A stretch of DNA of 37,866 bases from a virus, in IMG/VR virus record IMGVR_UViG_3300036985_007005, positions 1 through 37,866 of that record. One strand, 5' to 3'. Position numbers and translations under genes: made by a program. Numbering within the stretch: position 1 is the stretch's first letter; every line of letters begins with the position of its first letter. Below are positions 1-37,866 of this stretch, piece by piece. The notes beneath the pieces are model-generated. The model was not told the origin of the DNA and did not search any database. It saw only the letters and a program-made list of their open reading frames with translations.

Positions 1-149
1 GAGCCAACTGCTGAGAAAGAAAAGGCTCACCGATAATGAAAAACAATGCATCATCAGTATTAGAATTGGAATGGCTGGGATAGTAAAAGAACTGCAACCC
101 GTAAAAAGCCTTGTATTAGAAGAAAATCCATCGTTTGGAAGTATCTTTA
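1..149. repeat. Terminal overlap, left copy (repeated at 37718-37866)
   Basis: Bases 1-149 match 37718-37866 at 148 of 149 positions; the one difference is A at 23 versus T at 37740. A reading frame runs through the join, so the window reads as a circular or circularly permuted molecule of 37,717 bases. The overlap may be an assembly artefact of circularity or a short true terminal redundancy; sequence alone cannot decide. Confidence 0.9.
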
Positions 150-259
150 CTGAACTTATCGCTTTCTACGATGATTATAACGCCAACAACGGATTAAATA
201 CTTCTCAACGCACCGCTTCTCAAATAGATAACAACCGTACGACACAAGGAAGAGCATAA
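2..259 (+). CDS. C-terminal part of small early-operon protein (gene crosses the window join)
   Basis: The gene starts at 37635 and continues here, giving a 113-residue protein when joined. The frame entering at base 2 is open and ends in TAA at 257-259. The middle holds the pattern C-I-x-S-x-R-I-G-M-A-x-I-V-K-E-L-x-P-V, which matches two smaller genes just upstream (37184-37408 and 37409-37621), so it is the third member of a local paralogue family. Its extra tail is polar, rich in Asn, Thr and Gln. Codon 23-25 reads Arg here but Trp in the right-hand copy. Function unknown; it lies directly before the Erf annealing protein in the same operon. Confidence 0.8.
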   Translation, partial: SQLLRKKRLTDNEKQCIISIRIGMAGIVKELQPVKSLVLEENPSFGSIFTELIAFYDDYNANNGLNTSQRTASQIDNNRTTQGRA

Positions 260-264
260 ACACA

Positions 265-750
265 ATGGAAGACATGGAAATCTCAATACCAAACAACGAA
301 ACGCCTGTAATCATATCAACACCTTTGGCTGAAGATCCTTACAACTCAGAGCATATTAACGAGATAGCCCTCGCTCTCTCAAAAGCTCAAGGAGAATACC
401 TTCCCGTTGCTCAAAGTAGACAGAACCCTTTCTTTAAATCACAATACGCTGACCTTGATGCCTACATAACTGCAGCTCGACCAGCACTCACGAAACATGG
501 CCTGGCATTCTATCAGTTCACGAAGCTATCTCCAAATGGCCCAACCGTATTACATACAAGACTCATACACGCCTCAGGGCAGTGGATAGAATCACGTAGC
601 AGGATTATCCCCATCAAGAACGATATGCAGGCATATGGCTCAGCTTTGAGTTACCAACGTCGATACTCAGCTATGACTTTGTTGGGAATTACTTCAAACA
701 ATGATCCGTTAGATGACGACGGCGAAGCAACGATACAAATGAGGAAGTAA
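265..750 (+). CDS. erf: ERF-family single-strand DNA annealing protein
   Basis: A 161-residue protein with the ERF core: an N-terminal stretch IALALSKAQGE, then NPFFKSQYADLDAYITAARPAL, then SGQWIES, and near the end the block QAYGSALSYQRRYS followed by LLGI and an acidic DDDGEA tail. These are the usual conserved blocks of P22 Erf-type recombinases, which anneal complementary single strands and circularise or repair phage DNA. It starts 5 bases after the preceding gene; ATG at 274 is an alternative start. A RusA resolvase on the other arm (33619-34014) would be a natural partner in recombination. No exonuclease gene is seen beside it. Confidence 0.9.
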   Translation: MEDMEISIPNNETPVIISTPLAEDPYNSEHINEIALALSKAQGEYLPVAQSRQNPFFKSQYADLDAYITAARPALTKHGLAFYQFTKLSPNGPTVLHTRLIHASGQWIESRSRIIPIKNDMQAYGSALSYQRRYSAMTLLGITSNNDPLDDDGEATIQMRK

Positions 751-751
751 T

Positions 752-1225
752 ATGATCAATTTTAATGATAACATACGATCGGCTCTTAGAGAGTCTAATC
801 ATATAATCACATGTATAGAGAACTATAAAGACAATCTACATCTTGGTTTTATTGAGCCCCATTACGAAATAATACAGAGCAAAATCGGAGAAGCTCATAG
901 ATTTATAGAAGAAATAACATGTCTAAAAACAAAGCTTTATGTCTCAGAAATACTTCAAAATCTCTTCTGTTTTTATGCTCAAAACGAAACAACAGAACTA
1001 ACAATTGATATAATCAAAGAGAATCTTACTTCTACAATAATCCCATCGATTCAGGCAATTAATAGGAAAATAGCAAAGCTCAGCAAAAAAATAATGATAC
1101 AAGATATCTTCGATACTTTTTTAGCAATATCTCGCGCGATAGAAAAAGAATCAGTAACCCAAGAATGCGAACGTGATATCTACACGCCAATGAATGTGTT
1201 TATCAAAAAATATAAATTAAAATAA
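752..1225 (+). CDS. Unknown early-operon protein
   Basis: A 157-residue, Ile- and Lys-rich, probably all-helical protein that begins one base after the erf stop codon, so it is translated from the same transcript. No catalytic or metal-binding motif is visible. The N-terminal part (about 10-60) has regularly spaced hydrophobic residues compatible with a helical bundle, loosely like the three small paralogues at the start of this operon, but I cannot align them convincingly. Function unknown. Confidence 0.7.
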   Translation: MINFNDNIRSALRESNHIITCIENYKDNLHLGFIEPHYEIIQSKIGEAHRFIEEITCLKTKLYVSEILQNLFCFYAQNETTELTIDIIKENLTSTIIPSIQAINRKIAKLSKKIMIQDIFDTFLAISRAIEKESVTQECERDIYTPMNVFIKKYKLK

Positions 1226-1285
1226 TCAGCCAATAGACAAACGATAGTGATAGTAAGCAGATCATGAATCGAAAGATTAATAAAA

Positions 1286-1390
1286 ATGTATCCACAGTCA
1301 AATTTAGACGCATCTCCAGCGGCAATCATCATCATTGCCATCGCAGTAGCAACTCTACTTGTATGGGCTCTCTTTAAAGACTTATGGTAG
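1286..1390 (+). CDS. Tiny single-pass membrane peptide (34 aa)
   Basis: The frame encodes MYPQSNLDASPAAIIIIAIA followed by a further hydrophobic run and FKDLW. It has one clear membrane segment (about residues 12-29) with a short charged tail. It lies at the end of the rightward operon, 60 bases after the previous stop, and is followed 3 bases later by a second membrane peptide. The ribosome site is weak (GAAAG, 10 or more bases upstream). Such peptides can act in lysis timing or membrane takeover, but nothing here proves a role. Confidence 0.45.
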   Translation: MYPQSNLDASPAAIIIIAIAVATLLVWALFKDLW

Positions 1391-1393
1391 ACC

Positions 1394-1471
1394 ATGGCTA
1401 TACTCATCATCACACTCTTCATCATCAGACTGGCTCTCACACTACGAATGATGTTTAAATTGTATTGGTAA
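1394..1471 (+). CDS. Tiny membrane peptide (25 aa)
   Basis: This 25-residue frame is almost wholly hydrophobic (MAILIITLFIIRLALTLRMM then FKLYW). It begins 3 bases after the stop of the preceding membrane peptide and is the last reading frame before the double hairpin that ends the operon. Two adjacent short membrane peptides in the terminal position suggest a pair, possibly holin/antiholin-like, but it could also be a chance open frame in hydrophobic-codon-rich DNA. Confidence 0.35.
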   Translation: MAILIITLFIIRLALTLRMMFKLYW

Positions 1472-1483
1472 GCCCCCTAAGGC

Positions 1484-1506
1484 CAGTACTCAACTGCTGA
1501 GTACTG
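1484..1506. terminator. Hairpin at the convergence of the two arms
   Basis: CAGTACTCA and TGAGTACTG form a perfect 9-bp stem with loop ACTGC. It sits 12 bases after the end of the last rightward gene and upstream of a second, stronger hairpin. Confidence 0.55.
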
Positions 1507-1517
1507 TGTTACAAAAA

Positions 1518-1548
1518 CCCCCAGGATAAGGGTTAGATATCCTGGGGG
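1518..1548. terminator. Bidirectional transcription terminator
   Basis: CCCCCAGGATA and TATCCTGGGGG make a perfect 11-bp stem with a 9-nt loop, between the end of the rightward operon and the last leftward gene (ends 1569). On the - strand the preceding AAAAA becomes a downstream TTTTT, so it fits a rho-independent terminator for the long leftward fibre transcript; it can also stop rightward transcription. Confidence 0.75.
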
Positions 1549-1568
1549 GAAAGAGAGAATAAACATAT

Positions 1569-1847
1569 TTATCGAGCGTCTCTTGCCTTATAGTCTGCCT
1601 GAGCAAACACCAATCGAGCATACGCATCTTTATCTACCGGAATCGATTCTACACCAGCAGCTTCCAACTTTGGATCCCACTCTTCCTTCATCTTATTAAA
1701 GCAGTGCTCATACTTACGCATAACAACCCACTTCAACCGACGAATCATATCCTCTTCAAAGATCTCAGAGGGAATCTCATGCTTGATAATTGACTCATGA
1801 ATTGGTTCTAAATTGAGTATCTCTACTCCATCAACGGCAACTTTCAT
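1569..1847 (-). CDS. Small paralogue of the neighbouring gene; last gene of the leftward block
   Basis: A 92-residue acidic/basic helical protein, clearly a paralogue of the gene at 1850-2197. Both start MK-[IV]-x-V-[ND]-GVEI, share a central [LI]KW-x(4)-K-x-E-x-C block, then K-x-EW-[TD]-PKL-x-A-x-G, and a [VL]-x-[AF]-A-[QH]-[AS]-[DE]-Y block. It starts two bases after its neighbour's stop. Its position straight after the fibre genes suggests a late function such as a fibre chaperone or tail assembly factor, but that is inference from context only. Confidence 0.7.
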   Translation of the reverse strand: MKVAVDGVEILNLEPIHESIIKHEIPSEIFEEDMIRRLKWVVMRKYEHCFNKMKEEWDPKLEAAGVESIPVDKDAYARLVFAQADYKARDAR

Positions 1848-1849
1848 GA

Positions 1850-2197
1850 CTACTCCTTAATTTTAGCTTTTTCAAGTCTCTCATTCTCTTCAGCAACTCG
1901 CTTAGCTTCAGAAACATACTCACGCATAGATCTATCTTGATACTCAGAATGAGCTAATACAGCCTCAGCAAACTTCTCTTTCTTGAGAGGAACTGATGAT
2001 GCACCAGATGCCACTAACTTTGGCGTCCATTCGTTTTTGAGCCGTTCTGCGCAGCGCTCAAGCTTATGCTCAAGAATCCATTTGAGAGAATCAATAATCT
2101 CTTGTTTCATTGTAGCTTCAGACATCTCATACAGCATCACCTGTTTTTGGATATCAGTCAGCATCATAATTTCAACACCATTAACTTCTATTTTCAT
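1850..2197 (-). CDS. Small protein after the fibre genes (paralogue of 1569-1847)
   Basis: I choose the ATG at 2197 (protein MKIEVNGVEIMML...), because it has GGGAGA 5 bases upstream and lies one base after the stop of the fibre gene; a longer frame would overlap that gene. The protein is about 115 residues, predicted helical, with the block LKWILEHKLERCAERLKNEW shared with the next gene and a charged, coiled-coil-like C-terminus (REYVSEAKRVAEENERLEKA). No known domain recognised. Tandem duplication with its neighbour is evident. Confidence 0.7.
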   Translation of the reverse strand: MKIEVNGVEIMMLTDIQKQVMLYEMSEATMKQEIIDSLKWILEHKLERCAERLKNEWTPKLVASGASSVPLKKEKFAEAVLAHSEYQDRSMREYVSEAKRVAEENERLEKAKIKE

Positions 2198-2198
2198 A

Positions 2199-4229
2199 CT
2201 ATCTCCCAACGTAAAACGCACTAACAAATGTTCCATCACCTTTAGATAACTTCCAAAACCCATCAACTCCATTATAATCCGCGAGAACCTTTACTTGAGC
2301 AATGTCTCCAATATCTAAATCACAACATACATCAAGTGTCATACCGCCATTCAAATAGGACCCAGATGTAGGAGAAGCTTTTACTAAAACCTCTTTTCTA
2401 CGAGTTAAAAATGATCTATTACTCGTCACAAGCTGTAATTTCATATCAGTCGCATAAGGCCCATCGTAAGCTCGCTGAAAATTGTAACAGGTCTGAAAAT
2501 TATATTTACCATCTATTTTTGCTGTATATGTCGTTCCGTTAGTCCAACAGTCACTCGGATCAAAACTTTCAGTAGCAACCTTAAGTATTTTCGGTGTCGA
2601 TGTACCAAGATTCAAATCAGCAGTCGAAGCGCTTAATGACATTGTAGCGAGAAATACAGTATTACCCTGACTCAGAGAAGATCCATTATTCTCAAGATTA
2701 AGAGTTCTTGGAGCACTTGTTTGAGTAAACGTTATTGTGTTTTTAGCAGATGTAATAAACGCCATTACAGCAGAAGTTCCTCCACCTATAGGAGTAGGCT
2801 GTGGAGATGCTGGAGAAATAACAGAAAACTTAGAACGGAATAAATGAGAATCGGACATTAACAAACCAGCGTAGGTTCCAGTTATAGCTAATGATCCACT
2901 AAATACAACATCATTATCAACATCAATATGCAGTGAATTGTTACTGAATGCTGTCGTTGTAATATTTGTTCCGCCAAGAATTTTAATAACACCGGCAGCT
3001 ACTGTTGCATGACCAGTAGAGCCATTATCAGTGTAAATATATCTCATACCTGTAGAAGCAGTAGATTTGAGGTCTATTCCATAGGCAGTATTAGTAATAG
3101 TCATTGTTGAATCGCCAGCAACGATTCTATTCCATACCGGCACAGATCCAGTGCTTGCTATAAGTGTCTGACCATCCAAAGTGCCTTTAGAAGCAAATAA
3201 TTGACCAGTACCATTCACGTGCATGACACCTTTTGTAGGACCGTACAACGTTAATGTTCCCGAAAGAGTTACATCAGTAGTGAGATCTATAGTTACCGTA
3301 TGTAATACTGCTGCGGTGACTATATTGGTACCACCTTTAATTTTAATATTATTAGCTATAGCAACAGCAGTTCCTGCATCTCCGTCAATTTCTGAAATAC
3401 CGCCAACTGATCTATTCGTTATATCTATCTGATTGTCAGTACTATCAATATTCAATGTACCATGAGCACTCGTGATATATCTCCAGAGAGGAACTCCAGC
3501 AGTGCTCGAAATGAGAATTTGTCCCGGTAAACCGTTCGTTGGATTTGTTAACCCATCAACATCAGATGTTATTACCCCATCAGGATACGACAACAATGAA
3601 AATGTTCCTGCTATTGTTGGAAGGTTATTGGTTACAACAAAAACAGTATTTGCAATACCGTGCGTTGCAATATTAATACCACCAATAATAGCAATCAGGT
3701 TCCCCGATCTGACTGCATCACCAATATCACCATGTATTCCGTCGATAGACTTATAGACAAGATCAACAGTACCGTCACCCAAGGTGACAGCAATTGTATC
3801 ATTTGGCGAAGAAATGCGACCAGGACCCATTGTCGTACCATCGCTGACCAGCATATAACCCATGGCTAATGGACGGAAATCTATCGATACCGTGCTACCA
3901 GCAGCAATCGTCTGTAAACTATCTTTACCAATCCAGCTAACAAGATTACCCACAGGAGTTGCTGTACCAGCATCAGTCACATAGGAAGATATCGTGTTGT
4001 TTGAAGTGGAAAATTTGATCCATACCGCATAGTTATTCTTTAAGCACACCAACACGTACAAGTCTGGAACCGTCAAGCTACGGTCAAGCCACATGTCTCC
4101 AAGATTAAAATTCTTGTCATATGGCAATGGAGGTCTATTGTTTTCAATCATATTTGGAGATGCAACAGGCTCAACTCCCATATAAGAGAGAGGATTGAGC
4201 CCTGTTAATCTCGAGTCTCGTCTGCTCAT
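2199..4229 (-). CDS. Tail fibre protein, paralogue 3
   Basis: A 676-residue protein of the local fibre family. Residues 1-70 form the shared N-terminal domain: R-x(3)-TGLNPLSYMGVEP, then RPPLPYDKNFNLGDMWLD and W-[IV]-K, probably the virion attachment part. The middle has repeating modules of about 100 residues, each with G-Q-[TI]-LI-x-S-T-x-G-x-P-x-W, then a GTLTL strand. The C-terminal 130 residues resemble a C1q/TNF-like tip (YTAKIDGKYNFQTCYNF), ending in FYVGR. Strong ribosome site AAAGGAGAGG. It likely binds host surface; the three-fold gene repetition suggests alternative or mixed fibres. Confidence 0.8.
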   Translation of the reverse strand: MSRRDSRLTGLNPLSYMGVEPVASPNMIENNRPPLPYDKNFNLGDMWLDRSLTVPDLYVLVCLKNNYAVWIKFSTSNNTISSYVTDAGTATPVGNLVSWIGKDSLQTIAAGSTVSIDFRPLAMGYMLVSDGTTMGPGRISSPNDTIAVTLGDGTVDLVYKSIDGIHGDIGDAVRSGNLIAIIGGINIATHGIANTVFVVTNNLPTIAGTFSLLSYPDGVITSDVDGLTNPTNGLPGQILISSTAGVPLWRYITSAHGTLNIDSTDNQIDITNRSVGGISEIDGDAGTAVAIANNIKIKGGTNIVTAAVLHTVTIDLTTDVTLSGTLTLYGPTKGVMHVNGTGQLFASKGTLDGQTLIASTGSVPVWNRIVAGDSTMTITNTAYGIDLKSTASTGMRYIYTDNGSTGHATVAAGVIKILGGTNITTTAFSNNSLHIDVDNDVVFSGSLAITGTYAGLLMSDSHLFRSKFSVISPASPQPTPIGGGTSAVMAFITSAKNTITFTQTSAPRTLNLENNGSSLSQGNTVFLATMSLSASTADLNLGTSTPKILKVATESFDPSDCWTNGTTYTAKIDGKYNFQTCYNFQRAYDGPYATDMKLQLVTSNRSFLTRRKEVLVKASPTSGSYLNGGMTLDVCCDLDIGDIAQVKVLADYNGVDGFWKLSKGDGTFVSAFYVGR

Positions 4230-4243
4230 TATCTACCTCTCCT

Positions 4244-6340
4244 TTATGAAACCTTGTAACCACAAACAAATGTTCTTAATTCAGTAGCATCGCCATTTAC
4301 ATAGGCATAAAGATTATCTATCCATGACTTAAACGTTACTGTATCGCCAGCGTCAAGATCGGCAAGCACTGAAAGATAGTTTGCCCATACACCAGTCTCA
4401 GTCATCTCGAAATCAGTATCTAAGTATGCATTAATACATGTATTACGAGACGTCATTATTTCCATGTATCCCAACGGATCATAGCGAGGAGGAGCTGGTG
4501 GTGGTACTGGCGGTGGTGGCGTCACTTGGCGAGAAATATGGTTATACGATAAAAAGTATTTTCCTGTCGATGGAGCAGTATACGTAGCATGGGCTCCAGC
4601 ACCATCTCCAGGGTAGAAGTTGTTACCAGTATCGTAAACTTCAGTGAGGATGACATCATCACCAAGATAATAAAGAATATTTTCAACAAGGACAGTACTC
4701 GGTTGGTACGCTAAAAATGATTCCGTACCAAGGCCAACAAGCCCTCCTGGAGAATAAGATGGATCTTTAAAATCAAGAGTTCCTGGACCACGAGTAATCG
4801 TAATGCTTCCACCAGTTGAAGTCACATCGCCCCATGTAGGAGGTAAAACAAGCGTAGTAGGTACAGTCTGATACCCTCCTGAGAACAGAATCTGTCCATC
4901 TGTTCCGTTAATCGATGAAACAAGATTTCCTGGATTAACACCTATCGTAGCTATACCTTCAGCAAGAAAAGATAAGGTTAATGAATTAAGATTCAAAAGA
5001 GACGTCGATTGAAGATTTAAGGAACTACCATTAAGAGAAAAAATAATATTACGGCTGCCAGAAAAATCTGCATAAGTAATATTTAAGGCCGTGGAGCCAA
5101 CATCTGCTGCAAGCTGTACAATTCCTGATCCAGAAGCAGCTTCTAAATTAATATGGTTAGCACTGTTGGAGATAAGAACGGATGAATCAGATGACGTCAG
5201 CGTTTTCCATTGATACGGCGCTCCGCTTGCCGACGCAATGAGAATCTGACCATCAAGACCTTTACTGACGCTTAATAATCCGAATCCATCAGTACTGACA
5301 ACGCCTTCACCTAATGTAGAAACAGTTAACGTCCCATTGATTGTTATATTGTCAGAAAGATTAATTTGTAATGTAGAAAGATTATCTCCGAACGTGTTGA
5401 AGTTTACAGTGCCTATAACATTGATAGAACCATCTAATGGAGTTGCAGATCCCGTATCGGCAGAAAGACTATCTATACCTCCAGCTGCAGCAACCGTTTC
5501 AAGATTGATAGTATTTGCACCGCCCGTAATAATCACACTCAAATCTGATGAAATTAAATCTTGCCATAATGGCCCAAGAGTCCCCGAAATTAACGCCTGT
5601 CCATTCAGACCATTACTAGAAAAAATCTCACCCGTTGAATCTGTCTGTAAAACACCCTCGCCCAATAATGAGAGCGTTAGCTCATCAAAGACAACACTGT
5701 TTTTTAGATGGACTGTTAACGTATTACTATTATCGGCAGTTGTTTCAATATTAAGACCACCATAAATATTAACATCGCCAGCAGTTGGAAATGCTTGAGC
5801 TGCATCAGTTAAAACTCTTTCTATACCAGATGCATTCGTCTTAATATTTATAAAATCAAAGTCTGGTTCAATGGTAATAGAGTTATCAGATGAGGTAAAT
5901 CCACCCCATACATTCCCAGCAGAACCACCCATCAACGTCGTACCAAGTATCGGACCGGCGGGGAATTCATACGTAACCGTACTCCCTGATCCGGTTGTCC
6001 TTGTCGTTGTTGATCCTGATAAGGTAATAGCACCGGTATTGTCGGGAATCGCTCGGCCAGCAGGGAACTCATCGTCTTCGATAAAGAGAGTTATCCCAGA
6101 AACTGGCGCCAGTCTAACCCATGTTGCTATGCGACCGTCTACTTTAACTAATACCCAAATTTGTTGCGGTGATGGTGCGATAGGGGTTGTATCAATCCAC
6201 CAATCTCCAACATTAAATCCTATATAGTCATCAGTCGTTGGTGGCCTATCGACTCTTAATAGATTAAGAGGAGCAATGGAATCAATACCAATGTACGAAA
6301 GAGGATTTATGCCTGATCTTCTATTTTGTCGTAATGACAT
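4244..6340 (-). CDS. Tail fibre protein, paralogue 2
   Basis: A 698-residue paralogue of the flanking fibre genes. The N-terminal domain reads R-R-SGINPLSYIGIDS, RPPTTDDYIGFNVGDWWID and WV-L-V-K-V. Several modules follow with GLNGQALISG, GLDGQILIAS and GTDGQILFSG and intervening [LI]NLE and GTLTV strands. A proline-rich hinge (VTPPPPVPPPAPPRYDP) interrupts the C-terminal C1q-like region (YTAPSTGKYFLSYNH), which the other two lack. It lies 9 bases from the preceding gene. A host-range protein by analogy; the Pro hinge may give flexible presentation of the tip. Confidence 0.8.
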   Translation of the reverse strand: MSLRQNRRSGINPLSYIGIDSIAPLNLLRVDRPPTTDDYIGFNVGDWWIDTTPIAPSPQQIWVLVKVDGRIATWVRLAPVSGITLFIEDDEFPAGRAIPDNTGAITLSGSTTTRTTGSGSTVTYEFPAGPILGTTLMGGSAGNVWGGFTSSDNSITIEPDFDFINIKTNASGIERVLTDAAQAFPTAGDVNIYGGLNIETTADNSNTLTVHLKNSVVFDELTLSLLGEGVLQTDSTGEIFSSNGLNGQALISGTLGPLWQDLISSDLSVIITGGANTINLETVAAAGGIDSLSADTGSATPLDGSINVIGTVNFNTFGDNLSTLQINLSDNITINGTLTVSTLGEGVVSTDGFGLLSVSKGLDGQILIASASGAPYQWKTLTSSDSSVLISNSANHINLEAASGSGIVQLAADVGSTALNITYADFSGSRNIIFSLNGSSLNLQSTSLLNLNSLTLSFLAEGIATIGVNPGNLVSSINGTDGQILFSGGYQTVPTTLVLPPTWGDVTSTGGSITITRGPGTLDFKDPSYSPGGLVGLGTESFLAYQPSTVLVENILYYLGDDVILTEVYDTGNNFYPGDGAGAHATYTAPSTGKYFLSYNHISRQVTPPPPVPPPAPPRYDPLGYMEIMTSRNTCINAYLDTDFEMTETGVWANYLSVLADLDAGDTVTFKSWIDNLYAYVNGDATELRTFVCGYKVS

Positions 6341-6349
6341 AATTTTCCC

Positions 6350-8425
6350 TTAATTGACCATGATAAGATAACCACTAATCCATGTTACCGGAGAAGCTAT
6401 GAGTCCACCATTAACGGTAATTGTTCCCGTACCTGGTCCAAGATCAGCAACCATACTGAAGGTCGCCGTATCAGTAATGTCCATATCAACACAGGCAGAA
6501 AATTTTCTCGTACATTCTAACATTGGAACCGTTACGTTTTGAGTAATTCCATGATAATAAGTTCTTTTTGTTGTAACTATTCTTAAGGTAAGATCGGCTA
6601 TATAAGCCAATGAATTATTGGCAGAATAAAATTGAACATTCATATTCAAGAAGTACTTGCCGGATACGGGCGCCGTGAATGACGCAGCCGCACCTGCTCC
6701 ACTTCCTACATAAACATTATTTCCATCATCAAATATCTTCGTTAAAACAACGCTTTGGCCAAGAGAATACGAACCAGCGCCGCCGAGAGCAACGCCGCTG
6801 CCAGATGTTTCTTGTGCGTATGCGAAAGCATATGAAGTTGCTGTAATATTTTTAATGTCCAAAGATAATGAGTTAGGACCAACAGTTATATCTATACTGT
6901 TATCTGATGACGTTACAGAAGAAAATGCTAATGGAGACGCGCCTCCAATAATGAGTTGACCGTTAGTACCGAGGCCAGTAGATGATAAAAGACCAGTAGC
7001 GTCTGAAATTACATATCCATTATTCATAGTGACAACACCGATATAATTTAATCGGTAAGAGGCATTGTCATCTAATGAAACAACAACAGTGTCTGTGCCA
7101 GAAGAAAGAACCATATTAGTAGGAATAGTAAGTAAAGCTCTTCCAAGATCGAAATGGTATGAAGCAGGAGTTCCATTCGTAACGATACCAACCCCACCTC
7201 TCAATTGAGTCAGTGTTCCATTACCACCAATCTTTTTCAAACTCAACGTACCGGCACCTGGAGTGATTAAAATTGTCCCCCCCGTTGACGTCACCGAATT
7301 CCATGCTGGCTGACCACCAACTGTCCGCCCAATTAAGAGCTGACCATTAGTCCCATTCGACGATGAAAATACACCAGTAGGGCTGCTGAAAAGAACACCT
7401 ATGCCTAACGATGGGAGTGTTATAGTACCAAGCAAATCAATTGAATTATTAAGGTCAATAGTGAGCTCATCACCAGCTCCCGTTCCACCAACAGTTGTAA
7501 TGTTCGTAGAGCCAGACATATACGCAGAACCATCAATACTGTTGTAGGCGAAACCAATATTACCAGCTAATGACAATAACGTAGTTGATCCAGCAACTTC
7601 AATGTTGATGGAGTTTGGTCCATCAGTGACTATAATTGACCCTGCAGTGCTCGTTATGTTCGCCCACAAGCTTTTGTCACCAGTTTTTCCAATGAGAGTT
7701 TGTCCGTCCAGACCCTTATCAGCATAAAATGCGCCAGTCCCGTCTGACCGCACAACGCCAGCACCAATCTGAGTAACGGCGAGAGTTCCTAAAATTTCTA
7801 TATCATCTTGCAAACGAATAGTCAGCGTTTCAGGATTAAGAAACCCGCCGAAAGTAGCAATGTTGATATCACCAAGAACGGTAAAAAATCTATTCAGAGG
7901 ATCTGCATGAAATCCATCGTCTGCTAGTAATCTTTTGAGCGAGTTATCAGTTGAATCAATATGAATATCGTGACCAACAGGAGTGATAGATATGCTTGCG
8001 TCATCACAGGTCAAATCTCCTATGAACGGGATAGGATTTCCACCAAGATAAAACTGACCAATAGTTCCTGGCTTCAGTATAACAGATACCTCATTGCCAA
8101 CTCCGGTCGTTGTCAGGACGCCATCACCAAGAACATTAATTACACCTGCAGCAGGATAAGCATTACCACTATCAGTTTTAAAATAAGATAACCAAGAGAG
8201 CGAATCTCCAATTTTTATCCAATCAGCTAATCCATCAGTCAGAAGCTGTAAGAGCCATACAGTTCTTCCAACTTCATCAAGCCAAAGATCTCCAATATGG
8301 AAACTATCCCAATCTTGTGATGTAGGTTGCCGAGTATAATAAACAAATTGAGGAGGAGATGATGGCTCAACTCCAACGTAAGCTAGAGTATTCAGCCCAG
8401 TTAATTTAGATCGTTTTAAAGCCAT
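6350..8425 (-). CDS. Tail fibre protein, paralogue 1
   Basis: A 691-residue member of the fibre family. The N-terminus has SKLTGLNTLAYVGVEPSSPP, RQPTSQDWDSFHIGDLWLD and ADWIKIGD. Four or more modules contain GxxGQ-[TL]-LIG followed by a W-x-[NS]-[IV]-TS strand and SI-x-[IV]-T. The C-terminal region FTAPVSGKYFLNMNVQF is a C1q-like signature. Ribosome site AAAAGGGGAG. The module pattern is common in predicted tail fibres of environmental phages; the exact fold is inferred. Confidence 0.8.
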   Translation of the reverse strand: MALKRSKLTGLNTLAYVGVEPSSPPQFVYYTRQPTSQDWDSFHIGDLWLDEVGRTVWLLQLLTDGLADWIKIGDSLSWLSYFKTDSGNAYPAAGVINVLGDGVLTTTGVGNEVSVILKPGTIGQFYLGGNPIPFIGDLTCDDASISITPVGHDIHIDSTDNSLKRLLADDGFHADPLNRFFTVLGDINIATFGGFLNPETLTIRLQDDIEILGTLAVTQIGAGVVRSDGTGAFYADKGLDGQTLIGKTGDKSLWANITSTAGSIIVTDGPNSINIEVAGSTTLLSLAGNIGFAYNSIDGSAYMSGSTNITTVGGTGAGDELTIDLNNSIDLLGTITLPSLGIGVLFSSPTGVFSSSNGTNGQLLIGRTVGGQPAWNSVTSTGGTILITPGAGTLSLKKIGGNGTLTQLRGGVGIVTNGTPASYHFDLGRALLTIPTNMVLSSGTDTVVVSLDDNASYRLNYIGVVTMNNGYVISDATGLLSSTGLGTNGQLIIGGASPLAFSSVTSSDNSIDITVGPNSLSLDIKNITATSYAFAYAQETSGSGVALGGAGSYSLGQSVVLTKIFDDGNNVYVGSGAGAAASFTAPVSGKYFLNMNVQFYSANNSLAYIADLTLRIVTTKRTYYHGITQNVTVPMLECTRKFSACVDMDITDTATFSMVADLGPGTGTITVNGGLIASPVTWISGYLIMVN

Positions 8426-8440
8426 CTCTCCCCTTTTTTG

Positions 8441-8935
8441 TTAACAGACTAGGTAACCTGAAAAATTAGATGTCGTTCTATAATCAGGATAAGTGATATC
8501 TGCTGTTTTACCTCCACCAGCAACACTCACCTGAAAACTTACTGTATCAGCAGCATCCATATCTATAAACGCGGTTGCATGAAATCTAGTATCTCCGCTA
8601 GATCCAACCAAGTAATAACCGTTAGAAACAGTTCTATTAGATGCAGTGAAATATAACTTTGTGAGCGTAGCAGTCTCAGTAAAAATAACATAAACTGCTC
8701 CAGCAAAATAATATTTACCAGAAACTGCCGCAGTAAATACTCCGGTGCCAGTATTATAAGCACTCGTCTGGTTAACATTAACTGTGCTCAATGGAATCGT
8801 ATAAACAGTTCCATCTCCAGTAACATTAGAAATTTGAGACTCCTGGGTCACAGAAAATATTGGCTTATTAGAATCAGTTAGTGCTCTTCCAGTCAATATA
8901 TTAATAGCTTCTCCAATAGCACTCATGGTTGCCAT
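8441..8935 (-). CDS. C1q-like tip/fibre accessory protein
   Basis: A 164-residue protein, mostly beta, with the C1q/TNF-like motif FTAAVSGKYYFAGAVYV at about residues 88-104 and a closing SGYLVC. It resembles the C-terminal tips of the neighbouring fibres but lacks the N-terminal docking domain and modules. It could be a stand-alone tip that trimerises on another fibre or a spare tip for recombination with the long fibre genes. The N-terminal 30 residues (IGEAINILTGRAL) look helical. Confidence 0.7.
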   Translation of the reverse strand: MATMSAIGEAINILTGRALTDSNKPIFSVTQESQISNVTGDGTVYTIPLSTVNVNQTSAYNTGTGVFTAAVSGKYYFAGAVYVIFTETATLTKLYFTASNRTVSNGYYLVGSSGDTRFHATAFIDMDAADTVSFQVSVAGGGKTADITYPDYRTTSNFSGYLVC

Positions 8936-8943
8936 AGATCACC

Positions 8944-9447
8944 TCATAAAATTAAGTATCCAGCAAACCATGTTGTTTCGTCTGAACCGCTTACTGGCTC
9001 TATATCATCAGTATCTGCAGCCTCTCCACCAGTCCTCATCCTTGGATATGCTGTATCGCCTGCTGTCATGCTAGCAACACAAGCAACTTCACACATAATA
9101 TCGCTTGAAGAAGCACCCCTAGTTTGGCTGCTAGCAAATGTTCTTGCTGTTGTGGCAATCATATTTGTTATTCCAGCGCAAATAGTACATCCAGAAACAT
9201 AAACGCCTGCCATGAGCAAATATTTACCTGTAACTGGGGCCGTAAATACCCCGGTTGATGGGTTATAATTAGATCCCTGATCGAATATTTCTCCATCGCA
9301 AACATAGTTATAGGTCGTTCCCCATCCGCCGCAACAATTATTTATTTTCGCTGTACGATTAGCAAAGAATGCCGGCTGAACCGGCATTGTCACTTCTTTT
9401 GCAGATCCCACTGTTATATACGTATTAGTCACATTATTAGTTGCCAT
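8944..9447 (-). CDS. C1q-like, cysteine-rich tip protein
   Basis: I start it at ATG 9447 (MATNNVTNTYI...), which has TAGGAGAGA just upstream; the longer frame overlaps the preceding fibre gene. The ~167-residue protein has FTAPVTGKYLLMAGVYVSG in the middle, a C1q-like mark, and ends WFAGYLIL. It is rich in cysteine (CCGG, CTICAG and others), unlike the neighbouring tips, which suggests disulfides or metal sites. Probably a receptor-binding tip. Confidence 0.7.
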   Translation of the reverse strand: MATNNVTNTYITVGSAKEVTMPVQPAFFANRTAKINNCCGGWGTTYNYVCDGEIFDQGSNYNPSTGVFTAPVTGKYLLMAGVYVSGCTICAGITNMIATTARTFASSQTRGASSSDIMCEVACVASMTAGDTAYPRMRTGGEAADTDDIEPVSGSDETTWFAGYLIL

Positions 9448-9455
9448 AATCTCTC

Positions 9456-11591
9456 CTAAGCTACGGTAATGTTGCCAATACTTGTGACCACAACAAATCC
9501 AACATCGGTGACTGTGCAAATGATCCATACAACATCATATCTTGTAGTTGATTCCAAATATCCGCCAGTTCCCGTTGCTGTCACAGATGATAAGAAATTG
9601 ATGTACTGGTTAGCGTTTTGAGAAATTCTCCAACCGCCAGCACCATTACCAGCAACAGCCATCATCGTACCGATAGCAGCAGACGCGGGAAGTGTACAAA
9701 CTACTTGTGAACCATTATTTGCTATATAACCATTATTAACAGCCATTGCCTGGGTTGTTCCAGTAACATTATTCCAGGTCAATCCACCTGCAGTTACTGT
9801 TGCTTCAAGATTGAGTGTATTCGCTCCAGGAGTGAACGTGATCGTGCCACCACTGCTCGTCAAAGTCGCAAAAGCTGGGTCAGCCGTTGTTGCCCCAAGA
9901 AGTACCTGACCGTTGCTACCGACAGTTAAAGATCCAATTGCAGCGCCTGTTCCATTACCAATCAAGACTGCATGGTCAGTTGTTGTAGCGCCCCAGTTAT
10001 CAATGGTATCCAAAGCTGCCTGTACGTTCGTATCAGCAGAACTCAAGATTCCATTAAATGCTGTTACGTTCGTGTTAACTAACGCAGCTGTATTCGTTCC
10101 GCCCGTTGATAATGTCTGCCTCAATGTTGTCTTAGAAATCACAACACTGGTAATCGCATTCGTCGATTGACGGAATATAATATAACCAAGCTGGCAGACT
10201 TCTAACTTAGCAAGCTCTGCTGTAGCTTTGGCAACTGTCCCGTTTGCTATGGCCGTATTTGCTGCTGTTTGAGAGTTATACTCAGAAGTATCAAGAACAG
10301 CAAAGTACGTAGGCGTTGACGTATTAATATTATCTTTTGAACAATACAGCGTATAAACAGCGTATCTTCCAGCTGTTAATGCCGTTGGAGTACCAGCGTT
10401 ATTCCAGGTTCCTGAGAAAGTGTCAGTCCCTGAATAAAAAGCCCATTTTCCAGCTGCTGTTGTGTAATACTTCTTAAAAGTAACTGCTGCTGAAGAACTG
10501 TCAGGAATCGTTGTATACAATCCATGATCAGCAAGAACATCAGCACCATTAATTTGTATCTTTTGTGTTCCATTGATCGTGATGTTAGCGCCGTTAAGAT
10601 TATTCTCTATAACAGGACCAATAACAGAATGATCAAAGAATGAAGCAGCTACAGGGAAGTTGTAAGGATGATTCTCTCGAACAGTTAACTGAGTATTAGT
10701 GACTGGAGTAGAATCCCGCATACACTCAAACAGCGGAATATAATCTTGGAATGTTGCCTGTGCGAATGATGTTGTACTACCAATAGTTCCCGTATTATCA
10801 ATATAAATGATATACGTGTTACCAGCAGTCATACCTGTTACTGTTTGCGGAGCAGTCCACGAAATCAGTTTTCCATTAATGTAACCAGTACCAGGACGAG
10901 AAACAGTAAACTCACCAAGAGTTGTGTCATCAAAATAGACTCCAGCTCCACCCCATGTCGCAAAGCCTGTAGGAGTAGCAATACTTGCGTTAACATCAAG
11001 ACTTAAACTTCCAGCGCCGGCAACATAAGAAATAGTTCCTCCTGTAGATCCAAGTGTCGCCATGACCGGGTTGGCCGTTGTCGAGCCGACAAGTACTTGC
11101 CCGTTACTACCAGCCGTGAGAGCTTGTACCGCATTTGTTCCTGCTCCAACAAGCACTCCGTACTGCGTAAGCGTAGATGCGCCAGTACCACCATCAGCAA
11201 CAGCAACGTCAGTGCCGCCGCCACGGTAAATATAGTTACTAGCCTTGGTGACCGCATCATCAAGATCCATCGTCGGCGTATTATTTGCGGTAAGCGTTGC
11301 AAACGTTGTATAAGCAGTTCCATCGACGTCGTAAGCCCTTAAAAGGAGAGTATTTCCAGCCGTTAACCCTGTTCCAATTCTTCCGCCATTAGCAAAATCA
11401 ACTGCAGTCATTCCTGCAATCGCTGCATCTAAGTTCACCGTAATAGTGTTAGCAGCGCCAGCTGTAGTTAAGTTTGTACCGCCAGCGATCGTTATAACAC
11501 CGAGTAAAGGAGCTGCTGCTCCAGCATCACCAGCTAATCCCGTAACTGTTCCGGCACCACCGCCGCCACCAAATCCACCTGCATATGACAT
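9456..11591 (-). CDS. Large tail fibre protein with Gly-rich N-terminus
   Basis: A 711-residue protein starting MSYAGGFGGGGGAG. It carries fibre modules of the common phage type: VADGGTGASTLTQYGVLVGA, then SNGQVLVGSTTANPVMATL, and a second copy LIGNGTG...SNGQVLLGATTADPAFATLTS. Between them lies a mixed block with tyrosine- and thymine-rich beta strands. The C-terminus is beta-rich and lacks a clear C1q motif. It has a different N-terminus from paralogues 1-3, so it may dock elsewhere on the tail. Ribosome site TAAGGGG. Confidence 0.75.
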   Translation of the reverse strand: MSYAGGFGGGGGAGTVTGLAGDAGAAAPLLGVITIAGGTNLTTAGAANTITVNLDAAIAGMTAVDFANGGRIGTGLTAGNTLLLRAYDVDGTAYTTFATLTANNTPTMDLDDAVTKASNYIYRGGGTDVAVADGGTGASTLTQYGVLVGAGTNAVQALTAGSNGQVLVGSTTANPVMATLGSTGGTISYVAGAGSLSLDVNASIATPTGFATWGGAGVYFDDTTLGEFTVSRPGTGYINGKLISWTAPQTVTGMTAGNTYIIYIDNTGTIGSTTSFAQATFQDYIPLFECMRDSTPVTNTQLTVRENHPYNFPVAASFFDHSVIGPVIENNLNGANITINGTQKIQINGADVLADHGLYTTIPDSSSAAVTFKKYYTTAAGKWAFYSGTDTFSGTWNNAGTPTALTAGRYAVYTLYCSKDNINTSTPTYFAVLDTSEYNSQTAANTAIANGTVAKATAELAKLEVCQLGYIIFRQSTNAITSVVISKTTLRQTLSTGGTNTAALVNTNVTAFNGILSSADTNVQAALDTIDNWGATTTDHAVLIGNGTGAAIGSLTVGSNGQVLLGATTADPAFATLTSSGGTITFTPGANTLNLEATVTAGGLTWNNVTGTTQAMAVNNGYIANNGSQVVCTLPASAAIGTMMAVAGNGAGGWRISQNANQYINFLSSVTATGTGGYLESTTRYDVVWIICTVTDVGFVVVTSIGNITVA

Positions 11592-11600
11592 GATTACCCC

Positions 11601-11936
11601 TTATCGGTTAGATCCATAAAAAGCTGACACATAAACTGATCCGGAACCAGGAGCTCCAAGTTGCTTTACATAGATTGAGTCACCAGTAGGAAGATAGTCA
11701 GGAGTGTTTGGATCCATAGTAATATCAAGCATTATAAATCCTGATGCAGGCAAAACTATCTGGTCAAGGACACCATCAAGTGAAAAATAAAGCGCGGCAT
11801 CTGTAGAATTTAATATATATAATTTTGAGATTGGATAAGCATATGACGCACCTATTTTTGCATAGTTAACGCCAATTGCTCCAAAGGCAAGTGTTTTAAC
11901 TGCCTCTATTCTAAATTTTGATAACGATGAGCTCAT
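11601..11936 (-). CDS. Small virion/tail-associated protein, unknown
   Basis: A 111-residue, beta-rich protein (FGAIGVNYAKIGASYAYPIS, LYFSLDGVLDQIVLPASGF, DSIYVKQLGAPGSGSVYVS). The pattern of alternating hydrophobics with ALYFSLDG resembles small beta-sandwich proteins found beside fibre genes in tailed phages. Good ribosome site GAGGAG. It lies 9 bases before the large fibre gene in the transcript, so a tail-tip or fibre-linking role is plausible; no firm family assignment. Confidence 0.65.
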   Translation of the reverse strand: MSSSLSKFRIEAVKTLAFGAIGVNYAKIGASYAYPISKLYILNSTDAALYFSLDGVLDQIVLPASGFIMLDITMDPNTPDYLPTGDSIYVKQLGAPGSGSVYVSAFYGSNR

Positions 11937-12013
11937 TACTTCTCCTCAATTTATTGAATGGTTAAATTTTTGTTACCCACTCTCCTTTTTTTGTTCGCTC
12001 AAGAACAGACAAA

Positions 12014-12217
12014 TTATTCGACTACTTCGACTTTCTCTTCGGCGCCTTCTTCTCTTTTTGCTTGGTCAGCAGCGACTTTAGACATTTCTACAACTTCACG
12101 AAGCACTTCAAAACACGCATCATATGCTTCACCAAAAGGTGCGCCATGCGGCATTGTGAATGTATATTTCTTGTCACCTTTTTCTACAATAAACTCAATC
12201 GCTAACTGCTTAAGCAT
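12014..12217 (-). CDS. Small acidic protein, unknown
   Basis: About 67 residues from ATG 12217 (MLKQLAIEFIVEKGDKKYTF...), chosen because AAAGGGTG lies just upstream. The N-terminal half is beta-like, the C-terminal half a charged helix ending in EEGAEEKVEVVE. It sits between two fibre-type genes. Function unknown; the size and acidic tail would suit a fibre assembly chaperone, which is speculation. Confidence 0.6.
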   Translation of the reverse strand: MLKQLAIEFIVEKGDKKYTFTMPHGAPFGEAYDACFEVLREVVEMSKVAADQAKREEGAEEKVEVVE

Positions 12218-12276
12218 CGTCACCCTTTAGTAAAAAGATTGTAATGTATCCAACTGCCATAATCCTAACATGCAAC

Positions 12277-12311
12277 GCGAGTCTCTTCACGAAAAACATG
12301 AAGAGACTCGC
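12277..12311. terminator. Strong hairpin after the 12320-13162 gene
   Basis: GCGAGTCTCTTCA and TGAAGAGACTCGC form a perfect 13-bp stem with a 9-nt A-rich loop, starting 8 bases past the stop codon of the leftward gene. No long T run follows, so it may be a terminator or an RNA-stabilising or processing hairpin. Confidence 0.65.
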
Positions 12312-12319
12312 AGCATATT

Positions 12320-13162
12320 TTATGGAGCAATGTTTGTGAAATAAGGAATATAAGCTACTGTTTGGCCGATATATATTTTCAAGAATCCAGCGTTATTTCC
12401 AGCATTTCCTGTTGTGCTCAACAGAGAAAGAGCCCCTACGCCTTGAGTCGTATTGATAACATCAGTGATTCCTGTATATCCAACTTTTCCTGTTCCTTCA
12501 TCTCCGCCAGCAAAGAGAGTTCTAAAGGCAACAATATCGCCCGCAGTTGATGTAATAGTTGAACCAGCTGAAATTGTTCCAAGAGTGACGTTTAAAGCAC
12601 CTTGTACAAGTGTTGCATCTCCAGCTGTTACTTGTAAGTTACCAGCTGTTATCGTTGCTCCACCAGCAGTTACAGTCAAACCACCAGCGGTTGCTCTTAA
12701 TCCACCACCAGCTGTGATTATTCCTACTGTTGTATAAATATTGCCTGTTGTCGCATAGATATGACCACCTGTCGCATAGATATTGCCAACTGTTGTGAAT
12801 ATTGCGCCAACTGTCGCAGAGATGTCGCCAGCGGTAGAGACAATATCATCCGCAGCTGTTATATCGTGTCCAGAAAAGAAACTTCCAACATATGTTCTTA
12901 TATCACCAAGCAATACTTGAATATCGCCAGTTTCAACACGTATACCATTGCAAACAGTAATCGGAGTCCAGTCAGCAACATTATCAATAATTCTGGTCAG
13001 AAGCCATGAGCTCTTATTGAGCTTATTTATCCAAATAGTTCCAAGCTCAGCTTTATCACTCGATAAAGGCGCTCTTTTTGCCTTAATGGTCAATGGGTTT
13101 AAACCTTGAAGCGCATTCGTGAGACCATACGCGAGGTTTTGTCGGTTCGTATTCAATGACAT
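12320..13162 (-). CDS. Short fibre-type protein with TAGD repeats
   Basis: A 280-residue protein. Residues 1-70 match the docking domain of the large fibres in a diverged form (GLNPLTIKAKRAP, ELGTIWINK, WLLTRIIDNVADWTPI). Residues 75-220 are short repeats of about 7 residues built on T-[AT]-G-[DN]-I and TAGG-x-x-VTAGG, which would stack as a beta helix or triple-stranded spiral. The C-terminus is a small head. It is the first gene after a divergent promoter region and probably encodes a short, simple fibre or spike sharing the same attachment point as the long ones. Confidence 0.75.
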   Translation of the reverse strand: MSLNTNRQNLAYGLTNALQGLNPLTIKAKRAPLSSDKAELGTIWINKLNKSSWLLTRIIDNVADWTPITVCNGIRVETGDIQVLLGDIRTYVGSFFSGHDITAADDIVSTAGDISATVGAIFTTVGNIYATGGHIYATTGNIYTTVGIITAGGGLRATAGGLTVTAGGATITAGNLQVTAGDATLVQGALNVTLGTISAGSTITSTAGDIVAFRTLFAGGDEGTGKVGYTGITDVINTTQGVGALSLLSTTGNAGNNAGFLKIYIGQTVAYIPYFTNIAP

Positions 13163-13238
13163 CGTCTTCTCCTCATTAAGAAAGTTTTATTATTAAGAAG
13201 GAGTATGACCCTCTCTTTAATCCAAAGCAATAAAATAG

Positions 13239-13267
13239 TTGATTTATGAGTATATATGTATTATATT
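13239..13267 (+). promoter_or_regulatory. Sigma70-like promoter for the + strand cassette
   Basis: TTGATT, a 17-base spacer and TATATT lie 31 bases before the ATG at 13299. The spacer contains TATATATGTAT, which also occurs in the early promoter at 37116-37143. Confidence 0.6.
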
Positions 13268-13298
13268 GAGAATAGATTAATCATTCCCGAGGGCCTTC

Positions 13299-13481
13299 AT
13301 GAAAAATAGAATTGAAATTAAACGATTGAATATGCTGATGCCAGCTGAATTATTTTGCATAGTAAAAAAAACAACAGTTGACTGCAACTGCACAATGACC
13401 AAGTGGATTTTGCAGGCGATAGTAGAGAAATTGGTAAGAGAAGGGGATTTAGAAGCAAAAAACAAAGATATATTGAGATAA
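13299..13481 (+). CDS. Ribbon-helix-helix (Arc-like) regulator
   Basis: A 60-residue protein with the Arc/MetJ plan: a short N-terminal strand IEIKRLNMLMP, then helix AELFCIVKKTTVDCN, then helix TMTKWILQAIVEKLVREGD. The RLN-x-x-[ML]P-A-E-L start is typical for phage ribbon-helix-helix repressors, although the strand lacks the usual RM-x-x-R version. It has a GAGGG ribosome site and is transcribed opposite to all neighbours, heading a cassette with two membrane proteins. It may control its own promoter or the adjacent leftward fibre genes. Confidence 0.7.
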   Translation: MKNRIEIKRLNMLMPAELFCIVKKTTVDCNCTMTKWILQAIVEKLVREGDLEAKNKDILR

Positions 13482-13633
13482 TGTTGCTGGGGGGGGGTTA
13501 TATGGTAGGTTTCTTATTGTTTTTGATATTGCTTGTACTTCTTGGACAAAAGAGTTTTGTTTTTAATGTTTTAGGATTGATAGCCGCTTTTTATGCGGTA
13601 GTTATGATAATAATAGCTCTTAAGTGTTGCTAA
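13481..13633 (+). CDS. Small two-pass membrane protein (holin candidate) behind a G9 tract
   Basis: The frame from ATG 13481 overlaps the previous stop as TAATG and encodes about 50 residues; an in-frame ATG at 13502 gives 43. Two membrane segments are clear: VGFLLFLILLVLLG and VLGLIAAFYAVVMIIIAL, joined by a short QKSFVFN loop. Nine G residues (13489-13497) lie between the two starts: they are coding for the first and act as an oversized ribosome site for the second. A short hairpin membrane protein next to another membrane gene could be a holin, but no endolysin is nearby. Confidence 0.6.
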   Translation: MLLGGGYMVGFLLFLILLVLLGQKSFVFNVLGLIAAFYAVVMIIIALKCC

Positions 13634-13652
13634 CTATAAAAAGGAATTTAGT

Positions 13653-13937
13653 ATGGAACTTGTATCTTTTTTCTGTGATAACGCACTTATAATTGTCTCC
13701 GTATTAATAGTATTCGCTATAGTTTTTGCTTTTATACCTGAAAGTGCTTTTGAAACATTTAGACGTGAAAACAATAGCGAGATAATGGATATAATTTCAA
13801 GACTCGTGTTTTCTTTATTGTTCTTGGCAATATCAACTATGCTTTACGTTACTTGTATTATGCCACTCTATGGGTTTATAGACCCAATAGTAGTTGTTAC
13901 GATACTGACCATCTATATCATCCTTAGAAAACATTAA
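13653..13937 (+). CDS. Three-pass membrane protein (holin or membrane-takeover candidate)
   Basis: A 94-residue protein with membrane segments at about 11-28 (ALIIVSVLIVFAIVFAFI), 47-68 (LVFSLLFLAISTMLYVTCIM) and 75-91 (IDPIVVVTILTIYIIL), a soluble loop PESAFETFRRENNSEIMD and a basic tail RKH. Ribosome site AAAAAGGAA. Three segments with a positive C-terminus match the class I holin plan, but the family is not recognised. It ends the + cassette, converging with the ejection-type gene at 13984. Confidence 0.6.
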   Translation: MELVSFFCDNALIIVSVLIVFAIVFAFIPESAFETFRRENNSEIMDIISRLVFSLLFLAISTMLYVTCIMPLYGFIDPIVVVTILTIYIILRKH

Positions 13938-13983
13938 AAAAAAGGCCCTGTAATCTGAAAAAAGAGAGCAAGGCCCTTAAAAT

Positions 13984-15354
13984 CTAAAGTAATCCGCCAG
14001 AAAGCTTATTAAGTAACCAATTACCACTACCTAAACTGTCTGCAGTTTCAGATCCAGGAGCAATCCTACTTAGCTCTTGAGTTAATCCTTGACTAGCAGG
14101 AGCGGAACTCATATTCGCTATAAACCGTTTATGTAGTTTTTCTTGAATAGGAGCAACTTTTTCAGTGATTAATTGTTCCAAATTATATGGGGGAATACCT
14201 TTATGTTCCTTAAGGACCTCATTAAGGGCTGCTTTTCTTATTTTATCGCCTTGAGCGAAGAGCTCTAAGTTTTGTATGACTCGCATCTTTCCTTCATTCG
14301 ACTGAGAAAGAGTAGGAACTGTTTTGAGGAACATGTTGATTTCTCCCTCAGTAACACGAGCTCCGAAAATAGCTTTAGCATTCTTAATGAAATCATTAGA
14401 TAACTTTTGGAACTCTTCGCTGTCAGGATTAAGCATCGTCTCAATGTTAAAGTTTTTGACGATAGGAATACCCTTTAATATGTTATACATCAATGGGGAT
14501 GAGAGGTTTCCCTTCTCTACTAATTTTTTCATTTTTTCAAGGCGCATTGTATTTTCTTCAGCACCCTTTGCTTTTTCATATACATCATGGATTATTTCTT
14601 TATTAGCAGAAAAAGCATCACGTTGCTCTTTTGAAGCGAACTTTTGTTTTTCGAATTCCATTTTTTGAATATGACGCTTTTCTTCTGCTTCTAATTTTTT
14701 CTCGCCTTGTCTGTATTTCGCTACATTTAAAATGTCAGTAGGTGATAACGGCTTGCCGAAAGTCTTTCCTTTGTCGATCGGTTGCTGCTGAGGTGTATTC
14801 TGTTGCGTCGTTTGAGGTTGTTTTTGCATTCCCATTAACTGCTGGTCAGGCTTTATAGCTGGCAATTTCGCAATAGGTTTATTCAATAGCGATCCCAAAG
14901 GAGTATTTGACCGCATTGCTTGCTGTGCGTTTGCAAGCTGGTCTTCTATTGATGGCCCCTGTTGCGTTTGCGCAGGCATTTGCCCCTGCATTTGCTGCAT
15001 TGGCATCTGTTGCTGCTCAAATCCTTGTTGCATACCGCCTTGGTCTAAGCCAAGCAATTGTGCCATCTGTTGGGATTGTCCAGCCATTCCCAGGTTCTTA
15101 ATAAGTTCGCGCTGAATCATTGGATCAGCCTGAAGCATTGAAACCGCTTGGTCCTCAGGAATTCCAAGTAATTGTGAAAGGCCAGGGGCTAAATTCCGAG
15201 CTTTTTGCTGAGCAACCTCAGTTTGCTGACGCTGCTGCATTTGATTCATTTTATGTTGAATCATATTATCTATACTGGTATTAATTCCCCTGCCAAGACT
15301 CGACCCAAAACTGGATAAGAAACTAGGATTTTGTTGCCCTTGTATTATCGCCAT
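13984..15354 (-). CDS. Gln-rich internal virion/ejection-type protein
   Basis: A 456-residue protein starting MAIIQGQQNPSFLSSFGSSLGRG. Residues 40-200 are very rich in Gln and Met (for example QQGFEQQQMPMQQMQGQMP); residues 210-400 are a charged helical region with KNAKAIFGARVTEGEINMFL. This layout (Gly/Ser start, Q/M-rich middle, long helices) is common in predicted internal or ejection proteins of podovirus-like phages. It lies 9 bases after the gene at 15364-16041, which is similar in style. Confidence 0.6.
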   Translation of the reverse strand: MAIIQGQQNPSFLSSFGSSLGRGINTSIDNMIQHKMNQMQQRQQTEVAQQKARNLAPGLSQLLGIPEDQAVSMLQADPMIQRELIKNLGMAGQSQQMAQLLGLDQGGMQQGFEQQQMPMQQMQGQMPAQTQQGPSIEDQLANAQQAMRSNTPLGSLLNKPIAKLPAIKPDQQLMGMQKQPQTTQQNTPQQQPIDKGKTFGKPLSPTDILNVAKYRQGEKKLEAEEKRHIQKMEFEKQKFASKEQRDAFSANKEIIHDVYEKAKGAEENTMRLEKMKKLVEKGNLSSPLMYNILKGIPIVKNFNIETMLNPDSEEFQKLSNDFIKNAKAIFGARVTEGEINMFLKTVPTLSQSNEGKMRVIQNLELFAQGDKIRKAALNEVLKEHKGIPPYNLEQLITEKVAPIQEKLHKRFIANMSSAPASQGLTQELSRIAPGSETADSLGSGNWLLNKLSGGLL

Positions 15355-15363
15355 TGTATTCCC

Positions 15364-16041
15364 CTAAACAAAAAGAGATGAAAGCACACCAATACCACCA
15401 CCAATACCAGCTCCAACAGGACCGAATCCTGAACCCATACTGGCGCCCGTAGCTCCACGAGACAAAGCAGACAAAAGCTTAGCCATCCAACCACTATTTC
15501 CAGCGCCTTGTTGGGTTCCACCTTGTTGATTACCGCCGCCGAAAGCGTTACCGCCGCCGAATAATTGAGGCAGTTGACCTGCTGCCTGCGCAAGATATTG
15601 TTTCATACCAGGTTGCCCTGCATATTGAACAGTGTCTTGAGATGGATTCATTCCAGTGCCTAAAAGAATCTTTAGGCGATCGTTATTCATATTTTGTTGC
15701 TGCATACCAATATGAGCCTGCATAGCAGCAAGATTTTGAGCAAGCGTTGATCCTGAACTTGCTAACGCATTACGGAATCCACTCGAATGAAGGCCGCCGC
15801 CTTGACCAAATTGATTCGCTATTTCAGGGATTATATTTTGTTTATAGTTAGCCATTTGTTGCGCGGCAATAGGAGAAAAGTCGAATTGCGGTTGCTGTAA
15901 CATTTGGCCAGCAGATTGAAGAATATTCCCTTGCATTCCTTGCTGAGCGGGATTTAAGTTAGGTAGTTGCTCAAATCTCTCAGGAGTACCCTGCCAGACA
16001 TCTGATGCACCTTGTTTTAACGTATCCCAAATTCCTGCCAT
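15364..16041 (-). CDS. Gly/Gln-rich virion protein, probable ejection protein
   Basis: I start at ATG 16041 (MAGIWDTLKQGASDVWQGTP), which has AGGAG 5 bases ahead. The ~225-residue protein has a helical region with IANQFGQGGGLHSSGFRNAL, then a Gln/Gly-rich stretch, and ends in a Gly-rich hydrophobic segment (GFGPVGAGIGGGIGVLSSLF) that could insert in a membrane. These traits fit proteins carried in the head and injected with DNA, which help build a channel through the cell envelope. Assigned by composition and position only. Confidence 0.55.
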   Translation of the reverse strand: MAGIWDTLKQGASDVWQGTPERFEQLPNLNPAQQGMQGNILQSAGQMLQQPQFDFSPIAAQQMANYKQNIIPEIANQFGQGGGLHSSGFRNALASSGSTLAQNLAAMQAHIGMQQQNMNNDRLKILLGTGMNPSQDTVQYAGQPGMKQYLAQAAGQLPQLFGGGNAFGGGNQQGGTQQGAGNSGWMAKLLSALSRGATGASMGSGFGPVGAGIGGGIGVLSSLFV

Positions 16042-16150
16042 TACGTCTCCTTTCAAAAGATGATGTACTATCGGTCGTTATACTATCTAGATTATCCTAG
16101 TTTTTCTATGATCTGTAAGTCTATCTCAAAAATGACCTTAAAGGAGAATT

Positions 16151-16690
16151 ATGGCGACGCAATTTCCAGCAAGCTCGTTTGTACCAACAACAAACACATT
16201 CGACCTCTCAACTATCTATAATCTCGACCCCAAAAGTGATGAGTTCAAAGACTTTCTCGTGAAGCTCAATCAAAATATCACCAACATTGCTCAATCACTG
16301 AATGCTCGAGACTCTGGATATTATATTCCACAAGAGTTCATTAACGGACAGGTATGGTTTCCTAATCCAACACTAAACTCTATAACACCAACAGCTCCTA
16401 GCTATAGACAAGTATTTAGATTAGTTATTAATTTCGGAGCTCTTCCTAATACAGGAACAAAGACAGTTGCTCATGGATTAACTCTTGGAGTAGGGTTCAC
16501 CTTTACTCGTATCTATGCAACCGCATCTGATACGACAGGAAAGGTGTACTTACCAATACCATATGCATCTGGAACAGCTGCGGACAACGTTGAGTTATGG
16601 GTAGATGCTACGAATGTGAATATTAAGACAGGAAAAGATAGAACCGCATCAAACATATGCTATGCAGTCTTAGAATATATCAAGCAATGA
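16151..16690 (+). CDS. Tail/virion-type protein alone on the + strand
   Basis: A 179-residue protein starting MATQFPASSFVPTTNTFDLS, with SGYYIPQEFINGQVWF and FGALPNTGTKTVAHGL in the middle and a beta-rich end (GKDRTASNICYAVLEYIKQ). The same style of protein is usual among tail genes of environmental podovirus-like phages. Unusually it is transcribed opposite to its structural neighbours, with its own AAAGGAG site and about 110 bases of upstream DNA, and it converges on a strong terminator at 16745-16771. Exact role unknown. Confidence 0.65.
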   Translation: MATQFPASSFVPTTNTFDLSTIYNLDPKSDEFKDFLVKLNQNITNIAQSLNARDSGYYIPQEFINGQVWFPNPTLNSITPTAPSYRQVFRLVINFGALPNTGTKTVAHGLTLGVGFTFTRIYATASDTTGKVYLPIPYASGTAADNVELWVDATNVNIKTGKDRTASNICYAVLEYIKQ

Positions 16691-16744
16691 CAGTATACTC
16701 AAAGTCGTAATGTATCATTCGACTCATTACTCCTTTTTTAGTAT

Positions 16745-16776
16745 CGCCAGGGAAATATTATTTCCCTGGCGGTGCT
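16745..16776. terminator. Bidirectional terminator between convergent genes
   Basis: CGCCAGGGAAA and TTTCCCTGGCG make a perfect 11-bp stem around TATTA. On the + strand it is followed by GTGCTTTTA; on the - strand by ATACTAAAAAAGG. It separates the + tail gene (ends 16690) from the leftward stabilisation-type gene (ends 16778). Confidence 0.75.
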
Positions 16777-16777
16777 T

Positions 16778-18979
16778 TTATCTTGTGACTGATTGTGCGT
16801 AAAAGACCATTGCGTTCAACTCAAAAGGAGAAAACGCAATCGACTCAGTAACCATCTGTGAACCGTTAAGAAACAACCGCAACTGAATAACTTCTCCAGA
16901 TGCTTGTGGATAAAACCTCTTCCAATAACGATCCTGTGTTACCTCATAGGGAACTTGATAAGTGTACGGATTAATTGGATCCGCTGGAACCTTAAGCGTT
17001 CTATATGGATGCGTTTCAACTATATTCGAACCAAGGAGCGCATGACTCGCATATCCATCAGTCGTTAATGACCTATTTGATGAAGACGTAGATACATCAA
17101 CAGCTATTTGACCATTAGCAGTTCTATCAACATAAAACTCAACTGTTGGAACGTAGACATTCAGTCCTTGTTTCATATAGAAATCATAGTGCTTCGTCTT
17201 AATATCTATTCTGCTCACGCGAGCAATTGTAGTTCCACCATTATAAGCGACAGAAAAGTATGGATCATCAGTGACTATATTGAATGTCGCTGTCGTCAAA
17301 ACCTTATCGACAGGGAATATTCCAATCAGCGTTCCTACCATGGTCTCAATGGCAATATATTCACCATTAATAAGATTATGGTCAACTGCTGTTATGGTCA
17401 CAACACTTGCAAGCGTACTTATATTTGACACCTGCAATGAAGGAGAATTTCTACCAATATCTGGCTCAACAAGCATAGTAAAGCCTTGCTGATTGCCAGC
17501 TATAACGTTTCTATAAAGATCTTGATGGACACCAGCGTTCCATGGTTCTGAATTCTGTTGCCATGGCATAGTGAGTTGAGACCATGTGATACCAGTTTGG
17601 TTCTGGAAATACCCAAAACAGGTAATTGAATCATCATTCAATGACCATGACCCTGTTTTATAGTTGTAACAGAGGACTTTATTGGGATACTTGACCCCAT
17701 TCTCAGCTACTGGTATAGACCAATAGACCATTTCAGTATAAAAATCACGAATTCCATAAACTCGCTCTACACCATGCTCAGCATTAGCTATCTGAAACAC
17801 AAACTGAGGGATTTTCTCATCGATCCGCTCAACGCCTGCGCCATTGCAGGAATGGATTCCAACGTTTCCTGCACCTAAAACTGAACGATCAAAAAGTACG
17901 GTAGAGAAGGTAGATTCAACGCCAAGCTCAGCATTTAATTGCTGAAGCCTAAATGGATCAGCTCTATTTCCAGTAAATACAAGCTCATACGTAGAGCTTT
18001 CGAAAAATACTATAAGTCGATCGCGTATTAATGCTACCGAGACAATAGCCTCTTTTGTTGTAGCATCCATAAATCCGCCACCAGGGCCAGTAACAGTATC
18101 ATCAAATGAAGTATTCGATGTTGCGTTACCTTCTTGTGACCAACGGATACGATTTGTATATTCAAAATCACCAGCAGGAGCAACAGTATGTGTCTCAGTA
18201 ACACTCATCAACAAAAGTCTATTGTGGAATGGAATACAAATACGCGCAGACTTTATTATCTCTGCTCCGTTGTATGCCCAGTCTGGAGTCACCCACGCAA
18301 CAGCAACAGGATCCCAATATCTAACCTTGTCTTTGTTGTTAGTCACAAACAAAACACTTTTATCTGCAGCAGCGCCACGATAACTAGCGCCCCAGAAGAA
18401 GTTATAATCAGCCCCAGTCCAGGTATCGGTGCCCGATCTTATCCAACCAGTTGCCGTTAACTGATACGAAAACTGAGTATCAAAAGCGAACAGAGACTCG
18501 TCATTGAGATTTTCTACCTGATAGGTAATCAATCCCATAACAGGCTCTGCAGGATAAAAGTAAATATCAGTCGTTGCATCTGCTCCCGTAAACACCGCTT
18601 GACCGTTCGTAGTATCATACGTACAAGCTGGTGCGCCAACAGATCTCAACATCGTCTGAGCAACGCCGAGAGTAATAACCGTAAATATCTCTGCGCCGAT
18701 CGAAAACATCTGGCCGACTTTCCACTTGAGTCCAGGAGCAGTTATTGTCCTGGCGCCAGCGCCATCGGTTTTTGCTATGATCATGCGCAAGCGCGATGCA
18801 AGTTGAGGATTAGATGTTCCTGAAATTAAATAACTTGAACCAAAACGCTTCTTAACACGTCCTCTATATATATAGGCGTTATTAAGTTGCGAAAATGCAT
18901 CATCAGGAATCAGAAATGGCTTAACATCAGTCTCGAGACCAGTAGACATAGGAGCTATAAGAAATTTATCCAAAGCCAT
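16778..18979 (-). CDS. Large tail/connector protein (P22 gp10-like tail hub or stabilisation type)
   Basis: I start at ATG 18979 (MALDKFLIAPMSTGLETDVKPF), with AGGAGG 5 bases upstream; the protein is about 733 residues. The N-terminal pattern GLETDVKPFLIPDDAFSQLNNAYIYRGRVKKRFG is typical of a conserved large tail protein near the connector genes of podovirus-like phages, and several FESSTYELVFTG and CYNYKTGSWSLND blocks recall beta-propeller repeats. It probably forms part of the tail tube or hub. The P22 gp10 comparison is by size, position and style, not by a checked alignment. Confidence 0.6.
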   Translation of the reverse strand: MALDKFLIAPMSTGLETDVKPFLIPDDAFSQLNNAYIYRGRVKKRFGSSYLISGTSNPQLASRLRMIIAKTDGAGARTITAPGLKWKVGQMFSIGAEIFTVITLGVAQTMLRSVGAPACTYDTTNGQAVFTGADATTDIYFYPAEPVMGLITYQVENLNDESLFAFDTQFSYQLTATGWIRSGTDTWTGADYNFFWGASYRGAAADKSVLFVTNNKDKVRYWDPVAVAWVTPDWAYNGAEIIKSARICIPFHNRLLLMSVTETHTVAPAGDFEYTNRIRWSQEGNATSNTSFDDTVTGPGGGFMDATTKEAIVSVALIRDRLIVFFESSTYELVFTGNRADPFRLQQLNAELGVESTFSTVLFDRSVLGAGNVGIHSCNGAGVERIDEKIPQFVFQIANAEHGVERVYGIRDFYTEMVYWSIPVAENGVKYPNKVLCYNYKTGSWSLNDDSITCFGYFQNQTGITWSQLTMPWQQNSEPWNAGVHQDLYRNVIAGNQQGFTMLVEPDIGRNSPSLQVSNISTLASVVTITAVDHNLINGEYIAIETMVGTLIGIFPVDKVLTTATFNIVTDDPYFSVAYNGGTTIARVSRIDIKTKHYDFYMKQGLNVYVPTVEFYVDRTANGQIAVDVSTSSSNRSLTTDGYASHALLGSNIVETHPYRTLKVPADPINPYTYQVPYEVTQDRYWKRFYPQASGEVIQLRLFLNGSQMVTESIAFSPFELNAMVFYAQSVTR

Positions 18980-18987
18980 GACGCCTC

Positions 18988-19599
18988 CTAATAACCTATA
19001 GCAAAGATCGAACATTCAGCTTGAGCAGCGGTCATGGTTGTTCTTTCTGACACATAAAGACGCAAAGTTAATGGATCAGTAAGCTCCCCTATAACCTGAA
19101 CGAATCTGTTTGTCGGAACATTAAAATGTGGATTAATCACATATGGGCATGCCTGAACATGGAATATAGTGGTGAAATTTGGGGTTCCACCAGGCATTAC
19201 AGTTGCCCATGTTAAAGTACAATCACCAGATCCAAGAACCTGGCACCATTTCATTAACATTCCATTCTGTAAACGAAGCCAACCATTAACACCACCAACA
19301 CCAGTAGGAGCGCCAAATGACTTTGGTGTTCCAGCGCCGATTTGATAGTAAAGATCTTTAACAGCGTTGTAGGTCCCATAAAATATCGATGCTTCAGTAG
19401 CACCAATAACAGGAACTGGAGGAACCGTCCCTGTTTGGTCTGTCAGCGTTATAAATTTATGCTTGCCCTGATTGGCTGAATTAAATGGTTCGTGATTGAC
19501 AGCAACCAGTGAATCAATAGCTATAAAATTGTTTAAGAGCGCTAACTGAGAATCGTTAATACGATCAGTCGCTTGCGGAATTTGATTCGAATATGCCAT
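18988..19599 (-). CDS. Tail-associated beta-rich protein
   Basis: A 203-residue protein starting MAYSNQIPQATDRINDSQLAL, with VNHEPFNSANQGKHKFITL near residue 50 and a C-terminal domain (GWLRLQNGMLMKWCQVLGSG) that resembles small fibre-head or collar proteins. The NHEPF-x-S-x-x-QG-x-H block is typical for phage tail proteins that lie between connector and hub genes. It precedes the large hub gene by 8 bases. Probably a tail appendage protein; no catalytic residues seen. Confidence 0.65.
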   Translation of the reverse strand: MAYSNQIPQATDRINDSQLALLNNFIAIDSLVAVNHEPFNSANQGKHKFITLTDQTGTVPPVPVIGATEASIFYGTYNAVKDLYYQIGAGTPKSFGAPTGVGGVNGWLRLQNGMLMKWCQVLGSGDCTLTWATVMPGGTPNFTTIFHVQACPYVINPHFNVPTNRFVQVIGELTDPLTLRLYVSERTTMTAAQAECSIFAIGY

Positions 19600-19608
19600 A
19601 GCCTCTCC

Positions 19609-20583
19609 TTACCAGTCAGAATTTGCTTGAGAAAATATTGTCATAACACGTTCTTTTGTTTGTTGAACAATGGTTGTTCTCAAAACAAGAGCTTCCTGGG
19701 TCTTAAATTCGGGCATGATTGCTTGGACTGAGTCATTGTCGAACCGATCCTCGAAGATCTTCTTGCTTGCGCCATAAGCGATATATTGCCACCATTGATC
19801 AAGGTACGGTAATGCAGCTGGATTGTTTATAAACTCTGTAGGTCGTTTATAAACTTCCATCTCAACAGCATATGCCTTATCAGGTATAGGCCGAACTATG
19901 TATTTATAGTCAAAAGCTAATACAGCCAACGGAATAGAGGGCGTATATGGAGCTGCTGCAGCATTAATAGCTTGACCTGCTCCCGGAGCAGTACTCATCG
20001 TAAAAAAATATGTACCAGTTAAATAGTTAATAGCGCTTGGTACACCACCAGTATCACCAACTAATAACCCAATATTAGGGATTCCTGTTTGAGGGCTATC
20101 ATGTATAAGCAGAGCCTTACCAGTGGTATCAACAGCACTGAAAATAACTGATCCAGGAAGAATAGGAGTTCCAATTGTTGTTAACTGGCCTCCATAAATC
20201 ACAGTAACTCCATCGCCATAAGCAATCACATCAGTTTTAGGAGATACAGGAAACATCGCATAAAACTTCTCTCGTGACTGCGTAAGCTGTATTTGTTTAC
20301 CGTTTATATAGATTGGCTCATGCGTTGTTATATATAAGTTCTTATAGTTAAACAGAGGACTTGTAGCATCTGTTGTAGCAAAGTCATACGTATCTACATG
20401 AGGAGACGTATAAAATGTGATAGTAGTTCTTAAAGCAAATAAACGAAGATGCTCGGGGAAGTCATAGAGGACAAACGTATTTATATACTCGTCAATCTCA
20501 GTCGTCGTAATTTGTGACTCTGATGGGCTACGAGTGAGCCGTCGAACCTTAGTTCTTATTGCGTCAAGCGTCGAATTTGCCAT
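19609..20583 (-). CDS. Head-tail connector/adaptor protein
   Basis: A 324-residue protein. The N-terminus (LDAIRTKVRRLTRSPSESQI, then EIDEYINTFVLYDFPEHL) is helical and matches the style of P22 gp4-type adaptor proteins, which dock beneath the portal; the rest is mixed alpha/beta with the late block YKYIVRPIPDKAYAVEMEVY. It lies between the 131-residue gene and the tail proteins, the right place for an adaptor. Family assignment is from motif style and gene order. Confidence 0.55.
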   Translation of the reverse strand: MANSTLDAIRTKVRRLTRSPSESQITTTEIDEYINTFVLYDFPEHLRLFALRTTITFYTSPHVDTYDFATTDATSPLFNYKNLYITTHEPIYINGKQIQLTQSREKFYAMFPVSPKTDVIAYGDGVTVIYGGQLTTIGTPILPGSVIFSAVDTTGKALLIHDSPQTGIPNIGLLVGDTGGVPSAINYLTGTYFFTMSTAPGAGQAINAAAAPYTPSIPLAVLAFDYKYIVRPIPDKAYAVEMEVYKRPTEFINNPAALPYLDQWWQYIAYGASKKIFEDRFDNDSVQAIMPEFKTQEALVLRTTIVQQTKERVMTIFSQANSDW

Positions 20584-20601
20584 CTAGCTTCCCCTCACTT
20601 T

Positions 20602-20997
20602 TTATTGTTGCATCTCAAATATTTCCATGACAGGACTTACGCCCATCGTGGCTACTTTGTCCGAATCACTCAAGTCTACAAACTCTAGGCTTTGAAATCC
20701 AAACCTATGTTTCTTTGTTCCGAGACCAATGGTTGGTTTACCTTCAGAGTCTTGTGTATGAACGTGGACAGGATACCAGCCGTTTGTATTTAAGTGTTTA
20801 GCAACACATAAAGGAACAGTATATATTTGGCCATCAACCATATCATATTTCTCTACTTGGTCACCTTTATACTTCTTAAACACAAAACTAAGAACGCCGC
20901 CTGGAACTTCATAGAACTTGAAGATTCCTTTAACCATCTCATGGTCTTTTGCCATCTTAGCTTGAAAATCTTTTCTATCATTCGACAATTTAGCCAT
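20602..20997 (-). CDS. Small conserved head-completion-type protein
   Basis: A 131-residue basic protein: helical start (MAKLSNDRKDFQAKMAKDHE), then beta-rich FYEVPGGVLSFVFKKYKGDQ, VPLCVAKHLNTNGWYPVHVH and a tail with KKHRFGFQSLEF. It is located between the second capsid-region gene and the adaptor. Proteins of this size and style occur at this place in related podovirus-like genomes, but I cannot state a function. Confidence 0.6.
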   Translation of the reverse strand: MAKLSNDRKDFQAKMAKDHEMVKGIFKFYEVPGGVLSFVFKKYKGDQVEKYDMVDGQIYTVPLCVAKHLNTNGWYPVHVHTQDSEGKPTIGLGTKKHRFGFQSLEFVDLSDSDKVATMGVSPVMEIFEMQQ

Positions 20998-21018
20998 TTA
21001 AAAATCCTTTTTAGTTAA

Positions 21019-21044
21019 AAGGAGGGGGAGTTGCTCCCCTCCTT
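21019..21044. terminator. Terminator after the 21063-22019 gene
   Basis: Read on the - strand, AAGGAGGGGAG, loop CAA, CTCCCCCTCCTT, then TTAAC: a G/C-rich stem of about 11 bp with one extra C, 18 bases past the stop codon. The downstream gene still has its own good ribosome site, so it may attenuate rather than stop. Confidence 0.6.
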
Positions 21045-21062
21045 AAGCAATCGAATCAAAAC

Positions 21063-22019
21063 TTACAGATTAAACGACTTTCCAGCCATCCAATATATAA
21101 GGTTAGTGTCAACACCAGCAGGAGAATCAACGCCATAAGCGAGTTTCATGCCAATATAACCAAGATTGCGTGTAGCATCATCAAGGCTATTTTGATACGT
21201 AGCTGTTGCGGCTTCTCCAATAGGAACAATAATCGCATGCGAATATGTTCCACCAAGTGCAGTCAATGGCCATGCAAATGCTGTGAACGCAGAAGCATCA
21301 ATATCAGTTGTGATAGTTGATGCTGTTACAGAAACAGCTGTTGCGATAAGACTATTGATTTGTGTCATTCCATAAGCACTAGGAACGATCACTCTGAACT
21401 TTTGGCCAGCAGTAATACCATGCGACACTGTAGTCGTAATAACAGCTGGGTTAGCAGCAGTTATTTTCGAGATAAAGCGACGGCGAGGATAGTACTGTGG
21501 TTGGTATTTAACTAAATACAAAGATCCTGTTGTACCAGCAACAATTTGTGGAGCATAAGCAAGCGGGAAGCTTGTATTAGCCACAACTGCTCCGATTTCA
21601 AAATCAACACCGTTCAATTGAGTCGCACCAGCAACGTTAATCAAACGAACAATATCACCTGTTGATAAACCAGCTGTTGATGTCAAAGACACAACTGGAG
21701 TAGCAGCATTAGATACTGCGGTAATTGTTGTATTAAGTGTTCCAAGCGCACTTGCCGATGTATCTACAAGTGTAAATCCGCCTGAAGCCAATGTAATAGG
21801 AGACATTGACTCATCAGCAGCCAATTTCTTGTACTCAATACCTGTGTCAACAGCCATTCCACGCATCCATAAGAATTCTACGCCTGTGCCAGCACCGCCA
21901 GCTGCAGTTGTAGTCCAGTTATAGGTGCGGAACCAGTCAACATCTGAACGAAGTTGAACTGTTTGAGCAGTTGTACCAGAAGTAGTGAAAGAACCTTGTT
22001 GAATGATTGTGTTGTCCAT
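21063..22019 (-). CDS. Head decoration or minor capsid-type protein
   Basis: A 318-residue, Thr/Ala-rich, beta-dominated protein directly downstream of the major capsid gene (10 bases). It has repeats of Ig-like character (SNAATPVVSLTSTAGLSTGDIV and the later NPAVITTTVSHGITAGQKFRV, both of the VTxxxHGLxxGDxVxV type seen in phage structural proteins). The end (YIGMKLAYGVDSPAGVDTNL) is compact. Position and composition suit an abundant head decoration or second capsid protein; no sequence proof. Confidence 0.6.
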   Translation of the reverse strand: MDNTIIQQGSFTTSGTTAQTVQLRSDVDWFRTYNWTTTAAGGAGTGVEFLWMRGMAVDTGIEYKKLAADESMSPITLASGGFTLVDTSASALGTLNTTITAVSNAATPVVSLTSTAGLSTGDIVRLINVAGATQLNGVDFEIGAVVANTSFPLAYAPQIVAGTTGSLYLVKYQPQYYPRRRFISKITAANPAVITTTVSHGITAGQKFRVIVPSAYGMTQINSLIATAVSVTASTITTDIDASAFTAFAWPLTALGGTYSHAIIVPIGEAATATYQNSLDDATRNLGYIGMKLAYGVDSPAGVDTNLIYWMAGKSFNL

Positions 22020-22029
22020 TGTTTTTCCT

Positions 22030-22690
22030 TTACGCTTTTGTGCAACGTAAGTTCAATACCCATGCATCATTCAAGATACGTGGACATTCTGCGAACTTGT
22101 AACCAACAGACGCATTCAATGCAAGGGGTCCGTCATATATTGGTGGACGATAGATAAATCTTGCGGAATACCTATCTTGCTCAATCACAGCATAAGCTTC
22201 CATACCTACACAGAAAATGTTGTAGATATCAGCATGATTGATGCCAGATGATGTAGGAGTTGTACTGCCGATTGAAGAAACCAGGAAACGTAAGTTCCCA
22301 ATCGAGCCCCACTCTGATCTGAGCGCATTAATTGGAGCAGGATATTGTGCCTTGGAGATAAATCCTTGGACAGAATCAAGATCGCCAATCAATTTTGAGT
22401 TTGCTAATGCAAAATAAGCATCGCGAACAGGAGCAGATCCGAACTTGTTCTCACCTTCAATGTAGTCAGCAATCATGGCTGCGTTGGCGTTAACCAAAGT
22501 AGCAACTGCTGTATCAACATCTGAACGTGTCAGTTCAGTTGGGCTATCGCCATTTACTCCGCCTGTGCAATCGATAAACGATGCAGTTGAGGCAAGCATA
22601 TCGCGGGTAAGCTCATCTTCTGTTTGACGAAGAGATACGCCGAGCCGGGCCGCTGCCTCGTTCAAGACAGGGTCTTGACTTGTCAATGCG
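22030..22690 (-). CDS. Major capsid protein, exon 3 (C-terminal 220 residues)
   Basis: This exon begins after the group I intron and, joined to the 26-nt micro-exon and exon 1, gives a 316-residue protein of the N4-gp56 coat family. Recognisable blocks are LTSQDPVLNEAAARLGVSLR, FIDCTGGVNGDSPTELTRSD, EGENKFGSAPVRDAYFALAN, a Y-x-x-F-x-x-GMEAYAVIEQD stretch and VGYKFAECPRILNDAWVLNL at the end. Without splicing the frame could only start at TTG 22686, which has no good ribosome site, so splicing looks required. It forms the icosahedral shell. Confidence 0.85.
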
Positions 22691-23421
22691 CATTATCTGT
22701 TACTTATTTATGACCAAATAATTTCTATTTGGCGGTAGGTCTTGTTATTCCCTACTCTCTTAGTCTCCTAAAAGATCGGACTGTCGCTTCACCTTGTGGT
22801 GTCCACTCGCCTCAGTCTCTCACGCTAGACATTAATACCTTTCTACGGTACGCTAATTACTATAAACAAAAGGGAAAACATGTTCGATCACGATAAAATT
22901 GTATATTTAGCTGGCATCATCGATGGAGAAGGATCCATCCAAATAGAACTACAGGGAAAAAATCAAAAATGCCGGAAAATAGATTATTTCTCAGTAAGAC
23001 TACTTGTTATAAATACCGATAAACCATTAATAGATTGGATCTGCAATAACTTTGGAGGAAGAATAACTGCGAGAAAGTTAATTGAGAACCGCAGACAATG
23101 TTATAAATGGAACATCTCTTCTTTTAAGGCAGCTGAAATATTAAAAGAGTGCTTACCTTTTATGATAGTTAAAAAACGCCATGCTGAAGTGATTATTGAA
23201 TTCATGGAATCAAAACCTAAAGATATTCATCGAGTATCGCCAGAAGTTCAAGAACATAGAAAACATCTTTATTTTTTGCTTAAAAAAATCAATAAGCATC
23301 AGCTGGATTAACCCTTGCGCCTTGTTTCCCTCGACTTTACGTTAGGGGGTCCAAGTCAATCAGAGCGGATTTAAAGCAGGCCATCTGCTGACAAATCAAG
23401 AATTTCAAAGATATTTTATTA
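22691..23421 (-). ncRNA. Group I self-splicing intron in the major capsid gene
   Basis: P1: exon GAGCAGGU (23429-23422) pairs with the guide GCCUGCUU (23381-23374), eight pairs ending in the U.G at the 5' splice site. P3: CCGCUC (23368-23363) with GAGUGG (22808-22803). P4: UUGGA (23354-23350) with UCCAG (23307-23303) inside an AAUCCAG Q-like element. P7: GACUG (22817-22813) with CAGUC (22783-22779). P8: CACC/GGUG around ACAA at 22801-22790. Splicing after G22691 joins GT|C and restores the frame as EQV-ALTSQDP. The large loop between P4 and P7 (P6 region) holds an endonuclease gene on the other strand. P10 for this intron is weak. Confidence 0.8.
22880..23311 (+). CDS. LAGLIDADG homing endonuclease, antisense inside the intron
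   Basis: A 143-residue protein with one LAGLIDADG motif, YLAGIIDGEGSI, at residues 9-20, then basic beta-alpha stretches (CYKWNISSFKAAEILKECLP, MIVKKRHAEVIIEFMESKP). Single-motif enzymes of this kind act as homodimers and cut intronless alleles to spread the intron. It has its own AAGGG site 6 bases before ATG. It lies opposite to the intron and capsid transcript, and its last codons overlap the complement of the intron's P4/Q element, so each strand constrains the other. An antisense position in a phage group I intron is unusual. Confidence 0.85.
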   Translation: MFDHDKIVYLAGIIDGEGSIQIELQGKNQKCRKIDYFSVRLLVINTDKPLIDWICNNFGGRITARKLIENRRQCYKWNISSFKAAEILKECLPFMIVKKRHAEVIIEFMESKPKDIHRVSPEVQEHRKHLYFLLKKINKHQLD

Positions 23422-23447
23422 ACCTGCTCGTTGATAATTACATAGGT
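23422..23447 (-). CDS. Major capsid protein, 26-nt micro-exon
   Basis: The bases read ACC TAT GTA ATT ATC AAC GAG CAG GT, encoding TYVIINEQV with the last codon completed by the first base of exon 3. This fits the N4-gp56 coat pattern in which Y-G is followed by [TK]YV-x(4)-[EQ]Q-V and then LTSQDPVLNEA. It is bounded by a 34-nt insert on one side and the group I intron on the other. It also lies in part within a hairpin (TTGATAAT 23460-23453 with ATTATCAA 23438-23431). Confidence 0.8.
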
Positions 23448-23481
23448 CATCTATTATCAACTCTTACGGCACCTAACAAAC
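23448..23481 (-). other. 34-nt insert with group I P1/P10 pairings but no core
   Basis: The insert lies between codons for ...AYYG and TYV of the capsid gene, adds 34 bases (not a multiple of 3) and puts a TAG in frame after two codons. Exon UACGGU (23487-23482) pairs with GCCGUA (23470-23465), with U.G at the junction (P1). The adjoining UAGGU (23475-23471) pairs perfectly with the next exon, ACCUA (23447-23443) (P10). The insert ends in G like a group I intron. Candidate explanations are a deleted intron remnant, a mini-intron removed by a core elsewhere, ribosome bypassing, or a split gene restarting at ATG 23450, which has AAGAG 10 bases upstream. Confidence 0.75.
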
Positions 23482-23745
23482 ACCGTAGTAAGCAATCTTC
23501 GCGTCGATATTAATCGCGCTTAACTGTTGCGCAGGAGGTGTAACACCGGTATTTCCCAGTGGTACAGTTGCTGTTGCTAAAGGATTATAGCGACGCATAC
23601 GGAGAGTGTCTCCGCCGCTGGCCGGCATAGTCTTTTTAACAGCAGGGATCTTGTGAATCATGTTAGGCACCGGTACAGACAAAAGCTTATAAGAAAAGCT
23701 TTGCTGCACTGCTGGTGGTAACGTAGAAGTTGTTGTGATTGCCAT
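23482..23745 (-). CDS. Major capsid protein, exon 1 (N-terminal 88 residues)
   Basis: Encodes MAITTTSTLPPAVQQSFSYK to AKIAYYG, the N-terminal arm of an N4-gp56-type coat protein (blocks DTLRMRRYNPLATATVPLGN and GVTPPAQQLSAINIDAKIAY). If the 34-nt insert stays in the message, translation ends two codons later at TAG, giving a 90-residue fragment. The ribosome site is weak (AAGGGTG) and a perfect 9-bp hairpin lies directly upstream. The gene seems to have its own promoter and a structured leader. Confidence 0.85.
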
Positions 23746-23754
23746 TGAGGCACC

Positions 23755-23784
23755 CTTAAGTTAATAGTAAACCAATAACTTAAG
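23755..23784 (-). promoter_or_regulatory. Hairpin next to the capsid ribosome site
   Basis: CTTAAGTTA and TAACTTAAG form a perfect 9-bp stem with a 12-nt loop, 9 bases upstream of the ATG at 23745. Its 5' arm shares CTTAAG with the last of four leader hairpins, so the two structures exclude each other; this could tune translation of the capsid message. Confidence 0.5.
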
Positions 23785-23890
23785 CCGGACGAATGCTTGG
23801 TACAGTCCTTGGTTGGCGAGACCCAATACAGCCCTTAAGTTGACGAGACTTAGATACAGTCAAGAAGGCGCGACCCTTCGATACGGCGAG
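23780..23890 (-). repeat. Four tandem covarying hairpins in the capsid gene leader
   Basis: Four units (23863-23890, 23835-23862, 23809-23834, 23780-23808) each read, on the - strand, CTGTA or CCGTA, a 4-5 base stem arm, a TCG-containing loop and the matching arm. The stems differ in sequence but keep pairing: GAAGG/CCTTC, TAAGT/ACTTA, TTGG/CCAA and AAGC/GCTT. The flank (CTGTAT or close) and loop core (TCGYC) are conserved. If transcription starts from the -10 element at 23894, the RNA would begin with this array. Confidence 0.6.
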
Positions 23891-23893
23891 AAT

Positions 23894-23902
23894 AATATAG
23901 CA
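23894..23902 (-). promoter_or_regulatory. Extended -10 promoter for the capsid gene
   Basis: On the - strand the sequence is TGCTATATT, an extended -10 element (TGN plus TATATT). No good -35 box is seen upstream. It would start transcription about 145 bases before the capsid ATG, at the edge of the hairpin array. Confidence 0.4.
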
Positions 23903-23926
23903 TAAATATTTGGTTTGGAGATAAGA

Positions 23927-23970
23927 TTCCCTTCCCTATGGAAATCAAGTCAAAACCATAAGGAAGGGAA
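23927..23970. terminator. Long hairpin after the scaffold-like gene
   Basis: TTCCCTTCCCTATGG and CCATAAGGAAGGGAA form a 15-bp stem with one mismatch and a 14-nt loop, 14 bases past the stop of the scaffold-like gene. There is no T run on the - strand, so it may be a processing or stability element separating scaffold from capsid expression rather than a simple terminator. Confidence 0.5.
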
Positions 23971-23983
23971 AAAGAGAATTGTA

Positions 23984-24751
23984 TTAACCTCTATTCTTAG
24001 CTTCTATCATTTCTTTATAGAGCTGAGCCTTAAGATCATCAGTGAGTCCATTAGCGAAAGCATTGGCACGTGCAAGAGGTGAGTCACCAGACTGAGGCGC
24101 AACACTCGCTACAGATCGAGGTTTTGAAGTATTTTGCTGGATTCTATTCTGTTCTGGATTATAGGCTTGTGGCTCTGATTGAATTCCAAGTTTTTTAATA
24201 AGCGTATAAGCAGAAACAGCTTTATTATACAGATCAGGATTCGAATGTATTGAAGCATTTAATTCAGGATACGTAATCTTTAAAAGCTCTAAGTTATCAG
24301 GAGTCACGACATCATAGAAATCTGCATACTGTGATTTTATTTTTGATTCAACCACGGTCTCGGCAGTTTGTTGCTGATACTTCTGAATTTGCTGCTCAAG
24401 GGCTTTAAGCTTTTTGTCGTACTGAGATAAATGTCGGCCTTCAATAAGATCATCAGCAGCATAAGAAATTGGGTCATCTTGTGGTTGCGGCTCAGGTTGC
24501 GGGTTCATTTTCTTTTCCATTGCATCAACACGACGAAGAAGATCATCACGTTCACGTTCAGCACGGGCTTTATCTTCTCGCATACGCTTCATATTCAGTT
24601 CGGCTTGCGTAGGCTGCTGAGGTACTTGAGCTTGAGGCTGAGGTTGTGGGGCTTGTTGTTCTTCTGACTCTTGAGGAGCTTCTTCCACTGAAGCATCCTC
24701 TTGATATTCTTCTTGCACTTCTGGTTGGTCAACGATTTGATCATCGATCAT
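23984..24751 (-). CDS. Scaffolding-type protein
   Basis: A 255-residue, very acidic and Gln/Pro-rich protein just before the capsid gene. Residues 1-50 are acidic (QEEYQEDASVEEAPQESEEQ) then PQ-rich; 50-140 hold a charged coiled coil (LNMKRMREDKARAERERDDL and LKALEQQIQKYQQQTAETVV); the end is helical and basic (GLTDDLKAQLYKEMIEAKNR). This layout, and the place between portal and coat, match phage scaffold proteins that guide shell assembly and then leave. Ribosome site AAAGGAG. Confidence 0.7.
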   Translation of the reverse strand: MIDDQIVDQPEVQEEYQEDASVEEAPQESEEQQAPQPQPQAQVPQQPTQAELNMKRMREDKARAERERDDLLRRVDAMEKKMNPQPEPQPQDDPISYAADDLIEGRHLSQYDKKLKALEQQIQKYQQQTAETVVESKIKSQYADFYDVVTPDNLELLKITYPELNASIHSNPDLYNKAVSAYTLIKKLGIQSEPQAYNPEQNRIQQNTSKPRSVASVAPQSGDSPLARANAFANGLTDDLKAQLYKEMIEAKNRG

Positions 24752-24760
24752 AAAACTCCT

Positions 24761-25258
24761 TTATTCAAAGCTTAAAATAACATTCGACTGCTCTTTTTCA
24801 CCGTTCAATTCTCTCGCCTTTTTTAATAAATCTCCATCAAGCATAGCAATTGCAAAGTCTCTCAATTGTCGCTCTTCAGGATCTACAATCAACGCATTAT
24901 TCCTGAGCATGTGGCAGGTCCCAATATCAGGCACAGACCAGAGGAACTCAATTGAGCCTGTCTCTGAGTGATACTTCCAGGCATCTTCATCATACTGTGG
25001 TGAAGGGCAGGTAAGACGTGACTTGAAGAGGAGTTTGTACGCCTTCTTCTGCATGAGAGGAATTTCAACACGAATAGCTGTGATATAAAAATCTTTTGGA
25101 AAGTTCTTAGTTGTCTTATCGATGCATTTATTCAGACCGTCAGCGTACTCTTTATTACCCATCTCCTCAGAGATCTCAATTGGATCAAGAGAATCAGGTG
25201 TCTTGCCATGAAGATTTAATATAGCTTGACCGAGTGTCTCCGGCTTCCCTTGATCCAT
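24761..25258 (-). CDS. Unknown protein in the portal-scaffold interval
   Basis: A 165-residue protein with mixed charge. Visible blocks include DPIEISEEMGNKEYADGLNK, DFYITAIRVEIPLMQKKAYK, a core CPSPQYDEDAWKYHSETGSI that suggests beta structure, and LRDFAIAMLDGDLLKKAREL. Proteins of about this size and composition occur at this place in podovirus-like genomes of environmental origin. It precedes the scaffold gene by 9 bases. No function can be assigned; it is not an obvious lysin or protease. Confidence 0.6.
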   Translation of the reverse strand: MDQGKPETLGQAILNLHGKTPDSLDPIEISEEMGNKEYADGLNKCIDKTTKNFPKDFYITAIRVEIPLMQKKAYKLLFKSRLTCPSPQYDEDAWKYHSETGSIEFLWSVPDIGTCHMLRNNALIVDPEERQLRDFAIAMLDGDLLKKARELNGEKEQSNVILSFE

Positions 25259-25269
25259 AAATAATGCCC

Positions 25270-25524
25270 TTATTTTTTCTTTTCTTTTTTCATTTTAGAC
25301 TTAGCACGTGCTGCTCTAGCAAGAGCAATCTTCACTGCTTCGTCCTTATTCTTCACTTTTTTACCTTTTTTGCCAGCTTTAAGATTGCCTTTTTTATATT
25401 CCATCATAGCGAAGGCAGCGGCATCTCGATCATCATCATCAACCTTATGATACGAGACCTTCTCCAGCTTCTTAAGATTTTCTTTGGCTTCTTGCTTCTT
25501 ATGAGTCATCTTCTTCTTGGCCAT
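25270..25524 (-). CDS. Small Lys-rich basic protein
   Basis: An 84-residue protein with nearly one third lysine: KKKMTHKKQEAKENLKKLEK, then YKKGNLKAGKKGKKVKNKDE and VKIALARAARAKSKMKKEKK. The block KKG-x-L-K-x-G-[KS]-KG-x-KVK-x-[KR]-x-[EQ]-A-[VI]-x-IAL-[AS]-x-A-R is seen in small basic proteins of phages and bacteria (DUF6496-like). A DNA-binding or DNA-packaging role inside the head is plausible. It starts after a good AAGGAG site. Confidence 0.6.
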   Translation of the reverse strand: MAKKKMTHKKQEAKENLKKLEKVSYHKVDDDDRDAAAFAMMEYKKGNLKAGKKGKKVKNKDEAVKIALARAARAKSKMKKEKKK

Positions 25525-25539
25525 GAGAACTCCTTAGTA

Positions 25540-25563
25540 AAAGAGGGCCACTTGGCCCTCTTT
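25540..25563. terminator. Hairpin between small head genes
   Basis: AAAGAGGGCC and GGCCCTCTTT form a perfect 10-bp stem with a 4-nt loop, between the gene ending at 25588 and the one starting at 25524. It ends in TTT then ACTAAGG on the - strand. A likely intrinsic terminator or attenuator. Confidence 0.65.
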
Positions 25564-25587
25564 ATCAATAATCTTACTCATTAATTG

Positions 25588-25755
25588 TTAAAGATTTGCA
25601 GCTCCAGCTGTACCACGGGGCTCTTGAAGAATGTATTTATCAATCTTCAAAGGCTTACGCTTATACGCCTTAGTATCAACCATGTTTTGTGGGACACCAA
25701 GGATCTGTTCTTTAATCTTTTTAGCCAGGTTATCTGGCCTTAAATTAACTGGCAT
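25588..25755 (-). CDS. Small protein (55 aa) in the head gene cluster
   Basis: A short frame encoding MPVNLRPDNLAKKIKEQILG, then VPQNMVDTKAYKRKPLKIDK and YILQEPRGTAGAANL. It begins one base after the stop of the preceding gene and ends before a hairpin, so it is the third of a run of small head-region genes. It is basic, with a helical start; function unknown. It is too tightly spaced and too protein-like to be chance. Confidence 0.65.
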   Translation of the reverse strand: MPVNLRPDNLAKKIKEQILGVPQNMVDTKAYKRKPLKIDKYILQEPRGTAGAANL

Positions 25756-25756
25756 A

Positions 25757-25954
25757 TTAGTACTTCAGAGATTTCTTGTTGCTCTTTCTCATACCCTTAA
25801 CATCTTCACTTGTTTGCATATCGATACCTGTTTGAGTGTCCTCATATCCATCAGTATCGAACATGTTTGACTTTGGATACTCTTTTTGGATTACATTCTC
25901 AGGCATATTTGCAAAGCTTCCTTTGCCAAGATCTTCTTTAAAACGTTTTGCCAT
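25757..25954 (-). CDS. Small protein downstream of the portal gene
   Basis: About 65 residues from ATG 25954 (MAKRFKEDLGKGSFANMPEN), chosen because GAAGGA lies 7 bases ahead. It continues VIQKEYPKSNMFDTDGYEDT and ends with a basic SNKKSLKY tail. It shares the NMPENVIQKEYP type of block found in small head genes of related phages. Function unknown, possibly head assembly. Confidence 0.6.
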   Translation of the reverse strand: MAKRFKEDLGKGSFANMPENVIQKEYPKSNMFDTDGYEDTQTGIDMQTSEDVKGMRKSNKKSLKY

Positions 25955-26033
25955 TGTCATTCCTTCGGTAGAAACTGCGAGCCGTTATATACAGAAACCA
26001 TTTCGGTATATAAGTCGCAAGGTTAAAATTCCT

Positions 26034-28136
26034 CTAACTACCCATCGATTCAAGGCCAGGAGCAGCAGCGGGGGTAGGCTGCTGTCCTGGTGAGCTAACA
26101 GGAGATTGTAGTATTTGTTGAGATCCTTCAGGAGATTGCAGTACTTGCTTTGCTGTCTCAGCTACTTCTTTTTCACGCATTATATCAGACATTGCCATCA
26201 GTTTTTGTAACTGAGCAATATCAATATCATCGATTTCTTTCAGCGCTTTCACAAGATCAAGAACACCTGACATTCTATCTTTCGATGCCTGAGCAAGACG
26301 CTCAGTTGCGAATGCTTTATTTTCTTCAACGCGAGATACACGTTCGATTCCAAGACCGCGATCAGCTGCAGCACGAGCTTGCGCAAGTTCAACCTTAGCC
26401 ATCTGTTCTTGCATACCAATTTGTAACGACGTTTGCTCCATCTCAAATTTCTTTTGAGACGCCTCTTGAACTGCTTCCATGAGCGCTTTTTTATTTTGCA
26501 TAGTAGAAGCTTCAAGAATCATATGATCAGGGATTGGAACTCCAGCTTCACGCAAAGACACAAGCTGAGCGAACTGCATTTGACGTTGAGTTGTTGTATT
26601 AAGACCTTCTTCAACAGCAGCATCGTATGTACCAAAAGCTTTATTATAAAATTGAGCAGTTGGCTCTGCTTCAATAATTCGTTTGATCTTGCCAGGAGTA
26701 AAGTTTGATTGGACGACATCAAGTATAATACGCCCAAGAAGACGCTGAGACTGATCTAGGTTATCGAATAATCCTTGAAGAGTAGTAAGGCCAGCGCCTT
26801 GACGAAGCATGGAGAGTATGCCTGCTTTGTCATCAACAGCTGAACCCAAGAGCTCTTCGTTAACACCGGAAATTTGCTGCACTTCTTGAGCTAACATCTC
26901 TGAAAGTTGAATCATTGATGGTGGTATCTGTGGAGCCTGTATCTGCATAACGTCAGAGAGTTGCGCGTCTTGTTTTAAAGCAAGCCCACGCCCCTGACCA
27001 TTAAGGAATACATCTTTTGGATTAACGAGGGCGTTCTCTTTGTAGATCCAGCCTGAGTTAACCTGACTCTCAAGAATATCAAGCTCAATAGCTCGACGAC
27101 GATTATATAAGTATTGAGCGTCTCGCAATCCACGAACAACCCCTTGGACCCTTAAAGTAAAATCTTGTAATTGTGGAGTGTAATACGAAAACACGGGAAC
27201 AAACGGATAACGGTCTATTCCCAATGGATTAGGTCCATCATAAAGACAATGCCCTTGCACAACAATGGCAAGCTTTACAGTTGGAACTTCCTGATCAACA
27301 ACACTAACTTGTGGATATATTTGCAGAAAGCGTTTGAGATCCTCGTCGTCTTTCCCTTTCCACTCAGTTGCTTCACCAGATTGAGAATCAATAAGCATTC
27401 TTTGATTACGATAATCACGGTAGTAATATTCATCGTACATCAACAACTCTCGACGCCCGTAGTCATAGTTTTCAGGCATAAACTGGAATTTACCATCTTT
27501 AATATCAACACAAGACATACCCATAATCATGTCTTTAAAGTCAGGCATTAATGATGCAGCTTCTCGTTTTGTAAGGAACGAGCGCTTCCAGAGGCCAGAG
27601 CAATCAGATAAATCTTTCTTCTTAAAGAATGGATCAATGAGGAATGAATTGTACGAGCAGTTGTCTACTTTAATGTTTCCTGAAACAGGATCATTACGGT
27701 AATCAAGCCAGACCTGCATCAAGTTCATACCAGAAACGACTGAACCATGAAAAGATTCTGAGATTGTCTCAAGAATTCCCTCTTGCTGGTTCAACCACAT
27801 CATAATTTTTGTAAATTGGTCCGCTGTCTCCATGTCACCATTCTCAACAGGAACAACGATAGTTGATTTACGGTTCTTACGTTGGTGCCCCGTAATCATG
27901 TTCACTACACGGCGAATCCTGTTGAATGAGAACGGTCTACGACGAGACATGGGCAAGAACCCATAGATATCAGCCCAGATAGTTTGATCGCCAGATTCGA
28001 ATCGAGTATCTACAGAGGCTTCTTCCCAATAGTTTTGGTTGACCGAGATGCTTTCGGCATAAAAAGCCTCCATACGTCGGAGAATATCTCTGTGTTTATC
28101 ATCAATGTGGTCAGGACCGGCATTGGGAAAAATCAT
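26034..28136 (-). CDS. Portal protein
   Basis: A 700-residue protein. The N-terminus (RMEAFYAESISVNQNYWEEA), FNRIRRVVNMITGHQRKNRK and MNLMQVWLDYRNDPVSGNIK are typical of P22-type portals; the centre has RDAQYLYNRRRAIELDILES and QISGVNEELLGSAVDDKAGI. The last 180 residues form a long charged coiled coil with Gln- and Ala-rich helices, as in the barrel of portal dodecamers, ending in a Pro/Gln-rich tail. The portal is the DNA entry and exit ring. Excellent ribosome site TTAAGGAG. Confidence 0.85.
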   Translation of the reverse strand: MIFPNAGPDHIDDKHRDILRRMEAFYAESISVNQNYWEEASVDTRFESGDQTIWADIYGFLPMSRRRPFSFNRIRRVVNMITGHQRKNRKSTIVVPVENGDMETADQFTKIMMWLNQQEGILETISESFHGSVVSGMNLMQVWLDYRNDPVSGNIKVDNCSYNSFLIDPFFKKKDLSDCSGLWKRSFLTKREAASLMPDFKDMIMGMSCVDIKDGKFQFMPENYDYGRRELLMYDEYYYRDYRNQRMLIDSQSGEATEWKGKDDEDLKRFLQIYPQVSVVDQEVPTVKLAIVVQGHCLYDGPNPLGIDRYPFVPVFSYYTPQLQDFTLRVQGVVRGLRDAQYLYNRRRAIELDILESQVNSGWIYKENALVNPKDVFLNGQGRGLALKQDAQLSDVMQIQAPQIPPSMIQLSEMLAQEVQQISGVNEELLGSAVDDKAGILSMLRQGAGLTTLQGLFDNLDQSQRLLGRIILDVVQSNFTPGKIKRIIEAEPTAQFYNKAFGTYDAAVEEGLNTTTQRQMQFAQLVSLREAGVPIPDHMILEASTMQNKKALMEAVQEASQKKFEMEQTSLQIGMQEQMAKVELAQARAAADRGLGIERVSRVEENKAFATERLAQASKDRMSGVLDLVKALKEIDDIDIAQLQKLMAMSDIMREKEVAETAKQVLQSPEGSQQILQSPVSSPGQQPTPAAAPGLESMGS

Positions 28137-28139
28137 GTA

Positions 28140-28214
28140 CTACTCCTTAATATTCAGGACCATTTTGGAATCCTTAAGAACAATGATTACTACTATAAAA
28201 AGCACAGTAAGCAT
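28140..28214 (-). CDS. Possible 24-residue membrane peptide before the portal gene
   Basis: The frame encodes MLTVLFIVVIIVLKDSKMVL then NIKE. One hydrophobic segment fills residues 2-13. It ends inside the portal ribosome site, so it could couple to portal translation. There is no good ribosome site, and the region also holds promoter-like boxes, so it may be chance. Confidence 0.25.
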   Translation of the reverse strand: MLTVLFIVVIIVLKDSKMVLNIKE

Positions 28215-28219
28215 AGCAA
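28192..28219 (-). promoter_or_regulatory. Possible promoter for the portal operon
   Basis: TTGCTA, 16 bases, TATAGT on the - strand, lying just after a terminator-like hairpin and 56 bases before the portal ATG. It would separate head gene expression from terminase expression. Confidence 0.4.
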
Positions 28220-28240
28220 GAATACCAAGTTGTTAATACA

Positions 28241-28274
28241 AAGAGGAGAAGCAATGGTTGTGTTGCTCCTCCCC
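28241..28274 (-). terminator. Terminator after the 28292-28576 gene
   Basis: On the - strand GGGGAGGAGCAA pairs with TTGCTTCTCCTC around an 8-nt loop, with a 3-nt bulge, followed by TTTGTATT. It lies 18 bases past the stop codon. Confidence 0.5.
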
Positions 28275-28291
28275 CTCAGAGTAGTGTGGAC

Positions 28292-28576
28292 TTATTCAGC
28301 TAAAATCTTCGTAACCATCTCTTCAAGCCAATCAATGACAAAGAAGAGAGCAGGAAATTGTTTTCTAGCGAGTTCAATCACAGGTTCGAGAATATCATAG
28401 AGATTGACCAAAAGCTTACTGATTGTCATATCAGTACCGAAAGGCAATGGTGTCGAAAGAAGTTTTTCAATAGGATCATCTTTATGAACAATGTGAAGAT
28501 CCTCAAGAACAGAAAGAGTGTTTTTAATAACACTGCTTACTCGTTTCTCCATCTGTGCCTTCGTTAATGCTGCCAT
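28292..28576 (-). CDS. Small helical protein between terminase and portal
   Basis: A 94-residue protein, helical, with hydrophobic faces: KRVSSVIKNTLSVLEDLHIV, then LLVNLYDILEPVIELARKQF and FVIDWLEEMVTKILAE. No known motif. It sits between the large terminase and the portal and follows a 33-base tandem duplication. Ribosome site TAGGAG 7 bases before ATG. Function unknown. Confidence 0.6.
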   Translation of the reverse strand: MAALTKAQMEKRVSSVIKNTLSVLEDLHIVHKDDPIEKLLSTPLPFGTDMTISKLLVNLYDILEPVIELARKQFPALFFVIDWLEEMVTKILAE

Positions 28577-28608
28577 ATGAGTCTCCTAGAGAGTGGTTTA
28601 AATGCTTG

Positions 28609-28658
28609 CCCTGTAAAACAACCATATCCTCCTACTTTTCACCCTGTAAAACAACCAT
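28609..28658 (-). repeat. Direct repeat (17 bp, 33-base period) after the large terminase
   Basis: ATGGTTGTTTTACAGGG occurs at 28658-28642 and again at 28625-28609 on the - strand. The first copy starts right after the terminase stop and opens an 8-codon frame (MVVLQGEK); the second follows AGGAGGAT and opens a 33-codon frame overlapping the next gene. A tandem duplication or repeated leader; function unknown. Confidence 0.7.
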
Positions 28659-31241
28659 TTAATACATTCTCGTATCATCTCTAAAGATTGAAGGCATTGA
28701 GCCCTGAGTTCCCCACATAGCCTCATGATAATTCTTCTCAAGCTCTTTCGCAGATAGGCCATCAGCCGTCTTATCAATGGAGATGCATAAGTAGCGTAGG
28801 CTGTCACAAAAATTACTGGCTTTATCATGCAAAGGCCGTGGTTTATACACACCTTTCTTAGAATCGTATTCTTGACGGTAATTCTCGATTGCCTTGATAA
28901 GATTCTTACAATTCCGATCATCTATCCATAAACGAGAGAACGTTGAACGTACGGCTTCTATTCCATCTTCAACAGAGATTTGATCGGCGATCTCAAAACG
29001 AACCCCGAGAGAACGCGCCTTCTCCCATCTTGTAATTCCTGAACCAAGCTCACGGACTCTGATGTCGTGTGGGCCGATGTGTTTGCCGTAGATGTACGGT
29101 TTTGTTTTAAGATAGGAAATGTAGTGCTCCAGTCCCTCTTTATTCTTCTCATATGAGTCGATAATGCGTATTGATTTACCTGAAGTCTGGAAAAAAATGA
29201 TTGCGGTTGTGTCACGGACACCCAAATCCCATGCAGTATGCACAGGGAGAGAACTATCCCATGGCACATTAGATATTTGCCCAGCCAATCTTGCGCGATC
29301 GAGATATTTCGTATAGTAAGAACCCTCGACACCTTTCTCGAAAGACGTCCAGTATTCCTGCATCTGCAAGTCTTCTGACATTTCGCCATTCTCTCTCTCC
29401 TTTAAGATCTCTTCAATGGGGATATGTTTCGTCTCATCCACAGTCAACTTAGAAACAAACCAGTGGGGAGAATTCTTAGCAACTTCATAGAGTTCCCACA
29501 TGAAATTTTTGCCTCGTGGCGTATTGTGAGAAATAAGCCCATTTGAAAAAAAAGAATGAGTTTCTGGTATAACAAAATCATATACGTCAGACTCACTCTC
29601 CGTTATTGATTTAATAGGGGAATAAAAAAAATTCTCCGATAAAAGCAGAGGCAAATATTTATTATGAGGGTTTATATCAATAAGTTTCTTTATTGTTCGT
29701 CTGTTCATTCGAGATGGATTTGTAACAAGCTTCTGAGGAAGAATACAATCCGAAAGTCTACTTACGTCAACAGGATAAATATTTCCTGATTCCTCAGCAC
29801 ATCTTGCAGGAACTTTATCCCAATTCTTTTGTTTACGCTCTAGTCTAAAACCAATGTCTCGATAGAAAACATGCGCAAAATAACCAGTAATTTCTAGATT
29901 ATAAATAGTACTAAATACTTTTACCTTCTTTGTTGGAGCTTTATATTCGCTTCTTACTGATGAACATATTCCAAAGTTAAGAAGAATAACCTGCAAGTCT
30001 TTCATAAAAGGAAGACACGTAGATGTTAGCTTGACATAACCACGCTTTCCTTTCCCAGATGCACTGCAACCATCTCCGTCAAAAAGACCCTGTAAAAAGG
30101 CAACCATTTGCTCTTTAGTACACTGGAATAGAATCTCTGGGAATGTTTTATTTCTCGCCCCATGTTTAAATCCCATAAACTCAAGAATCGCGCATAGTTC
30201 ACGAGAAGAAAATTCATGATGCATTCCGTCAGGTCTCGTTCTAAATCCAAGATCTCTCAAAAATGAGATAATCTCTGGATCTTTTTTCTTTGTTACACAA
30301 ACATTGCTCTTGTTATAGTTTCCATCAGCATGAAAAAGCCCAAGAAAATAGAAAAAATCATGCGAATCAAAGTCAAGGTTAAGCTCATTATAATGCCGGT
30401 TACCGTCTCGCTTGAAACAGAACTGATTCAATACGTCACATCCCTGCCCCCAAACGTTTTGACCGTATTGAATAGGAATAAGGTCGCCTTCTTTAAGATC
30501 ACCAGCCTTAATCCACCCAACTCCATTCCAGATAGGATGAATATGAGTACATTCAAGACTATATCCCGATACAAGCTCTATCTTTAATGTTTTTTGCTTA
30601 CCACCATAATAGAACTGCTCAGCGTTATGAAATCCCGATAAGCCATAGACTTGCTCGTTTAAATCTGAGTATTCGTCTCTACACGAAGACATGTCTTTTA
30701 TCCGCTTAAACCCATGAGTGCCTATAACAAGAGTTTCAGGTGAAACGCACGAGCATATCATGCACCAGCCTTCATTTGCAGAAAGTATGGGGCGTATAAA
30801 CGAATAAGCCATGGGATCAGATATGGCAAACTCAGAGAATACGACCCCTGCTGGGTTAGTTCCTACAAGCGTATTGTTGTAAGAATCAGACCCAATAATC
30901 TGAAACACAGACCCGTTAATGAGCCGTATCCGCATCTGTTGCTCATTGCGTGACTCAATCAAGTCCATAGGCAGATAATCAAGAATACGAAAGCCATCGT
31001 TGTTAATAGCATCCCACAAGATCCGACGCCCTGAAGCAAAGGTTGGGAAGATATAGAAGATTGTTTGTGTTTTTCTTAATAATTCTCGTATGCAAATATT
31101 CCAAGCTGTCAAATCTTTCCCGCTTCTTCTGGGCCAAATAGCCATTATCCGCTTACAGTGCTTGTTTTCGCGTGCATCGAAGAGCGAGAGTTGGTAATCA
31201 CGTGGCTTAAACTTGTTCAGATGGATTGTTTGTTGTTCCAT
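28659..31241 (-). CDS. terL: Large terminase subunit, interrupted by an intein
   Basis: I start at ATG 31241 (MEQQTIHLNKFKPRDYQLSL), which overlaps the preceding stop as TAATG and has GGAAG upstream; the precursor is 860 residues, 451 after intein loss. ATPase: Walker A WPRRSGKD (about 36-43), Walker B VVFSEF (133-138) with the catalytic Glu, coupling motif CS/TPRGKN, which is split by the intein after residue 164. Nuclease: HTAWDLGVRDTTAIIFF and the late block HDKASNFCDSLRYL. The enzyme packages phage DNA into the prohead through the portal. It needs intein removal to rebuild its ATPase. Confidence 0.92.
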   Translation of the reverse strand: MEQQTIHLNKFKPRDYQLSLFDARENKHCKRIMAIWPRRSGKDLTAWNICIRELLRKTQTIFYIFPTFASGRRILWDAINNDGFRILDYLPMDLIESRNEQQMRIRLINGSVFQIIGSDSYNNTLVGTNPAGVVFSEFAISDPMAYSFIRPILSANEGWCMICSCVSPETLVIGTHGFKRIKDMSSCRDEYSDLNEQVYGLSGFHNAEQFYYGGKQKTLKIELVSGYSLECTHIHPIWNGVGWIKAGDLKEGDLIPIQYGQNVWGQGCDVLNQFCFKRDGNRHYNELNLDFDSHDFFYFLGLFHADGNYNKSNVCVTKKKDPEIISFLRDLGFRTRPDGMHHEFSSRELCAILEFMGFKHGARNKTFPEILFQCTKEQMVAFLQGLFDGDGCSASGKGKRGYVKLTSTCLPFMKDLQVILLNFGICSSVRSEYKAPTKKVKVFSTIYNLEITGYFAHVFYRDIGFRLERKQKNWDKVPARCAEESGNIYPVDVSRLSDCILPQKLVTNPSRMNRRTIKKLIDINPHNKYLPLLLSENFFYSPIKSITESESDVYDFVIPETHSFFSNGLISHNTPRGKNFMWELYEVAKNSPHWFVSKLTVDETKHIPIEEILKERENGEMSEDLQMQEYWTSFEKGVEGSYYTKYLDRARLAGQISNVPWDSSLPVHTAWDLGVRDTTAIIFFQTSGKSIRIIDSYEKNKEGLEHYISYLKTKPYIYGKHIGPHDIRVRELGSGITRWEKARSLGVRFEIADQISVEDGIEAVRSTFSRLWIDDRNCKNLIKAIENYRQEYDSKKGVYKPRPLHDKASNFCDSLRYLCISIDKTADGLSAKELEKNYHEAMWGTQGSMPSIFRDDTRMY
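29523..30749 (-). mobile_element. 409-residue intein with LAGLIDADG endonuclease in terL
   Basis: The insert starts CVSPETLVIGTHGFKRIKDM (Cys1, block A), has block B at ECTHIHPIW (TxxH), and two LAGLIDADG-type motifs, YFLGLFHADGNY (about 134-145) and FLQGLFDGDGC (218-228), spaced as in monomeric DOD homing enzymes. It ends DFVIPETHSFFSNGLISHN, with terminal His-Asn, followed by Thr as the +1 residue. All splicing residues are present, so it should be active. It lies at the conserved S/TPRG motif of the terminase, a place where a non-splicing copy would kill packaging. Confidence 0.95.
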
Positions 31242-31456
31242 TATCTTCCACATCCATGGCAATGTAACCCAATCTGCCAATGCTTTAAATAGAACCACCC
31301 AATATCTTGCTTATGTCCACGAGAACAAATGCACCTAAAAAAAGGAGAATTAAACTCGCTCGATATCTTATCTTTTGCTAAAGGATACGGCCCCTCAAGA
31401 ATTGTCCAGGGCCCCCATGTTTTTCCGAGCATTTCTTGAGATTCTAGATGTTCCAT
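31241..31456 (-). CDS. Zinc-ribbon array protein 5 (just before terL)
   Basis: About 71 residues from ATG 31456 (MEHLESQEMLGKTWGPWTIL). It follows the array plan G-x-x-[FW]G-x-W-x-[IV], then FRCICSRGHKQDI, then CHGC near the end: two Cys pairs that could bind one zinc ion. Its stop overlaps the terL start (TAATG), so the two are translationally coupled. The start region (GCATGAATATTGGGAGTTG) is a copy of that of protein 4. Function unknown; coupling hints at a link with packaging or with terminase expression. Confidence 0.7.
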   Translation of the reverse strand: MEHLESQEMLGKTWGPWTILEGPYPLAKDKISSEFNSPFFRCICSRGHKQDIGWFYLKHWQIGLHCHGCGR

Positions 31457-31458
31457 TC

Positions 31459-31477
31459 CAACTCCCAATATTCATGC
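31459..31477 (-). repeat. Repeated translation start leader, copy A
   Basis: GCATGAATATTGGGAGTTG directly before the start of array protein 5. Identical to 32298-32316 and 16 of 19 with 31755-31773. Contains the Shine-Dalgarno GGGAG. Confidence 0.75.
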
Positions 31478-31479
31478 AC

Positions 31480-31752
31480 CTAATATGGCTTTATGCTATT
31501 AAGCAAGTCTTCAAGATCGGATTTTTTATAAAGACGGCAACGCGTACAGGATCCAAAAGGATTCTGATATGTTTTAATTTTACCTTCTCGACGCTCCATT
31601 GTTCTTAACCTTCCCTGGGTAATTCCAAGAAAATCAGCAGCCTCTTTTATCATTACATAATCATTAGTTTTAATATCAAGAGCAGCAGGCTCATGCGTGT
31701 CACTCATTAAAAGTTCTTTTTTAGTTTCATCCCAATAGCAAGTTCTTAACAT
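31480..31752 (-). CDS. MerR/excisionase-type helix-turn-helix protein
   Basis: A 90-residue protein with DYVMIKEAADFLGITQGRLR, then TMERREGKIKTYQNP and CRLYKKSDLEDLLNSI: the winged-helix pattern of excisionase and MerR-type DNA-binding domains (I-K-E-A-A-x-x-L-G-[IV]-x-x-x-x-[LI]-R, K-Y-x-x-x-x-R-x-Y-K-x-x-D-L). A CTRC insert within the wing is a further Cys pair, matching the Cys-rich style of its neighbours. It may regulate the late genes or bind packaging sites; it shares the repeated start leader. Confidence 0.75.
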   Translation of the reverse strand: MLRTCYWDETKKELLMSDTHEPAALDIKTNDYVMIKEAADFLGITQGRLRTMERREGKIKTYQNPFGSCTRCRLYKKSDLEDLLNSIKPY

Positions 31753-31754
31753 CT

Positions 31755-31773
31755 CAATTCCCCCTATTCATGC
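31755..31773 (-). repeat. Repeated translation start leader, copy B (diverged)
   Basis: GCATGAATAGGGGGAATTG, 16 of 19 bases equal to copies A and C. Just before the start of the helix-turn-helix gene. Confidence 0.65.
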
Positions 31774-31774
31774 T

Positions 31775-32296
31775 CTAAAAATTCCCATTTAACTCCTGCC
31801 AAAGACGTTCTTCTTCTGCTAGATCGTTAGCATTAACTTCAATTCCTAATACCTCAGATCCAGTTGCCAAAACTTCTTCTTTACAATTACAACAAATAGG
31901 AGGCTTACCAGATTTAATTTGTTGTGCTGGAACTATTGCTTTACTTGAGCAACTGCATAAACATAAACACCCAACAGATTCACCAACAATAATCCAAATA
32001 GGTTCATTAGAAATAAGAGTCCAACCTCTCCATTGAGCACCACTCTTAAAACTTCTAAAGTCATGGCTCGCGGCATAGGCTGCATTTCGCTCCTTCCTTT
32101 TCGCCGCAAGTTTTTCACGAGCGCAACTTCTACAAAAACTTTTACTCGATTTTATTCTACCTATAATTAGATGCTGCTTACGTCCACAAGTATGTTCACA
32201 AACAACGTAACCAAATAAAGATTCATCCTCAGAATAAATAGAAATAACTCTCCATTGATTAATTTGCTGGCCGATATATAGGTTTTCGTTACTCAT
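31775..32296 (-). CDS. Zinc-ribbon array protein 4 (two domains)
   Basis: A 173-residue protein that looks like two array domains in tandem. Domain 1: IGQQINQWRVISIYSEDESL, then VCEHTCGRKQHLI and FCRSCAREKL. Domain 2: SGAQWRGWTLISNEP, then CLCLCSCSSKAIV, QQIKSGKPPICCNCKEEV. Each domain has two Cys pairs suited to zinc. The linker has a basic stretch (KLAAKRKERNAA). It ends with an acidic helix. The start leader is one of the repeats. Confidence 0.7.
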   Translation of the reverse strand: MSNENLYIGQQINQWRVISIYSEDESLFGYVVCEHTCGRKQHLIIGRIKSSKSFCRSCAREKLAAKRKERNAAYAASHDFRSFKSGAQWRGWTLISNEPIWIIVGESVGCLCLCSCSSKAIVPAQQIKSGKPPICCNCKEEVLATGSEVLGIEVNANDLAEEERLWQELNGNF

Positions 32297-32297
32297 T

Positions 32298-32316
32298 CAA
32301 CTCCCAATATTCATGC
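32298..32316 (-). repeat. Repeated translation start leader, copy C
   Basis: GCATGAATATTGGGAGTTG, identical to copy A at 31459-31477, ahead of array protein 4 (ATG at 32296). Confidence 0.75.
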
Positions 32317-32320
32317 AAAT

Positions 32321-32509
32321 TTATGGAGCGTCACTCTTTATTTTCGTACTTCTACAATCACTGCAAGGTGTTGCTCTGCCACTCAATAAAGCGTTCACTG
32401 CAACCCAGCGCTTATTGCCGCAGTTGCATTCACATAGCACTTTAGAGCAACGATGGAACATGCGTGGCTCAGAGATCACCAACCAGTCACCGAATCGTTT
32501 ACTTTTCAT
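32321..32509 (-). CDS. Zinc-ribbon array protein 3
   Basis: About 62 residues from ATG 32509 (MKSKRFGDWLVISEPRMFHR), continuing CSKVLCECNCGNKRWVAVNA, then LLSGRATPCSDCRSTKIK. It is the plainest example of the array domain: FG-x-W-x-VI, C-x-C-x-CG-x-[KR]-[KR]-W-V, L-x-SG-x-x-x-PC-x-x-C. The start overlaps the end of protein 2, so the genes are coupled. Confidence 0.7.
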   Translation of the reverse strand: MKSKRFGDWLVISEPRMFHRCSKVLCECNCGNKRWVAVNALLSGRATPCSDCRSTKIKSDAP

Positions 32510-32810
32510 CAACTATCCTATCTGGAGAAACAGGAACATCAGTACAGTCACAACCTTTCTCACCATGCACCGGCCACAGTCTCTTACATTTGGTGCAGAT
32601 ATACCCGTACTGTGACGCTGGCTTAATATGTTGCTTCTCAATGCTGCACTTATCGCAAACAGGAGCTTCTTCATCGTTAATATGCCCAGCTTGAAACCAC
32701 TTTTTAGCGCCACAACTACAGCGGCAATAGTATTCAAATTTATCTGGGCCTACAAAGCGTGGTACATAGCGATCTATAACAATCCAATTACCGAATCTAA
32801 TTCCGATCAT
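32499..32810 (-). CDS. Zinc-ribbon array protein 2, with an extra ribbon
   Basis: About 103 residues from ATG 32810 (MIGIRFGNWIVIDRYVPRFV), which lies inside the end of protein 1. The array domain has YCRCSCGAKKWFQAGHI and APVCDKCSIEK; a second Cys group follows (YICTKCKRLWPVHGEKGCDC), giving a further possible zinc site. The longer frame to 32867 overlaps protein 1 too far to be likely. Confidence 0.7.
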   Translation of the reverse strand: MIGIRFGNWIVIDRYVPRFVGPDKFEYYCRCSCGAKKWFQAGHINDEEAPVCDKCSIEKQHIKPASQYGYICTKCKRLWPVHGEKGCDCTDVPVSPDRIVDEK

Positions 32811-33012
32811 GTTTATCTTTCTTGTATGTATTGCATTCAGAGCACCGAGGATAGTTATCATAGGCAAGCTTCAAGTGAGATATAAACTCGCGAGAACCGC
32901 ATAGGCATTCACACAAATGGGAATCGTGTCCCGCCATAGATAATGGAATCCCCTCGCTCATCACCAACCAATGTCCGAACCTTTTTCCGATTTCAACAGA
33001 CTCTCGTGCCAT
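32797..33012 (-). CDS. Zinc-ribbon array protein 1
   Basis: A 71-residue protein: EIGKRFGHWLVMSEGIPLSM, then LCECLCGSREFISHLKLAY and YPRCSECNTYKKDK. Same plan as proteins 2-5. It is the first of the run after the probable small terminase. Such Cys-rich domains (a G-x-x-FG-x-[LW]-x-V start and C-x-C-x-CG core) are also found at the N-termini of some phage HNH/AP2 proteins, but no nuclease domain is attached here. Confidence 0.7.
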   Translation of the reverse strand: MARESVEIGKRFGHWLVMSEGIPLSMAGHDSHLCECLCGSREFISHLKLAYDNYPRCSECNTYKKDKHDRN

Positions 33013-33048
33013 TCAAAACCCTTTTTTATAAATATGAGTGCTTTTGAC

Positions 33049-33615
33049 TCAACTTTTCTTACTCACCTCTATCTTCTCTTGTTCCATGGGACCATATCGC
33101 TCTATTATCACAACTTTTGGAGCTTCTTGTTGGATTGTTGCTTCTCGTGCTGCAACAGCTCCTGCTACTTTAGCTTTGATAGCAAGATCATTCTTCCATT
33201 CAGCGAGTTCTCTCCAGTCATCTGAATAAATGGGCATTGAGCCCATGACCATAGACTCTGATAGTTTCTTAGTAAGAGCGCCTATTTCTCTTTTAGTTCC
33301 AACGATTTCTCGAGCGAAGTTATAAGCAGTTGCAAAAACAGGGGATCGTTCTTTCCATCGTTTTAAGGTCCCGCCATCAATTCCATTTTCATTAAGCCAT
33401 TGTTTCAAAGTATAAGCCTGTGGATATGTCAGTGCCCATTTGACTAAGACTTCAGCTTTACGCTCTATTCCCTCAATATTTATGGGTGTTCTCTTCCAAA
33501 TACACATATCGAAATAGTCCTCATAATCTGAGGAGAGAGTTATGGGCGTATGTGTCTTTTTCGTGGTAGGTTTGAGAGTTTGTGCGTTTTTTCGCACTGG
33601 TTTTGGTGCTGCCAT
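33049..33615 (-). CDS. Probable small terminase subunit
   Basis: A 188-residue protein: basic start (KPVRKNAQTLKPTTKKTHTP), an HTH-like block KWALTYPQAYTLKQWLNENG then IDGGTLKRWKERSPVFATAY, and charged helices (REIGALTKKLSESMVMGS, DWRELAEWKNDLAIKAKVAG). DNA-binding head, helical core and place upstream of terL suit a small terminase, which recognises phage DNA and feeds it to TerL. The identity is from architecture and position; I do not recognise the sequence family. Confidence 0.55.
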   Translation of the reverse strand: MAAPKPVRKNAQTLKPTTKKTHTPITLSSDYEDYFDMCIWKRTPINIEGIERKAEVLVKWALTYPQAYTLKQWLNENGIDGGTLKRWKERSPVFATAYNFAREIVGTKREIGALTKKLSESMVMGSMPIYSDDWRELAEWKNDLAIKAKVAGAVAAREATIQQEAPKVVIIERYGPMEQEKIEVSKKS

Positions 33616-33618
33616 GGC

Positions 33619-34014
33619 TTAATCTTCCGTGATTATGGTGATTTCTGTCCTAGGGACAATATCATATATTTTGGAGGAGGATAAGTCGAAGACGAGGGCG
33701 TCGTCGGTGAAAATAGTGGCGTTACAGCAGTCTAGGACGAATTTAATAAGATTATCTATGTCTGGTCGCTTGGTGTGAGGTGTGTGGTGAAGAGAGCGAG
33801 ATTTGGGGGTTGATTTCGGTATTGGCATGTGGAAGGTAAGAGTAAGTTTAAGAGGTCCTTCAAAAGGGCAAGGAGAGTGGTGTTGGAATCGTAAGATTGA
33901 TTGAGCTGCTTCCTTGATATGAGCCTGAGGATCGTACACGTGCTGAGTCTTATAGGAAACTCGTGGGCGTTGAAGAGCAACGGGGACGCCGGGGATAGTG
34001 TAGGTTACCTGCAT
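33619..34014 (-). CDS. rusA: RusA-family Holliday junction resolvase
   Basis: A 131-residue protein: VTYTIPGVPVALQRPRVSY at the N-terminus, then FHMPIPKSTPKSRSLHHTPH and the catalytic block KRPDIDNLIKFVLDCCNATI followed by FTDDALVFDLSSSK. The aspartates of RPDIDNL and of TDDA match RusA metal ligands. It resolves branched DNA made during recombination and replication before packaging. Its start overlaps the end of the replication-type gene by 10 bases. Confidence 0.88.
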   Translation of the reverse strand: MQVTYTIPGVPVALQRPRVSYKTQHVYDPQAHIKEAAQSILRFQHHSPCPFEGPLKLTLTFHMPIPKSTPKSRSLHHTPHTKRPDIDNLIKFVLDCCNATIFTDDALVFDLSSSKIYDIVPRTEITIITED

Positions 34015-35393
34015 TGTTCTCTTTCTGCTTTAAATTGCGTGAACAAATCAAAAGCTTGGTCATACGTAGCGCCTGAGTCTTCGAGCCACGTATCGAATCT
34101 CTTCTGGTGTACATTTCCAAGAAATGCCTTAACTAATTTGCCTTCTGGTGAATGAAAGCTCATCTCCATATCAAAGTACTGGAGAGCTATATGTTCCGTT
34201 GCGCCTTGACCGTATAAGTCTGGTTTTATTTGTTGCAATGCGAGTGAGCGCTTGGATATGGAAGAGTATGGTTCAGCAGCCGCCCTTTTAGGAGTCTTGG
34301 GGTTATCTTGATTGTATGAGTAGCTTGGTTTTCTAGGGAAAGACTCTACAAGGGTAAGATTGACTGGTTCAGAGTACTCGTGTAGGTCGCTGTATTCTTT
34401 TTCTGTGACGATAGCGAGATCGTGTGCGATAGTAACTCCCGGGTCTGTGTTAATCGGTTCATTCACAGCATCGAGTGTAGCAGAATCAGCATCGGAAGGC
34501 AATATTGCTAAGCTTTTGCAACCAAAAGTACTTACTAGAGAGGTAGATAGCGTAGTCTTTTGTTCTACTGGGAGAGTATCACCCCGTAAAAAGGCTAAGT
34601 CTTCTGGAGAGAGAGCTGAGTATGGGTTCATTTCTTTCATTATCCCCCCCTTTTTTTGTAAAAGGGAATTAATTTTACTTGGACACGACATTACAATGCT
34701 GTTTCTAAGAGAACTCTTTTTTATATCTATCTTAATATCTTCAAGACTAATACTAATACATTGGTCCTCACTCACGGCTGAGAGCATGTATGCAGAAGTG
34801 AGAATTAAGAAGAGAGCTGATGGAAGAAAACGAGAAAGAAATGGAAGCTTTTTTTTATCATTGAGAGACTTGCAGGTTCTAAAAAGCGAGGATTTCATAT
34901 GTCGTTTTTTATGATCCATGACTCCAAGTTCTTCAAGTTCATTAATCGCTCTCTCTACGGTCGAATAAGACTTGTCAATTTTTTCGGCTATTGTTTCTAT
35001 AGCTTTAAAGAATTGTCCTGTTTTATATTCGGTTTGCTTTATATCGTTTAATACTAAAAGTGCGTTTGCGCTTGCTGAAGCAATTTTATCCTCAAACGAA
35101 TCTGGATCATCAAGTTGCCCAACTTCATCTTTCCATTTCTTGCAATCGTTAAAAGACTCAGTTGTACGAACAAGCTCAGAATTGAACCCCCGCGCGTAGC
35201 AGGACGTCCCAGACGCAGCAGAACTCATCATGAGGGCTATAGGGTCGATCTTCCGTTTTCGTGAAACAACGGGCTTAGAAACAGGGGATATAAGAGGTTC
35301 TTTTTTTTGAGGGATTGATGCTTGCTGTAAAGATTTATTGAGTTTCTCTTGACAGAGCTGCATTTCTTGGGCAATATGGAAACATAATTTCAT
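34005..35393 (-). CDS. Replication initiator-like protein with winged helix
   Basis: A 462-residue protein. Residues 120-175 include TGQFFKAIETIAEKIDKSYS, TVERAINELEELGVMDHKKR, a winged-helix DNA-binding domain like those of phage and plasmid replication initiators. Residues 175-260 are odd: hydrophobic (LPSALFLILTSAYMLSAV) and then charged. The C-terminal 110 residues are helical (LVKAFLGNVHQKRFDTWLED) and recall the helicase-loading ends of phage replication proteins. No polymerase or helicase gene is seen, so it probably recruits host machinery. Start not certain: no good ribosome site at 35393. Confidence 0.6.
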   Translation of the reverse strand: MKLCFHIAQEMQLCQEKLNKSLQQASIPQKKEPLISPVSKPVVSRKRKIDPIALMMSSAASGTSCYARGFNSELVRTTESFNDCKKWKDEVGQLDDPDSFEDKIASASANALLVLNDIKQTEYKTGQFFKAIETIAEKIDKSYSTVERAINELEELGVMDHKKRHMKSSLFRTCKSLNDKKKLPFLSRFLPSALFLILTSAYMLSAVSEDQCISISLEDIKIDIKKSSLRNSIVMSCPSKINSLLQKKGGIMKEMNPYSALSPEDLAFLRGDTLPVEQKTTLSTSLVSTFGCKSLAILPSDADSATLDAVNEPINTDPGVTIAHDLAIVTEKEYSDLHEYSEPVNLTLVESFPRKPSYSYNQDNPKTPKRAAAEPYSSISKRSLALQQIKPDLYGQGATEHIALQYFDMEMSFHSPEGKLVKAFLGNVHQKRFDTWLEDSGATYDQAFDLFTQFKAEREQCR

Positions 35394-35421
35394 ATACGAT
35401 TTACGTTCGTTATATGGGATG

Positions 35422-35452
35422 AATTATTGAGAAGTAATAGATCTCAATAATT
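35422..35452. promoter_or_regulatory. Hairpin/operator candidate before the replication-type gene
   Basis: AATTATTGAGA and TCTCAATAATT are perfect 11-bp arms with a 9-nt loop, 29 bases upstream of the start. There is no T run, so it is more likely an operator, iteron-like site or leader structure than a terminator. The rest of 35394-35543 shows no gene. Confidence 0.5.
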
Positions 35453-35543
35453 TAAAAAGTTTAAGAGCTTCAGGACGCTGGGGCTCTATCTTTTTTTAGA
35501 TACCTAAAATACGTTCTTACAATAACCTTATCTTGAGCAAAAA

Positions 35544-35747
35544 TTAATCTTTTTCTGAATCTTTTCTTACTGGATCTTTTAGATATCTAAATCCTGGAAT
35601 TTCATACACATCGAGAAGAGAATCAATCAGGCTATGGCCAGCTTCAAGATCTTGTGCGCTAACCCATTCATTATTTACAGAGAGACGCACCCCATTCATG
35701 TTCTTTGATGGATGAGATTCCAGTAACTCACGGACCTTATCATGCAT
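35544..35747 (-). CDS. Small unknown protein (67 aa)
   Basis: MHDKVRELLESHPSKNMNGV then RLSVNNEWVSAQDLEAGHSL and IPGFRYLKDPVRKDSEKD. It overlaps the preceding gene by 8 bases. Compact alpha/beta, no recognised motif. One of a set of early leftward genes. Confidence 0.6.
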   Translation of the reverse strand: MHDKVRELLESHPSKNMNGVRLSVNNEWVSAQDLEAGHSLIDSLLDVYEIPGFRYLKDPVRKDSEKD

Positions 35748-36018
35748 TCTTATTACCCTTCAAAAGTGAATCAACCTTCTTATCCAACTTACGAATCTTC
35801 TCAAGAGTAGTTTCTTCTGAATTAGATTCTTGAACATTCTTCAACCCAGGAATCACTGACGATCGCTGCCGAGCAAACTCTTCCTCAGTCATCGTGTACT
35901 TCTTGCCATCATAGCAAAAAGTAACCATCTTCTTGTCGACAACCGGCTTCTCCTTGGGAGTAACCGCTTGATAGAGCCACGCATTAAACGCACCAATAGT
36001 CAGTAAAAACTTAAGCAT
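35740..36018 (-). CDS. Small membrane-anchored coiled protein (92 aa)
   Basis: A hydrophobic N-terminus (MLKFLLTIGAFNAWLYQAV) that can act as signal or anchor, then a region with DKKMVTFCYDGKKYTMTEEE and a C-terminal charged helix (EETTLEKIRKLDKKVDSLLK) that resembles a coiled coil. The FCYDGKKYTMTEEEF block is like a small beta unit. Function unknown; membrane location is inferred. Confidence 0.6.
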   Translation of the reverse strand: MLKFLLTIGAFNAWLYQAVTPKEKPVVDKKMVTFCYDGKKYTMTEEEFARQRSSVIPGLKNVQESNSEETTLEKIRKLDKKVDSLLKGNKNA

Positions 36019-36027
36019 ATTAATCCC

Positions 36028-36204
36028 TTACGTATTGAGTCTTTTATTTTGTTCTTTTCTGCACGCTAAGAAATCTTCAGGAGAAACAAGAGGTTTTTTT
36101 TCATTTTTCAATCTTTCTGCAATCTGCAAATCTACTGACTCAGCGATACCCTTGAACATCGCATCAAGCTTTTCGCTGCCATATAATAAAGAAGTGATAT
36201 CCAT
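36028..36204 (-). CDS. Small unknown protein (58 aa)
   Basis: From ATG 36204 (MDITSLLYGSEKLDAMFKGI), one base after the stop of the membrane protein upstream and with GGAGAT ahead. It continues AESVDLQIAERLKNEKKPLV and SPEDFLACRKEQNKRLNT. Helical and charged; function unknown. Confidence 0.6.
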   Translation of the reverse strand: MDITSLLYGSEKLDAMFKGIAESVDLQIAERLKNEKKPLVSPEDFLACRKEQNKRLNT

Positions 36205-36205
36205 G

Positions 36206-36385
36206 CTAATATCTCCATGCATCTATAGCCCATCTAATACCAATAAAAAGAAGAAATAAAATAAGTATTACTACAAAAGTAATAACTATTACTTTTGCCT
36301 CCTCAGGCGTAAACTCTTGATCACAATGATACATATTCGAAATATGCCCACACATGTATCCCCAATAAAAATCTCCTGCCGCCAT
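36206..36385 (-). CDS. Small single-pass membrane protein (59 aa)
   Basis: This frame encodes MAAGDFYWGYMCGHISNMYH then CDQEFTPEEAKVIVITFVVI, a long hydrophobic run and RWAIDAWRY. The membrane segment is at about residues 32-50. GAGATAGTA precedes the ATG. It is tightly followed by the next gene. A role in the early membrane (exclusion or lysis control) is possible but unproved. Confidence 0.6.
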   Translation of the reverse strand: MAAGDFYWGYMCGHISNMYHCDQEFTPEEAKVIVITFVVILILFLLFIGIRWAIDAWRY

Positions 36386-36404
36386 ATTACTATCTCCCTA
36401 CACA

Positions 36405-36447
36405 CTAAAAAGGGATGCGGCTACGAAACTACACGCTACCGCATCCC
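36405..36447 (-). terminator. Intrinsic terminator after the lipoprotein gene
   Basis: On the - strand GGGATGCGG and CCGCATCCC form a perfect 9-bp stem with an 18-nt loop, followed by TTTTTAG. It lies 37 bases past the stop of the lipoprotein gene and ahead of the next small membrane gene. Confidence 0.8.
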
Positions 36448-36483
36448 CTTACATAATCTCCCCTTGGATGAAGGGAGTATTAA

Positions 36484-36741
36484 TTACATAATCGAACAGA
36501 CACTACCACTCGATGAATCAGATTTCGAGCTTGATGTAGATGTATCTGTTGATGGCGCTGATACATCAGGAGCAGAAGTCGATTCACTCCTTGTATCTCC
36601 CGCTTCCCATCCAGCTTCACCCATAGTGGCACTAACTTCACCGGTGCTGCTTACCATAACATCTCCAACAGAAGGAGATTGACAAGCAAATACAGCTGAA
36701 GAAACACCCAATAACAAAACAAATAAAGATTTTTTTAACAT
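36484..36741 (-). CDS. Small secreted or lipoprotein with Ser/Thr-rich tail
   Basis: An 85-residue protein with a signal sequence MLKKSLFVLLLGVSSAVFAC: basic start, hydrophobic core and AVFA|C, which could be a lipobox. The mature part is rich in Ser, Thr, Asp and Gly (TSAPDVSAPSTDTSTSSSKS) and ends GSVCSIM with a further Cys. Phage-coded small lipoproteins often block receptors or exclude superinfecting phage. It follows the regulator gene with its own terminator, as expected for a separately controlled early or lysogenic-type gene. Confidence 0.65.
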   Translation of the reverse strand: MLKKSLFVLLLGVSSAVFACQSPSVGDVMVSSTGEVSATMGEAGWEAGDTRSESTSAPDVSAPSTDTSTSSSKSDSSSGSVCSIM

Positions 36742-36824
36742 GATATTTCTCTTTTAGAAAATTTAACCCTTAAAAACACTGCCTTATAGAAATTGCACTG
36801 CTTATTCGCCCTTTCATCTATTTA

Positions 36825-37028
36825 TTACTGCATACCTAAATATTTAATAACCCTTGAAAGCGTCTTCTCGCTCACTGATTTACCAGCCAATAGCTTAGCC
36901 AACGCACGAGTTGTAATCTTAATATCCTTGGCCATAACACCTCTACCCTTGCCATTCTCCAACATGTGATAACGTAACTTCGATACCACCAAGCCATAAT
37001 CCTTAAATAACTCAACTAAATCTGCCAT
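36825..37028 (-). CDS. Small Cro/repressor-like helix-turn-helix protein
   Basis: A 67-residue protein: LFKDYGLVVSKLRYHMLENG, then DIKITTRALAKLLAGKSVSE and KTLSRVIKYLGMQ. The TTRALAKLLAGKSVSEKTLSRV part fits a helix-turn-helix. It is the first leftward gene, divergent from the early rightward promoter, the usual place for a regulator of both directions. With no integrase seen, it may be a Cro-like switch or an exclusion factor. Ribosome site AGAGAG. Confidence 0.65.
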   Translation of the reverse strand: MADLVELFKDYGLVVSKLRYHMLENGKGRGVMAKDIKITTRALAKLLAGKSVSEKTLSRVIKYLGMQ

Positions 37029-37070
37029 TGATCATCTCTCTTTATTAATTTCCCCATCACCTAAACACAG

Positions 37071-37097
37071 AATATAACAAAAGACGTACAAAGTCAA
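37071..37097 (-). promoter_or_regulatory. Leftward early promoter
   Basis: On the - strand TTGACT, 15 bases, TATATT. The spacer is a little short. The start would lie about 35 bases before the regulator ATG, and 19 bases separate it from the rightward promoter. Confidence 0.5.
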
Positions 37098-37115
37098 CAT
37101 ATAGCAATAAAAGAC

Positions 37116-37143
37116 TTGCAATGACAATATATATGTATATAAT
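37116..37143 (+). promoter_or_regulatory. Rightward early promoter
   Basis: TTGCAA, 16 bases, TATAAT: the best sigma70-like promoter in the window, about 40 bases before the ATG at 37184. The spacer has ATATATGTATA, much like that of the promoter at 13239-13267. Confidence 0.7.
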
Positions 37144-37183
37144 TGTACTCAGTGAACATGAAACGACAATAGGAAGCGAGATT

Positions 37184-37408
37184 ATGGATATTGAAAACAA
37201 ATTAGCTGAATTCAAAAAACTCGGTGAACAATCAAAGATTGCCCAGAAAAAGGGATGGGAAGAAACATGTATACTCTTACACTCTCAAATGGCTGATATC
37301 GTTATGGAACTCAAACCAGTTGAAGACAAAGTGTTATTCCAACACCCAGAGTACGCTGGACTCTTCCATGCATTAGAATCTGTGTATTACCCAAAAAAAG
37401 GAGAATAA
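37184..37408 (+). CDS. Small early protein, paralogue 1
   Basis: From ATG 37184 (MDIENKLAEFKKLGEQSKIA), with AGGAAGCGAG ahead; 74 residues. The block ILLHSQMADIVMELKPVEDK then LFQHPEYAGLFHALESVYYP is shared in pattern with the next two genes. Helical and acidic. It opens the early rightward operon; function unknown. Confidence 0.7.
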   Translation: MDIENKLAEFKKLGEQSKIAQKKGWEETCILLHSQMADIVMELKPVEDKVLFQHPEYAGLFHALESVYYPKKGE

Positions 37409-37621
37409 ATGACTCCACATCAAGAAAAACTCCTTAAGAAACTTATAAAATGTACCATAGAATTAAACCAACAGTTAAGTTACGGGGACGATATAACTTG
37501 CATCCAGGGCATAATAATAACCATTGTAGAAGCGATGCAACCGCACAAAGAAGTTTATCTTCAATACGATCCATGCCTTCAAAAAGTTTTTGATACAGCA
37601 GGACAATACTATATAAAATAA
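37409..37621 (+). CDS. Small early protein, paralogue 2
   Basis: A 70-residue protein beginning right after the previous stop: MTPHQEKLLKKLIKCTIELN then ITCIQGIIITIVEAMQPHKE and VYLQYDPCLQKVFDTAGQYY. It keeps the C-I-x(6)-IV-x-E-x-x-P core and the D/N-P-x-[LF]-x-x-[VI]-F block of its neighbours. Confidence 0.7.
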   Translation: MTPHQEKLLKKLIKCTIELNQQLSYGDDITCIQGIIITIVEAMQPHKEVYLQYDPCLQKVFDTAGQYYIK

Positions 37622-37634
37622 AAAATGAGAAACA

Positions 37635-37866
37635 ATGACAATCCCTGAAATAGTTCAATTACTCGAAGATACTATCAACCAACGAATGACAGAGTTTGAA
37701 AAGCTCGGTAAGGCAATGAGCCAACTGCTGAGAAAGAAATGGCTCACCGATAATGAAAAACAATGCATCATCAGTATTAGAATTGGAATGGCTGGGATAG
37801 TAAAAGAACTGCAACCCGTAAAAAGCCTTGTATTAGAAGAAAATCCATCGTTTGGAAGTATCTTTA
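37635..37866 (+). CDS. Small early protein, paralogue 3 (N-terminal part; continues at base 150)
   Basis: MTIPEIVQLLEDTINQRMTE then FEKLGKAMSQLLRKKWLTDN and the paralogue core. The gene runs off the window end and continues in the terminal repeat at 1-149 and on to 259. It has a Trp at the codon covering 37740, where the left copy has Arg. Ribosome site is weak (ATGAGAAAC). Confidence 0.75.
   Translation, partial: MTIPEIVQLLEDTINQRMTEFEKLGKAMSQLLRKKWLTDNEKQCIISIRIGMAGIVKELQPVKSLVLEENPSFGSIF
37718..37866. repeat. Terminal overlap, right copy
   Basis: Repeats bases 1-149 with one mismatch (T at 37740, A at 23). See the left copy. Confidence 0.9.

Follow-up and report, generated by a model that had tools for sequence, protein, structure and literature searches.

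A 34-nt insert in the capsid gene of a virus (IMG/VR record IMGVR_UViG_3300036985_007005; the window is the whole stretch of 37,866 nt that was analyzed) is probably a conserved, non-autonomous group I mini-intron that is excised by the core of the neighboring intron, one core thus serving two introns. Comparison of related sequences makes it highly likely that the insert is spliced as such, and likely that the neighbor's core is used for this splicing.

A short insert at one capsid codon

The capsid gene lies on the minus strand in the order exon 1, 34-nt insert, 26-nt exon 2, 731-nt intron and exon 3:

23482..23745, minus strand: capsid exon 1, 88 codons, ending ..GCT TAC TAC GGT (..AYYG); open reading frame, tblastn to homologues, PHROG 1357 major head protein (E 1.3e-8)
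23448..23481, minus strand: putative core-less mini-intron GTTTGTTAGGTGCCGTAAGAGTTGATAATAGATG, 34 nt, last base G; missing from intronless homologues, 52 distinct counterparts
23422..23447, minus strand: exon 2 ACCTATGTAATTATCAACGAGCAGGT, 26 nt (TYVIINEQ + GT); 26 nt in all relatives bearing the mini-intron
22691..23421, minus strand: complete group I intron, 731 nt, 3′ end ..AAUG; P3, P4, P5 and P7 pairing across relatives
22030..22690, minus strand: capsid exon 3, beginning C GCA TTG ACA at 22690; PHROG 1357 (E 1.1e-16)

The original prediction placed 34 extra bases between AYYG and TYVIINEQV, and intronless homologues bear this out, reading exactly AYYG-TYVIINEQV at the insert position. It also proposed that coat proteins naturally without the TYV stretch would speak against an insert; homologues without introns do carry TYV at that place. 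The flanking coat pieces lie 30 nt apart in intronless homologues (TYVIINEQVA-type). This comparison covers 68 loci with ten codons between the flanking pieces (nine in one of them), and the ten-codon spacing implies that both inserts are extra and that the 26-base exon is genuine coat sequence. Removing both the mini-intron and the full intron from the sequence leaves the coat reading intact.

The insert belongs to a family. Across IMG/VR, 52 distinct insert-plus-exon sequences have an insert at the same capsid codon, in coat genes 41–84% identical to that of the window in the comparable part. A protein-guided initial scan of IMG/VR, blind to the insert, already returned 7 loci with a short insert at this codon; DNA-pattern scans raised the count to 52 distinct sequences, with patterns that skew the sample toward GCC(G/A)UA guides and GAGCAGGU exons. 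Insert lengths are 28–75 nt (median 31; all three length classes; 52 inserts). Every insert has an in-frame stop (52/52), and a full coat protein can therefore be made only if the insert is removed from the message. Equally constant are the terminal G, the ..GGU directly 5′ of the insert and an exact P1 guide (each 52/52). None of the 52 inserts has room for a catalytic core (P3–P9) at these lengths, and without one the insert is not an autonomous member of the group I introns. Four relatives (L180, L203, L206 and L176) have longer P1 loops, with inserts of 52–75 nt, and in L203 and L206 an apparent additional hairpin lies within the P1 loop.

The window is a single metagenome contig, and the original prediction listed assembly error among its readings. 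The chance of such an error is negligible: one independent scan matched 57 contigs from 53 IMG data sets, which refutes that reading. What had been seen in the window stands as an observation and is no isolated case; the widespread family, a third helix (S2, below) and the constant downstream intron lay beyond that first view.

Several searches define the range of the family. Among the relatives, no full-length intron was found at the mini-intron's own site. The search of the collected loci for core-less introns beside other introns of the same family gave nothing beyond chance (2 odd matches, one of them the same coat element, vs. 4 in the reversed control), and the 8 matches of a genome-contig scan, none with a downstream intron, were judged to be chance. 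The named-phage collection held no DNA relative and one remote coat relative (25% identity). Spliced cDNA was sought among intronless contigs, where the exon 1 nearest to that of any mini-intron-bearing contig is only 84% identical; therefore no intronless contig is a spliced copy.

Other mobile elements occur in this genome and in this gene. The terminase large subunit of the window (28662–31298, minus strand) is interrupted in frame by an intein that includes a LAGLIDADG domain (Pfam Intein_splicing, 2.3e-10; LAGLIDADG_3, 3.8e-17), a third mobile element in the genome. At codon 31 of the same coat gene, relatives have very compact group I introns of 208–228 nt (L044 2592–2799, L047 1175–1382, L067 2592–2799 and L072 2572–2799) that end in the same AAGUAACAG..UG motif. 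Coat genes with seemingly three introns (mini, full and a third full intron ~22 nt further on) are seen in L232, L081, L111 and L131, and L054, L055, L056 and L078 have group I introns elsewhere in this gene. The coat gene is an intron hot spot.

Base pairing of the insert with its exons

Three helices join the insert to its flanking exons:

23482..23487, minus strand: P1a exon strand UACGGU, with U.G at the splice site; paired in 52/52, each of 4 exon versions matched by its guide
23465..23470, minus strand: P1a guide strand GCCGUA; covariation across relatives
23471..23475, minus strand: P10a guide UAGGU, partner ACCUA at the start of the small exon; third pair 52/52 and swapped control
23453..23461, minus strand: S2 insert strand GUUGAUAAU; covariation, in the minimum-energy fold
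23430..23438, minus strand: S2 exon strand AUUAUCAAC; covariation, in the minimum-energy fold

P1a (UACGGU/GCCGUA, with U.G), P10a (UAGGU/ACCUA) and the terminal G are all present as first described, whereas S2, in which insert bases 23461–23453 pair with exon bases 23438–23430, had been overlooked. P1a joins the last six bases of exon 1 to the guide of the insert, which matches each of 4 exon versions; altered pairs occur in 6 of the 52 sequences (UAUGGU/GCCAUA, UUCGGU/GCCGAA and UUUGGU/GCCAAA).

P10a is formed by the 5′ flank of the guide and the first bases of the small exon. The third of its pairs involves the third, freely variable base of a Thr codon and is kept in all 52 sequences, as GC, AU, UA and CG. 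Because shuffle-based E-values ignore kinship, changes of pairs were also counted on a tree: on the exon 1 tree this pair is intact in 58/58, and at least 24 changes of it are needed. At least three Watson–Crick pairs form in 50/52 sequences, P10 being short or displaced in a few mini-introns (L130, L144), and the mean run of 4.33 bp falls to 2.64 ± 0.15 when inserts and exons are swapped among sequences. For S2 the same swap gives 5.66 ± 0.19 vs. 8.5. This helix, between the 3′ half of the insert and the small exon, has eight pairs, with 94% of cells paired and five pairs changed on both sides. Taken together over 46 rows, P1a, P10a and S2 have 93.6% of cells paired, and the covariation score of the three helices is 0.322, vs. 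0.095 ± 0.009 in shuffles and no more than 0.064 after one side is shifted. In the minimum-energy fold of the window, P1a, S2 and the P1 of the full intron form three consecutive hairpins; local fold energy alone is modestly better than that of shuffles (z −1.75). A GUAACAG motif that recurs in the mini-intron and at the full intron's 3′ end was set aside as partly a product of the search pattern; behind the guide, the next three bases are variable (ACA 21, ATA 14, others).

These patterns bear on two further readings in the original prediction. According to one, the insert is the dead remnant of a group I intron, and translation restarts at ATG 23450 to give the coat protein as two pieces. 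An ATG does stand just before the small exon in the window, but it does so in only 7/52 sequences; the insert is kept throughout the 52, its signals covary, and compensating changes require selection for base pairing. We regard this reading as highly improbable and abandon it. According to the other, ribosomes hop over the insert. The bypass element of T4 gene 60 is likewise a short gap within a coding sequence, and the capsid insert is a short non-coding gap with hairpins. Unlike the gene 60 element, however, it has group I splice signals and no matched landing codon, as was pointed out at the outset: the take-off GGU is never matched (0/52), the last codon of the insert being GGN in none and NAG, NTG or NCG in all 52. 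Hopping makes no use of P10 or of a terminal G, and insert lengths range from 28 to 75 nt. Bypassing is thus scarcely credible and was rejected.

P10a also argues for the 3′ site in use. It pairs by at least 3 bp with the small exon in 35/37 sequences and with exon 3 in 0/37; it therefore fits the end of the insert as the 3′ site. Alternative splicing from the first 5′ site to the far 3′ site, with the small exon skipped, would have precedents in phage SIOphi and in Twort orf142 (PMC11878797), but this pairing goes against it. The small exon is moreover 26 nt in all cases, so skipping would shift the frame, and its codons are those of intronless homologues. We consider such skipping very unlikely here.

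The neighboring intron and its linkage to the insert

The intron that begins after the small exon has these parts:

23422..23427, minus strand: P1b exon strand GCAGGU; sequence and fold
23376..23381, minus strand: P1b guide strand GCCUGC; sequence and fold
23363..23368, minus strand: P3 5′ strand CCGCUC; 95% of cells paired, 43 core sequences
22803..22808, minus strand: P3 3′ strand GAGUGG; alignment of relatives
22814..22817, minus strand: P7 5′ strand GACU, helix of the G-binding site; alignment of relatives
22779..22782, minus strand: P7 3′ strand AGUC; alignment of relatives
22880..23311, plus strand: LAGLIDADG homing endonuclease gene inside the full intron and antisense to it; Pfam PF00961 (LAGLIDADG_1), E 1.4e-6

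Pairing is maintained with changes across relatives in P3 (95% of cells), P4 (100%), P5 (93%) and P7 (91%), and P1 likewise holds; P8 was 40% paired with a poor column choice and is visible by eye only. Rfam gave no match on the window at the gathering score: RF00028 (Intron_gpI) scored 16.4 bits on the window intron against a cut-off of 50, and 40.1 bits (E 3.7e-7) on the relative L234, under the cut-off as well. The threshold search of the compact relatives L099 and L173 likewise gave no group I match. Since the threshold searches gave nothing, the core was worked out manually and from the alignment, and the low score is a limit of the library rather than a sign of a missing core. Compact versions of the full intron among the relatives measure 227–298 nt, and compact loci with a mini-intron have a full intron of 254 nt or 260 nt, in L176 and L099. 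One relative (L234 13559–14351) has a chimeric intron, in which a different P3–P7 core is framed by the P1 loop and P9 region of a single group I lineage.

Linkage was assessed by a scan that required only the guide of the insert, the start of S2 and the NEQV codons, and demanded nothing downstream. It returned 47 distinct viral inserts, and the P1 of the full intron follows right after the small exon in 47/47; the length of the small exon is the same in every relative with a mini-intron. A scan keyed on the full intron found 16 distinct copies without the insert at the same site, and empty alleles, in which both target sites are present and both elements absent, are common (29 contigs). Three of the four possible states thus exist, and the fourth, a mini-intron alone, was not seen.

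An association of this kind could also arise without dependence. The mini-intron might be spliced by another factor, a ribozyme or protein in trans, and hitch-hike by co-conversion with a homing intron: the two elements are near enough (26 nt), the full intron often carries a homing endonuclease, and such co-conversion could yield linkage by itself. We consider this unlikely. The mini-intron occurs without the intron in 0/47 cases, although intron-only and empty alleles are common; mini-introns persist beside introns too short for an endonuclease gene (254–298 nt; L099, L166 and L176) and beside exchanged cores; and every one of their signals belongs to the group I type, for which a group I core is needed. 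Exchange is seen between L234 and L214, which share the same mini-intron, P1 loop (96%) and 3′ end (88%), with a differing P3–P7 part that Rfam recognizes in L234 as group I (E 3.7e-7). In the tree of cores, presence and absence of the mini-intron are interleaved, and well-supported branches force at least four changes. Mini-introns beside differing cores suggest that the need is for any group I core at that place, and what is required thus appears to be no particular core sequence.

A probable shared core and its meaning

Docking of P1 on a group I core relies on the P1 backbone and the U.G pair and depends little on sequence, and the terminal G is bound in P7. The insert retains the corresponding substrate signals: a P1 hairpin carrying U.G where the 5′ splice site lies, a strand for P10 and a terminal G. 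From these features we infer that a single ribozyme probably takes out both introns. S2 presents the 3′ splice site in its loop and is set against the full intron's P1, which lies immediately downstream. The neighbor's core (P3–P9) would dock P1a first, and exogenous G would cleave after GGU; the terminal G of the insert, held by the S2 loop and P10a, could then enter the G site, releasing the 34 nt and ligating exon 1 to the small exon. The core would then remove itself through its own P1 and 3′ site. This order, with P1a first, is the one we infer; alternatively, the full intron may leave first, its free RNA still being able to act in trans. The original prediction had raised excision in trans by the complete intron 26 bases downstream. 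Comparative evidence favors that idea in substance, and "in cis, by the core of the neighboring intron" is the simpler wording. No conserved P9.0-like contact was found between mini-intron and core.

Parts of this arrangement have counterparts elsewhere. Stripped introns of self-splicing classes that rely on parts from elsewhere occur as the group III introns of Euglena chloroplasts, about 100 nt long and using group II chemistry. The mini-intron resembles them in its putative dependence and differs from them in that they are organellar, follow group II chemistry and have other signals. Group I twintrons and twin-ribozyme introns (Naegleria, Didymium) also place two group I elements at one locus, but nested and each with its own ribozyme; here the elements lie side by side, separated by the 26-nt exon rather than one within the other, with presumably one core for two introns. 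To our knowledge, a dependent mini-intron has not been reported for the group I class, and we found no report of a natural core-less group I intron in the open-access literature. The mini-intron shares P1 with U.G, P10, a terminal G and location in an essential gene with the group I introns of tailed phages (T4 td, Twort, Bastillevirinae; PMC11878797), among which small exons between introns and exon skipping are known; unlike the mini-intron, those introns have their own P3–P9 core. Closest in action are the engineered spliceozymes (Amini et al. 2014, PMC4094466) and trans-excision-splicing ribozymes, in which a group I core removes a core-less internal segment and joins the flanks. They are man-made and carry the guides in the ribozyme, whereas the P1 and P10 guides of the mini-intron lie in the excised segment and its presumed ribozyme is itself an intron 26 nt away.

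A shared core may also explain why the two elements stay together. As only 26 nt separate them, the mini-intron would be co-converted when the full intron homes, and a genome that then lost the full intron precisely would keep, in an essential capsid gene, an insert that could no longer be spliced. With the mini-intron in place, the capsid gene thus likely cannot do without the full intron. Group I introns are generally regarded as autonomous ribozymes. We lean toward the view that these inserts form a natural family of group I introns that are core-less and non-autonomous, share a neighbor's core (four splice sites, one core) and act as RNA-level addiction partners locking in a selfish intron, a hypothesis that predicts the missing state, a mini-intron alone. 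Gene finders split such capsid genes, and the Rfam model misses such introns at its cut-off. Since compact natural versions exist, the dependence is directly testable in a 300-nt RNA. If true, the arrangement would be a natural counterpart of the engineered spliceozymes and a group I parallel to the presumed step from group II introns to dependent introns with a shared catalyst, and it suggests a way for a selfish intron to become hard to lose.
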